From: a virus
Virus record (IMG/VR): IMGVR_UViG_3300021956_000025
Location: 1-40,635 of that record
Strand: one strand, 5' to 3'
Length of the DNA: 40,635 nucleotides
The first letter of the stretch is position 1. Each line of letters opens with the position of its first letter. The notes under the pieces are model-generated. The model saw only the letters and a list, made by a program, of their open reading frames with translations, did not search any database and had not been told where the DNA came from. The position numbers were made by a program, and so were the translations under genes. Below are positions 1 through 40,635 of the stretch, piece after piece.

Positions 1-2
1 TT

Positions 3-545
3 ATGTATTCTGCGGAATTAGAAATTAATTTATTAAAACTTAAAGAAGAATGTCTATTGGCAAAAGAATTTGCAGAGCCAGTCAATGCAAGCAATAGAGG
101 AGGTTGGCAAGGCAAAATGCCAAATGATAACAATATAGAATTAAATAAACTTATAAATAAAACATCTGAATTTGTTAATTTTGTAGCTATTAAAGAGCAA
201 TTAAATGTAAAACTATATTTAACCAGCTCTTGGATAAATATAAATTATCCAAATAATTATAATATAGCACATTATCATGGATCAACAGACATGGCAGCTG
301 TATTTTATGTAAATGCCCCTCACCCAGTAGGATATTTGCATTTATTAAGAAATGATGGAGCGCAATTTAAAAACATATACATAAATAACTCAAAAGAATT
401 AGAATTTTGTGTTAAGCCATTAGCAGGTAGAATTTATGTATTTCCAGCGTGGCTGCTGCATTATGTTGCACCTAGCCCTTATTCAGAAGATGAAAGAATA
501 TCTATAGCTTTCAATTATAATGTAATTATGGATAAAAACATATGA
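3..545 (+). CDS. 2OG-Fe(II) oxygenase, TIGR02466/2OG-FeII_Oxy_5 type (possibly 5'-truncated)
   Basis: Putative non-heme iron, 2-oxoglutarate-dependent dioxygenase. The visible core is NIAHYHGSTDMAAVFYV (from about residue 87), then a FPAWLLH strand (147-153) and DERISIAFNYNV (163-174). This order of an H-x-H block, a distal FPxWLxH and a final RxSxxFN is the pattern of the TIGR02466 family. Candidate iron ligands are H90/H92 and H153; R165 is the candidate 2OG anchor. The ATG lies two bases from the window edge, so the true start may be further upstream; 180 aa is slightly short for the family. The next gene overlaps by ATGA. The substrate is unknown. It is the first of three oxygenases of this superfamily in the window. 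The family call is from motif reading, not a search. Confidence 0.75.
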   Translation: MYSAELEINLLKLKEECLLAKEFAEPVNASNRGGWQGKMPNDNNIELNKLINKTSEFVNFVAIKEQLNVKLYLTSSWININYPNNYNIAHYHGSTDMAAVFYVNAPHPVGYLHLLRNDGAQFKNIYINNSKELEFCVKPLAGRIYVFPAWLLHYVAPSPYSEDERISIAFNYNVIMDKNI

Positions 546-751
546 ATGCAGTATTGATTGCCCTTGTATTATTAATTTGTATTGGTTTTATCATAATGAT
601 TGCACCAGCAATTGGAATGGTATCATTTTTTGCAATGATTTATTTCTTTGCCAACGGCCAAATGATGTATGGTGTTGTAGCCCTAATTGTTTGGGGTGTT
701 GCAATGACTCTATCTGAAGAAACCGCGTTTGTATCACTTAGGAAATGGTAA
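542..751 (+). CDS. small two-helix membrane protein
   Basis: A 69-aa protein that is almost entirely hydrophobic: one helix at about residues 4-33 and a second at about 40-56, with a short polar tail ending RKW. No family is recognised. It overlaps the oxygenase gene by ATGA and the next gene by one base (TAATG), so it is translationally coupled in a tight operon. A holin-like role is conceivable from size and topology, but nothing specific supports it and the endolysin gene is elsewhere. Confidence 0.6.
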   Translation: MNAVLIALVLLICIGFIIMIAPAIGMVSFFAMIYFFANGQMMYGVVALIVWGVAMTLSEETAFVSLRKW

Positions 752-927
752 TGGATAATATCGCTAAAATTAATGCTATTAATGTTTTGCTGGCTCTTGC
801 TGAAAAGTTACTCACTGAGGTGGCAGCTGCTCAGGGTGATGAAAAGATGAAACAAGGTTTGCTGCAAGTTGCAATACTGCGTATTTATCTTGATGAGGTT
901 ATGGATGCAAAACGCTCACGGAAGTAA
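751..927 (+). CDS. small helical hypothetical protein
   Basis: A 58-aa protein, probably fully alpha-helical (alternating AINVLLALAEKLLTEV and GLLQVAILRIYLDEV segments), with a basic C-terminus. An ATG two codons upstream (745) is possible, but AGGA at 740-743 sits at a good distance from 751 and gives a TAATG junction with the preceding gene, so 751 is preferred. No family is recognised. The next start at 905 lies inside this gene in another frame. Confidence 0.55.
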   Translation: MDNIAKINAINVLLALAEKLLTEVAAAQGDEKMKQGLLQVAILRIYLDEVMDAKRSRK

Positions 928-1108
928 AGTATATCTTGGTGATGGCGTTTATGTTTGTTATGATGGTCATGGATTGATTCTTACTGTTGAAGATGGAACG
1001 GATATTCCTAGAGAAGTTGTTTATCTTAATCCTGAGATATGGCAGGCACTACGTCTTTATGTAGTTCATTTATCAAATCTTGTACAATTTAACGGAACGG
1101 AGCATTAA
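905..1108 (+). CDS. conserved small phage protein (YLGDGVYVCYDG family)
   Basis: A 67-aa protein with a beta-rich core: KVYLGDGVYVCYDGHGLILT, followed by VVYLNPEIWQALRLYV. A family with the pattern YLGDGVYA.(F/Y)DG...LTTE(N/D)G....IYLEPEV is widespread in phages and bacteria with no known function; I recognise it from memory only. The start at 905 is chosen because it immediately precedes the conserved core; longer in-frame starts (869, 893) would overlap the previous gene more. The gene overlaps its upstream neighbour by 23 bases. Confidence 0.65.
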   Translation: MQNAHGSKVYLGDGVYVCYDGHGLILTVEDGTDIPREVVYLNPEIWQALRLYVVHLSNLVQFNGTEH

Positions 1109-1109
1109 A

Positions 1110-1301
1110 ATGACTAACTTTGATAAGTTCACCATTTCTGTTGGTATCATTGCAGTTATAACAATTGTGTTTATCTTTTTCAATTTTACTAATAGGCCAG
1201 CAACTGTTTCACTTGACGCAAAGCATTTTGCATGTACTGATGCAATCCCAGATGGCCTGGGAACCAAATGCATTAACTATCACTATATTGGTGTGAAGTG
1301 A
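1110..1301 (+). CDS. single-pass membrane or exported small protein
   Basis: A 63-aa protein with a hydrophobic helix at about residues 9-25 (ISVGIIAVITIVFIFFNF) and a C-terminal soluble part with two cysteines (FACTD, GTKCIN). An ACGGAGCAT Shine-Dalgarno precedes the ATG at 1110, which is preferred over an in-frame ATG at 1080 inside the preceding gene. The stop overlaps the next start (GTGA). The two cysteines after the helix could form a periplasmic disulfide; this is inference. No family is recognised. Confidence 0.6.
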   Translation: MTNFDKFTISVGIIAVITIVFIFFNFTNRPATVSLDAKHFACTDAIPDGLGTKCINYHYIGVK

Positions 1302-1531
1302 TTGAAGAGATTAAGTGGCGACAGATAATATCTAATCTCCGCGTACATGGTCTTTCATATGTTGAGATATCAATGTTAACTGGCTTCACCTGCGCGGAGG
1401 TTATAAAGATGCATAATGGAGATTATGAGCCACCATATCTCGCAATCATCAAGTTACTTGATCTTCATTTAGATGCCTGCCCAACTAGGCATAATATGAT
1501 TGGTATTAAATCTCCTGATGAATTAATATGA
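1298..1531 (+). CDS. small putative helix-turn-helix protein
   Basis: A 77-aa protein with a GTG start overlapping the previous stop. Residues 10-40 (IISNLRVHGLSYVEISMLTG, then FTCAEVIKMHNG) read as a helix-turn-helix: a GLSYxEI first helix, a turn at TG and a second helix, then a short proline-containing tail and LLDLHLD. This resembles small phage proteins with Cro/MerR-like folds that are usually left as hypothetical. Being tied by ATGA coupling to an oxygenase gene argues for operon membership rather than a free-standing repressor. DNA binding is inferred only. Confidence 0.55.
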   Translation: MIEEIKWRQIISNLRVHGLSYVEISMLTGFTCAEVIKMHNGDYEPPYLAIIKLLDLHLDACPTRHNMIGIKSPDELI

Positions 1532-2085
1532 TGAAAAAATTATCAGATCACATATTGATAATAGAAAATGTTTTGACTGAAGAAGAATGTTCATTTATCA
1601 TAAATGAGTATGAAAATTCAGGAAATTGGACTCCAACAGGTCTTTATAATCTTTCTGATAAAAAAGCAAAAGCAAATTGTAGTCATGTAATGATTACACT
1701 TGATAAACATTTATACAAAAATGGAAATGTAATTGATCAATTAATTTTTAATCGTTCTTCAGAATGTTTGAAATTGTATAGAGAAAAATTTCCATTTTGT
1801 GTAGTAAATAAAGATCAAGGTTATGAATTATTAAAATATGAAAATGGTAATTATCTTAGTAAACATGTAGATTACATGAATGAAGAAAAAGACAGAATTT
1901 TAAGTCTGTCTTTTGCACTTAATGATAATTATGAAGGAGGTGAATGGTCATTTTTTGATGATGAATTGTCATTTAAAATATCAACTGGAGCAGCAATTTT
2001 ATTCCCTGCTAATTTTATGTTTCCACATGAAATAAAAACAGTATCTAAAAATATTAGATATTCAATAGTCACTTGGTTCAATTAA
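1528..2085 (+). CDS. 2OG-Fe(II) oxygenase, prolyl-4-hydroxylase-like
   Basis: Putative iron/2-oxoglutarate dioxygenase with all expected catalytic residues visible: HVD at 113-115 (two iron ligands), FPHEI at 165-169 (third ligand H167) and KNIRYSI at 175-181 (2-oxoglutarate arginine R177). YELLKYENGNYLSKHVD is the typical beta-strand entry of the prolyl-4-hydroxylase/PKHD class. The length, 185 aa, suits a bare catalytic domain. The gene starts with ATGATG overlapping the previous stop; either ATG is possible. It belongs to a different subfamily from the enzymes at 3-545 and 10959-11636. The substrate is unknown; phage enzymes of this class have been proposed to act on proteins or nucleobases. 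It lies in one cluster with a glycosyltransferase, 1.7 kb from the end of a collagen-like fibre gene. Confidence 0.85.
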   Translation: MMKKLSDHILIIENVLTEEECSFIINEYENSGNWTPTGLYNLSDKKAKANCSHVMITLDKHLYKNGNVIDQLIFNRSSECLKLYREKFPFCVVNKDQGYELLKYENGNYLSKHVDYMNEEKDRILSLSFALNDNYEGGEWSFFDDELSFKISTGAAILFPANFMFPHEIKTVSKNIRYSIVTWFN

Positions 2086-2105
2086 ATAAATTTGGAGTTC
2101 TATAA

Positions 2106-2474
2106 ATGGCTGAAGAAATTAAAAATGAATTTCCTGATTATACTTTTAATTTGTTTCAAATGCAGGCATTGCGTACTGCAAAAGATATGGGACCAGAAGG
2201 TGATCTTATGCATGCTACTCTTGGCCTTGTATCTGAAGCTGGAGAATTTGCTGATGCAATCAAAAAGTCTTATGCATATGACAAAGAACTTGATGTAGAA
2301 AATCTCATTGAGGAGATTGGAGACATTATGTGGTTCTGTGCATTGGCTTGTAAGTCATTGGGTGTTCCTATGGAACAACCCGCGTTGAGGTGCATTGAAA
2401 AGTTGATGAAGCGTTATCCTGATAAATACTCAAATGAGGCAGCGCATGAGCGAGCAGACAAACAAGCTGAGTGA
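2106..2474 (+). CDS. MazG-like nucleotide pyrophosphohydrolase
   Basis: A 122-aa all-alpha NTP pyrophosphohydrolase. The MazG metal-binding signature is present: SEAGEFAD (E44, E47) followed by EEIGDIMWF (E70, D73), i.e. ExxE...ExxD. Members hydrolyse (d)NTPs or alarmones to monophosphates and pyrophosphate; phage copies have been proposed to recycle nucleotides or lower ppGpp, which is unproven here. The single-domain length is normal for phage MazG. A GGAGTTCT Shine-Dalgarno precedes the ATG. A 54-aa gene begins inside its 3' end. Confidence 0.85.
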   Translation: MAEEIKNEFPDYTFNLFQMQALRTAKDMGPEGDLMHATLGLVSEAGEFADAIKKSYAYDKELDVENLIEEIGDIMWFCALACKSLGVPMEQPALRCIEKLMKRYPDKYSNEAAHERADKQAE

Positions 2475-2610
2475 TAGAGATATTATTGCATTGGTATTTG
2501 CCCATGCAGGTTTAGTGTCACCTGATTTTCAAACAGACAATTTCTATGAGCATGTTCAACAATCATTCAAAATGGCTGACATATTTTTAGAAATGAGGGA
2601 AAAGAAATGA
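2446..2610 (+). CDS. 54-aa hypothetical protein between MazG and glycosyltransferase
   Basis: A short coding frame bridging the mazG-like gene and the glycosyltransferase gene. It begins MSEQTNKLSDRDIIALVF and ends FLEMREKK. It overlaps the end of the mazG-like gene and ends in an ATGA overlap with the next start at 2607, which is the pattern of a genuine coupled gene. It is predicted helical and acidic to neutral. Its last codons (ATGAGGGAAAAGAAATGA) also supply the purine-rich Shine-Dalgarno for the glycosyltransferase. No family is recognised. Confidence 0.6.
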   Translation: MSEQTNKLSDRDIIALVFAHAGLVSPDFQTDNFYEHVQQSFKMADIFLEMREKK

Positions 2611-3710
2611 GATTACATCTGATAGGATTGTTCCACACTATCCCATCAGCTGAATTTAGCCACTGCGCCTTTACTGGGCGCGTGGTTAGGTTTGGTAAAA
2701 TGATGGCCCCATTTGGTCATGAAGTCATTGAGTATTCAAATGAAGGATCAGAATCAGAAGCGACAAAACACGTCACCATACTGGGCTCTGAGAGATTCAG
2801 GAAACTTAAAGAACTGTATAAGAAAGAGCAACCAAAAGAAGCTGCGTCTACTGACTCGACAATTTATCGTGAGTTTAGTAGCATTCTGCGTAGGGCTATG
2901 GCATCTAATGTGGAGCCTGGTGACATTATCTGTCATCCTTTTGGTATTGCTCACGCCGATCTTGTTAATGTGTTTCCTGATTGCAAACACGTTGAAATAG
3001 GTATTGGTTATGTGCAGGCATTCGCGGATTTCCGCGTATATGAGACTTACCAATGGTGGTCATGGCACCAGGGCAAAGAGCAGAAACCAGGCAATGCATA
3101 CCAATGGGTTTGCCCTATGGGATATGATATTGATGACTGGGAGCCAAATTTGGAGCCTGGCAAATATCTTCTTTACTTTGGTAGAGTCATTGATTGCAAA
3201 GGACTTCAAATCGTTAAGGAGATCGCCCGTAGAGTCGATTTTGAAGTCAAGGTAGTAGGAGGTGGGGAGGAAGATTTTATCGCTCAGTACATGTCTGACG
3301 CGCCTTCTAACCTTACTTATTCGCCTCCGGTAACGGGTAAAAATCGAAGCGAATTATTGCGGAATGCCTACGCAATGCTCATGCCTACTTTGTACTGTGA
3401 GCCATTTGGAGGAGCAGGAGTAGAAGGTATGCTTTGTGGTACTCCATTGATTGCATCTGACTTTGGTGCATTCTGTGAAACAGTCAAACATGGACTTGAT
3501 GGATACCGTTGTAAAACTCTTGGTGACTGGTTACATGCTATTGAGAATGTTGAAAATCTTGATAGAGAGATTATTTCAATGCGTGCCAGAAGTAAATATG
3601 GGTTATTCAATGTTGGGTGGCAGATGGATAGGATATTCAAACAAATTGCCAATTTATCAGATCAAGGTTGGTATTCACTAGAGCCAATAGATGCTGTTTG
3701 GAGAGGATAA
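2607..3710 (+). CDS. GT4-type glycosyltransferase (GT-B fold)
   Basis: A 367-aa retaining glycosyltransferase of the Glycos_transf_1 (GT4) type. The C-terminal nucleotide-sugar domain shows YLLYFGRVIDCKGL (188-200), VKVVGGGEEDF (215-224) and the E-x7-E signature EPFGGAGVE (265-273) followed by GTPLIASDFGAFCETV. The N-terminal acceptor domain begins MRLHLIGLFHTIPS. It transfers a sugar from a nucleotide donor to an unknown acceptor. It is the last gene of the + cluster and is convergent with the collagen-like fibre gene, 26 bp away across a terminator. Phage GT4 enzymes can modify DNA, host surface glycans or virion proteins. The Thr-rich Gly-Pro-Thr repeats of the neighbouring fibre are a candidate acceptor; this is inference from proximity. 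Confidence 0.85.
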   Translation: MRLHLIGLFHTIPSAEFSHCAFTGRVVRFGKMMAPFGHEVIEYSNEGSESEATKHVTILGSERFRKLKELYKKEQPKEAASTDSTIYREFSSILRRAMASNVEPGDIICHPFGIAHADLVNVFPDCKHVEIGIGYVQAFADFRVYETYQWWSWHQGKEQKPGNAYQWVCPMGYDIDDWEPNLEPGKYLLYFGRVIDCKGLQIVKEIARRVDFEVKVVGGGEEDFIAQYMSDAPSNLTYSPPVTGKNRSELLRNAYAMLMPTLYCEPFGGAGVEGMLCGTPLIASDFGAFCETVKHGLDGYRCKTLGDWLHAIENVENLDREIISMRARSKYGLFNVGWQMDRIFKQIANLSDQGWYSLEPIDAVWRG

Positions 3711-3711
3711 A

Positions 3712-3733
3712 AAAGGGGCCGTATGGCCCCTTT
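3712..3733. terminator. bidirectional Rho-independent terminator
   Basis: AAAGGGGCC (3712-3720), loop GTAT, GGCCCCTTT (3725-3733): a 9-bp perfect stem with A-rich and T-rich flanks, so it can act on both strands. It lies between two convergent genes, the glycosyltransferase (+) and the collagen-like fibre (-). Confidence 0.85.
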
Positions 3734-3736
3734 ACA

Positions 3737-7097
<3,361 letters not shown>

Positions 7098-7105
<8 letters not shown>

Positions 7106-7418
7106 GAGTTTCAGACTCCTCAACAACAATGTTAAAAGTAGGAGTTATCAGTACCAAATCTGCATCTGTATAACGGATATCACAGTTCAGCGTTCCCACT
7201 GGCCAAATAGAAGTCTGTTCAGGTGATGCTGATACAGAAATTGCATACTGAGTTTCTGGTGCAATAGGAGCAATTAAAGTTGCTGTAAGTTGCTCAATTA
7301 AAGTTCCTGCAGGGTCACGTACAGTTGAATCAATTGCCCATGTTCCTGGAGGCAGATTGACATAACCTGCTAAGGAAAAAGTAGCACCTCTTTTGAGATC
7401 TGTAGTTCTAAGAATCAT
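7098..7418 (-). CDS. hypothetical tail-associated beta protein
   Basis: A 106-aa protein starting [20 protein letters not shown], rich in beta-strand residues, with [26 protein letters not shown] and a C-terminal [13 protein letters not shown]. The layout (RG.TF.l.G, then WPVG.L..DIRYTD, then TPTF.I.V) resembles small beta-sandwich proteins found beside phage fibre genes. It may be a fibre connector or base domain; this is inference from position between the endolysin and the collagen-like fibre. Its stop overlaps the next start. Confidence 0.55.
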
Positions 7419-7426
7419 GGTATAAC

Positions 7427-7864
7427 CTATGACAGAGAGCCTAAATAAAGTTTACGTTCTGCCGATCTTCTGCGAGTAAGACCATCAAGCACTTTTCCAC
7501 CAGCTTTATTCCATTTTAGGAATTCATCCGCAGCAGCTTCATATTCAGTATTTCTATGTAATCTAAGCAATGTTGATTTTTCAAATGCACTCATACCAAT
7601 ATTGTATGCAAGAGAAAGCATTGCATCAAATTGATTTTGATTGGTAGGAGTCCTATTTAAAATTCTAGTCAGTTTATCTTCTCTTGGTCGCAAGGCTCTA
7701 GCAAACATTACATCAGATTGAGCTTGTGTAATTTTCATGCCAGGCTTGACATTATCAGTTACACCAACTGATATAGTCCACACACCCGCGGGACATTTAT
7801 ATGACTCAAGACTTTCACCTTCAAATTGCTTTATTAACCTTCTGCCAATCTCACTCATTATCAT
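7427..7864 (-). CDS. endolysin, GH24 lysozyme (muramidase)
   Basis: A 145-aa phage-type lysozyme that cleaves the MurNAc-GlcNAc bond of peptidoglycan. Visible: catalytic Glu in KQFEGESLESYKCPAGVWTI (E15), C24 where T4 lysozyme has Asp20 (a common variant, CPAGVWTI), and T30. FDAMLSLAYNIGMSAFEKST and LTRRRSAERKLYL are typical of the helical lobe. No signal peptide or SAR helix is visible, so it needs a holin. The usual GHT after WTIGY is GVT here. The first ATG overlaps the previous stop (TGATG); an ATG two codons on (7858) is an alternative. It is embedded among tail fibre genes, far from the holin-like gene at 29884-30057. Confidence 0.9.
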   Translation of the reverse strand: MIMSEIGRRLIKQFEGESLESYKCPAGVWTISVGVTDNVKPGMKITQAQSDVMFARALRPREDKLTRILNRTPTNQNQFDAMLSLAYNIGMSAFEKSTLLRLHRNTEYEAAADEFLKWNKAGGKVLDGLTRRRSAERKLYLGSLS

Positions 7865-9051
7865 CAGTCTTTCTCACAGGCAATGATATCAACATATTTA
7901 ACAGCAAGATTTACACTTGCGCCAGAAAGTGAATGAGTGTGTGTATTACCAGATCCAGTTGCTGCAGTTGTAAAGTTATGGTTGTGAGATGCAGTTTCAA
8001 CATCAGATTGGATCCATGCACTAAAAGTATTTGGACTTGTAAAACCAATCTGAAGTGCTGCAGATCCTGGCTGATAATTTAGAATAGTGCTAGGAGTAAC
8101 TTGGTTATGTTTGTGATTCTGATTTTCAGATGCAGTAGTACCGCTGTGTGTATGTGCAGGCAATTGATCAGTGGTAAGTGCAGTTCCACCAATAGTACCG
8201 GAAATTGACTGATTTGAAAATGCAGTTGAAAAGTTTACAGTACCACCAGTTCCTGAGCCAGTTCCGCTGACAAGGCGCAATGCATAATTATTAAGTGAAG
8301 TAACCTGAGTCCAACCAACAGGTGCTGATGCTTCAAGGAAAAGCATTTTAACACCTGAAGGAATTTGCCCTGCACCAGCCAATGCATTTTTGACAAATTC
8401 AGTTGTTGCATATTTTGTACTATTATCAGTTAATGCAGGAGTGACACCTACACCATTAAGAGATACAAGTTCCCAACGAGGGCCAGCAGAATTGTATACG
8501 CATTCACAAATAGTATATGCAGGAATCTGACCTGCCAAAATAGTTGAACCATCACTATTTCTAATAGCAACTGCACCAAGTCCATTGACATTAAGCGTTG
8601 GATTTACAATTGTATTACTGAGCAATGGCAAAAACATAACAAGCATGCCATCATAATATGCATCTGCATATGTATTTGTCTGCACAGTATAAAAATTTGC
8701 ACCAGTAGAATTTACACCATAATATGGTTGCATAAACTGAAAGTAAGTTCCAGCAGTTGCTGCATTCCAACAAGGATCATTAACACTCCAAGCTTGTGGC
8801 GTAGTGCCTTCTTGCCCGCGTACAATAGTCAGCTGATTATCTACTCTTTGTGTAACAAAGACTATTTCTTCAACAGAATTTGGAGCAGATGCTGATGTAA
8901 TCCTAAGTCTAAAAAATTCTTTACCTACAACTGGCGTAGGAAAAGCATCAGCATCACCAGAGCTTATATAAAGAGTAGTGGCAACCGCGGAGATGCCAGT
9001 AGCAACTACACTACTTGCATTGTTGGCATAAATTTCTACTGTGGCAGTCAT
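7864..9051 (-). CDS. tail fibre with metal-binding HxH tip module
   Basis: A 395-aa fibre. The N-terminal 120 residues contain a beta-rich attachment region ending with VRGQEGTTPQAWSVNDP, a motif common in phage tail/collar fibres that dock to the baseplate. The middle has YYDGMLVMFLPLLSNTIVNPT (lipid- or glycan-fibre type repeat). The C-terminal 160 residues carry [16 protein letters not shown], many H-x-H motifs (HTHSG, HKHN, HNHN, HTHS) and end NLAVKYVDIIACEKD. Histidine pairs in phage fibre tips coordinate iron along the trimer axis, as in T4 gp37. The tip is homologous to those of the proteins at 3737-7105 and 11638-12219 but lacks their Cys-rich loop. Confidence 0.85.
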   Translation of the reverse strand: MTATVEIYANNASSVVATGISAVATTLYISSGDADAFPTPVVGKEFFRLRITSASAPNSVEEIVFVTQRVDNQLTIVRGQEGTTPQAWSVNDPCWNAATAGTYFQFMQPYYGVNSTGANFYTVQTNTYADAYYDGMLVMFLPLLSNTIVNPTLNVNGLGAVAIRNSDGSTILAGQIPAYTICECVYNSAGPRWELVSLNGVGVTPALTDNSTKYATTEFVKNALAGAGQIPSGVKMLFLEASAPVGWTQVTSLNNYALRLVSGTGSGTGGTVNFSTAFSNQSISGTIGGTALTTDQLPAHTHSGTTASENQNHKHNQVTPSTILNYQPGSAALQIGFTSPNTFSAWIQSDVETASHNHNFTTAATGSGNTHTHSLSGASVNLAVKYVDIIACEKD

Positions 9052-9063
9052 GTATAGCCTCTA

Positions 9064-9807
9064 TTAAACCATGTTAACAGTTGCCTGGTATCTAAACCTA
9101 AATGGAAGTTGAGATAATCCAGAATTAATAAAATCTTCCAGATATTGTCCTACTGGATTAGGAGCATCATTTATAATGATAGTACAAATTGGCGCAAGCA
9201 AAGGATCTGATGCAAATGTAACGCTAATCATTGGCGTATATGCTATATGTGTATCCCAGCCAGCTGGCGCATACAAAAATCTATATAGCCTTCTTTTAAG
9301 CCATGTAATAGAAAATTGATGACCATCACCTTTATAAAAAAGCCATGTTAAAACTCTTTTATAAATATCATCTGGAACCGTATATATTGTTTCAGATTGG
9401 GTGAAATCAGTTTGTCCAATTGCTAAATTGTCAGTTGGAAAAGTATCTATAGCACCATTGTAATCTGGAATAACTGTAGCAGAAAACAATGGCCTAGCAT
9501 ATCCATATAAACCTTGACCAACCCAATCAAGGAGAGTCCCACTTAACATTGGGTAAATTGGCAAATTTAATGAATTAAACCAATTTACATTTTTCTGCGT
9601 CATCTTATTATATGCATTAATAAGAGCAGGCAAATTCTGATCATCAATATACTGAAAATAAAGATAGCTCAATATAGTAGTTTGTTTGTTGGTTATGTCA
9701 GCACCAACAACTACACCCTCAGGCAATTGATCAAGAAGAAGAAAGCCATCGCCATCTTCAAGACCAATTCGCCCTCCATCCTGCTGAAGAATATATGATG
9801 AAGGCAT
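9064..9807 (-). CDS. baseplate-associated structural protein (candidate fibre docking protein)
   Basis: A 247-aa protein with IGLEDGDGFLLLDQ near the N-terminus, a helical middle and YTVPDDIYKRVLTWLFYKGDG, FSITWLKRRLYRFLYAP. The last block (helical, aromatic, followed by ISVTF) is found in proteins downstream of baseplate J in several myoviruses and is placed like tail protein I of P2 or DUF2612 proteins. I cannot distinguish these by eye. It starts TAATG-coupled to a 45-aa gene and sits between tail fibre genes, consistent with a baseplate or fibre-connecting role. Confidence 0.55.
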   Translation of the reverse strand: MPSSYILQQDGGRIGLEDGDGFLLLDQLPEGVVVGADITNKQTTILSYLYFQYIDDQNLPALINAYNKMTQKNVNWFNSLNLPIYPMLSGTLLDWVGQGLYGYARPLFSATVIPDYNGAIDTFPTDNLAIGQTDFTQSETIYTVPDDIYKRVLTWLFYKGDGHQFSITWLKRRLYRFLYAPAGWDTHIAYTPMISVTFASDPLLAPICTIIINDAPNPVGQYLEDFINSGLSQLPFRFRYQATVNMV

Positions 9808-9944
9808 TATTGTTTACCCTTGCTATCTTCAATTACTTTTTTGAGCCTCTCATAAATTGAAGAGGCGCCTGTTTCAATTGGCAGCTTTCCCAGCAATATT
9901 AGTAGGACTTTTGCCTCTTCTTCACTAATAGGAAAATTAAGCAT
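9807..9944 (-). CDS. 45-aa hypothetical protein
   Basis: A short coding frame beginning MLNFPISEEEAKVLLILLGK and ending EDSKGKQ. It overlaps the upstream gene by 8 bp and joins the downstream gene by TAATG, which supports translation. Predicted as two amphipathic helices. The pattern ISEEEAxxLLxxLGxLP..xxxxxYxxL resembles tiny phage proteins of unknown function. No strong Shine-Dalgarno is visible. Confidence 0.5.
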   Translation of the reverse strand: MLNFPISEEEAKVLLILLGKLPIETGASSIYERLKKVIEDSKGKQ

Positions 9945-10254
9945 TGATATCTTTTATCAGTCTATTTTTAACATTTGCTGTTTCAAGCAAAACCTGCTGA
10001 CTAAGTTTATTTGCTTCAACCATTTCATTTCTAAATGATTCTACAGCAGCACCAGTCTGACGTTGCATTCCTGAATTTTCAATAAGAAGCATTGGCATCC
10101 AATTCATTGAACAGCGCCATTCATCTACTTCTTCACCTGTATTCACATTAGTCCCGCGAACACAAGCATACCATGCACAACGTTGAATTGCTCCGTCACG
10201 AGCTTCTTCACACTTGGCCCCGAGTGGGCAGAAGATCTTGACATCCAAACTCAT
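9937..10254 (-). CDS. conserved Cys-containing phage protein
   Basis: A 105-aa protein with four cysteines in the N-terminal half: FCPLGAKCEE, RCAWYACVRG and WRCSMNWMPM, followed by a helical C-terminus (AAVESFRNEMVEANKLSQQV). The C-x5-C...C-x4-C...C spacing suggests a small metal-binding or disulfide-linked fold. Similar proteins occur beside tail fibre genes in other phages, function unknown (memory, not searched). The start at 10254 has GAGGTG at about 8 nt and an ATGA overlap; an ATG at 10263 is less well placed. Confidence 0.6.
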   Translation of the reverse strand: MSLDVKIFCPLGAKCEEARDGAIQRCAWYACVRGTNVNTGEEVDEWRCSMNWMPMLLIENSGMQRQTGAAVESFRNEMVEANKLSQQVLLETANVKNRLIKDINA

Positions 10255-10730
10255 GATGACCACACCTCAGTAGGAACTGTTGGCCAAACACCAACAGGAA
10301 TTGTTGGAGGATATACTGCTATTTCTCTAACCTGTGATCTATAAGCAAGAAATTCATCTTGATTCATAAGATAAGGATTAGAATATTGTGGATTAGAAAT
10401 ATCAACAGTAGCTGCCCAATCTGTTGCTTGTAGCAAAGAAACTGCTGTTGCTTTATTCTGTTCTTGAATTTCTTCAGGAGTGGGAGGCGGTGGCGGAGGC
10501 GGATTGTTTGCTTGTTCCCAAGCAGCCTCAGCATTTATTGCCCATTGAGGTAATTCAAATATGTCTTCATTTGGCTTAAGACCATCAACATATTCAATCC
10601 ATCCATAAAGTAAATCAGTATCATACTGTAAAGCATGAACATCAACTGGAGTTCCTTCCCAAGTAAGATCTGAATAACAAATGCCATTCTCATATACGGC
10701 ACCATCAGAAGGTATAATTGTCAATCTCAT
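10251..10730 (-). CDS. tail fibre assembly-chaperone-like protein
   Basis: A 159-aa protein. The N-terminus is a beta-rich MRLTIIPSDGAVYENGICYS; the middle has a poly-proline run (NNPPPPPPPTPEE, residues 76-87) and the C-terminus reads LLQATDWAATVDISNP ... FLAYRSQVREIAVYPP ... VWPTVPTEVWSS. The block L..TDW....D...........YR...R.IA..PP.....WP..P is that of phage tail-fibre assembly chaperones and related XkdW-type proteins. It probably helps fold or attach one of the neighbouring fibres. ATGA overlap with the next gene and a one-base overlap with the previous one. Confidence 0.65.
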   Translation of the reverse strand: MRLTIIPSDGAVYENGICYSDLTWEGTPVDVHALQYDTDLLYGWIEYVDGLKPNEDIFELPQWAINAEAAWEQANNPPPPPPPTPEEIQEQNKATAVSLLQATDWAATVDISNPQYSNPYLMNQDEFLAYRSQVREIAVYPPTIPVGVWPTVPTEVWSS

Positions 10731-10957
10731 TATTGTTCCTCAATAATTGCAGTAGAGGTCATTCGATCAATAGTCATAATTCCTGTGCATCCAATATTCC
10801 AATCCTCATCAGTTCTTATAGATTGGCTAGGAACATTAATTTTTACATGTTTAAATAAATACTCTTTGCCATCTTCAAATACACGCCATACATGTTCTTC
10901 TGTACCTCTTCCAGGCATTCCGCGTGTTTTGTTGAATCTTATTAAAAACTCAGACAT
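10730..10957 (-). CDS. conserved small phage protein (RFNKTRG..HVWRVFEDGKEYLFKH)
   Basis: A 75-aa protein with the block MSEFLIRFNKTRG followed by EHVWRVFEDGKEYLFKHV, then DEDWNIGCTGIMTID. I recognise this as a family found in T4-like and aquatic phages near structural genes (HVWRVFE.GKEYL.KH..I..P), with no known function. It is beta-rich and may be a minor virion or fibre-modifying protein. It is adjacent to an oxygenase gene and a fibre chaperone gene. Confidence 0.6.
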   Translation of the reverse strand: MSEFLIRFNKTRGMPGRGTEEHVWRVFEDGKEYLFKHVKINVPSQSIRTDEDWNIGCTGIMTIDRMTSTAIIEEQ

Positions 10958-10958
10958 T

Positions 10959-11636
10959 TTACACCTGATTGGGATTCATTCTTGGAACACAGCCAAGATT
11001 AAAGTGCACAAATCGGATCGGTTCATCTGTACCATGACGGCCAAAAGAGTGTGGAAGCCATGCATTGGTAAAAATCAGCATTCCTGGTTTAGGCCAGATT
11101 ACAATTTGATCACTTGTGTAAGAGATCTCATGCGAGTCTTTCTGAAATAATCCAACTTGAACTTTCGCAGGACGCGGATCATGTAGAATAAGAGGACTAC
11201 ATTTTTCAGGAGTTTCAAGAAAATAAAAACCTACAATTTGTGTCTGTCCTGCATGGCTATGCTGTTCCATAAGAGAGTGCTTGTGATGCTCCTGCATCCA
11301 CATTTCAGTGAAGAACATGTGATAATTCTCCATTGCTACACCTTGATGGTCCAGAATATCAAATGATGTTTGCCCCACAAAGCTAACAAATTCATCAATA
11401 CGTGCATCTGTAAACATCTGCTCTGACATAACAACTGGGAATATTTCATCATATTCCTTAGATTGTTCTGGAACAGAATCAAGTGCCACTTCTCTAACAG
11501 CATCAAGATATTCAGGCTTATCAATAACGTAAATGTTAGTTGGAAAATAAGTAAATACCTGAAGTTCAGAATTAACAGCAGAACATGAAGATGTGTGAAC
11601 TACATCAGATTCATCATAAATAATTTCAGCGTTCAT
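10959..11636 (-). CDS. 2OG-Fe(II) oxygenase, TIGR02466/2OG-FeII_Oxy_5 type
   Basis: A 225-aa putative iron/2OG dioxygenase. It shows SLMEQHSHAGQTQIVGFYFLE (H-x-H then the strand GFYFLETP), SPLILHDPRPAKVQ, and near the C-terminus GMLIFTNAWLPHSFGRH and EPIRFVHFNLG. This is the full TIGR02466 pattern, more complete than in the protein at 3-545, with an additional N-terminal helical region (VFTYFPTNIYVIDKPE). It sits inside the tail fibre block between a fibre-tip gene and a small conserved gene, in the late operon, so it should be made together with the fibres. Its substrate is unknown; the fibres are the obvious candidates by timing and location. Confidence 0.8.
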   Translation of the reverse strand: MNAEIIYDESDVVHTSSCSAVNSELQVFTYFPTNIYVIDKPEYLDAVREVALDSVPEQSKEYDEIFPVVMSEQMFTDARIDEFVSFVGQTSFDILDHQGVAMENYHMFFTEMWMQEHHKHSLMEQHSHAGQTQIVGFYFLETPEKCSPLILHDPRPAKVQVGLFQKDSHEISYTSDQIVIWPKPGMLIFTNAWLPHSFGRHGTDEPIRFVHFNLGCVPRMNPNQV

Positions 11637-11637
11637 A

Positions 11638-12219
11638 TTAATTTTTAATAGCTATAATGTTATCGACATATTGAACAGCAAGATTTATTGCACTTCCACT
11701 AAATGATGCTGAAGGATTTGTATATGCATGCGTATGTGATGATCCACAACCTTGTGATGCAACTCTAAAGCTATAGCTTGTCCATCCATTCCATTGAACG
11801 CATCCGAAAACACGTGTACTTCTTATACACCCAAGACCAGGAATATACCTAGTGGTCTGGCAACCACCTCCACAACAGGATGTACCATATTGTGGCGCCC
11901 CGTTATGCCTATGTCCTGGCATCTGTGATGTACTCAATGTAGTTGAAGCTATGCCTCCTCCTGAAACATTTACTGAACCTGATGGCGTTTGGCTGGCAAA
12001 AGCTGTAGTGAATGATACTGAGCCTCCAGTGCCACCGCCACTTCCTGAAACAATTCTCATAGCATAGTTATTATAACTAGTGCATTGTGTCCAACCAGTA
12101 GGAGCAGCAGCCTGCTGAAAATTAGTTTTAGATCCAGTTGGAATTGATGGTGCTTGATAGAAAGCAGCAGTTTTCTGTATAGTGCCATCAGGGAATGTAA
12201 CTGAATCAGCCTTTTTCAT
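11638..12219 (-). CDS. tail fibre tip protein, paralogue of the collagen-fibre head
   Basis: A 193-aa protein: MKKADSVTFPDGTIQKTA (an N-terminal attachment segment), then GWTQCTSYNNYAMRIV, MPGHRHNG, a Cys-rich loop ([26 protein letters not shown]), SHTHA and the ending NLAVQYVDNIIAIKN. From residue about 30 it is clearly homologous along its length to the C-terminal 166 residues of the collagen-like fibre (3737-4235). An ATG at 12234 is possible, but 12219 makes an ATGA overlap with the preceding gene with GGGAG upstream. It looks like a stand-alone copy of the fibre head with its own short stalk. Confidence 0.85.
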   Translation of the reverse strand: MKKADSVTFPDGTIQKTAAFYQAPSIPTGSKTNFQQAAAPTGWTQCTSYNNYAMRIVSGSGGGTGGSVSFTTAFASQTPSGSVNVSGGGIASTTLSTSQMPGHRHNGAPQYGTSCCGGGCQTTRYIPGLGCIRSTRVFGCVQWNGWTSYSFRVASQGCGSSHTHAYTNPSASFSGSAINLAVQYVDNIIAIKN

Positions 12220-12587
12220 GACATAATCTCCCAAGCAGCAGTTACTATAAGTGCATTGGCAGTTCCAGCAGTGGCCCCAAGAGAAGTATTTTCAGGTAAA
12301 TAAATTGAATTTGTTTTATCAATGATATTTACAGTAGAGTTTGGAGCAATAGAAATTGCAGATGCAAATGGAAATGCAGTGCCATTCAATCCATATTGAT
12401 TATATGTATTTAAAGTAAAGTTTGCTGCAGTACCAGAAGTATTTGTTACTTGAACTGTTTCAACTTTTATAATGGTACCTGATGCAACTGCATTGCTAAT
12501 TAACTGAGTTGCAGAAGTAGTTGATAAATTAGTCTGACCAAGATTGCCATAGATATTAGCAACACTACCTAAATTCGGATTAGCCAT
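12216..12587 (-). CDS. hypothetical beta-rich virion protein
   Basis: A 123-aa protein, starting MANPNLGSVANIYGN, with a repeating Thr/Ala/Asn-rich beta pattern: TNLSTTSATQLISNAVASG, KVETVQVTNTSGTAANFTL and STVNIIDKTNSIYLPENTSL. Such sequences with a VxVxNTSGTAA..T.........G........ISI core are common as small phage tail or capsid decoration beta-sandwiches. Located between two fibre-type genes, so probably part of a fibre or baseplate. Family not identified. Confidence 0.6.
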   Translation of the reverse strand: MANPNLGSVANIYGNLGQTNLSTTSATQLISNAVASGTIIKVETVQVTNTSGTAANFTLNTYNQYGLNGTAFPFASAISIAPNSTVNIIDKTNSIYLPENTSLGATAGTANALIVTAAWEIMS

Positions 12588-12599
12588 GTGTATTTACTC

Positions 12600-12863
12600 C
12601 TACACGCAGAATATGTTTGAAATTGCAAAAATTCTTCCCGCGCTTACTGCTGCCCCTGATGTCAAAATAGATCCATCTGGGAATACTATTTCTTGAACAT
12701 TAACAACACCGGTAGAAGTTATATTATTGAAAGTAACATTGCCATCACTATCCACTTCAAAAGGAGATATGAAACGACATGTCACACCACCTTGAACAGT
12801 TACAAGCAAATCACCTACACCAATGAAAAATGCTTGAGGAAGCTGACTTATTTTAAGATCCAT
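12600..12863 (-). CDS. tail-fibre-like small protein
   Basis: An 87-aa protein: MDLKISQLPQAFFIGVGDLL opens like many phage fibre N-termini (KISQLP..........GD...), followed by SPFEVDSDGNVTFNNITSTG and VQEIVFPDGSILTSG, a motif shared with fibre attachment regions (FPDGT.Q.....) such as the one at the start of the 11638-12219 gene. Probably a fibre or a fibre adapter. AAGAGG precedes the ATG, overlapping the end of the J gene. Confidence 0.55.
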   Translation of the reverse strand: MDLKISQLPQAFFIGVGDLLVTVQGGVTCRFISPFEVDSDGNVTFNNITSTGVVNVQEIVFPDGSILTSGAAVSAGRIFAISNIFCV

Positions 12864-12864
12864 A

Positions 12865-14307
12865 TTAACCTCTTACAAATGTAATATCAGCGCTGGTTGC
12901 ATAATAATATCCATTAATGTCGCCAACTACTACGCCTGTATTTAAAGCAGGAGTAAGTATTTGACCATTAACAGTAACTGTGAATCCAATATGAGTTATA
13001 AGAGGTGTTGGAATAAGATCAACAACTGCTTCTTGAAACAGATATTGCATTTCATAAAAATTAATATATTGGCCAGGGCCAAGTGTATTAATGTAATCTT
13101 GTAAATCAGGCGTTGCCAGTGATGCAACTGCTGCATTATCAATTACCGTTGATGAGCTGGTATTCCAAGTTACTTGTATTTGAGTTGATTGCTGTACTGG
13201 AATAACATATACAATGTTATAAGAATCAGGAGGATCATAAACAGTAACGGTAACATTTCTTGGAAGTTGTATTGACGATTGACTAGTAGATACATATCCC
13301 CCACTTGTATATGATCCAGAGAATGTTCCAGTTGTAACTATTGAAAATGGATTTACTGCTGTAATAGTTAATGCTACATTATTTATACCAGTAACACCTA
13401 CAACACCCTGAACATAAATGACTTCACCAATGCTAAAGCCAATTGTTGAAAGATTTGTTGTTATTGTTCTTGTTGAAACATTTACTGCAGTAACCTGCAT
13501 TACTGCACCACACAGAACGCCTGGGTCTCCTACGCATTTCCAAATTGCATCAGCTACAGCAGTTGTATCACCACCACCTACAATTACCTCCCATTTAGGA
13601 GGTGTGTAATAACTATTTTGACGAACACTTACAAGACTACCAACAACACCATCAACTCTTTTAACGACAGTTTTGATCATAGAGATCATGCCATCGCAAT
13701 CTGATAAACCAGCTTGAAGAACTTGTGCTCTATAATCTTCTGGAGACTGTGCTGTTGTAGCAGGGATGCCAGGAAGAGGATTATTGACATCAAGAGTAAA
13801 CCCCGCGGGTACGGATGATGTGACAACATTAACAGTATCAGCAGGTACAGGCCAAGAACCTGATTGCAATGCTACACAGTATACCTGTGCACTTTCACCT
13901 ATGCTATCGACAATTGATGCTGCTTGAGTTGAATATGTATATGTACCATCAGTAACAAGAGTGCCTTGTGGAATTGTAAGTCCTGGCGTACCAGTAAAAA
14001 TTACATATACAGAAGTATTAAATCCAGTTCCTTGCGTGACGCCATAAATCTGACCAAGCATATTTAGTATATACAAATTGGCAGCATATGGAGAAACTGA
14101 AGCAATAGTCTCAACTTTTGCTTGTTCTGCCAGAGCAAGAGCAGCTACATCTGTACTAACAATATCTTCAATCAAAGTTCCTGGAAGATTAGTAGAAAGT
14201 CCAGGATTTTCAGCTACAGCAAATGCTACAAGTGCATCACGCAGCTCTTGCGGGGTTGCAGCGATTGGGCCAACTTTAGGGAGAATAGTCGTTATACCAA
14301 GTTTCAT
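12865..14307 (-). CDS. baseplate J-like protein (gp47 family) with inserted beta domain
   Basis: A 480-aa baseplate wedge component. The N-terminus (LRDALVAFAVAENPGLSTNL then PGTLIEDIVSTDVAALALAE) and the segment IYGVTQGTGFNTSVYVIFTG, LTIPQGTLVTDGTYTYST are typical of J. The helical AQSPEDYRAQVLQ ... DGMISMIKTVVKRVDGVV block and the C-terminal LPRNVTVTVYDPPDSYNIVYV are also J-like. About residues 275-345 are an insertion: QVTAVNVSTRTITTN ... GEVIYVQGVVGVTGINN ... TSGGYV, a beta domain like the FCCH domains seen in other phage proteins. It joins the wedge to the sheath ring. It is preceded by its gpW/gp25 analogue, overlapping by ATGA-like coupling. Confidence 0.85.
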   Translation of the reverse strand: MKLGITTILPKVGPIAATPQELRDALVAFAVAENPGLSTNLPGTLIEDIVSTDVAALALAEQAKVETIASVSPYAANLYILNMLGQIYGVTQGTGFNTSVYVIFTGTPGLTIPQGTLVTDGTYTYSTQAASIVDSIGESAQVYCVALQSGSWPVPADTVNVVTSSVPAGFTLDVNNPLPGIPATTAQSPEDYRAQVLQAGLSDCDGMISMIKTVVKRVDGVVGSLVSVRQNSYYTPPKWEVIVGGGDTTAVADAIWKCVGDPGVLCGAVMQVTAVNVSTRTITTNLSTIGFSIGEVIYVQGVVGVTGINNVALTITAVNPFSIVTTGTFSGSYTSGGYVSTSQSSIQLPRNVTVTVYDPPDSYNIVYVIPVQQSTQIQVTWNTSSSTVIDNAAVASLATPDLQDYINTLGPGQYINFYEMQYLFQEAVVDLIPTPLITHIGFTVTVNGQILTPALNTGVVVGDINGYYYATSADITFVRG

Positions 14308-14666
14308 ATCGGAACCACCGCTGAGATTATTGCACCAGTATTTGTTATTGCAGTAACATTGTATACAGGAGTAATTGCTCCATTTGCATCAGATTGATGC
14401 GCAGGAACAACTTGCAAACTTATAAAGTATTGAGAATACTTAGATTGCATAAAATATACATTGTTATCAGGAATTGTCTGACTTTGGACTGCCTGAATTG
14501 AAGGGACTCCATATTCCGCGTAGAAGGGGCTTTCCTGTGGTTGTAGTTGAAGCACCTGACAGAATGCAGAAAGATATACACCATCATTGAAACCATTGGC
14601 ATCAGTTTCAACTGCAACCCAAGTATAGTCATATGCTGTAGTATATTTTCTAGCCCAAACCCTCAT
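14304..14666 (-). CDS. baseplate wedge protein, gp25/W positional analogue
   Basis: A 120-aa protein starting MRVWARKYTTAYDYTWVAVE. It has FNDGVYLSAFCQVLQLQPQE and ESPFYAEYGVPSIQAVQSQ, which are positioned like the first-helix and loop of gp25-type wedge proteins. It sits directly between the spike (V-like) gene and J, the position of W in P2. The EPR motif typical of gp25 is not evident (QPQESPF is in its place). GGAGGTG gives a strong start. The role is inferred mainly from synteny. Confidence 0.6.
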   Translation of the reverse strand: MRVWARKYTTAYDYTWVAVETDANGFNDGVYLSAFCQVLQLQPQESPFYAEYGVPSIQAVQSQTIPDNNVYFMQSKYSQYFISLQVVPAHQSDANGAITPVYNVTAITNTGAIISAVVPI

Positions 14667-15427
14667 GATACACCTCCAGTTGTGCCAGGAGCAGTTGAGA
14701 CAGGATGTGTATGGCCCAAGAAAGATTTTCCTTGAATTGTTGTACTTCCTTGCAAATTAGTAGAACCAGTCACAGTCAAATTGCCTACAACGCTAGCACT
14801 AGATGAAATTATTTTAACAGTAGGTGATGTAATATCTATTTCTCCATCTTTCAATATTACAGTATTGGCAGATGTTTTATATTGCAAAGTAATATTTGTA
14901 CTGCCTAAAGTTATTGTGCCATCTTTGTAATCTACAATAACATTATCTTTATTAACAGTTATAGTGGCATCTTTATTGTCAGTGCGAATAATTGCTCCAT
15001 TTGGAGCAGCAACTACAACTGCATCAACATCATCTGTTTCACTCCAATCAGCTTGTGCTATTGGTATAAACATTAATGTTGGTCCAAAATTACCATGTCC
15101 AATTAAGGATGATATACCTGTTGATAATTTTGCAATATTTCTAGTATTAGTATCAATAGATATTGTAACGCCTGGGTCGCCTTTTTTGATAGGATAACGT
15201 ATGTATTTCCATCCCATAATAGGAATTGTAATTTGAGGCAAATCCAATGGACTACCATTTGATCCTATTACAGAAAAATTTACTGTTACAATTCCTTTTG
15301 TGTTATCAACACTATCAACAGTGCAAGGTAATTGCCAACCAAAACTTTCATTATCTGAATCATTCAGATAACGAACAGCATTTGCAAGGTTTTGAGCAAA
15401 TGAAACTTTTTTGCTAAAATCGCTCAC
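14663..15427 (-). CDS. baseplate spike protein, gpV/gp138-like
   Basis: A 254-aa membrane-piercing spike. The N-terminal region (FGWQLPCTVDSVDNTKGIVT) is an OB-fold segment as in Gp138-type baseplate spikes. Residues 150-234 form a beta-helix-like repeat (ATITVNKDNVIVDYKDGTIT, TNITLQYKTSANTVILKDGE). The C-terminal 20 residues contain GHTHPVSTAPG (H239, H241): the histidine pair that coordinates a metal at the tip apex in such spikes. It is a trimer at the bottom of the tail tube. Encoded between two baseplate genes, with ATGA overlap to the next. Confidence 0.85.
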   Translation of the reverse strand: MSDFSKKVSFAQNLANAVRYLNDSDNESFGWQLPCTVDSVDNTKGIVTVNFSVIGSNGSPLDLPQITIPIMGWKYIRYPIKKGDPGVTISIDTNTRNIAKLSTGISSLIGHGNFGPTLMFIPIAQADWSETDDVDAVVVAAPNGAIIRTDNKDATITVNKDNVIVDYKDGTITLGSTNITLQYKTSANTVILKDGEIDITSPTVKIISSSASVVGNLTVTGSTNLQGSTTIQGKSFLGHTHPVSTAPGTTGGVS

Positions 15428-15675
15428 GGAAGTATCTCAACAACCTGATCAATTGGCAAATAACTCATAGTAGAATCTGTAAAGTATCCTGCTATCATAT
15501 TCTTATTCGACACAAGCGGAAGGTTTACGACTAGTTTACCGCTGTTGTCGATAATTTTAAAGTATAATCGTTGACCGAAAGTTAAATAATATACAATTAA
15601 AGTATATGCCATATTATCAAGCATAACATTAAATGTTAATGGCGATGCAAAATTATTTGGTACTCTGTAAATCAC
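15424..15675 (-). CDS. baseplate plug-like small protein
   Basis: An 83-aa protein with a GTG start (GTGATTTAC) overlapping the previous stop. It reads FNVMLDNMAYTLIVYYLTFG, QRLYFKIIDNSG, LPLVSNKNMIAGYF, the layout of phage proteins known as DUF6983 or Pam3 gp18-like baseplate plug: a strand-rich fold with a Y..x.l.YN...grWyf.i.D.sG.......LV pattern. It is encoded between the spike and another baseplate gene, matching that family's position. Family call is by memory of the pattern; a profile search would settle it. Confidence 0.6.
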   Translation of the reverse strand: MIYRVPNNFASPLTFNVMLDNMAYTLIVYYLTFGQRLYFKIIDNSGKLVVNLPLVSNKNMIAGYFTDSTMSYLPIDQVVEILP

Positions 15676-16316
15676 AACGTGCCTCCGCCGAACGCAGAAT
15701 TAAGCATACCATTAAATGTACCTTTGCCTGATGGGAATGTAAGTAATGGTTGTGTAAAGTCCCATTGATAAGCCCATTGTGCTTGATTTGTTGCCTCAGT
15801 TGAAACATCAGTTATGCCTGTGAGCAAGCAATCAGTATATATCTGGGCAGGAGTAAGAACTGTAAATGTTCCACCCGCCTGAACGTGTGCTTCAACAGTT
15901 GCTTTTACTGCCGACATAATTGCTAATTTAATAGTAACATTTGTATTTTTATTTGCTGGGCAATACATCAGCAATGATATATTATTTGGTTGCTGAATAG
16001 ATGCATTTGCAGCAATCTGCTGATTATAAAATGGATATTCCGCGACTTGGTATTTTAATATTGTGCTGCCAGGCAATGGTCTATAATTTGCAAATGCTTG
16101 GTCTGCTGTACCATTGACAACATTTAAATTACCAATCTCAGTCAAAGTTGATAACGGTAGACCCAATGATTTAATTGTACCAAGAAGGCTACCTGTTATT
16201 CCAAGAGTTCCAGATATGCTGCCTAAGATATTAGATGCCAACCCATTTGTTAATATAATGGGTGATACCTGAAAAGCAGCACCATAAATGCCTGAAAATA
16301 TACCTGCAACTGACAT
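15672..16316 (-). CDS. baseplate/tail hub-associated protein
   Basis: A 214-aa protein: a Gly/Ala/Ser-rich hydrophobic N-terminus (MSVAGIFSGIYGAAFQVSPI ... GSISGTLGITGSLLGTIKSL), then a beta-rich core (STILKYQVAEYPFYNQQIA; NISLLMYCPANKNTNVTIKL; GTFTVLTPAQIYTDCLLTGI) and an aromatic end (QAQWAYQWDFTQPLLTFP). It is placed between the hub and the plug/spike genes. Similar proteins in this position are baseplate constituents of unknown exact role. The hydrophobic N-terminus could insert into the tube end or membrane; speculation. Confidence 0.6.
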   Translation of the reverse strand: MSVAGIFSGIYGAAFQVSPIILTNGLASNILGSISGTLGITGSLLGTIKSLGLPLSTLTEIGNLNVVNGTADQAFANYRPLPGSTILKYQVAEYPFYNQQIAANASIQQPNNISLLMYCPANKNTNVTIKLAIMSAVKATVEAHVQAGGTFTVLTPAQIYTDCLLTGITDVSTEATNQAQWAYQWDFTQPLLTFPSGKGTFNGMLNSAFGGGTL

Positions 16317-16317
16317 A

Positions 16318-17397
16318 TTAGTTCTTCGTCATATCAACGCTAGAAGTTATAACTGTGACCCAACCTTGATAAGATGAATCTCTAAATTTCCCAAGATGCC
16401 TTATCTTTGTAACAAATAGTTGCTTATCTTTCGCAGCCAGAGACTTACTTGGAATAAATGGAGTCCCTGGTTGAAATATTGAACTAACTTGTTTTAGTTG
16501 AATCCAGTTGCCTAATTTAATATCAGCACGCATAGGGTGTACTGATTGAATCTGCACAGTAGCAGATTGTGTTGAATCGCCTCCAGCATAAGAAACAGTT
16601 GGTTGTCCTATAATCTGATCAGCATAAATCTCAATTGTTGCTTCAGCGGATTTTGTGCCACCTACAACTTGAACCTGTGTTGGTGTTTTCTGTAAAATCC
16701 AAACACCCAATGTATATGATTTGTTCTGAATATCAGCAGTTATTTCTCTAATTTTAGTTGAGAAAGAAAGTATATCATAATTAACAGTTAAATATTGCTG
16801 ATCTTTTAAATTAAATTCAGGAATATCTGAATAAACAAATTCTGTTATACCAACTGGTTTAAGCGCATTCTCAAGAGCAGTTTTAAATTGAATATCTTTA
16901 TTCCATTTAAATACAATTGGTTTTGCAGCATTTGATCTTCCAGGCTCAATTTCTTGAACTGCTGCTCCTGATACAAGAGATGATCCAAAAAGAAGCTGAA
17001 GACACATATCACCACCAACCCAGTTGGCATATGAAATAACAACTGTGCCTTTTGCAAGTAAACCATTATTGTTAGAATTTGCTAATGGGAAACCTGCTCC
17101 ATTAGTAATAGCAAATCCTGCATATATTTCAATTTGCATACCTTGATAGTATTGTGCACTATCAATAACAGCTTGTGGAGGATTGTAAATTTTAAGAACA
17201 GAATTTGGCTGCATCTGATCAAAAGGTGCAACCTCGATATCAAAATCAACTTCAAGTGCTCCAGGCAAGTTTGCACTTCCAAATCCAAAAAAGGAAATGT
17301 TTGCCGATTGCGTTCCATACTCTAACAAAAAATCCCCACCATTAGATGGCACAGGGGCATTTGCAGTGGGAATAAATTTTATATAATACCAACGCAT
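16318..17397 (-). CDS. baseplate hub protein (gp27/gpD-like)
   Basis: A 359-aa protein. Segments SGGDFLLEYG..SANISFFGF and LEVDFDIEVAPFDQMQPNSV then LKIYNPPQAVIDSAQYYQGM are typical of the hub's first tube-like domain in gpD/gp27 proteins (a strand IEVA..., NP..., G..I.IYAG). Later parts (TADIQNKSYTLGVWILQKT; KLGNWIQLKQVSS) match the second tube domain. It closes the tail tube and binds the spike. Encoded immediately after the tape measure (TAATG overlap). Confidence 0.8.
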   Translation of the reverse strand: MRWYYIKFIPTANAPVPSNGGDFLLEYGTQSANISFFGFGSANLPGALEVDFDIEVAPFDQMQPNSVLKIYNPPQAVIDSAQYYQGMQIEIYAGFAITNGAGFPLANSNNNGLLAKGTVVISYANWVGGDMCLQLLFGSSLVSGAAVQEIEPGRSNAAKPIVFKWNKDIQFKTALENALKPVGITEFVYSDIPEFNLKDQQYLTVNYDILSFSTKIREITADIQNKSYTLGVWILQKTPTQVQVVGGTKSAEATIEIYADQIIGQPTVSYAGGDSTQSATVQIQSVHPMRADIKLGNWIQLKQVSSIFQPGTPFIPSKSLAAKDKQLFVTKIRHLGKFRDSSYQGWVTVITSSVDMTKN

Positions 17398-19700
17398 TAC
17401 TGTGTACTAGAGAATTGGTTACTAAATGCAAATGAACCGCCAATTGCGCCAACAACTTTATCCAGCTGAACTCCTATACTTGAACTTGATTGACGATCCT
17501 GAACTGATAAATTAATTGACACAGGCTTTGGCATATTATAACCTGTTCCACCACCATTAGTCATAGGTGTATTAACTTGAGGGATTGAAACATCTTCACC
17601 AGGGTTTAATCTTTTCTTTCTTACTGCAATTGCATCAGTTAGCCTATTTTCTTCAGCGGGAATTCCTGGCTTTTCATAACCAGTCATAAATTCATGCGTA
17701 GACCCAGCAACAGTTTTTGATTTTCTAATTTTATCAAGAACACTAGCATATTTATGCTGAAGATCTTCAATCAAAAACAAATAATTTGCTTCATCAGAAG
17801 ATGGAGATAATCCTTTCTGTTTTGAAAATTCTTCAAATTCAGTTCTGCGTTCACCAGTCCATTGAGCCCAACCATATCCACCACGACCAGATTTAGGATT
17901 CAATTCCTGAAGGTTTCTAAATCCACCTGTTTCATGATAAAGATTGCCTACAATACCAGCTGCTTGATCAGGAGTAAGCTGAAGGTCACGCTCAAGCCTT
18001 TCTGCAATTTCCGCGCCTTTTGATACAGATCCTGCTGATAATCTTCTTTCATGTTTTTCGCGTTCCCCAGGAGGAAGCGTACTCCACCATGCAGCTTCAT
18101 TCTCAGGAGTGGGACCAAACTGATTGATAAATGATTTTACAGATGCGCTAAAATTTTTGATATCAGAAGCAATTGTAGCCCAATCTATTTTCTTTAATTC
18201 ATCCCAAGCAGCACTTAAAGTTGACGTAATACCATTCCAAACTTTTTCAAATTCTTCTTTTGTTTTATCATCTTTCAACCAGCCAGTAAACTTTTCAAGC
18301 TGTGCTATAAGATAATCAACTGATGAATTGATTTTATCTTCAGAAAGGATATTATCAAAAAGACCAATAAATGCTTTGCCAAGCCTTTCCATGGGCTCAA
18401 GAGCAGGAGCAAGTTTAGTTGCAAAATATGCTTTAATTTTAATACTCATCTGATTTAGACTCATATCAAAATTAGAGATAGATTGAAGTGCTTGATCACT
18501 TATTCCAAAATTTGTACGTGCAGCAGCAGTGCGTTTTTTAAACTCCTCTTCTGGAGTGCGCTGCATAGCAAGTAATTCTTCAGTGCTAAACTGCTGAAGC
18601 AAAGGATCAATAGATCGACGAAGGCCAATATTGGCGCCATACTTTTTTGATTCTTTGAACGCATATTCCGCGAGTTTTGCCATAGCAGATGCTGGCGCTT
18701 CATTAGGAGAAGCACCAACTTGGCTACCAGGGCCATACATCATTGGATATGCAATATCAAGCGGATTTGCTCTAAGTGCAGTCATTTTCTGCAGAAGAGC
18801 AGGAGCATCAAACATACCTTTAAATGATGCTCCAAGATACTCAGCACCAAATGCAGGAACACCGGCAGCACGTGCTCCAAATGTCATATCTGAAACATTT
18901 GATATAAGATTGCCTGCAAGAGCAACACCTTTACCAAGCATCTTAGTAGTTGATCCAATAACAGTCTTTGTTAGTTTCCAAAGAGCTGAAAGAGCAGTGC
19001 CAACTAATTTAAAAGGTGCTAAGAAAATAGTTTTAGTTGTCGCAATAGCAAACTTTTGAAGATTATCCCAATTTCTTTCAGAGCGCTTTTCAGCACGTTC
19101 GCGTTTACGGCGTGCCATTGCTTCTTCAGCAATTTCAGTTTCATATTGTTTGGCACGAGCAAGTCTTGTTTCCTGTTCTGAAAGACGTTGTGTAGAAGCA
19201 GCTGATCTACGCTCATAATGAGCCTGAGACATAGCACTGTATTGGTACATAGTCTGACCAAAACGTTGCTCTCTTTCTTGTAAATCAAATTTAAGAGTTC
19301 TACGTTTTGCTCGCAGCTTTTCAGTCGTATCTTGACGAATTTTTTCTTTGCGAAAAATCTGCTCTTCACGTTTTGCGCGAAGTTTTAATTCAGCTTCTTC
19401 TCGCTTGAGTGCAGCATCTTGAACTTTTGAATGACGCTTGCGCGCTGAAATATCAGCCTTGAGCAATGACTCTTGCTGAGCATCATGTAGCTTATAAGTT
19501 TTTGCAGTACGTTTAAATATCTGCGTAAATGACTGAAGAAGTTTAAGCTGCTCAGCCCTCATTTCTTGAGCAGCTTTAGACCTCCCTTTTGGTGCAGTTT
19601 CCATTGAGGATGCAAACTGTTCGCCAATGGTTTTTAGCTTCTCAATTCCTTCAAGAAACTTTTCTAAACCATCTAAGTTAAAGTTCACATTATCAGCCAT
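17397..19700 (-). CDS. tail tape measure protein with lysozyme-like domain
   Basis: A 767-aa protein. Residues about 60-220 are charged coiled coil (KLRAKREEQIFRKEKIRQD, LKFDLQEREQRFGQ), residues 225-290 hydrophobic helices (KLTKTVIGSTTKMLGKGVAL), and about 560-690 a phage lysozyme (Phage_lysozyme2-like) domain: LTPDQAAGIVGNLYHETGGF ... YGWAQWTGERR ... HKYASVLDKIRKSK. The Glu in YHETGGF is the likely catalytic residue. It sets tail length (about 115 nm at 0.15 nm per residue, a rule of thumb) and may locally open peptidoglycan during injection. The start at 19700 has GAGGAGC upstream; a start at 19715 is inside the upstream gene. Its 5' end overlaps the frameshifted chaperone gene by 8 bp. 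Confidence 0.85.
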   Translation of the reverse strand: MADNVNFNLDGLEKFLEGIEKLKTIGEQFASSMETAPKGRSKAAQEMRAEQLKLLQSFTQIFKRTAKTYKLHDAQQESLLKADISARKRHSKVQDAALKREEAELKLRAKREEQIFRKEKIRQDTTEKLRAKRRTLKFDLQEREQRFGQTMYQYSAMSQAHYERRSAASTQRLSEQETRLARAKQYETEIAEEAMARRKRERAEKRSERNWDNLQKFAIATTKTIFLAPFKLVGTALSALWKLTKTVIGSTTKMLGKGVALAGNLISNVSDMTFGARAAGVPAFGAEYLGASFKGMFDAPALLQKMTALRANPLDIAYPMMYGPGSQVGASPNEAPASAMAKLAEYAFKESKKYGANIGLRRSIDPLLQQFSTEELLAMQRTPEEEFKKRTAAARTNFGISDQALQSISNFDMSLNQMSIKIKAYFATKLAPALEPMERLGKAFIGLFDNILSEDKINSSVDYLIAQLEKFTGWLKDDKTKEEFEKVWNGITSTLSAAWDELKKIDWATIASDIKNFSASVKSFINQFGPTPENEAAWWSTLPPGEREKHERRLSAGSVSKGAEIAERLERDLQLTPDQAAGIVGNLYHETGGFRNLQELNPKSGRGGYGWAQWTGERRTEFEEFSKQKGLSPSSDEANYLFLIEDLQHKYASVLDKIRKSKTVAGSTHEFMTGYEKPGIPAEENRLTDAIAVRKKRLNPGEDVSIPQVNTPMTNGGGTGYNMPKPVSINLSVQDRQSSSSIGVQLDKVVGAIGGSFAFSNQFSSTQ

Positions 19701-19935
19701 CTTGCTGCTCCTCAATGTACAATCGGACAGATTCCATTAAATAGGATGCGATTGTTCCAAATTGATAATAGGTTCGTTTTCTGTCAAGATCGTCGTGGAA
19801 GAATCGCTCTGGATAGTATTGGAAGACAAAATCTCCGATACGGTCAACCCACTCTTTTCTACACTCAGGGCTGAGGAAGTCGCTTCCAGAAAAGCTGCTT
19901 TTTCCGTTGGTAAAACAAAATACTCCCATACAATG
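19693..19935 (-). CDS. tail assembly chaperone, -1 frameshift extension (GT-type)
   Basis: The C-terminal 80 residues reached only by a -1 shift from the preceding frame (start 20282). Read from 19935 it encodes HCMGVFCFTN and continues to EEQQDG. The shift site TTTTTTC is at 19935-19941. The fusion would be 116 + 80 = 196 aa. Residues RIGDFVFQYYPERFFHDDLD, and the final TIASYLMESVRLYIEE, are helical as in T-domains of lambda G-T. The internal ATG at 19929 lacks a Shine-Dalgarno, so this is a frameshift extension, not a separate gene. In lambda and P2 relatives such a fusion binds the tape measure during tail assembly; the tape measure gene follows directly. Confidence 0.75.
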   Translation of the reverse strand, partial: HCMGVFCFTNGKSSFSGSDFLSPECRKEWVDRIGDFVFQYYPERFFHDDLDRKRTYYQFGTIASYLMESVRLYIEEQQDG

Positions 19936-20282
19936 AAAAAAACCAGTCTATTCATAACCTCCTGCTTGACATCATCATCAAGATCTGAATGATTAAGTAA
20001 AATAGACTTTCCGCGAATGACGGTAGTTGCATTAGCAAGCTCTGTCAAAAGCTGTTGGATTTCGTTATCGCGTCTGTGAGTAGATGCTGCTTCTTTAAGA
20101 ATAATAACAGCAAGATTGATAGCACTTTTAATGCCACCATCAGTCATGTCTTCATACGCAGTACGAAGAACTCTAAAATTTGCTGAGTATAACTCAGTAG
20201 GCAATGGAACTGTATGGGTGACAAATTCTCCTTTGTCATCCTCAAGTTTCATAACCAGATTAAGATTGCGATCAAGTTTCAT
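19737..20282 (-). CDS. tail assembly chaperone (gpG-like, unshifted product)
   Basis: A 181-aa protein starting MKLDRNLNLVMKLEDDKGEF. Beta N-terminus then helices (MTDGGIKSAINLAVIILKEA; NEIQQLLTELANATTVIRG). It lies between tail tube and tape measure genes, the place of lambda G / P2 E. Codon 116 (TTC) is within a slippery run followed by an alternative frame running to 19693. After codon 116, the unshifted frame continues 65 codons with a hydrophobic/acidic tail (VWEYFVLPTEK ... ILTENEPI). The ATG has AGGGGC upstream. It is the more abundant product, if frameshifting is a minor event. Confidence 0.8.
   Translation of the reverse strand: MKLDRNLNLVMKLEDDKGEFVTHTVPLPTELYSANFRVLRTAYEDMTDGGIKSAINLAVIILKEAASTHRRDNEIQQLLTELANATTVIRGKSILLNHSDLDDDVKQEVMNRLVFFIVWEYFVLPTEKAAFLEATSSALSVEKSGLTVSEILSSNTIQSDSSTTILTENEPIINLEQSHPI
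19935..19941 (-). other. -1 programmed frameshift site TTTTTTC
   Basis: On the minus strand the zero frame reads GTT TTT TTC ATT: T TTT TTC is an exact X-XXY-YYZ slippery heptamer. A -1 shift leads into an 80-codon open frame ending at 19693. The location, in the gene between tail tube and tape measure, is the classic site for tail chaperone frameshifting in tailed phages. The 3' stimulatory structure, if any, was not identified. Confidence 0.75.
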
Positions 20283-20301
20283 ACATGCCCCTGTAGAAAT
20301 A

Positions 20302-20340
20302 GGCCCCCTGTAGTGTTGTAGCAGAAGCTGTCAGGGGGCC
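20302..20340 (-). terminator. terminator-like hairpin between tail tube and chaperone genes
   Basis: Arms GGCCCCCTG (20302-20310) and CAGGGGGCC (20332-20340): a 9-bp perfect GC-rich stem with a 21-nt loop, followed on the minus strand by TATTTCT. Only a partial T-run, so it is probably a leaky attenuator that lowers expression of the chaperone relative to the tube. It lies 38 bp from the tube stop and 20 bp from the chaperone ATG. Confidence 0.6.
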
Positions 20341-20373
20341 ACCAGCTTATCAGATTAACCTATCTGCTACAAC
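20315..20373 (-). promoter_or_regulatory. alternative (anti-terminator-like) hairpin overlapping the attenuator
   Basis: GTTGTAGCAGAAGCTG (20315-20330) is complementary to CAGCTT (20343-20348) plus CTGCTACAAC (20364-20373), i.e. 16 bp with a 15-nt bulge. In this fold the terminator arm 20332-20340 lies in the 12-nt apical loop, and the other terminator arm is unpaired, so the two folds exclude each other or form a pseudoknot. This is seen directly from the sequence; regulatory function is inferred. Confidence 0.5.
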
Positions 20374-20377
20374 TCAA

Positions 20378-20821
20378 TTATACCGGATTGAAGAGATCCC
20401 CACCAACCGGCCAATAACCATTAATGGTAATTACAAACTCTGCTTGAGTACCATTCATGTTAACATCGCCAACAGTCATGATAGCACAGTTGTAAAACGT
20501 AAGAGTTTCAAATGCTGAAGTATCTGACGTTACACTCACCTGACCAAGAGTAGGTGAATTCTGAGTCTGATTAAGCCATTGTGAAGAAAGCGCAAGGCTC
20601 TTCAAAAGGCTAATCCTAATTTGAGCAGGAATGTAAGGCTCCTCAGAATTAATAGTAGAAGTCAAACCCATAAGCTGGGTAGTAACATTACCATTAAAAG
20701 TGACAGAGATACCATCTGCACCAAGATAGGGAGCAGTAACGTTAAGATTGTCTACTGCAGGAATGTTAACATTAGCCCTAACCCGATTAAGCGGAGCAGG
20801 AATAAGTAAAGGGTTTGCCAT
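20378..20821 (-). CDS. tail tube protein
   Basis: A 147-aa protein starting MANPLLIPAPLNRVRANVNI. It is beta-rich: YLGADGISVTFNGNVTTQLM, YIPAQIRISLLKSLALSSQW, FETLTFYNCAIMTVGDVNMN and AEFVITINGYWP. The length and strand pattern fit a myovirus tail tube monomer, and it lies directly after the sheath and before the chaperone genes. It forms hexamer rings inside the sheath. TTGAATAATCCTC upstream on + means AGAGGATTATT precedes the ATG: a good Shine-Dalgarno. Highly expressed structural gene by position. Confidence 0.8.
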   Translation of the reverse strand: MANPLLIPAPLNRVRANVNIPAVDNLNVTAPYLGADGISVTFNGNVTTQLMGLTSTINSEEPYIPAQIRISLLKSLALSSQWLNQTQNSPTLGQVSVTSDTSAFETLTFYNCAIMTVGDVNMNGTQAEFVITINGYWPVGGDLFNPV

Positions 20822-20840
20822 TTCAATAATCCTCTATTGA

Positions 20841-22235
20841 TTACGGGAAGGTGGTTGCAAGGATATTAAACACAATCCTACGGAAGCCAAACTGCGGTAC
20901 AAATGATGCCTGGAAGCCACCATACAAACCACGAGCATAGTCACTAGGATTCAAAGCAACATAGGTCGCAAAAGGAACAGCATTGATAACGTAGTTCCCT
21001 TTGTAATCACCGCGTGACAGGTTAGACGTAAATTCATCAGGAGACAGCTGGGTAGTAATAACACGACCAAGTGCAAGACCAGTTGAAATACCACGAGCAG
21101 CAACATTAGCAGCTACTGCCTGCAAGCGATTGATACCATCCTGATTGTAATACAAAGGATTAATCTGATTATTGCTACCATTGATTACAGCATTTGAAAT
21201 AGCAAGATCCAGCTCAATCTGCTGCCAGTCAATAGAATATGCAACGTTCTGCGGGAATCCATTCAGGTTGTTGCCGTACACCAGAATAACATTGCTAATA
21301 CCGCCTTCAGCCCCTAGTGATGCAAAATTGATATTACCATCAATGTATGCAGTCATATTAGTCTGATTCAAAGGAAGTGCATCAACATTGTTCAGATATG
21401 CATAACTTGAAGGTGGCAGTTTATTCGTCGGAGTGGGACGAATATTGGTAATGTATGCTGCATAGGCAATAGCTGCAACCTGGCTAACTGTATATGCATT
21501 CAGATCTTGAACCTGAGTAAACACATTTCTCAGAGTAGTGAATGCTGCCCACGTTTCTGAAGTAGTAGGTGTAACAGGCAGATAGAACTTAAGCAGCGAA
21601 GTTAATGCATTATACTGATTAAAGAAGTTATATGCAGAAACAGATTCTGCATCAACACCAGGAAGAAAACATACATTGTATATTTGCTTTGGGTTAGCAG
21701 CAATCCATTCATCAAGACTGGTCAGAGTATCGGCTACTGAAGTAGTTCCTGATTCATACAAGAAGTAACCAGTAACCTGACCTGACTGTGCCCACCAAGT
21801 TGCATCAGCAGCAACAAGCCATGCATCAGCACCATAACGAGCAGCACCAGGAATGCTAGCAAGTCCAGGATCAGTATCAAGTGCATAAGTCAGAACATTG
21901 TCTGCACCAACAGTAGCAACAAAAGTGCCATTGTAAGCAGAAGGATATGCACCGCTAATAATAAGCGGAGTAAGATCACCTTCAACAAGCCCATGATTAG
22001 CAGCAAGAGCAACAGTTACTACACCAGTTGCCCAAGTAAGAGTGCTAATGCTCTTAGTAGGCTTTTGGTAAGAACTGAGACTAGTAGGGTCACCGAAATA
22101 AACTGCAGTTCCAGTAGGAACGTTGGTAGAACCCTGAGATACGATCATACCCCTAGACTGAAGTGCACTAGGTTCAGGAGCGTATTCAGCGGTAACATTT
22201 AACTGTACAATATGGTTAAAGAAACCTTGCGCCAT
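20841..22235 (-). CDS. tail sheath protein (DUF3383-type)
   Basis: A 464-aa contractile sheath. Start MAQGFFNHIVQLNVTAEYAP with AGAGGAT upstream; an ATG at 22265 is inside the preceding gene. The N-terminal FNHIVQLNVTAE...QSRGMIVSQG and C-terminal QFGFRRIVFNILATTFP are the DUF3383 pattern. A 60-80 aa insertion (ISTLTWATGVVTVALAANHG, VEGDLTPLIISGAYPSAYNG, AYALDTDPG-like end) is a small beta domain, like the one in J. ARGISTGLALGRVITTQLSP and NPSDYARGLYGGFQASFVPQ lie in the core domain. The protein contracts during infection; it stands between the connectors and tube as usual. Confidence 0.85.
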   Translation of the reverse strand: MAQGFFNHIVQLNVTAEYAPEPSALQSRGMIVSQGSTNVPTGTAVYFGDPTSLSSYQKPTKSISTLTWATGVVTVALAANHGLVEGDLTPLIISGAYPSAYNGTFVATVGADNVLTYALDTDPGLASIPGAARYGADAWLVAADATWWAQSGQVTGYFLYESGTTSVADTLTSLDEWIAANPKQIYNVCFLPGVDAESVSAYNFFNQYNALTSLLKFYLPVTPTTSETWAAFTTLRNVFTQVQDLNAYTVSQVAAIAYAAYITNIRPTPTNKLPPSSYAYLNNVDALPLNQTNMTAYIDGNINFASLGAEGGISNVILVYGNNLNGFPQNVAYSIDWQQIELDLAISNAVINGSNNQINPLYYNQDGINRLQAVAANVAARGISTGLALGRVITTQLSPDEFTSNLSRGDYKGNYVINAVPFATYVALNPSDYARGLYGGFQASFVPQFGFRRIVFNILATTFP

Positions 22236-22252
22236 TTTAATATCCTCTAAAG

Positions 22253-23167
22253 TTAGGGATTCCAAGAAACAAAGTTGATCAATGCCTTATTAATGTATGT
22301 GATTGCATCCTCATACACCGCGGATTGAACGTAACTAACATCCAACGTGATTTCCTTTTGCTGAGCGATCACGTTCAACTCGCTCTGGATATGCTTGACA
22401 TCGCGAATAGTGATGCCCTCTTTCAGAATTCCAAATATTGGATTAAATTCATTAAGATTGTAAATCGAATCTACAAATGAAAATATATCCTGATTATTCA
22501 ATCCATAAGTTATAAATCTAACTTTATCAGAAACAAGCTGATAAGATCCACGACCTATTCTATCAGTCAATTTTATTGGCTGAAGATTTTTTGTATCATC
22601 TTGACCAATATGACACACCACATATGGAGGTGTTAAGTTTTCAGGCACAAGAAATGATGGAAATACAGGTAATGCATTAGATTGCAATTGCAGCCAAATA
22701 GGAAGGCTGTTGCTTACAATTGGCTCTGTAGGAAGCTGAGTTGAATTTTCAATAACCTGAGTTCTCATCTCAGGATATACAGCATGTCCTTCATAATGCC
22801 AAAGCTCTGCTTGATCGTAATAATTTCCATGACTTGAAAATGTAAATTGAAAATCATCAAAAGATCCAATCCAGATATTTCCTGGTTGAATTTCTTCAAG
22901 ATTTGCAATTTGTGTATTAGTTGTGAACAAAACATTCACAAAACTAATTGTATTATCAAGTTCCTGTTTTTGATCCGCGGAGTAATGCAATGATCCAAAT
23001 ACTTCAATAGAAGGTACTGATTTATCCCTCAACCAGAACACATAACCATCTAATGGCAGAATAACTCTTTTGTAAGAGTTAAATGTCACAGTCTGGTTTT
23101 GGCTGATCATATTAAGACCAGCCTGTAATGCTCCTGCTAAAGGATTATCTTCAAACTCATTAATCAT
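22253..23167 (-). CDS. neck/tail-terminator-region protein
   Basis: A 304-aa protein. Regions MINEFEDNPLAGALQAGLNM, YKRVILPLDGYVFWLRDKSV, SVPSIEVFGSLHYSADQKQE, GNIWIGSFDDFQFTFSSHGN. Position between connector genes and sheath fits a tail terminator or neck protein (similar proteins adjacent to DUF3383 sheath genes are annotated hypothetical). It overlaps the upstream gene by ATGA. No catalytic motifs. Function is inferred by synteny only. Confidence 0.6.
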   Translation of the reverse strand: MINEFEDNPLAGALQAGLNMISQNQTVTFNSYKRVILPLDGYVFWLRDKSVPSIEVFGSLHYSADQKQELDNTISFVNVLFTTNTQIANLEEIQPGNIWIGSFDDFQFTFSSHGNYYDQAELWHYEGHAVYPEMRTQVIENSTQLPTEPIVSNSLPIWLQLQSNALPVFPSFLVPENLTPPYVVCHIGQDDTKNLQPIKLTDRIGRGSYQLVSDKVRFITYGLNNQDIFSFVDSIYNLNEFNPIFGILKEGITIRDVKHIQSELNVIAQQKEITLDVSYVQSAVYEDAITYINKALINFVSWNP

Positions 23168-23562
23168 GCTTTAACCAATTTGGCTCTGATCGTCTGTCTG
23201 AATTTACCAGTATCAACAAATGATGGAGTTGACCTACCACCTTTAGCTTTTGTTCTTCTTTTTCTTGCTAAAGATGCTTTAGTAGGAGTGCCAGGCAACT
23301 TTCCATCAAACCAAGCATTTGTGATAAGTTGCTTAAACTTATCTTCAACAACTGGAAGATTGTATTCCCTTCTAGTTAATTTAAATTTATGTTCAACCAT
23401 TTTCAGAACAACAGATCTATTGATCTCTTTTCTGAACTCTTCCATAAACTTTGCTTTAATGCCATATTTATCTTCAAGATAATCGGCAACTTGCTCAACA
23501 GTTCTACCATTCCTATAAGGAGATGAGTGTCTGTGATCAATAACAAGTTTATATGTGCTCAT
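23164..23562 (-). CDS. head-tail connector / tail completion protein
   Basis: A 132-aa protein, basic: TVEQVADYLEDKYGIKAKFM, EEFRKEINRSVVLKMVEHK and the C-terminal KASLARKRRTKAKGGRSTPS, FVDTGKFRQTIRAKLVKA. The final phrase ...F.DTG.....I.A.... is common in gp10/HK97-gp10-like and gpS-like tail completion proteins. Located between the adaptor and terminator-like genes. It probably joins neck to tail. Starts with ATGA coupling. Confidence 0.6.
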   Translation of the reverse strand: MSTYKLVIDHRHSSPYRNGRTVEQVADYLEDKYGIKAKFMEEFRKEINRSVVLKMVEHKFKLTRREYNLPVVEDKFKQLITNAWFDGKLPGTPTKASLARKRRTKAKGGRSTPSFVDTGKFRQTIRAKLVKA

Positions 23563-24020
23563 GCCATTTGCAGAAGACTGAGTGAACCAACACTCTGAGC
23601 AATTTCCAAATACATTCTACCCCAAGGTGTTTTCATCAAATCAAGTTGACTGAAAGTAAGGCCATCAAAGAATTTTGGCACCTTCAACTTGGATGAAGTG
23701 GTTTCGTCTTGAGCAGCTTCAACAGCACCCGCGACTAAAGAATGTAAATTATATTGTTTCTGTATCTTCTTGAAGAATTCCTGATTAGGCTGATCCTTTG
23801 CCCAAACCATTAGCATATGCGTAGCAAAATTGTATACAGCCGTTGTATACAGGAATTCTTCAGGAAGTTGCGGAATCACAGCCAAAAGTGGCTGTGTAAA
23901 ATTCAAAGCCAAATTATAAGAAAATTCAATAGTTGGTGACCCACTAGGCAGGACAGTAGTATCCACGCCTACAATATCACGTAGGAAGGTAGTATATCCT
24001 GACAAAGTGGGTCCAGCCAT
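23559..24020 (-). CDS. head-tail adaptor-like protein
   Basis: A 153-aa protein; start MAGPTLSGYTTFLRDIVGVD (24020) with AAGGAAT upstream, preferred over an in-frame ATG at 24056. Helical: LAVIPQLPEEFLYTTAVYNF, THMLMVWAKDQPNQEFFKKI, LVAGAVEAAQDETTSS, then MKTPWGRMYLEIAQSV. Size and helix pattern fit the DUF4054-type adaptors that stack below the portal. Next to capsid genes and upstream of the completion protein. Family call tentative. Confidence 0.6.
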   Translation of the reverse strand: MAGPTLSGYTTFLRDIVGVDTTVLPSGSPTIEFSYNLALNFTQPLLAVIPQLPEEFLYTTAVYNFATHMLMVWAKDQPNQEFFKKIQKQYNLHSLVAGAVEAAQDETTSSKLKVPKFFDGLTFSQLDLMKTPWGRMYLEIAQSVGSLSLLQMA

Positions 24021-24024
24021 TTCC

Positions 24025-24513
24025 TTATTCCTTTGAGCTAAATTTCTGACGCACAAGAGGTTTGTTTTTACGAGTGGTCTCTTTAGGAGTCATCTCAGTA
24101 ATTTCAACTTCAACTGCTTTTACACCAACATTAAGTTCTGGATTCTCTTCAACAGATTTCATGGTGGCAATTGCAGTGCGTTCTTTCTCAAGCTGAATTT
24201 GACGAGATACAACATCTTCGTTGACTTCATCAACCAGCTCATAAGTTTCAGCAGGCAAAGGCTTATCTGAATAAACCAGAGCAACTTTAATCATTGATTC
24301 AGCTTTTGCTTTTCTAGCTTCATCAATGTTCATCATGCCATAACGACGATGCTGATCAATTACATATGCTACAAGATAATCACTTACATCTTTAAGAATA
24401 TGTGCTTGATGACCAGCTGGAATAACCCTACTGAAGATACGGGGAGATTCTGGCTCACGCCAGTTAAATCCGTGATCTTGCATAGTTGGATTCAATATAT
24501 ATAAATCTGCCAT
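24025..24513 (-). CDS. hypothetical structural protein downstream of capsid
   Basis: A 162-aa protein starting MADLYILNPTMQDHGFNWRE; AAGAGG precedes the ATG. Residues 18-50 (EPESPRIFSRVIPAGHQAHI) then a helical, charged part (VSRQIQLEKERTAIATMKSV) and a basic tail (TRKNKPLVRQKFSSKE). An in-frame ATG at 24597 would read through the terminator, so it is rejected. It lies between the capsid gene's terminator and the adaptor, so it is probably a virion or head completion protein. Similar proteins in DUF2184 capsid phages are hypothetical. Confidence 0.6.
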   Translation of the reverse strand: MADLYILNPTMQDHGFNWREPESPRIFSRVIPAGHQAHILKDVSDYLVAYVIDQHRRYGMMNIDEARKAKAESMIKVALVYSDKPLPAETYELVDEVNEDVVSRQIQLEKERTAIATMKSVEENPELNVGVKAVEVEITEMTPKETTRKNKPLVRQKFSSKE

Positions 24514-24541
24514 CTTTAACCTCTTAGATGAGTTCCCCCTT

Positions 24542-24599
24542 AAAAATTGTGGGCAGGAGGGAGGAATTCTCTTTTCGGGTGCGACCCTAGCCCACAATT
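24542..24599 (-). terminator. Rho-independent terminator after the major capsid gene
   Basis: On the minus strand AATTGTGGGC (24599-24590 side) pairs with GCCCACAATT (24554-24545 side): a 10-bp perfect stem, then TTTTT (24546-24542). The 35-nt loop contains a small GGGTCGCACCC hairpin. It sits 10 bp after the capsid stop, so it probably makes capsid transcripts abundant relative to downstream tail genes. Readthrough is needed for the downstream genes. Confidence 0.75.
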
Positions 24600-24608
24600 A
24601 TTTTCCTA

Positions 24609-25634
24609 TCAGCTATACGGCATTGACAGGATGCTGATACCCTGAGAACGGATACCCCAGCCCGGAGTAGCACGAATCTCAGAAACGGTGCTCAGTGCGC
24701 CATCGGGCAGCGGTGAAGTAATTTCACGCGGTGCAGCAAGGTCAGTAAGCATCAGAGTGGTAGCATCGGTGCCCGGAGTCAGAGTGGCAAAGATGTTGGT
24801 ATTCGGCTGTGAGCCAACATACGGAGTCTTGATTTCCGGGATAACGAGCAGGATAGCATCCGTACCACCAGCACCCTTACCAATGAGCGTATCATCGTAA
24901 GCCCATTCGATGCTATCACCAGACCAGCCAATGACTGCTTCAGTCGTACCAGCCGTTGAGCTGACACCAGCGCCAGGACGCTGATAGTTCATCAGGCTGA
25001 CGATTGAGTACATCCACTGACCCAGAACGCGCTGCGGTCCAAGGATAACAACGCGAGCAGCAGTGCCCATCTGGTTCATACGAATCTTAGCCTGAACAAC
25101 CTGGCGGGTCAGGTAAGCTGCCATTTCAGCAGGATCGTAAGTAACAACAGTGGTATGACCACCGGTGTCAGCAGGAAGGGTATCAGTGTAAGCACCGGGG
25201 GTGTTCATCAGACCTTCGCCAGTGTTCTGCGGGTTAAAACCGTAGAGCAGACCATTACGCAGACCATTGAACGTACCCTGACGCATTGCAAGGCGGTTAG
25301 CTTCAGGAAGCGCGAAGCCCCAGTTGCTAGCAGCAGCGATGTCATGGTGATCGTAAATGGTGCGGTTACGAATCAGGTAGGTCGGAGCAGAAATCTGCAG
25401 AGCATCAACTGAACAAGAAGGAAGCTGGTTAGCAGCATTCTGGTTAGCAACATAAGCAGACTTGACGTTCAGACGCTTGATGTAAACTGCCAGATCGCCA
25501 GCAGCCATTTTCGGTGCAATAGTGCCACCAGCCAGAGTCTTGAAGGCTCCAGAAGGCTGCTGATACTGCATAATGATTTCAGGCATCGTAAAGCTCGGAT
25601 GGAGCTGAACAAAACCACTAGTGATATTTGCCAT
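24609..25634 (-). CDS. major capsid protein (DUF2184-type, HK97 fold)
   Basis: A 341-aa capsid subunit. Start MANITSGFVQLHPSFTMPEI with a perfect AAGGAGG Shine-Dalgarno. The DUF2184 pattern is visible: LRNGLLYGFNPQNTGEGLMN, MAAYLTRQVVQAKIRMNQMG, AARVVILGPQRVLGQWMYSI, IEWAYDDTLIGKGAGGTDAI, and C-terminal LPDGALSTVSEIRATPGWGI. It self-assembles with the protease/scaffold at 26273-28144 and the decoration protein. GC content by eye is higher than in the tail genes, consistent with strong expression. A strong terminator follows. Confidence 0.9.
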   Translation of the reverse strand: MANITSGFVQLHPSFTMPEIIMQYQQPSGAFKTLAGGTIAPKMAAGDLAVYIKRLNVKSAYVANQNAANQLPSCSVDALQISAPTYLIRNRTIYDHHDIAAASNWGFALPEANRLAMRQGTFNGLRNGLLYGFNPQNTGEGLMNTPGAYTDTLPADTGGHTTVVTYDPAEMAAYLTRQVVQAKIRMNQMGTAARVVILGPQRVLGQWMYSIVSLMNYQRPGAGVSSTAGTTEAVIGWSGDSIEWAYDDTLIGKGAGGTDAILLVIPEIKTPYVGSQPNTNIFATLTPGTDATTLMLTDLAAPREITSPLPDGALSTVSEIRATPGWGIRSQGISILSMPYS

Positions 25635-25647
25635 TGTTAATTCCTCC

Positions 25648-26247
25648 TTAGATCTGGATAACGGCTACGTTGGAAGTAGTGTCCCAGGTTGCAAAACCAG
25701 TTACGTTGTCATAGACAACCGTGGCGCCATTGGTGTCAACCTGTACAAGAGTTGCATCAAAGTCAAAGTCACCGTCACCAGCAAGAACGAGTTGCTGAGC
25801 AGTTGCATCCCAACCAAAGGTCTGCGGGTTAGTTGAACCAGCAAGAGCAATTACGCCAGAAACACAACTAACAACGATACGGTTGTTGGTGCCCTTGCGA
25901 ACAAAGTTGAAAGAGTTGCCCGGAGACGCAAGCGGAACCGGAGACTGCGGAGTGGTCGGCAGGCTGTAAGTACCGTTAAATACGGTGAAGCCAGCGAAAT
26001 CCGTAGCAGAAGTTGCAATAGCAAGAATTGAACCAGCGTATCCAGCACCCGGAGTTGCAGGAGGAGTTGCTTCACTAATAGCCATACCGCCCCATACAGG
26101 AACAGCAACAGTTGATTTGATTACACCAGGTGCAATCTGGAAACGGGCAGCAGGATCATCCTGCAACGTGCCCTGCCAAAAGCCATTAGATTGAACGCTA
26201 AAGCTGTCCTGAACGTTCGTAATGGCATAAGGATTAAAAGTAGTCAT
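25648..26247 (-). CDS. capsid decoration / structural cement protein
   Basis: A 199-aa protein starting MTTFNPYAITNVQDSFSVQS; TAAGGAG upstream. It has DDPAARFQIAPGVIKSTVAV, VWGGMAISEATPPATPGAGY, SPVPLASPGNSFNFVRKGTN and GTNNRIVVSCVSGVIALAGS, typical of the structural cement proteins (Gp24-like) found just upstream of DUF2184 capsids. It is beta-rich, without charged coil. Probably binds the capsid surface and stabilises it. Family by position and pattern. Confidence 0.75.
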   Translation of the reverse strand: MTTFNPYAITNVQDSFSVQSNGFWQGTLQDDPAARFQIAPGVIKSTVAVPVWGGMAISEATPPATPGAGYAGSILAIATSATDFAGFTVFNGTYSLPTTPQSPVPLASPGNSFNFVRKGTNNRIVVSCVSGVIALAGSTNPQTFGWDATAQQLVLAGDGDFDFDATLVQVDTNGATVVYDNVTGFATWDTTSNVAVIQI

Positions 26248-26272
26248 TTAATTACTCCTTAATGCAAGTAGA

Positions 26273-28144
26273 TTATGAGCGGATGGTGCCGTTGAATACT
26301 GCACCGTTACTAAATACACCCATCCACGCATTCGGATCACTGTTTGCGCTAGGAGTGCGAACCATACGACCTGCTTCGTCACGAGATTCAATCATATGAA
26401 CTGAGCCTTCAGCAATGGGCGGAGCCTTTGAATATGCAAGTGCGTCTGCATAAATAGAATCTTCAACTGGCTTGAAGAGTTCTGAATCACCAATTGAGCT
26501 AACATCAACTGACTTGAAACGGTCAGAGAACTTAGCAAAACGTGATGCAATACGCTTGCGATAGTTAAACAGAGATTCGCCCATAAGCGGAGCAATACCA
26601 GCAGTTTCGCCAAGAGCCATCGCAACAGAGTCTGCACGAGACTGAGCACGTGCAAGTTCTTCGCGATCTTCTACAGAGCGATCTGCAGTTTTTGCACGCA
26701 GTTCGGCAAGTTGTGATTCCAGATCAGCGATGCGAGCAGAGTCTGCGCGAGCAGAATCGTCACGCTCTTCGCGATCCACCTTATCATCATGCTCAATTTC
26801 TTTCGTCACTTTTTCACCTGCTTCTTCAGCGTGTTTATCTTCCTCGCAAGTAGATTCGGCATCAGCCTTATTCATACTAGCGTCACATGCAGAGTCGTCT
26901 TTGACGACATGCTCAGTTTTACCAAGTTCTTCCTTGATTTCTTCCTTGACTTCCTGCTCCTCGCCAGGACTCAGGCTTTCATCGCTGTCGCAAGCAACAG
27001 TATCAGCCTTGTAGCCTTCACCTACATGAGAGGCTTCAAGCTTGTCCATACGATTATGCATTTCGTCGAACTTGGCATCCATACGTGCCATAACTTCGTG
27101 CATACCATCCATATCTAATTCCTCAGGTTTTAGATCAACTCGAACGCCATCCGGTTCACCTTGATCCCATACACCATCAATACAAATAGCAATGTGATCA
27201 ATGTAACTCGGACGACCTTCAATTAATACATCTCCCTGCTTGACCGCAGACTGACTGATTGTAACAGCCGGAGACGTTGATAGCTGACGCTCTTGCATCA
27301 GCTTTGCCGCTGCATCATCATAGATACGAGCAATGGTCCAAACTTCGTCACCATCAATATATGGAAGACAAGATGTACCAATGATCTTATCCCTGAATGT
27401 CTGCGAGTCAAGCAATTTTTTCTTGGGGTGCTCTACAATGATTGGTAGACCATTGCACCGCTCAAGGAATTCATTTGAAAGATAATCATGAGGAGATTTG
27501 TGCGCAACTTCATCAAGTGCTGGACGATCCGCGAGTCCTGTACCAGTCACTCTCAGCGCAAACAAATGCAAATTTCCCCATTGGGTAGGAGATGGACGTT
27601 GACCGTCACGAATCTCCTTCATTACATCCATTTCAGTAAGATCGGCCATCTCAGGGAAAACCAATCTCATAATATCCAGGCACGAAGGAATGAGTGGGGT
27701 TGGGAGTTTCTTTACATCAAACCAACCGGCATCTTCTGACTCATCATTAATATGGGGTTCATATGCATCATCCTGCGCGACAAATGCATGGAAGCCAATG
27801 CCATCACTGTCGAAGCGACCCAAAGGTGTAGCTGAAATAGTGTGACGGCCAACTTCTTCCCAAACTTCGCGTGAAGCAGCTTTAAAAGGAGATTCACCAT
27901 ACTCAATGTGACCTCCAGGGAACGCCCAAAAGCCAGGGCGATTAGTAGCTGTAGAGGCCCTTTTAACGAGTAAAACTCTGCCCTTACCATCATGGTGGAG
28001 GATGCCTGCAGCATCCCCTCTATGAACTGTGTCATCCTTGTGTTCAATAAATTTTTTGCCGACAGACGGAGGGATACCAAGGGTAGACTTACCCTCAGCA
28101 GCAGCATACATTGCTCGGCGTTGTGCTTCGCTCTGGAATGGCAT
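26273..28144 (-). CDS. Nudix hydrolase–prohead protease (DUF2213)–scaffold fusion
   Basis: A 623-aa multidomain capsid-morphogenesis protein. Residues 1-36: MPFQSEAQRRAMYAAAEGKS and GIPPSVGKKFIEH, a basic segment typical of phage head proteins. Residues 40-165: Nudix domain with a complete box, G78-x5-E84-x7-R92E93-x2-E96E97-x-G99. Residues about 190-330: DUF2213-type protease (FALRVTGTGLADRPALDEVA, LPIIVEHPK with H239, LSTSPAVTIS with S289/S291). Residues about 345-520: acidic coiled coil (EEQEVKEEIKEELGK, DLESQLAELRAKT) that looks like internal scaffold. The C-terminus ends FSNGAVFNGTIRS. Located between portal and decoration/capsid genes, the normal protease/scaffold place. The Nudix part inside a head gene is unusual; it hydrolyses NDP-X compounds in the family. 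Confidence 0.8.
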   Translation of the reverse strand: MPFQSEAQRRAMYAAAEGKSTLGIPPSVGKKFIEHKDDTVHRGDAAGILHHDGKGRVLLVKRASTATNRPGFWAFPGGHIEYGESPFKAASREVWEEVGRHTISATPLGRFDSDGIGFHAFVAQDDAYEPHINDESEDAGWFDVKKLPTPLIPSCLDIMRLVFPEMADLTEMDVMKEIRDGQRPSPTQWGNLHLFALRVTGTGLADRPALDEVAHKSPHDYLSNEFLERCNGLPIIVEHPKKKLLDSQTFRDKIIGTSCLPYIDGDEVWTIARIYDDAAAKLMQERQLSTSPAVTISQSAVKQGDVLIEGRPSYIDHIAICIDGVWDQGEPDGVRVDLKPEELDMDGMHEVMARMDAKFDEMHNRMDKLEASHVGEGYKADTVACDSDESLSPGEEQEVKEEIKEELGKTEHVVKDDSACDASMNKADAESTCEEDKHAEEAGEKVTKEIEHDDKVDREERDDSARADSARIADLESQLAELRAKTADRSVEDREELARAQSRADSVAMALGETAGIAPLMGESLFNYRKRIASRFAKFSDRFKSVDVSSIGDSELFKPVEDSIYADALAYSKAPPIAEGSVHMIESRDEAGRMVRTPSANSDPNAWMGVFSNGAVFNGTIRS

Positions 28145-29619
28145 TATTTAGCCCTCAACTTTGGTCTACTTGCTGCAGCACCATTACCAGCAGGTTTATT
28201 AGGTGCAGCATTTTGCTTCAATGCAAGCGTTTCATTCTTGGACTGTTCCTCAGCTGCCTTGATGATTTCTTTCATATCAAGATCAAGCCTATTCGGGAAC
28301 AAGTCTCTGGCTTCATTAAGGTTGGCCTGGACCCATCCTACGAGATTCGCGGCATTGTCGCCTTTAGAAATCGGATTCAGCGTATTAAAGACTTCTAAAA
28401 CTGAATTGTACTGCTCTTTTTGAAGCAATACTAGTTCTTTTTTCGTCGGCTCAAGAGCCGAAGGCCACAGTGCTTTAAATGAGTTCCTACAAGAGTTAAA
28501 CCACTCATCAAAAGACATTTTCTTGGGCACATCGCCTTCCGCGACGAGCGATGCATAAAAATCAGGAGTCCATGCTACATGTTGAACGACATTATCCATA
28601 AACTTGTAAAGCGGATCAATGTCAAGACGAACATTATCTATGTAACCAGCAATGAGTTTAGCGTCTTCAGAACCTTCACCGAATCCTTGTGCAAGAGACT
28701 CGCCTGTAAGAAAGCTGGCTGGCATATCGAGCGATAATGCGACATTTTCCAAGACATTCTTTCGTGCGTTCTGATAGTCGAGATTGTGGAGATCAAGTGA
28801 TTCGATTGATTCATCAGGCATTACAGAAATGGTGTTACCTGTACGCGCAGATTTCAACAGGCTGAGGCGCACCTGTTGAACAGCATTCATGACTCTGTCA
28901 GAAATGGATCCAGGCTGCTTAACCTTTGCAACAAGAACACCAGATTTGATCAAGACCAAATTATCCGTGATCATCGATGACAGGAATGACTGCATCGGAT
29001 AAAGTGCTCTATTGAATACAGAGCGACCTACATAGCCAAAGGCAGATCCAGTAAAGGACAAGTAGATCGGTTGCTCATAAAGCTGAACGTGAGTTCTGCT
29101 TCGAGCATAGGGTTGCCCTGCGACCGCGACAGTGGCATACTTCAGGAAGTTCGGATCATTTGGATCAAGGATACCAACCATTGATCCCGCGGTGTTGAGA
29201 GGATCAAGAGTGTTAAACTTAATGTTGCCAGAACGCAATTCTTTAGGAGTCAAAGGTTTGGTATAATCGCCATCTTCTGGAACAATTACAACAGATGAGA
29301 TACCATAGATGCGAGCAAGACGTGCACAGTTGGAAATAACATCATCAACGAGCATGCTAGACCATACATCATTAAACTGCTTGACAACCTTCTCATTAAG
29401 CTGTTCAGTTACGACAATTTCTCTACGCTTAACCATTGCCCTAGAGATAGGGGCATCAACAATCTTCTTACCAAGCGGGTGTGCCACATAGAGAAGTTTG
29501 CAAACTTCATATGATGGTGATTCGCCTGGGACAAGATTTTGCGCCATCAGAATCTGATACAGGGGTGAACCCTGACCAAATGATTCTGCAATGTACGCTG
29601 TTGAGAATTGGTCTGACAT
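28144..29619 (-). CDS. portal protein (DUF1073-type)
   Basis: A 491-aa portal subunit. It shows YEVCKLLYVAHPLGKKIVDA, KVVKQFNDVWSSMLVDDVIS, CARLARIYGISSVVIVPEDG, NIKFNTLDPLNTAGSMVGIL and VALSDMPASFLTGESLAQG-like text (LENVALSLDMPASFLTGE, GFGEGSEDAKLIAGYIDNVR), matching DUF1073 portals. It forms the 12-mer at the packaging vertex. Ordered after the terminase genes and before the protease gene (TAATG overlap). No clear Shine-Dalgarno at 29619, so translation may be coupled to the preceding gene. Confidence 0.9.
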   Translation of the reverse strand: MSDQFSTAYIAESFGQGSPLYQILMAQNLVPGESPSYEVCKLLYVAHPLGKKIVDAPISRAMVKRREIVVTEQLNEKVVKQFNDVWSSMLVDDVISNCARLARIYGISSVVIVPEDGDYTKPLTPKELRSGNIKFNTLDPLNTAGSMVGILDPNDPNFLKYATVAVAGQPYARSRTHVQLYEQPIYLSFTGSAFGYVGRSVFNRALYPMQSFLSSMITDNLVLIKSGVLVAKVKQPGSISDRVMNAVQQVRLSLLKSARTGNTISVMPDESIESLDLHNLDYQNARKNVLENVALSLDMPASFLTGESLAQGFGEGSEDAKLIAGYIDNVRLDIDPLYKFMDNVVQHVAWTPDFYASLVAEGDVPKKMSFDEWFNSCRNSFKALWPSALEPTKKELVLLQKEQYNSVLEVFNTLNPISKGDNAANLVGWVQANLNEARDLFPNRLDLDMKEIIKAAEEQSKNETLALKQNAAPNKPAGNGAAASRPKLRAK

Positions 29620-29621
29620 AA

Positions 29622-29882
29622 TTATTTAATCTGTGAAATCTTGCTTTCTAATCTAGCATTTGAAACTTTCAAATCAAGAAGAATATCCTTGATTTCATCA
29701 TATTTAGTTTCACTTTTCTCTACAGCAGTTTCAAGCTTGCTCACTTTATATTCAAGTGTTTGCAATTGGTTCCATGCCAATATACATGCACCAATTAGGG
29801 CAATGCCCATTTGCACCCACTCTTTCATTAAAAGCTCTTTAATTTTGAAACGTATGTCTGTGGCGTTTATTACTACAGCCAT
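29622..29882 (-). CDS. small membrane-anchored coiled-coil protein (spanin- or XhlA-like)
   Basis: An 86-aa protein with one hydrophobic helix (WVQMGIALIGACILAW, residues 22-37) then an amphipathic coiled coil (LEYKVSKLETAVEKSETKYD, EIKDILLDLKVSNARLESK). Layout is N-in, C-out like an i-spanin, though XhlA-type haemolysin proteins have the same parts in reverse order. An internal ATG at 29828 (68 aa, with AAGAGC upstream) is an alternative start. It follows the 57-aa holin-like gene by 1 nt, so the two form a possible lysis pair. Confidence 0.55.
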   Translation of the reverse strand: MAVVINATDIRFKIKELLMKEWVQMGIALIGACILAWNQLQTLEYKVSKLETAVEKSETKYDEIKDILLDLKVSNARLESKISQIK

Positions 29883-29883
29883 A

Positions 29884-30057
29884 TCATTGTGCTTTATCTT
29901 TAATGAAAAGGCCAATGGCACCTGCTACAGCAAGGCCAGCGGAAACTATGGCTCCTTGCTGCTCTGGGCTGATAGCAATACCAGTAGCAGAAAGCAGATA
30001 TACAATGCCACGCCAAGTAGATGGTTCGTTCCAAGCGATTCCAAGAAATTTTAGCAT
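29884..30057 (-). CDS. 57-aa holin-like membrane protein
   Basis: A short gene between terminase and coiled-coil genes. It begins MLKFLGIAWNEPSTWRGIVY, has YLLSATGIAISPEQQGAIVS and AGLAVAGAIGLFIKDK: one or two hydrophobic helices with a basic tail. The WNEPSTWRGI ... SPEQ ... AIVSAGLAVAGAIGLF pattern is found in small phage membrane proteins often annotated as holins. It would release the SAR-less GH24 endolysin at 7427-7864. Function is inferred. Confidence 0.6.
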   Translation of the reverse strand: MLKFLGIAWNEPSTWRGIVYLLSATGIAISPEQQGAIVSAGLAVAGAIGLFIKDKAQ

Positions 30058-30059
30058 GA

Positions 30060-31361
30060 TTAAAACCCTGTTGTGTTACCAGCACCAAGAATGACACCAT
30101 AAGTAAATGTGTCAACTAAGTCATCCGCGCGTTTTGCAGCATCCTTGTCGCCAATACGGAATGCTGCCAGCTGGGACAACAAATGATTTCGCACAGCACC
30201 TTTGAGCTTCATCGTCTTATTGTATGCATGATCCGTAATCTTTACGAGATCAGACGATATATAAGGAGAAGCTGCCAAGGCGCGTTCATCTTTACCCATC
30301 TGAGTCAACTTAGACTCGATTGGGAATGCATTGTCATACTTCTGCATGAGCTGCTGAAGAATAACTGTACCAGAGCCTTTGTCCTCAATCCAAACACCTT
30401 TGCCGCCATAAGTGCAGCTGTGACGTTCGGAGAGTTCCTCAAGACGTTGGTAGACAGCAGGGATGAAGTCGAGAAGAGATCCACCCTCAATCTGTTCAAT
30501 ATGCCAGTCAAGAACGAATGCTCTGGATTTGCGGTCATCATACATATATCCAGGCTGTTTGCCGTAGTATGTAACCGCGGTGGCGTCATTGGATGAGCCA
30601 GTTTTAATTGCTGTATCAATGACGGCAAATACACTCCCATGAAGTTTGTAATCATTGGGAATAGGTTGGCCATCTACGAGAAGTTTCTCAACTGAGAAGA
30701 ACTGCTCGCCACTCCATGAAATGAATTCCGCGAGGAACTCCTGTCTCCAGACAAGCGGGTGAGTTGTGTCTTTGATACGATCCAATTCATCATGTGGGAT
30801 GAAAGGATTTGTGAATGAGGGTGCCTGAAATTTACGCCAGAGTGGATCTTGTGATATCTGATAGAACCAGTTATCTTCAGAAATTCCATTTGGTGTAGAG
30901 AATGCGAAGGCATCGCCTTTATAGTCAACGAGTGTAGGCATGATTGCTCGCTCCCATGTAGCAGTCATGACATCATCCTTTGCAAAGGCAGCTTCGTCAA
31001 TAAGGACACGATGGTACTTACGGCCACGTCCTGCGGCTTCATTTTCCAGAGACCAAAAATCGGCCCGTCCACCAGTAGGGAGGCGGATAATGCCTTCTGT
31101 TTTGGAAGATTGCGGGCCCATGGGAAGCACTCGATCCAGAATCTCTCTGTAAATTTCAGACAAAAACTTATATGCCGGAACAAATATGCCTACATATTCT
31201 CCGCGTAGCATAGTCTCAATTGCCAGCCTAGCCAGGAAGTGAGTCTTGCCCCAACGGCGTCCACAGCAAACATGGTTAAATCGGGTAGCGTTTTGATGGA
31301 TAGCAAGCTGTCCACCATGAAACCCAGGCAGATTGATTATCCTGCCCTGAAACTTAGCCAT
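30060..31361 (-). CDS. terL: large terminase subunit (TerL)
   Basis: A 433-aa DNA-packaging motor. ATPase: CGRRWGKT (Walker A, 33-40), VLIDEA (Walker B, 119-124) and FSTPNG (coupling motif, 154-159). Nuclease: AVIDTA (D249), GVWIEDKG (E326/D327) and RADDLVDTFTYG (D413/D414/D417). It translocates DNA into the prohead and cleaves concatemers. Starts 1 nt after the small terminase stop. The region upstream of the small terminase gene is the likely neighbourhood of the packaging site. Confidence 0.95.
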   Translation of the reverse strand: MAKFQGRIINLPGFHGGQLAIHQNATRFNHVCCGRRWGKTHFLARLAIETMLRGEYVGIFVPAYKFLSEIYREILDRVLPMGPQSSKTEGIIRLPTGGRADFWSLENEAAGRGRKYHRVLIDEAAFAKDDVMTATWERAIMPTLVDYKGDAFAFSTPNGISEDNWFYQISQDPLWRKFQAPSFTNPFIPHDELDRIKDTTHPLVWRQEFLAEFISWSGEQFFSVEKLLVDGQPIPNDYKLHGSVFAVIDTAIKTGSSNDATAVTYYGKQPGYMYDDRKSRAFVLDWHIEQIEGGSLLDFIPAVYQRLEELSERHSCTYGGKGVWIEDKGSGTVILQQLMQKYDNAFPIESKLTQMGKDERALAASPYISSDLVKITDHAYNKTMKLKGAVRNHLLSQLAAFRIGDKDAAKRADDLVDTFTYGVILGAGNTTGF

Positions 31362-31362
31362 G

Positions 31363-31752
31363 TCAACTGATCTTTACATTCGTGTCTGGAATGACATTCC
31401 TGCCAGTCTCATCCACAATAGTGATCTTTGCCTGAGAGCCTTCTGCCAACGGTTCAAATTTAGTGCCAAACCTAAGCAGATAGGCCAACGCGGCAGCAGT
31501 ACCATTGCGTCCTTTAGCCTGCAGGAATAAAGAGTCACTCATTGCCTTAACACCAACAATACGACCGTAGTTGTAATGTTCGTCAAATGCCTTTTGATCC
31601 GCGTCAGGGAGTCCGTCCCAGTCAAGCGAATAGCCCAACAGGATTTCCTCTTTGGTCAAACCCCGCGATGCGAAGCTCTGAATCTCTGCCAGGATGGAAT
31701 CATCCAGAACTTTGAGATTCGACCTGTCCTTATTATCACCGAAAAATGGCAT
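31363..31752 (-). CDS. terS: small terminase subunit (TerS), DNA-recognition
   Basis: A 129-aa protein. It has LDDSILAEIQSFASRGLTKE (helix-turn-helix-like entry), EEILLGYSLDWDGLPDADQK, FDEHYNYGRIVGVKAMSDSL and a C-terminal RNGTAAALAYLLRFGTKFEP block typical of phage small terminases. It would bind the pac/cos region and stimulate TerL. No clear Shine-Dalgarno precedes the ATG (AACTTGAATTTACAAAAATG). It is the first gene of the late operon. Confidence 0.8.
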   Translation of the reverse strand: MPFFGDNKDRSNLKVLDDSILAEIQSFASRGLTKEEILLGYSLDWDGLPDADQKAFDEHYNYGRIVGVKAMSDSLFLQAKGRNGTAAALAYLLRFGTKFEPLAEGSQAKITIVDETGRNVIPDTNVKIS

Positions 31753-32323
31753 TTTTGTAAATTCAAGTTAAGTGCAATGGCCCCTAGTGAAGAGGGTAAA
31801 CTATTTTTTCTCGGCTGTCTACCCTTTTTCGGAATTTTTCTGAAAAAATTTTATCCGCGTGTCTGTGAGTCTGTGAATAGTTGCCCTGTGTTTTGCAATT
31901 GTGTGTGCAAAAATTGAAGTAGGTGTAGTGGAAATGCAGAATCAAAGTGGAATGTGTTTGAAATCTGTGTGAAAATTTCAGCCAGAGGTACCCCCACCCC
32001 GGCCTGGGAGCAGGATTCATTCATTTCGGTCCACGCAAGCTGGTACCTGCCCAGGAAGGCCCCTCTAAGCCCCATAGCGCCATTTTCTGTTTGACCCGCT
32101 AGGGTAGTGTGGGTTGGTCCCATATCGCAATTTCCCTTATAAATCAAGCACTTACGCAACATATAGGCCCTCAGACTATCCATAAGTATGACTAACTAAA
32201 ATAGGCGCGAATCATAAGAAATCGTTATGATACTTTTTCGTCGGTTGGCGTAGCATATGAACTGTGGAAGGCAACCAGCCGACTACTTAAATCGTTTATA
32301 CCGTTTACACAGGAGTTACTATC
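31753..32323. other. divergent intergenic region, possible promoters and packaging site
   Basis: 571 bp with no convincing gene, between TerS (-) and the J-domain-like gene (+). 31980-32110 is GC-rich and contains two GGTACC sites (31987, 32042), a CCTGGG-AG-CAGG / CCTGCCCAGG inverted repeat (32003-32014, 32046-32055) and CTAGGGTA (32099-32106). The flanks are AT-rich. It must hold both the late promoter and the promoter of the + operon, but no strong consensus could be assigned. Frames inside it (31784-32020, 31851-32183) lack coding features. Confidence 0.6.
32240..32283 (+). promoter_or_regulatory. leader hairpin upstream of the J-domain-like gene
   Basis: GTCGGTTGG (32240-32248) pairs with CCAGCCGAC (32275-32283): 9 bp including one G-T wobble, with a 26-nt loop. 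It ends 40 nt before the ATG and lies in the probable 5' UTR. TATGAT (32226-32231) just upstream could be a -10 box, but no -35 is evident. Confidence 0.45.
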
Positions 32324-32962
32324 ATGTCTTTTACTAAAGCACAAACCGCACAGTTCCGTACCCTTGCTAGCATGTTCCATCCCGACAAGCTGGGTGAGCA
32401 GGATCAGGATATTATCGACGTTGCTACTAAGGTATCAGCCGCACTCAACGTTGCGAACGATAAGAACGATTGGTTCACCGTTTCTACTATCTTGGGCCTT
32501 GTGGCTAAGCACGGCATAACCAAGTCTAACTATAGTGCAATCCACGACATGTGGGCTGAGTTCGACGCAGCACCTAAGCACACCCAGTCAGGCCCCAAGC
32601 CGAAAGCTGAGCCCAAGGCTAAGGCCACACCCACCGTCAGCGAGACGATTCTCAACGAAGCACGCGAGAAGCAGAACGCATCAGGCTGGGATCGCAAAAA
32701 GATGACTGCGTGGCTCGGCCTAGAGTTCGATCTGTTCGGTGCCTACGCGAAAGTCTACCTTGACCTGATCTTCGCTAAGAAAAAGGGTGAGGCACGCACC
32801 GGCTGGGCTTCACAGCTTTACTCTAAGCTGGCTCAGGGTCCAATGTCCCGCGACGATCTGGCCCACTGGATCGTATCGACTGGTTCTAGCAACGTTAAGG
32901 CTCACGAGACGCACTACTGGGCCATCTGCGAGCTGGCCAACAAGATCTGGGCCACTAAGTAA
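32324..32962 (+). CDS. J-domain-like protein (HPD motif), early gene
   Basis: A 212-aa protein. The N-terminus FRTLASMFHPDKLGEQ (11-26) contains HPD at 19-21, followed by a helix (VATKVSAALNVANDKNDW), the pattern of a J-domain's helix II, HPD loop and helix III. A Lys/Pro/Ala linker (GPKPKAEPKAKATPT) separates a C-terminal domain (GWDRKKMTAWLGLEFDLFGA, YLDLIFAKKKGEARTGWASQ). J-domains stimulate DnaK-type chaperones; HPD is the essential tripeptide. Whether it is a true J-domain or an HPD coincidence cannot be settled by eye. GC content is clearly higher than in neighbours. It is the first gene right of the terminase divergent region. Confidence 0.55.
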   Translation: MSFTKAQTAQFRTLASMFHPDKLGEQDQDIIDVATKVSAALNVANDKNDWFTVSTILGLVAKHGITKSNYSAIHDMWAEFDAAPKHTQSGPKPKAEPKAKATPTVSETILNEAREKQNASGWDRKKMTAWLGLEFDLFGAYAKVYLDLIFAKKKGEARTGWASQLYSKLAQGPMSRDDLAHWIVSTGSSNVKAHETHYWAICELANKIWATK

Positions 32963-32974
32963 CGTATACTACAC

Positions 32975-32994
32975 GGGGCCACTACGGTGGCCCC
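32975..32994 (+). terminator. hairpin with UNCG-like loop after the J-domain-like gene
   Basis: GGGGCCAC (32975-32982), loop TACG, GTGGCCCC (32987-32994): 8-bp perfect stem capped by C(UACG)G, an exceptionally stable tetraloop type. No T-run follows, so it may be an mRNA stabiliser or processing element rather than a terminator. It lies between the stop (32962) and the next ATG (33014). Confidence 0.55.
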
Positions 32995-33013
32995 ACTACC
33001 ACAGGAGAATACC

Positions 33014-33208
33014 ATGAACTCAGAAATAGAACAGAAAATCCGTACTGCTGCAGGTCTGGCTTGCCAGCTCAGGTCACTGCTGGAAGAAGTTGGTGGGGAT
33101 TATTACGATGAGGGGCAATTTGAGATGCAGTGGGCATTTGAGGATTATGCCAGTGATGCTGGGCAGGTTGAGTCAGCACTTGATGCCCTTGTGGAGACAT
33201 TCTCATGA
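33014..33208 (+). CDS. small acidic hypothetical protein
   Basis: A 64-aa protein: MNSEIEQKIRTAAGLACQLR followed by EEVGGDYYDEGQFEMQWAFE and a helical end. Strong CACAGGAG Shine-Dalgarno before 33014, preferred over an in-frame ATG at 32987. Very acidic (many Asp/Glu), as in phage host-takeover or DNA-mimic proteins, but no family is recognised. Its stop overlaps the next start (ATGA). Confidence 0.6.
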   Translation: MNSEIEQKIRTAAGLACQLRSLLEEVGGDYYDEGQFEMQWAFEDYASDAGQVESALDALVETFS

Positions 33209-33312
33209 AGCGCATGGCCAGATACAACGGTGACCCGGATCAAGAGTGGATCGTCTGGGTTGTGATGGTGGCTCTGCTAGTCGCAGAGAGTGTGATTGAG
33301 CACCTGCTCTGA
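33205..33312 (+). CDS. 35-aa membrane protein
   Basis: A very short frame coupled by ATGA to the preceding gene: MKRMARYNGDPDQEWIVWVV, then MVALLVAESVIEHLL. One hydrophobic helix with a basic N-terminus. It ends just before a terminator (33316). The overlap and termination context support it; the length makes it uncertain. No family is recognised. Confidence 0.5.
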   Translation: MKRMARYNGDPDQEWIVWVVMVALLVAESVIEHLL

Positions 33313-33315
33313 GAC

Positions 33316-33335
33316 AAGGCCCCAGTTGGGGCCTT
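33316..33335 (+). terminator. Rho-independent terminator of the + operon
   Basis: AAGGCCCC (33316-33323), loop AGTT, GGGGCCTT (33328-33335) then TTCTTT. An 8-bp stem and T-run; a confident + strand terminator, with partial ability on the other strand because of the A-rich left flank. Confidence 0.8.
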
Positions 33336-33350
33336 TTCTTTGTCCGGGTA

Positions 33351-33376
33351 TATTAGAATATTCGAATATACTAATA
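33351..33376. repeat. 26-bp near-perfect palindrome between two terminators
   Basis: Half-sites TATTAGAATATTC (33351-33363) and GAATATACTAATA (33364-33376) are reverse complements except for one pair (24 of 26 positions symmetric), centred on TTCGAA. It lies in the 110-bp convergent gap between the + operon and RusA, bounded by terminators at 33316 and 33386. Possible operator, recombinase/resolvase or replication site; function unknown. Confidence 0.7.
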
Positions 33377-33385
33377 AGCGATTCT

Positions 33386-33407
33386 AAGGCCCATAGCGGG
33401 CCTTTTT
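33386..33407. terminator. second terminator in the convergent gap
   Basis: AAGGCCC (33386-33392), loop ATAGC, GGGCCTT (33398-33404) and TTT. A 7-bp stem with T-run for the + strand; the A/T-rich left side (TTCTAAGG) allows weaker function on the minus strand after RusA. It mirrors the terminator at 33316. Confidence 0.7.
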
Positions 33408-33422
33408 CCGTTACCCGCTACC

Positions 33423-33827
33423 CTAGCCTAGCCTATCCTTAAATCGGCTCTCCAGTGGGATGATAGGCCCAGCAGGAGCGATCTCCAAGCGGGTCAATCC
33501 CTCTCTTGGGGCGATACTTCCGCGAAGGATACTCAGCTGGTCAATCTGGCTGTCGTCCCTCCATAAGCCAGCCAGCGTGAGTGCGTCCAGCAGGGCCTTC
33601 ATGTAGTTGTCCAAGTCTCTGGTGCGCCTGTCTGGTGGGTGGAGAATAATCTCCACATACAGCTGGTCCGCGTAGGTTAGCCCAGGCATCTGCTCATTAA
33701 TCGCCTGGGCCACCTGGTCCCTAAATATCCTGCCTTTTGCAGATACATATTTGACCTTCCCATGCCCACTTGAATAATAACTGTTAACTGTAGGTGGCCA
33801 CGGCAGGTATAAGATTGTGTTATCCAT
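33423..33827 (-). CDS. rusA: RusA-like Holliday junction resolvase
   Basis: A 134-aa RusA-family endonuclease that cleaves four-way junctions. LPWPPTVNSYY starts the fold; the catalytic core is PPDRRTRDLDNYMKALLDAL followed by GLWRDDSQID, giving Asp at 71, 73 and 91/92, aligned to D70, D72, D91 of RusA. The final segment LEIAPAGPIIPLES is normal. It resolves recombination and replication intermediates before packaging. The stop overlaps a TACCCTAG motif. Upstream is a repeat array and the primase-helicase gene, presumably cotranscribed. Confidence 0.9.
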   Translation of the reverse strand: MDNTILYLPWPPTVNSYYSSGHGKVKYVSAKGRIFRDQVAQAINEQMPGLTYADQLYVEIILHPPDRRTRDLDNYMKALLDALTLAGLWRDDSQIDQLSILRGSIAPREGLTRLEIAPAGPIIPLESRFKDRLG

Positions 33828-33853
33828 AGTTATTTCTCTTCATTACTATCCGT

Positions 33854-34109
33854 TTCCTCCATACTTCCTCCATATATTAGGGGGTTAAATACTTGATTTA
33901 TATAGACTTTATTAGGATAGGGAGGAAAGGAGGAAAGGGGGTGCACCCCCGCGCGCCCACCCGCGTGGGCCTTCCTCCATATCCCAAAAAGTTCGCTAAC
34001 TTCATGATAAATAAGAAGAAAATTGGAGGAACGTGTTTCCTCCATATCTCGTAAACTATTGATTTATAAGGAACTTTTGGAGGAAAGATTTTTCCTCCAT
34101 CCTTCCTCC
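33854..34109. repeat. GGAGGAA/TTCCTCC heptamer and hairpin array
   Basis: In 256 bp there are six TTCCTCC (33854, 33865, 33972, 34037, 34092, 34103) and four GGAGGAA (33921, 33929, 34025, 34079), forming hairpins: 34025-34043 (7 bp, loop CGTGT), 34078-34099 (8 bp, loop GATT) and a large one at 33921-33978 with a GGGGGTGCACCCCC palindrome inside (33937-33950). Five TTCCTCC copies continue AT, so the minus strand reads ATGGAGGAA five times, each with an ATG and a consensus Shine-Dalgarno-like run. A 71-codon frame (33830-34045) exists here; its amino acids look like repeat translation, so it is not called a gene. Confidence 0.7.
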
Positions 34110-34129
34110 TTTTCACGATTTTCCGCGAT

Positions 34130-36397
34130 TTATAGCCCGAAAAGTGTTTTGAACATCTCAGTAACCCTATACTTACCACCATTTCTATTATGCCTTCTAT
34201 CAAATGTTTTGTCTCTTGGATCAGGCTTTGCTCCCCAATCACACTTTTCAATATATCCTGTGTCCAGCATATATGCTAGCACTTTGTCTAATCCAGATAC
34301 TGGCCTGGATCTGTTCTTTGTATCATCAGTATACTCATTCAGATCCCTATTGTTCTTCAGAGTGAGCACCAACGCGGATTTTGGGAACACTCCAAGACGC
34401 GCATCATTTGGATCAGACTGCTGTCTTTTCATTTTATATGTGCCCCTGATAATTTTAACAATAGAGGGTGCTACCACACGTTTTGTAAGATCCTCAATGA
34501 TATTACCAAAACCCCCTCCTGCGAAGAATGATTCAATTGTAGCCAATTCATATTCAACCATTGACTTGCCCCAATTCCATTCTTCCCACTGCATCTCAAC
34601 TGTGTCTCTGTTCATAACTGTAGCCAAAGCAGCAAACTTGAGTGCCTTCAGGTATGCCCTACTGGCCATTGCCTGCCTATTTGGGTCACCATCATAATTC
34701 TGTATATCAGTCATCTTGTTACTAAATGCCTGCATATCTTCCATAATATCTGGTGAGCATGTAATATCATGAGCCTTTGGATCATTCTCACTCTGAAATG
34801 CTGAACACTTTCTAAACAAATGCCCAAGCTTTTGCTTACATGCATCGCGGATAGTATGACTGCCCGCGTGTACGTTCAGATATGGCTTAACATCACTCAC
34901 CCTGAAAATTGACTGTCTAGGCAATTCTCCACTATCAATACTATTTCTCTCACGAAATGCTCTCAATAGTGTCTCAGGGGTGGCCTCATTGATATAAGAT
35001 AAGCAGGGAGCACGCATACCTGGTATGCTATTTTCATCCTTGCTATATGCCTCAGCCATGGAATACTGGTGAGCACCTGATCTACCATAAATAGACAATA
35101 ACATTCTACATAAGCCAGTGTTATCACCTGCCTGACTCTGGAGTAACAACCCTGCCTCAGTAAACATAGCAATCTGACAGCGGGCATTTAATAATGATTT
35201 AGCCAGCCCAAGTGGGCCTGTGAATCTCCCTGTGCTACAAAAACTTGCTGCATTCCCATCCATAGGATTTAGTTCCATTAAAGTCTGGTAGATCCATTTG
35301 TTAATGAAGTCTTTTCCCATACCAGTCTTCATAATAAGGGTCATGTATACATTGAGACCAGTCCTGCTTATATTGAACTTTCTCCCTGCCACACCAGCAA
35401 TCAATCCAATCGTACTAACTACTGCTATCTCACGATACTGATAATCAGCCATTGCATATGCATCATCACACAATTCACCCATCAACCCAGGTGGCCATGG
35501 AATTGTCAGCCTCTTTTCTTCCTCATCAATATCAATATCACTGATATCAATCCCTTCATCTTTATCTCTGGCGCCACTTACAATCCGCGGAATGTCGTCA
35601 TATCTACTCTGCCACCTGGATTCGCCCTTTGCAGCAGACTTATTCATATAGGATCGCAGATCCCTGATTATATTCTCATCTTCAAGCCCATCATAATGCC
35701 ACTGCTGACTCAATCCAACCAGTGAGTCATGTAAGTTATTCCCTGCCAATATGTCAATGACCATTTCTGGGATACTCTTCCCAATATAATGCTCATTCCC
35801 ATCAGCATCAATCCTTACTTTCTTCTCCTGTTTTGCCTCAGGACATATGCCATACCACTGCTCAATAATCTGATCAATCTGATCATCGCTTATCTCAGTC
35901 AGACTATCAATATTAGGTAAATCAGTATCCCACTGGTAAGGAATCAATCTATCAGGATGAATATGATATGCAACAAACTGCTGACCAGTAGCCAATACTT
36001 CAATTCTATTGTGATCAGCATCTGCGCCTGAAACTTGCTTCTTTCTCTCACCTTTGTATTTGTAAGCTAACAATACTTTAGGCGGATTGCCATTTCTTAC
36101 AGGGCTGAAGCCAACATTATCCCTGCAATATTTAATTAGATGAGCAACCTTATCCTCATCGCGGATGTCAATATCAATAGCAATAATGCTATATCCGCTT
36201 TCAGTTAACTGTCCAGTGATGATACCAACACCTGGATCATATTTCTGCTTGTTTATAGCTTCAATATCAGCATCATTCATTCGTATCTTGGGCCATTCCT
36301 TTCTGACTGGCATCTTGCCACCAATAGGAATGTCTATTACATAATATCCTTTTTCATATAGTTCACTTGCTTTCTGATAGAATCCACCGTTCTTCAT
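34130..36397 (-). CDS. primase-polymerase–helicase fusion protein
   Basis: A 755-aa replication protein. Residues 10-150: Prim-Pol-like domain (GYYVIDIPIGGKMPVRKEWP, GVGIITGQL, YSIIAIDIDI with D75/D77, ATGQQFVAYHIHPD). Residues 205-280: linker/primase C-terminal-like (IPEMVIDILAGNNLHDSLVG). Residues 300-700: DUF3987-like helicase with Walker A MKTGMGKD (356-363) and a C-terminal wing (KYRVTEMFKTLFGL). It starts at 36397 (AGGA at 9 nt); an in-frame ATG at 36628 would translate the promoter/leader and is rejected. It synthesises primers and unwinds DNA. Expected to be controlled by the leader at 36398-36560. Confidence 0.85.
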   Translation of the reverse strand: MKNGGFYQKASELYEKGYYVIDIPIGGKMPVRKEWPKIRMNDADIEAINKQKYDPGVGIITGQLTESGYSIIAIDIDIRDEDKVAHLIKYCRDNVGFSPVRNGNPPKVLLAYKYKGERKKQVSGADADHNRIEVLATGQQFVAYHIHPDRLIPYQWDTDLPNIDSLTEISDDQIDQIIEQWYGICPEAKQEKKVRIDADGNEHYIGKSIPEMVIDILAGNNLHDSLVGLSQQWHYDGLEDENIIRDLRSYMNKSAAKGESRWQSRYDDIPRIVSGARDKDEGIDISDIDIDEEEKRLTIPWPPGLMGELCDDAYAMADYQYREIAVVSTIGLIAGVAGRKFNISRTGLNVYMTLIMKTGMGKDFINKWIYQTLMELNPMDGNAASFCSTGRFTGPLGLAKSLLNARCQIAMFTEAGLLLQSQAGDNTGLCRMLLSIYGRSGAHQYSMAEAYSKDENSIPGMRAPCLSYINEATPETLLRAFRERNSIDSGELPRQSIFRVSDVKPYLNVHAGSHTIRDACKQKLGHLFRKCSAFQSENDPKAHDITCSPDIMEDMQAFSNKMTDIQNYDGDPNRQAMASRAYLKALKFAALATVMNRDTVEMQWEEWNWGKSMVEYELATIESFFAGGGFGNIIEDLTKRVVAPSIVKIIRGTYKMKRQQSDPNDARLGVFPKSALVLTLKNNRDLNEYTDDTKNRSRPVSGLDKVLAYMLDTGYIEKCDWGAKPDPRDKTFDRRHNRNGGKYRVTEMFKTLFGL

Positions 36398-36420
36398 ATA
36401 ATAAATCCTGCAAATAAAAA

Positions 36421-36451
36421 GGCTGGCCAGTATGCATTGCACATACCAGCC
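36421..36451 (-). terminator. leader attenuator-like terminator of the primase gene
   Basis: On the minus strand GGCTG-GTATG, loop TGCAATG, CATAC, 4-nt bulge, CAGCC, followed by TTTTTATTT. A stable bulged hairpin with T-run between a TATAAT box (36516-36521) and the primase ATG (36397): a probable transcription attenuator or leaky terminator in the leader. Confidence 0.65.
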
Positions 36452-36515
36452 AGAAAATAGGGAAGACAAATGAACAAACACCGGCAAGACTTCGCGAAAG
36501 GCTCCCCGGAGGGCT

Positions 36516-36521
36516 ATTATA
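36516..36521 (-). promoter_or_regulatory. candidate -10 box of the primase promoter
   Basis: The minus strand reads GCGTTATAATAGCC: an exact TATAAT. No good -35 is visible at 16-18 nt. Just upstream (36525-36537 and 36547-36558) lie two direct repeats, GGGCTAGAAATCG and GGGCTAGAATCG, 21-22 bp apart (two helical turns), placed like activator or repressor sites. Confidence 0.5.
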
Positions 36522-36524
36522 ACG

Positions 36525-36558
36525 CGATTTCTAGCCCTAGGAGAGCCGATTCTAGCCC
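36525..36558. repeat. paired direct repeats GGGCTAGAA(A)TCG
   Basis: Two near-identical 12-13 bp units (36525-36537 and 36547-36558 on + as CGATTTCTAGCCC and CGATTCTAGCCC). They are in phase on the helix and sit next to the primase -10 box, so they look like an operator pair. CCTAGGGCTAG in one of them resembles the CTAGGG motif at 36609. Confidence 0.5.
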
Positions 36559-36577
36559 CTTTATAAGGAATAAGGGC

Positions 36578-36600
36578 CGATAGGCCCCCTATCGCTTTTT
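36578..36600 (+). terminator. terminator-like hairpin upstream of the + promoter
   Basis: CGATAGG (36578-36584), loop CCC, CCTATCG (36588-36594) then CTTTTT. It faces the + direction and lies 9 nt before the + promoter at 36609, so it would insulate the + operon from antisense readthrough. On the minus strand a flanking AAAAAG gives less. Confidence 0.6.
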
Positions 36601-36608
36601 CTTTCGTT

Positions 36609-36624
36609 CTAGGGTATACTATTC
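36609..36624 (+). promoter_or_regulatory. phage promoter, CTAGGG-TATACT motif
   Basis: CTAGGGTATACTATTC (36609-36624), with TATACT as a good -10 and no consensus -35. The near-identical TTAGGTTATACTATCC occurs at 38481-38496 before another + operon. Placed 41 nt before the 36665 ATG. Shared promoter motif, seen in sequence; activity inferred. Confidence 0.6.
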
Positions 36625-36664
36625 TCACAGGAATTCCCCTGTCTCACATTAAAGGTACACAGCA

Positions 36665-37036
36665 ATGGCCGTATTTGAAGGTGATCTGATTACTATTGAA
36701 TTGGATCCAAACGAACATTTTGATATGGTTCCATATACTCACATTATGGATATACTTGGAATCATTCCACAATGGCTTGCACAAGAACAAGCATTACCCG
36801 CTGATAAAGCAATTCACGTCAATTATGCCCATGGAGGCGGTTGGTATCGCCTAAATGGTTTTACCATTGATCCAGCCACAGGTGTTCTGACCTATCCAGA
36901 AGATCCAGATCTTTATCCATTGGCCAAGTTTACCCGTCCAAAACATCCCAATGAGATTGTCTATCAGTATGAATATGGCTGGGTAGCAGTGTTCAACACT
37001 GAGACCTATGAACTCAACGTTGCTCGCATAGATTAA
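36665..37036 (+). CDS. hypothetical early protein
   Basis: A 123-aa protein starting MAVFEGDLITIELDPNEHFD; AAAGG upstream. Contains HIMDILGIIPQWLAQEQALP, HVNYAHGGGWYRLNGFTIDP, DPDLYPLAKFTRPKHPNEIV, ending in beta strands (YQYEYGWVAVFNTETYELNV). No recognised family. First gene after the 36609 promoter, followed by a structured leader and the next gene. Probably an early regulatory or takeover protein by position only. Confidence 0.6.
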   Translation: MAVFEGDLITIELDPNEHFDMVPYTHIMDILGIIPQWLAQEQALPADKAIHVNYAHGGGWYRLNGFTIDPATGVLTYPEDPDLYPLAKFTRPKHPNEIVYQYEYGWVAVFNTETYELNVARID

Positions 37037-37046
37037 TAATAGTGCA

Positions 37047-37157
37047 TAAATGGAATGAGCGGCAAGTGTTCCATTTAAATAGGCCATATAAACTGCCGAG
37101 TCCAGGACAGAGTGGTGCGTTCCGATAGTCCTGTGTGCACAATACGCGGGCCTGGAC
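37047..37157 (+). ncRNA. structured 111-nt intergenic RNA region
   Basis: Between the stop at 37036 and the ATG at 37188. Stem 1: TAAATGGAA/TTCCATTTA (37047-37055, 37069-37077; 9 bp, 13-nt loop). Stem 2: GTCCAGG/CCTGGAC (37100-37106, 37151-37157), with an alternative CAGGAC/GTCCTG (37103-37108, 37128-37133) inside. Looks like a regulated 5' UTR or a small RNA. It contains no promoter or T-run that would define an end. Not a known riboswitch by eye. Confidence 0.4.
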
Positions 37158-37187
37158 ATCCTTTTAATAACAACAGGAACATCTATC

Positions 37188-37385
37188 ATGTGTCTACATC
37201 GTTATGAATCAATAGCACATTTCCTTAAATACAAAAAAGGTTCTCATTCAATCTCTGAGATTATAACCAATACTGATTTTGGCGTTACGCACAATCAAGT
37301 CAGACGCGAACTTGATGATTTGGTTAAAAATGGATTTGCATCCTTTTTCACATACAATGGCACACGCTATTATTCTTGGAGATAA
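37188..37385 (+). CDS. winged-helix-like small protein
   Basis: A 65-aa protein: YESIAHFLKYKKGSHSISEI, then ITNTDFGVTHNQVRRELDDL and VKNGFASFFTYNGTRYYSWR. This looks like a winged helix: an ISEI first helix, a recognition helix with NQVRRELDDLV, and a beta wing ending RYYSWR. DNA-binding regulator likely; target unknown. ACAGGAA precedes the ATG. Confidence 0.6.
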   Translation: MCLHRYESIAHFLKYKKGSHSISEIITNTDFGVTHNQVRRELDDLVKNGFASFFTYNGTRYYSWR

Positions 37386-37388
37386 ACA

Positions 37389-37835
37389 ATGGTAATCTTT
37401 GATCTTGATAATTGCCTGTCAGATGATGAATGGCGCATTCCATTTATTAACAAAAAAGCTGCAAGTGATTTTGATGTTTGGCACAAATATCATTGTCTAT
37501 CTTTCGATGATGATCTAGCCAATTTTGAAACTTATTGTGACCATTATTATGGTGATCAAGAAAAAGTTGCCATATTGACTGCTAGACCTAATTTTTATAG
37601 GCACATAACTGAATATTGGTTAAAACATAGAGGCATCGAATACGATTATTTGATGATGCGCACAAATGACATGCCATCTCATATTCTTAAAATGCACATG
37701 CTCACAAATTTAATATCTGTGGAAAAAGAGCCTATTTCTGCTCTTTACGATGACCGTGAAATTATAGTAGAATACTATAACAAGGCCGGTTATCCGGGTG
37801 TTTTACTTTCCATCCACGACACACCATACCCATGA
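37389..37835 (+). CDS. HAD-family phosphatase-like protein
   Basis: A 148-aa HAD-superfamily protein: FDLDNCLSDDEWR at the N-terminus (D5 nucleophile, D7), VAILTARPNFYRHITEYWLK (motif II Thr), and ISALYDDREIIVEYYNKAG (motif IV). These are similar to the phosphatase part of T4 polynucleotide kinase/3'-phosphatase and related phage HADs. It may act on nucleotides or nucleic acid ends. The 3' end overlaps the next gene by ATGA. Confidence 0.8.
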   Translation: MVIFDLDNCLSDDEWRIPFINKKAASDFDVWHKYHCLSFDDDLANFETYCDHYYGDQEKVAILTARPNFYRHITEYWLKHRGIEYDYLMMRTNDMPSHILKMHMLTNLISVEKEPISALYDDREIIVEYYNKAGYPGVLLSIHDTPYP

Positions 37836-38278
37836 ACATATTTGCACTTGATATGGATCCCAAGCTTGCTGCTCAGTATCACTGTGATCAGCATGTCAAC
37901 AAGATGATTTTAGAATCCGCGCAGATGCTCAGCACTGTGCTGGGTGGCGAATATGCACCCACTCATTCCAATCATCCGTGCACACTCTGGGTTGGCAAGT
38001 CTCAGGCTAATGCTTACTGGCTTGTTCAGCTTTGCCATGCACTCAACGCGGAATGCCAGGCACGTTATGGCCATCGTCGTGACCATAAATCTATGGACAT
38101 TATCAATTCCTGTTACCTTAGCATTGATCAACTGCCTGACCTGCCAATTACACCATTTGCATTGGCTATGCCCGATACTCTGCGTAACCCAGACGATCCT
38201 GTGCAATCCTATCGTGACTACTACCGTCTTCAAAAATCATTTGCCACCTGGCGCAACGGCAAACCTTACTGGATGTAA
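37832..38278 (+). CDS. conserved phage/bacterial protein (MNIFxLDxDP family)
   Basis: A 148-aa protein with the pattern MNIFALDMDPKLAAQYHCDQ, HVNKMILESAQMLSTVLGG, THSNHPCTLWVGKSQANAYW, and a final VQSYRDYYRLQKSFATWRN. I recognise a family of phage and bacterial proteins with H-x4-KM-LE-AQ-L and NHPC-LW motifs, sometimes annotated as pyrimidine dimer glycosylase-like; I cannot confirm it. The many conserved His/Cys/Asp suggest catalysis. Located in the nucleic acid metabolism cluster. Confidence 0.6.
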   Translation: MNIFALDMDPKLAAQYHCDQHVNKMILESAQMLSTVLGGEYAPTHSNHPCTLWVGKSQANAYWLVQLCHALNAECQARYGHRRDHKSMDIINSCYLSIDQLPDLPITPFALAMPDTLRNPDDPVQSYRDYYRLQKSFATWRNGKPYWM

Positions 38279-38280
38279 TT

Positions 38281-38466
38281 ATGGGAAACTTTCACTGGAC
38301 ATATGAAGAAATCAAAATAATGAAAGAGTGGTATCCCAAAGAAGGTCTACCAGGATGCATGGTTAGGATCCCACATAGGACTTACAGTGCCATCAATGCT
38401 AAAGCATCCTTACTTGGCCTTAAATCGCCATATTGTGTGGCTAATAAAGGTCGTAAAAATAAATAG
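38281..38466 (+). CDS. small SANT/Myb-like DNA-binding protein
   Basis: A 61-aa protein: FHWTYEEIKIMKEWYPKEG, MVRIPHRTYSAINAKASLLG, LKSPYCVANKGRKNK. The pattern WT.EE...++.YP..G........R....I..KA..LGL is found in small homing-endonuclease-associated and phage SANT-like domains. It probably binds DNA. The stop codon overlaps the -35 element of the next promoter. Confidence 0.6.
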   Translation: MGNFHWTYEEIKIMKEWYPKEGLPGCMVRIPHRTYSAINAKASLLGLKSPYCVANKGRKNK

Positions 38467-38496
38467 ACTCATTTCTATTTTTAGGTTATACTATCC
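38464..38496 (+). promoter_or_regulatory. promoter TAGACT-N17-TATACT before recombination operon
   Basis: -35 TAGACT (38464-38469; 4 of 6 to TTGACA), 17-nt spacer, -10 TATACT (38487-38492), within TTAGGTTATACTATCC (38481-38496), which matches CTAGGGTATACTATTC at 36609 at 13 of 16 positions. It lies 87 nt before the 38583 ATG. It overlaps the previous stop codon, so it marks the start of the 38583-40239 operon. Confidence 0.7.
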
Positions 38497-38520
38497 CCGC
38501 TGAGTCGGAAATGTAGCTGT

Positions 38521-38561
38521 GGAGCCTTTCTTGAGAGGCTCCTAGGGTACAATCCCGTACC
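38521..38561 (+). promoter_or_regulatory. double hairpin leader of the recombination operon
   Basis: Stem 1: GGAGCCT (38521-38527) and AGGCTCC (38536-38542), 8-nt loop. Stem 2: GGTAC (38546-38550) and GTACC (38557-38561), loop AATCCC. CTAGGGTA (38542-38549) lies between. No T-run, so probably an mRNA-stabilising or regulatory leader. Confidence 0.5.
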
Positions 38562-38582
38562 ATATACACGAGGATTACTGTC

Positions 38583-38957
38583 ATGTCTAATATCTCTGAA
38601 TTGCTTCTTGAACAGCACGAACTTGCTAACCAACTTAAAGTGCTCAAGGAGCGTGAGGCTAATGTTCGTCGCCAGATTTGCGATGAGTTGCTCAACAACA
38701 AAGCACCTGGCACTCATAAGTTTACCTTTGACAATATCATTGTCAAGGCTACCAAAAAGCTGACTTATTCTCTGGATCAGGAGATGGTCGAGTCAATGAT
38801 TGCTGAGGGCGATCTGTCACCCGCGGAGTTGGATGCCATCAAGACCAAGTATGAGCTGAGTCTCACTGCCTATAAGAAGATTGAGATCCCAGGCATTCTG
38901 GACGATGCAATCACTGTTAAGGATGCTATGCCTACTCTGGATGTGGAGATCCTGTAA
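38583..38957 (+). CDS. hypothetical recombination-operon protein
   Basis: A 124-aa protein: coiled-coil N-terminus LLEQHELANQLKVLKEREAN and a compact C-terminal part (FTFDNIIVKATKKLTYSLDQ, LSPAELDAIKTKYELSLTAY, IPGILDDAITVKDAMPTLDV). I recognise proteins of this form next to Sak/Sak4 and DUF669 genes in other phages, function unknown; they may be recombination accessory factors. ACGAGGATTA upstream is a good Shine-Dalgarno. Confidence 0.6.
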   Translation: MSNISELLLEQHELANQLKVLKEREANVRRQICDELLNNKAPGTHKFTFDNIIVKATKKLTYSLDQEMVESMIAEGDLSPAELDAIKTKYELSLTAYKKIEIPGILDDAITVKDAMPTLDVEIL

Positions 38958-39205
38958 TGAACCTGTTAGTAATTGTCGGATATCGCAAATTTGTTATTCC
39001 AAATGCAACTGCGCCAGTTGTTGATTGTCTGTTAAATTCTAAAACCTGTGAAGTTGGCTATTTTGAAGGTCGCGAATTTTATTACACAGACGATGGCGAA
39101 ATCAAAATTGAAGTTATTGGGCATGATAAAATGCCTAACATGACTCGTGATGAATATCTCGAAATGAGAGCAGAAGCAAATGGCGATCAAAATTCAGTCG
39201 AGTAA
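38957..39205 (+). CDS. hypothetical recombination-operon protein
   Basis: An 82-aa protein, beta-rich start MNLLVIVGYRKFVIPNATAP, then CEVGYFEGREFYYTDDGEIK and an acidic helical end. Overlaps both neighbours (1-nt and 26-nt). No recognised family. Located between the 38583 protein and the Sak4-like gene. Confidence 0.55.
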   Translation: MNLLVIVGYRKFVIPNATAPVVDCLLNSKTCEVGYFEGREFYYTDDGEIKIEVIGHDKMPNMTRDEYLEMRAEANGDQNSVE

Positions 39206-39842
39206 GGATTTCCATGTCAACGGCATTAAATGCGTTGTATATGGTTCCTCTGGTGTTGGCAAAACGGTGCTGTGTTCTACAGCACCCAGGCCCATTATCA
39301 TTAGCGCTGAGCAGGGACTTCTGTCCCTGTCTAGCCTTGATATTCCATATGTAGAAGTTAATAGCATCAAGGATATTGGTGATGCTTTTGATATGCTGAA
39401 AGGTCATGCAGATTATGATACAATCTGTATTGATTCTCTTTCAGAGATTGCTGAAGTTGTGCTTGCAGACTTTAAAAAGACTGTAGCAGATGGTAGGCAA
39501 GCATACATGAAAATTGCTGAGGCTCTTGGAGCCTTGATCAAGAACTTCCGCGACCTAAAAGGCAAAAATGTAGTATTTGTTGCAAAAGCCAAAAGGGTTG
39601 AGGATGAGGAAACTGGCTCAAATGTTTATGAGCCATTTATGCCAGGGAAGGTGCTTCCGTTTCAATTGCCTTACCTTGTTGATGAAGTCTTTTATTATGA
39701 GATGGATCGCAAGGGTGAAAGGAAGTTATGTACAAAGGCTTCAAGGAAATTTACTGCCAAGGATCGGTCTGGCAAACTTGATGAGTTTGAGGCTCCAGAC
39801 TTGAACGTAATCTTTAACAAAATAGCGAACAAGGTGAACTAG
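39180..39842 (+). CDS. Sak4-like RecA-fold ATPase (single-strand annealing protein)
   Basis: A 220-aa RecA/Rad51-fold ATPase. Walker A GSSGVGKT (22-29), Walker B YDTICIDSLSEI (79-90), and VVFVAKAKRVEDEETGSN in the beta core. Size (220 aa) and proximity to DUF669 and an exonuclease are typical of Sak4. Its family binds ssDNA and promotes annealing and recombination together with an SSB. Starts inside the previous gene. Confidence 0.8.
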   Translation: MAIKIQSSKDFHVNGIKCVVYGSSGVGKTVLCSTAPRPIIISAEQGLLSLSSLDIPYVEVNSIKDIGDAFDMLKGHADYDTICIDSLSEIAEVVLADFKKTVADGRQAYMKIAEALGALIKNFRDLKGKNVVFVAKAKRVEDEETGSNVYEPFMPGKVLPFQLPYLVDEVFYYEMDRKGERKLCTKASRKFTAKDRSGKLDEFEAPDLNVIFNKIANKVN

Positions 39843-39843
39843 T

Positions 39844-40239
39844 ATGGCTATGCTTCCAAATGTTTTTCGTGCTGAAGACAACCGCGGATCTGGTTTTGAT
39901 CCTATCCCTGCTGGTTGGTATGAAGCTGAGGCTACCAAGTCTGAGCTGAAGGATACCAAGTCTGGTGGCAAAATGCTTTCAATTGCTTTCAAGATTATTG
40001 ATGGCGAATATGCAAAGCGTGTTGTTTATGCTAATTTTAATCTGGTCAATGCTAATCCTATGGCCGTTGAAATTGCTCAGCGCGAATTGGCAGCACTGTG
40101 TGATGCAGCTGGTGTCGATGAGTTGGAAGATTCTACTGATCTTCATGGTGTTCCAGTTCAGATCAAACTGAAGATCGAAGCTGGCAATGCTCAGTATCCT
40201 GATCGCAATGCAATTGCAGGTTACAAAAAGGTAGATTAA
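39844..40239 (+). CDS. DUF669-type single-stranded DNA-binding-like protein
   Basis: A 131-aa protein with an OB-fold pattern: FDPIPAGWYEAEATKSELKD, GGKMLSIAFKIIDGEYAKRV, VYANFNLVNANPMAVEIAQR, ALCDAAGVDELEDSTDLHG, VPVQIKLKIEAG. This is DUF669, which behaves as an SSB for Sak4 modules. It starts one codon after the Sak4-like stop. A strong terminator follows. Confidence 0.85.
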   Translation: MAMLPNVFRAEDNRGSGFDPIPAGWYEAEATKSELKDTKSGGKMLSIAFKIIDGEYAKRVVYANFNLVNANPMAVEIAQRELAALCDAAGVDELEDSTDLHGVPVQIKLKIEAGNAQYPDRNAIAGYKKVD

Positions 40240-40247
40240 TCTACATC

Positions 40248-40275
40248 AAGGCCCCGTAAAACCGGGGCCTTTTTA
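40248..40275 (+). terminator. Rho-independent terminator after DUF669 gene
   Basis: AAGGCCCCG (40248-40256), loop TAAAAC, CGGGGCCTT (40263-40271) then TTT. A 9-bp stem with T-run; strong terminator between DUF669 and the exonuclease gene. The exonuclease therefore needs readthrough or its own promoter. Confidence 0.85.
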
Positions 40276-40287
40276 AACGGTGCTAGA

Positions 40288-40635
40288 ATGGCTATATTAC
40301 CCAAAATTAATCAGATTCAGCTTGCTATTGAGTCAGGTAAAGTTCTACAAGATAAGAGGCCCTACATGGGCTACTCAGGACTTGGACACAAATGCAAGAG
40401 ATACGTTTGGCTCAACTTTCGTTGGGCTTTTGATCGTTATGTAGACAAGCGTGTTGCCCGCATTTTTGAGCGTGGTGATTGGGAAGAAAATAGAATCATC
40501 CGCGATCTTGAGTCAGTTGGCATTATTGTAACTGATCAGCAACTTGAGATGACTGATTCCACCGGCCATGTCTGTGGACACATAGATGGTATTGCATCCA
40601 ATGTAATTGGTTATGACCCAAATGAGCGTATGCTT
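40288..40635 (+). CDS. PD-(D/E)XK exonuclease-like protein (3'-truncated by window)
   Basis: The first 116 codons of a gene cut by the window edge: MAILPKINQIQLAIESGKVL, YMGYSGLGHKCKRYVWLNFR, RIFERGDWEENRIIRDLESV, GHVCGHIDGI. A GxxGH.C.R.....FR start, then RG...E..I...L...G and GH.DGI, is the layout of phage RecB-like exonucleases (Cas4/YqaJ relatives) that partner with annealing proteins; the D of GHIDGI may be the first catalytic Asp. Family call depends on the missing C-terminal E-x-K motif. No clear Shine-Dalgarno. Confidence 0.65.
   Translation, partial: MAILPKINQIQLAIESGKVLQDKRPYMGYSGLGHKCKRYVWLNFRWAFDRYVDKRVARIFERGDWEENRIIRDLESVGIIVTDQQLEMTDSTGHVCGHIDGIASNVIGYDPNERML

Follow-up and report, generated by a model that had tools for sequence, protein, structure and literature searches.

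The ori of phage P4 has iterons, and in phage lambda the iterons lie inside gene O, with the host DnaB helicase being loaded by the phage P protein. SaPI Rep helicases use the C-terminal domain to recognise an iteron origin that directly follows the gene encoding them, and the Cch and Cch2 proteins of SCCmec are related to SaPI Rep, Cch to the Rep helicase of SaPIbov1 (PMC7581432). The orf904 protein of pRN1 combines a Prim-Pol, a helicase and a winged helix, and replication of pRN1, which is without iterons, needs a stem-loop just downstream of the gene that stays functional after relocation; phage BIP-1 has been noted as similar, and the alpha primase of P4 is of the Toprim type (PMC4234260). 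Proteins with DUF3987 are ATPases of phages and plasmids for which a helicase function has been predicted, and the C-terminal winged helices of related primases are predicted to recognise origins (PMC5862659). The part of the literature covered by our search yielded no account of an origin in DUF3987 phages.

Here we describe a locus from IMG/VR record IMGVR_UViG_3300021956_000025, the whole of which (40,635 bases, classed as linear) is the window analysed in this study. Short repeats are clustered at its proposed initiator gene, with ten copies of GGAGGAA directly downstream of a primase-helicase, and arrays are found in relatives too. Judged from the sequence and its relatives, the array is most probably the iteron replication origin of the phage, that is, the site at which copying starts. 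This assignment draws on modules at the same position in 12 contigs, on a repeat word that changes while the layout is kept, on matches to the IHF consensus and on the helicase-like neighbour.

The plan of the locus resembles the initiator and iteron origins of SaPI, SCCmec and P4. As with SaPI Rep and SCCmec Cch, the window is predicted to pair a gene for a self-loading AAA+ helicase with a short-repeat origin directly downstream; unlike them, its helicase is of the DUF3987 type with a fused Prim-Pol, its module has IHF-consensus sites and a GC-rich hairpin core, and it belongs to a tailed phage, the relatives of which have Gram-negative hosts. In P4 a single protein, alpha, is primase, helicase and origin-binding protein at an iteron origin, and we propose such binding for the window protein, although the Toprim-type primase of alpha contrasts with an archaeo-eukaryotic Prim-Pol and MCM/Cch-like ATPase in the window. 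The orf904 protein and BIP-1 share with the window a Prim-Pol, a helicase, a C-terminal winged helix (only probable in the window) and a downstream stem-loop region, whereas pRN1 has an SF3 helicase and it is iterons that dominate the module of the window. Lambda ori likewise sets iterons beside an AT-rich region; in contrast to gene O, the array of the window is intergenic and its neighbour is itself a primase-helicase, which places the locus outside the lambda type. The module may be described as SaPI-type iterons combined with IHF sites and a hairpin reminiscent of pRN1.

The repeat array and its gap

The array lies between the replication block and the terminase block of the record, with the small-terminase gene about 2.1 kb away and genes intervening. 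Other genes in the record encode tail sheath, baseplate, terminase and portal proteins, a Sak4-like annealing protein, an ssDNA-binding-like protein and a Cas4-like exonuclease. The features of the locus are as follows.

33423..33827, minus strand: RusA-family Holliday junction resolvase, the next gene downstream of the gap (PF05866, phrog_34).
33828..34129, no strand: non-coding gap of 302 bp from the primase-helicase to rusA, holding the proposed replication origin (ORF map, gene assignment, equivalent gap in relatives).
33854..33871, minus strand: two direct-order iterons 11 bp apart (33854-33860 and 33865-33871), GGAGGAAGTATGGAGGAA on the minus strand (sequence, heptamer count).
33886..33916, no strand: AT-rich tract with TATATAGA, candidate melting region (kept in the relative L006; comparable to the TATATA tracts of relatives L080, L081 and L088).
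33886-33898, minus strand: exact IHF-consensus match AATCAAGTATTTA, inside the AT tract (consensus scan).
33921..33935, plus strand: two iterons 8 bp apart (33921-33927 and 33929-33935; heptamer count).
33937..33950, no strand: GC-rich palindrome GGGGGTGCACCCCC (sequence, fold).
33955..33970, no strand: second GC-rich hairpin GCCCACCCGCGTGGGC (sequence, fold).
33972..33978, minus strand: iteron that completes the stem enclosing the GC-rich core (heptamer count, fold).
34025..34043, no single strand: inverted iteron pair (34025-34031 plus, 34037-34043 minus; heptamer count).
34052..34064, minus strand: exact IHF-consensus match AATCAATAGTTTA, with TTATA just before it (consensus scan).
34079..34098, no single strand: inverted iteron pair (34079-34085 plus, 34092-34098 minus; heptamer count).
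34103..34109, minus strand: outermost iteron, 11 bp from its neighbour (heptamer count).
34130..36397, minus strand: primase-helicase, the proposed initiator, with Prim-Pol (PF09250), DUF3987/MCM-like AAA+ ATPase and probable C-terminal winged helix (Pfam, PHROG, structure models, Foldseek).

The ten exact heptamers, six TTCCTCC and four GGAGGAA, occupy 256 bp (33854-34109), exactly as the earlier note had counted, and its observation that five minus-strand copies read ATGGAGGAA, on the coding strand of rusA, also held. The entire record has 14 copies, ten of them in the array, against 3.6 expected (sd 1.7), and 14 was reached by no shuffle; the count within the 302-bp gap exceeded all 500 dinucleotide shuffles. 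When any 250-bp stretch was compared, the array heptamer formed the densest 7-mer cluster in the record. The next-densest 7-mers, CAACAGG and CCAGTAG, are internal repeats of a 1130-aa ORF (3737-7129, minus strand) that is dense in short repeats, CTGGTCC among them, and is probably a repetitive fibre or structural protein. A 71-aa ORF at 33830-34045 that starts ATGGAGGAA was set aside as a mechanical ORF across the repeats.

A stem formed by the iterons at 33929-33935 and 33972-33978 encloses both the second GC-rich hairpin and the GGGGGTGCACCCCC palindrome, the latter having been correctly noticed at the outset. The 40-bp core has 82% G+C against 42% for the gap. Compared with its own shuffles the gap folds more stably both as RNA and as DNA (z -4.1 and -4.3, respectively), scores that inverted repeats alone can give. 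The E. coli IHF consensus is WATCAANNNNTTR, and the gap holds two exact matches to it where 0.008 are expected. Cumulative GC skew, a check proposed in the earlier note, could be run but was uninformative: its minimum lies near 39 kb, the curve broadly tracks gene strand and there is no turn at the array.

One plan with changing repeat words

Relatives were collected by two scans, one with the neighbouring AAA/Sak4 protein, which gave L006, and one with the RusA alignment, which gave twelve distinct contigs: L073 (= L006), L077, L078, L080, L081, L084, L085, L087, L088, L091, L094 (= L019) and L095. All 12, L006 and L019 included, have the order primase-helicase, gap, RusA, and the terminase genes come next in those relatives whose contig is long enough. 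Other searches were less productive. The primase alone found no relatives among viral contigs, a scan of genome contigs gave only short partial matches, and a direct search for the heptamer pattern returned three contigs, none with the full array or the gene block. An AT-tract DNA pattern had 46 matches, with the gene block in two only (L054 and L060, contigs of L006 and L016), the terminase relatives L002-L004 lack this primase, and no clear matching module was seen in the gap upstream of the primase in Acinetobacter phage Loki.

L006 is collinear with the window (RusA 61%, TerL 71% and the helicase part of the primase 46% identical), and its primase-RusA gap follows the same plan with a different repeat, GGAGTA in four copies, and a GC-rich core of different sequence; both keep the tract TATATAGA-TTTAWTAGG. 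In the more distant L019 the gap is 549 bp long, its repeats are different ones, and TTATAAATCAAxTAxTTA, a motif that contains the IHF consensus, occurs several times. In the direction from primase to RusA the gaps usually show iterons, then an IHF match, a GC-rich core, an AT/TATATA tract and finally more iterons; the iterons are short and G-rich, are spaced by about 11 bp and stand in both orientations. The clearest module, that of L091, consists of four TCCTTAG repeats (10-11 bp apart), a GC-rich core, ATATATATATATATTTA and four CTAAGGA repeats in the opposite orientation (11-12 bp apart). Iterons flank the AT tract of the window on both sides, two beyond the tract and the rest opposite, an arrangement that is clearer in L080, L088 and L091. 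The orientation of the tract in the window and L006 is seemingly opposite to that in the L080/L081/L088 group.

One word is common within an array and differs between most phages: GGAGGAA in the window and, elsewhere, GGAGTA, TAGGAA, AGGTAG (in three related contigs), AAAGGTA, AGGGTA, AGGGAA, TAAGGA, ATAGGGG and ATAGGT. Repeats were enriched in the window and in 11 of 14 other regions (uncorrected p ≤ 0.04, 6-mers or 7-mers, dinucleotide shuffles), enrichment on exact words not being significant in L073, L081 and L095. Across 15 regions there are 16 exact matches to the IHF consensus, which is that of E. coli, against about 0.23 expected (sum of shuffle means). At least one falls in 10 of the 15 regions scanned, the exceptions being L073, L085, L087, L091 and Vibrio phage VA-RY-3. 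Where RusA is not accompanied by this primase, none of nine upstream gaps had such an array or an IHF match, although two of the nine reached p 0.02-0.05 on three copies of a single word. The earlier suggestion of replication origin iterons is thus supported by comparison, since the layout recurs in relatives, mostly with a different repeat.

Two cultured phages extend the comparison. In Cronobacter phage Ss1 and Vibrio phage VA-RY-3 the related primase genes run straight into RusA without a gap, and a similar module lies elsewhere, at or near the top of a genome-wide scan for clustered 7-mers. The Ss1 module, at about 42.0 kb and spanning the record start, has GGGGAT repeats, an IHF match at 42080 and a ATATATATATATTA tract; that of VA-RY-3 (6.79-7.09 kb) has AGGATA repeats, TAATATATATATATTTATTA and a GCGCCC...GGGCGC hairpin. 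The module is therefore separable from the primase gene, as expected of an origin acted on in trans, but its absence from beside that gene in both phages also counts against an origin.

The proposed initiator and a possible mechanism

The primase-helicase matches the Prim-Pol family PF09250 and, strongly, phrog_3022 and phrog_1156 ('DNA primase'), with DUF3987 below the Pfam cut-off. Comparison of the primase genes of the window, L006, L008, L077, L078 and L091 shows that the ATPase half is kept across the family and the primase part exchanged, the N-terminus being a Prim-Pol in the window, RepB_primase in L077 and L091, and other primase-like sequence elsewhere. Because the ATPase half and the module persist when the primase part is replaced, the module appears to go with the ATPase and C-terminal part. 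AlphaFold models were built from 13-sequence alignments (mean pLDDT 80 and 83). In Foldseek, residues 290-755 matched MCM helicases and SCCmec Cch with E-values of 3e-5 to 1e-3 at TM-scores of only 0.3-0.4, Cch itself (5dgk) at 3e-4, and a sequence search of the PDB with the window helicase gave no relative. By predicted fold only, the neighbour is thus an AAA+ helicase related to Rep/Cch or MCM. The C-terminal 141 residues have a helix and strand order that fits a winged helix (model mean pLDDT 80), and the PDB matches of the model are mostly winged-helix proteins (MarR, TubR, SqrR), individually weak with a best E-value of 0.15; this domain is probably a winged helix.

We infer the following sequence of binding, bending, melting and priming, and with it origin activity. 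The C-terminal winged helix of the primase-helicase would bind the GGAGGAA iterons, where the protein would form helicase rings. Bending at AATCAATAGTTTA by IHF from the host would draw the separated iteron groups together, and the AT tract would melt. The GC-rich hairpins, once single-stranded, could then serve as priming or helicase-loading structures.

It is possible, and we put it forward tentatively, that the modules represent a widespread, undescribed origin family for DUF3987/MCM-like primase-helicases, in which iteron word and winged helix change in concert and the remainder of the origin is constant, IHF and the GC hairpin being built in, such that related phages would hold mutually exclusive origin codes. 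Similarity of iterons and of C-terminal domains correlated weakly (rho 0.17) and not significantly (Mantel p 0.12); the change of repeat word between phages suggests co-evolution of repeat and reader but does not establish it. The value of the finding lies in an origin family that is ready to test: the origin would be locatable from sequence in over a dozen phages, including two cultured ones, making it possible to study self-loading by an MCM-like phage helicase, the winged helix as setter of the repeat code, and the rate at which origin and initiator codes diverge.

Alternative explanations and other features of the record

Two other functions are weaker explanations than a replication origin. 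The array could be a transcriptional control region, in which operators for a phage regulator, together with IHF, act at the early/late boundary to switch rusA and the late genes. Its place upstream of rusA, between the replication and terminase blocks, would suit such a role, and promoters too can carry IHF and repeated operators. We consider this unlikely, however, as a search covering sigma-70-type promoters found no such pattern towards rusA in the gap, where the promoter and terminator scan gave weak matches only, as RusA directly follows the primase gene in Ss1 and VA-RY-3 with the module elsewhere, and as a GC-rich hairpin core and TATATA tract are atypical of an operator array. A DNA packaging site (cos or pac), combining terminase-binding repeats with an IHF site as in lambda cosB, is less likely again. 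IHF and repeated sites fit cosB, and this explanation keeps some standing because in the relatives checked, Ss1 and VA-RY-3 included, module and small-terminase gene are about 1.3-2.7 kb apart, but at least one gene (rusA and/or a small gene, e.g. g32324 or SS1_01) always intervenes between module and terminase genes, whereas to our knowledge cos and pac sites are in or adjoining the small-terminase gene. A terminal repeat was looked for in the record and none was found.

The earlier note had also raised an RNA element that hides ribosome-binding sites (ATG plus GGAGG) and controls rusA, which the five ATGGAGGAA copies on the rusA coding strand and the stable RNA fold of the gap (z -4.1) might suggest. 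This is very improbable: the layout is kept in relatives with words that lack GGAGG (such as TAAGGA and TAGGAA), the repeats occur in both orientations, the L006 gap folds as RNA no better than its shuffles (z -1.0), and Rfam gave chance-level matches only at the array and no family. An attachment site (attP) can be dismissed almost completely, since arm-type repeats and IHF sites do occur in lambda-type attP but no integrase family, tyrosine or serine, was found among the record proteins scanned (Pfam/PHROG), and the neighbours are replication genes. We give equally little credence to an inserted REP- or MITE-like mobile repeat: the GC-rich core amid AT-rich surroundings that had been read as a sign of insertion is real but a regular part of the module in relatives, which have it in one constant genomic place with a different repeat word, and the search for the heptamer hairpins elsewhere in the record found none recurring and no dispersed copies, only four other single heptamers.

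Several other features of the record were noted in passing. Between rusA and the small-terminase gene, and on the opposite strand, lies g32324 (32324-32962, plus strand, 212 aa), which received no family from Pfam or PHROG; it is 66% identical to a counterpart in L006 and has weak relatives in L081 and Ss1. An Rfam int-alpA RNA match at 24535-24597 (minus strand, 41.3 bits, above the gathering score) lies where an ORF with a phrog_6737 match starts, and may be a chance or leader match. The phage also carries three 2OG-Fe(II) oxygenase-like genes, at 3-545, 1528-2085 and 10959-11636.
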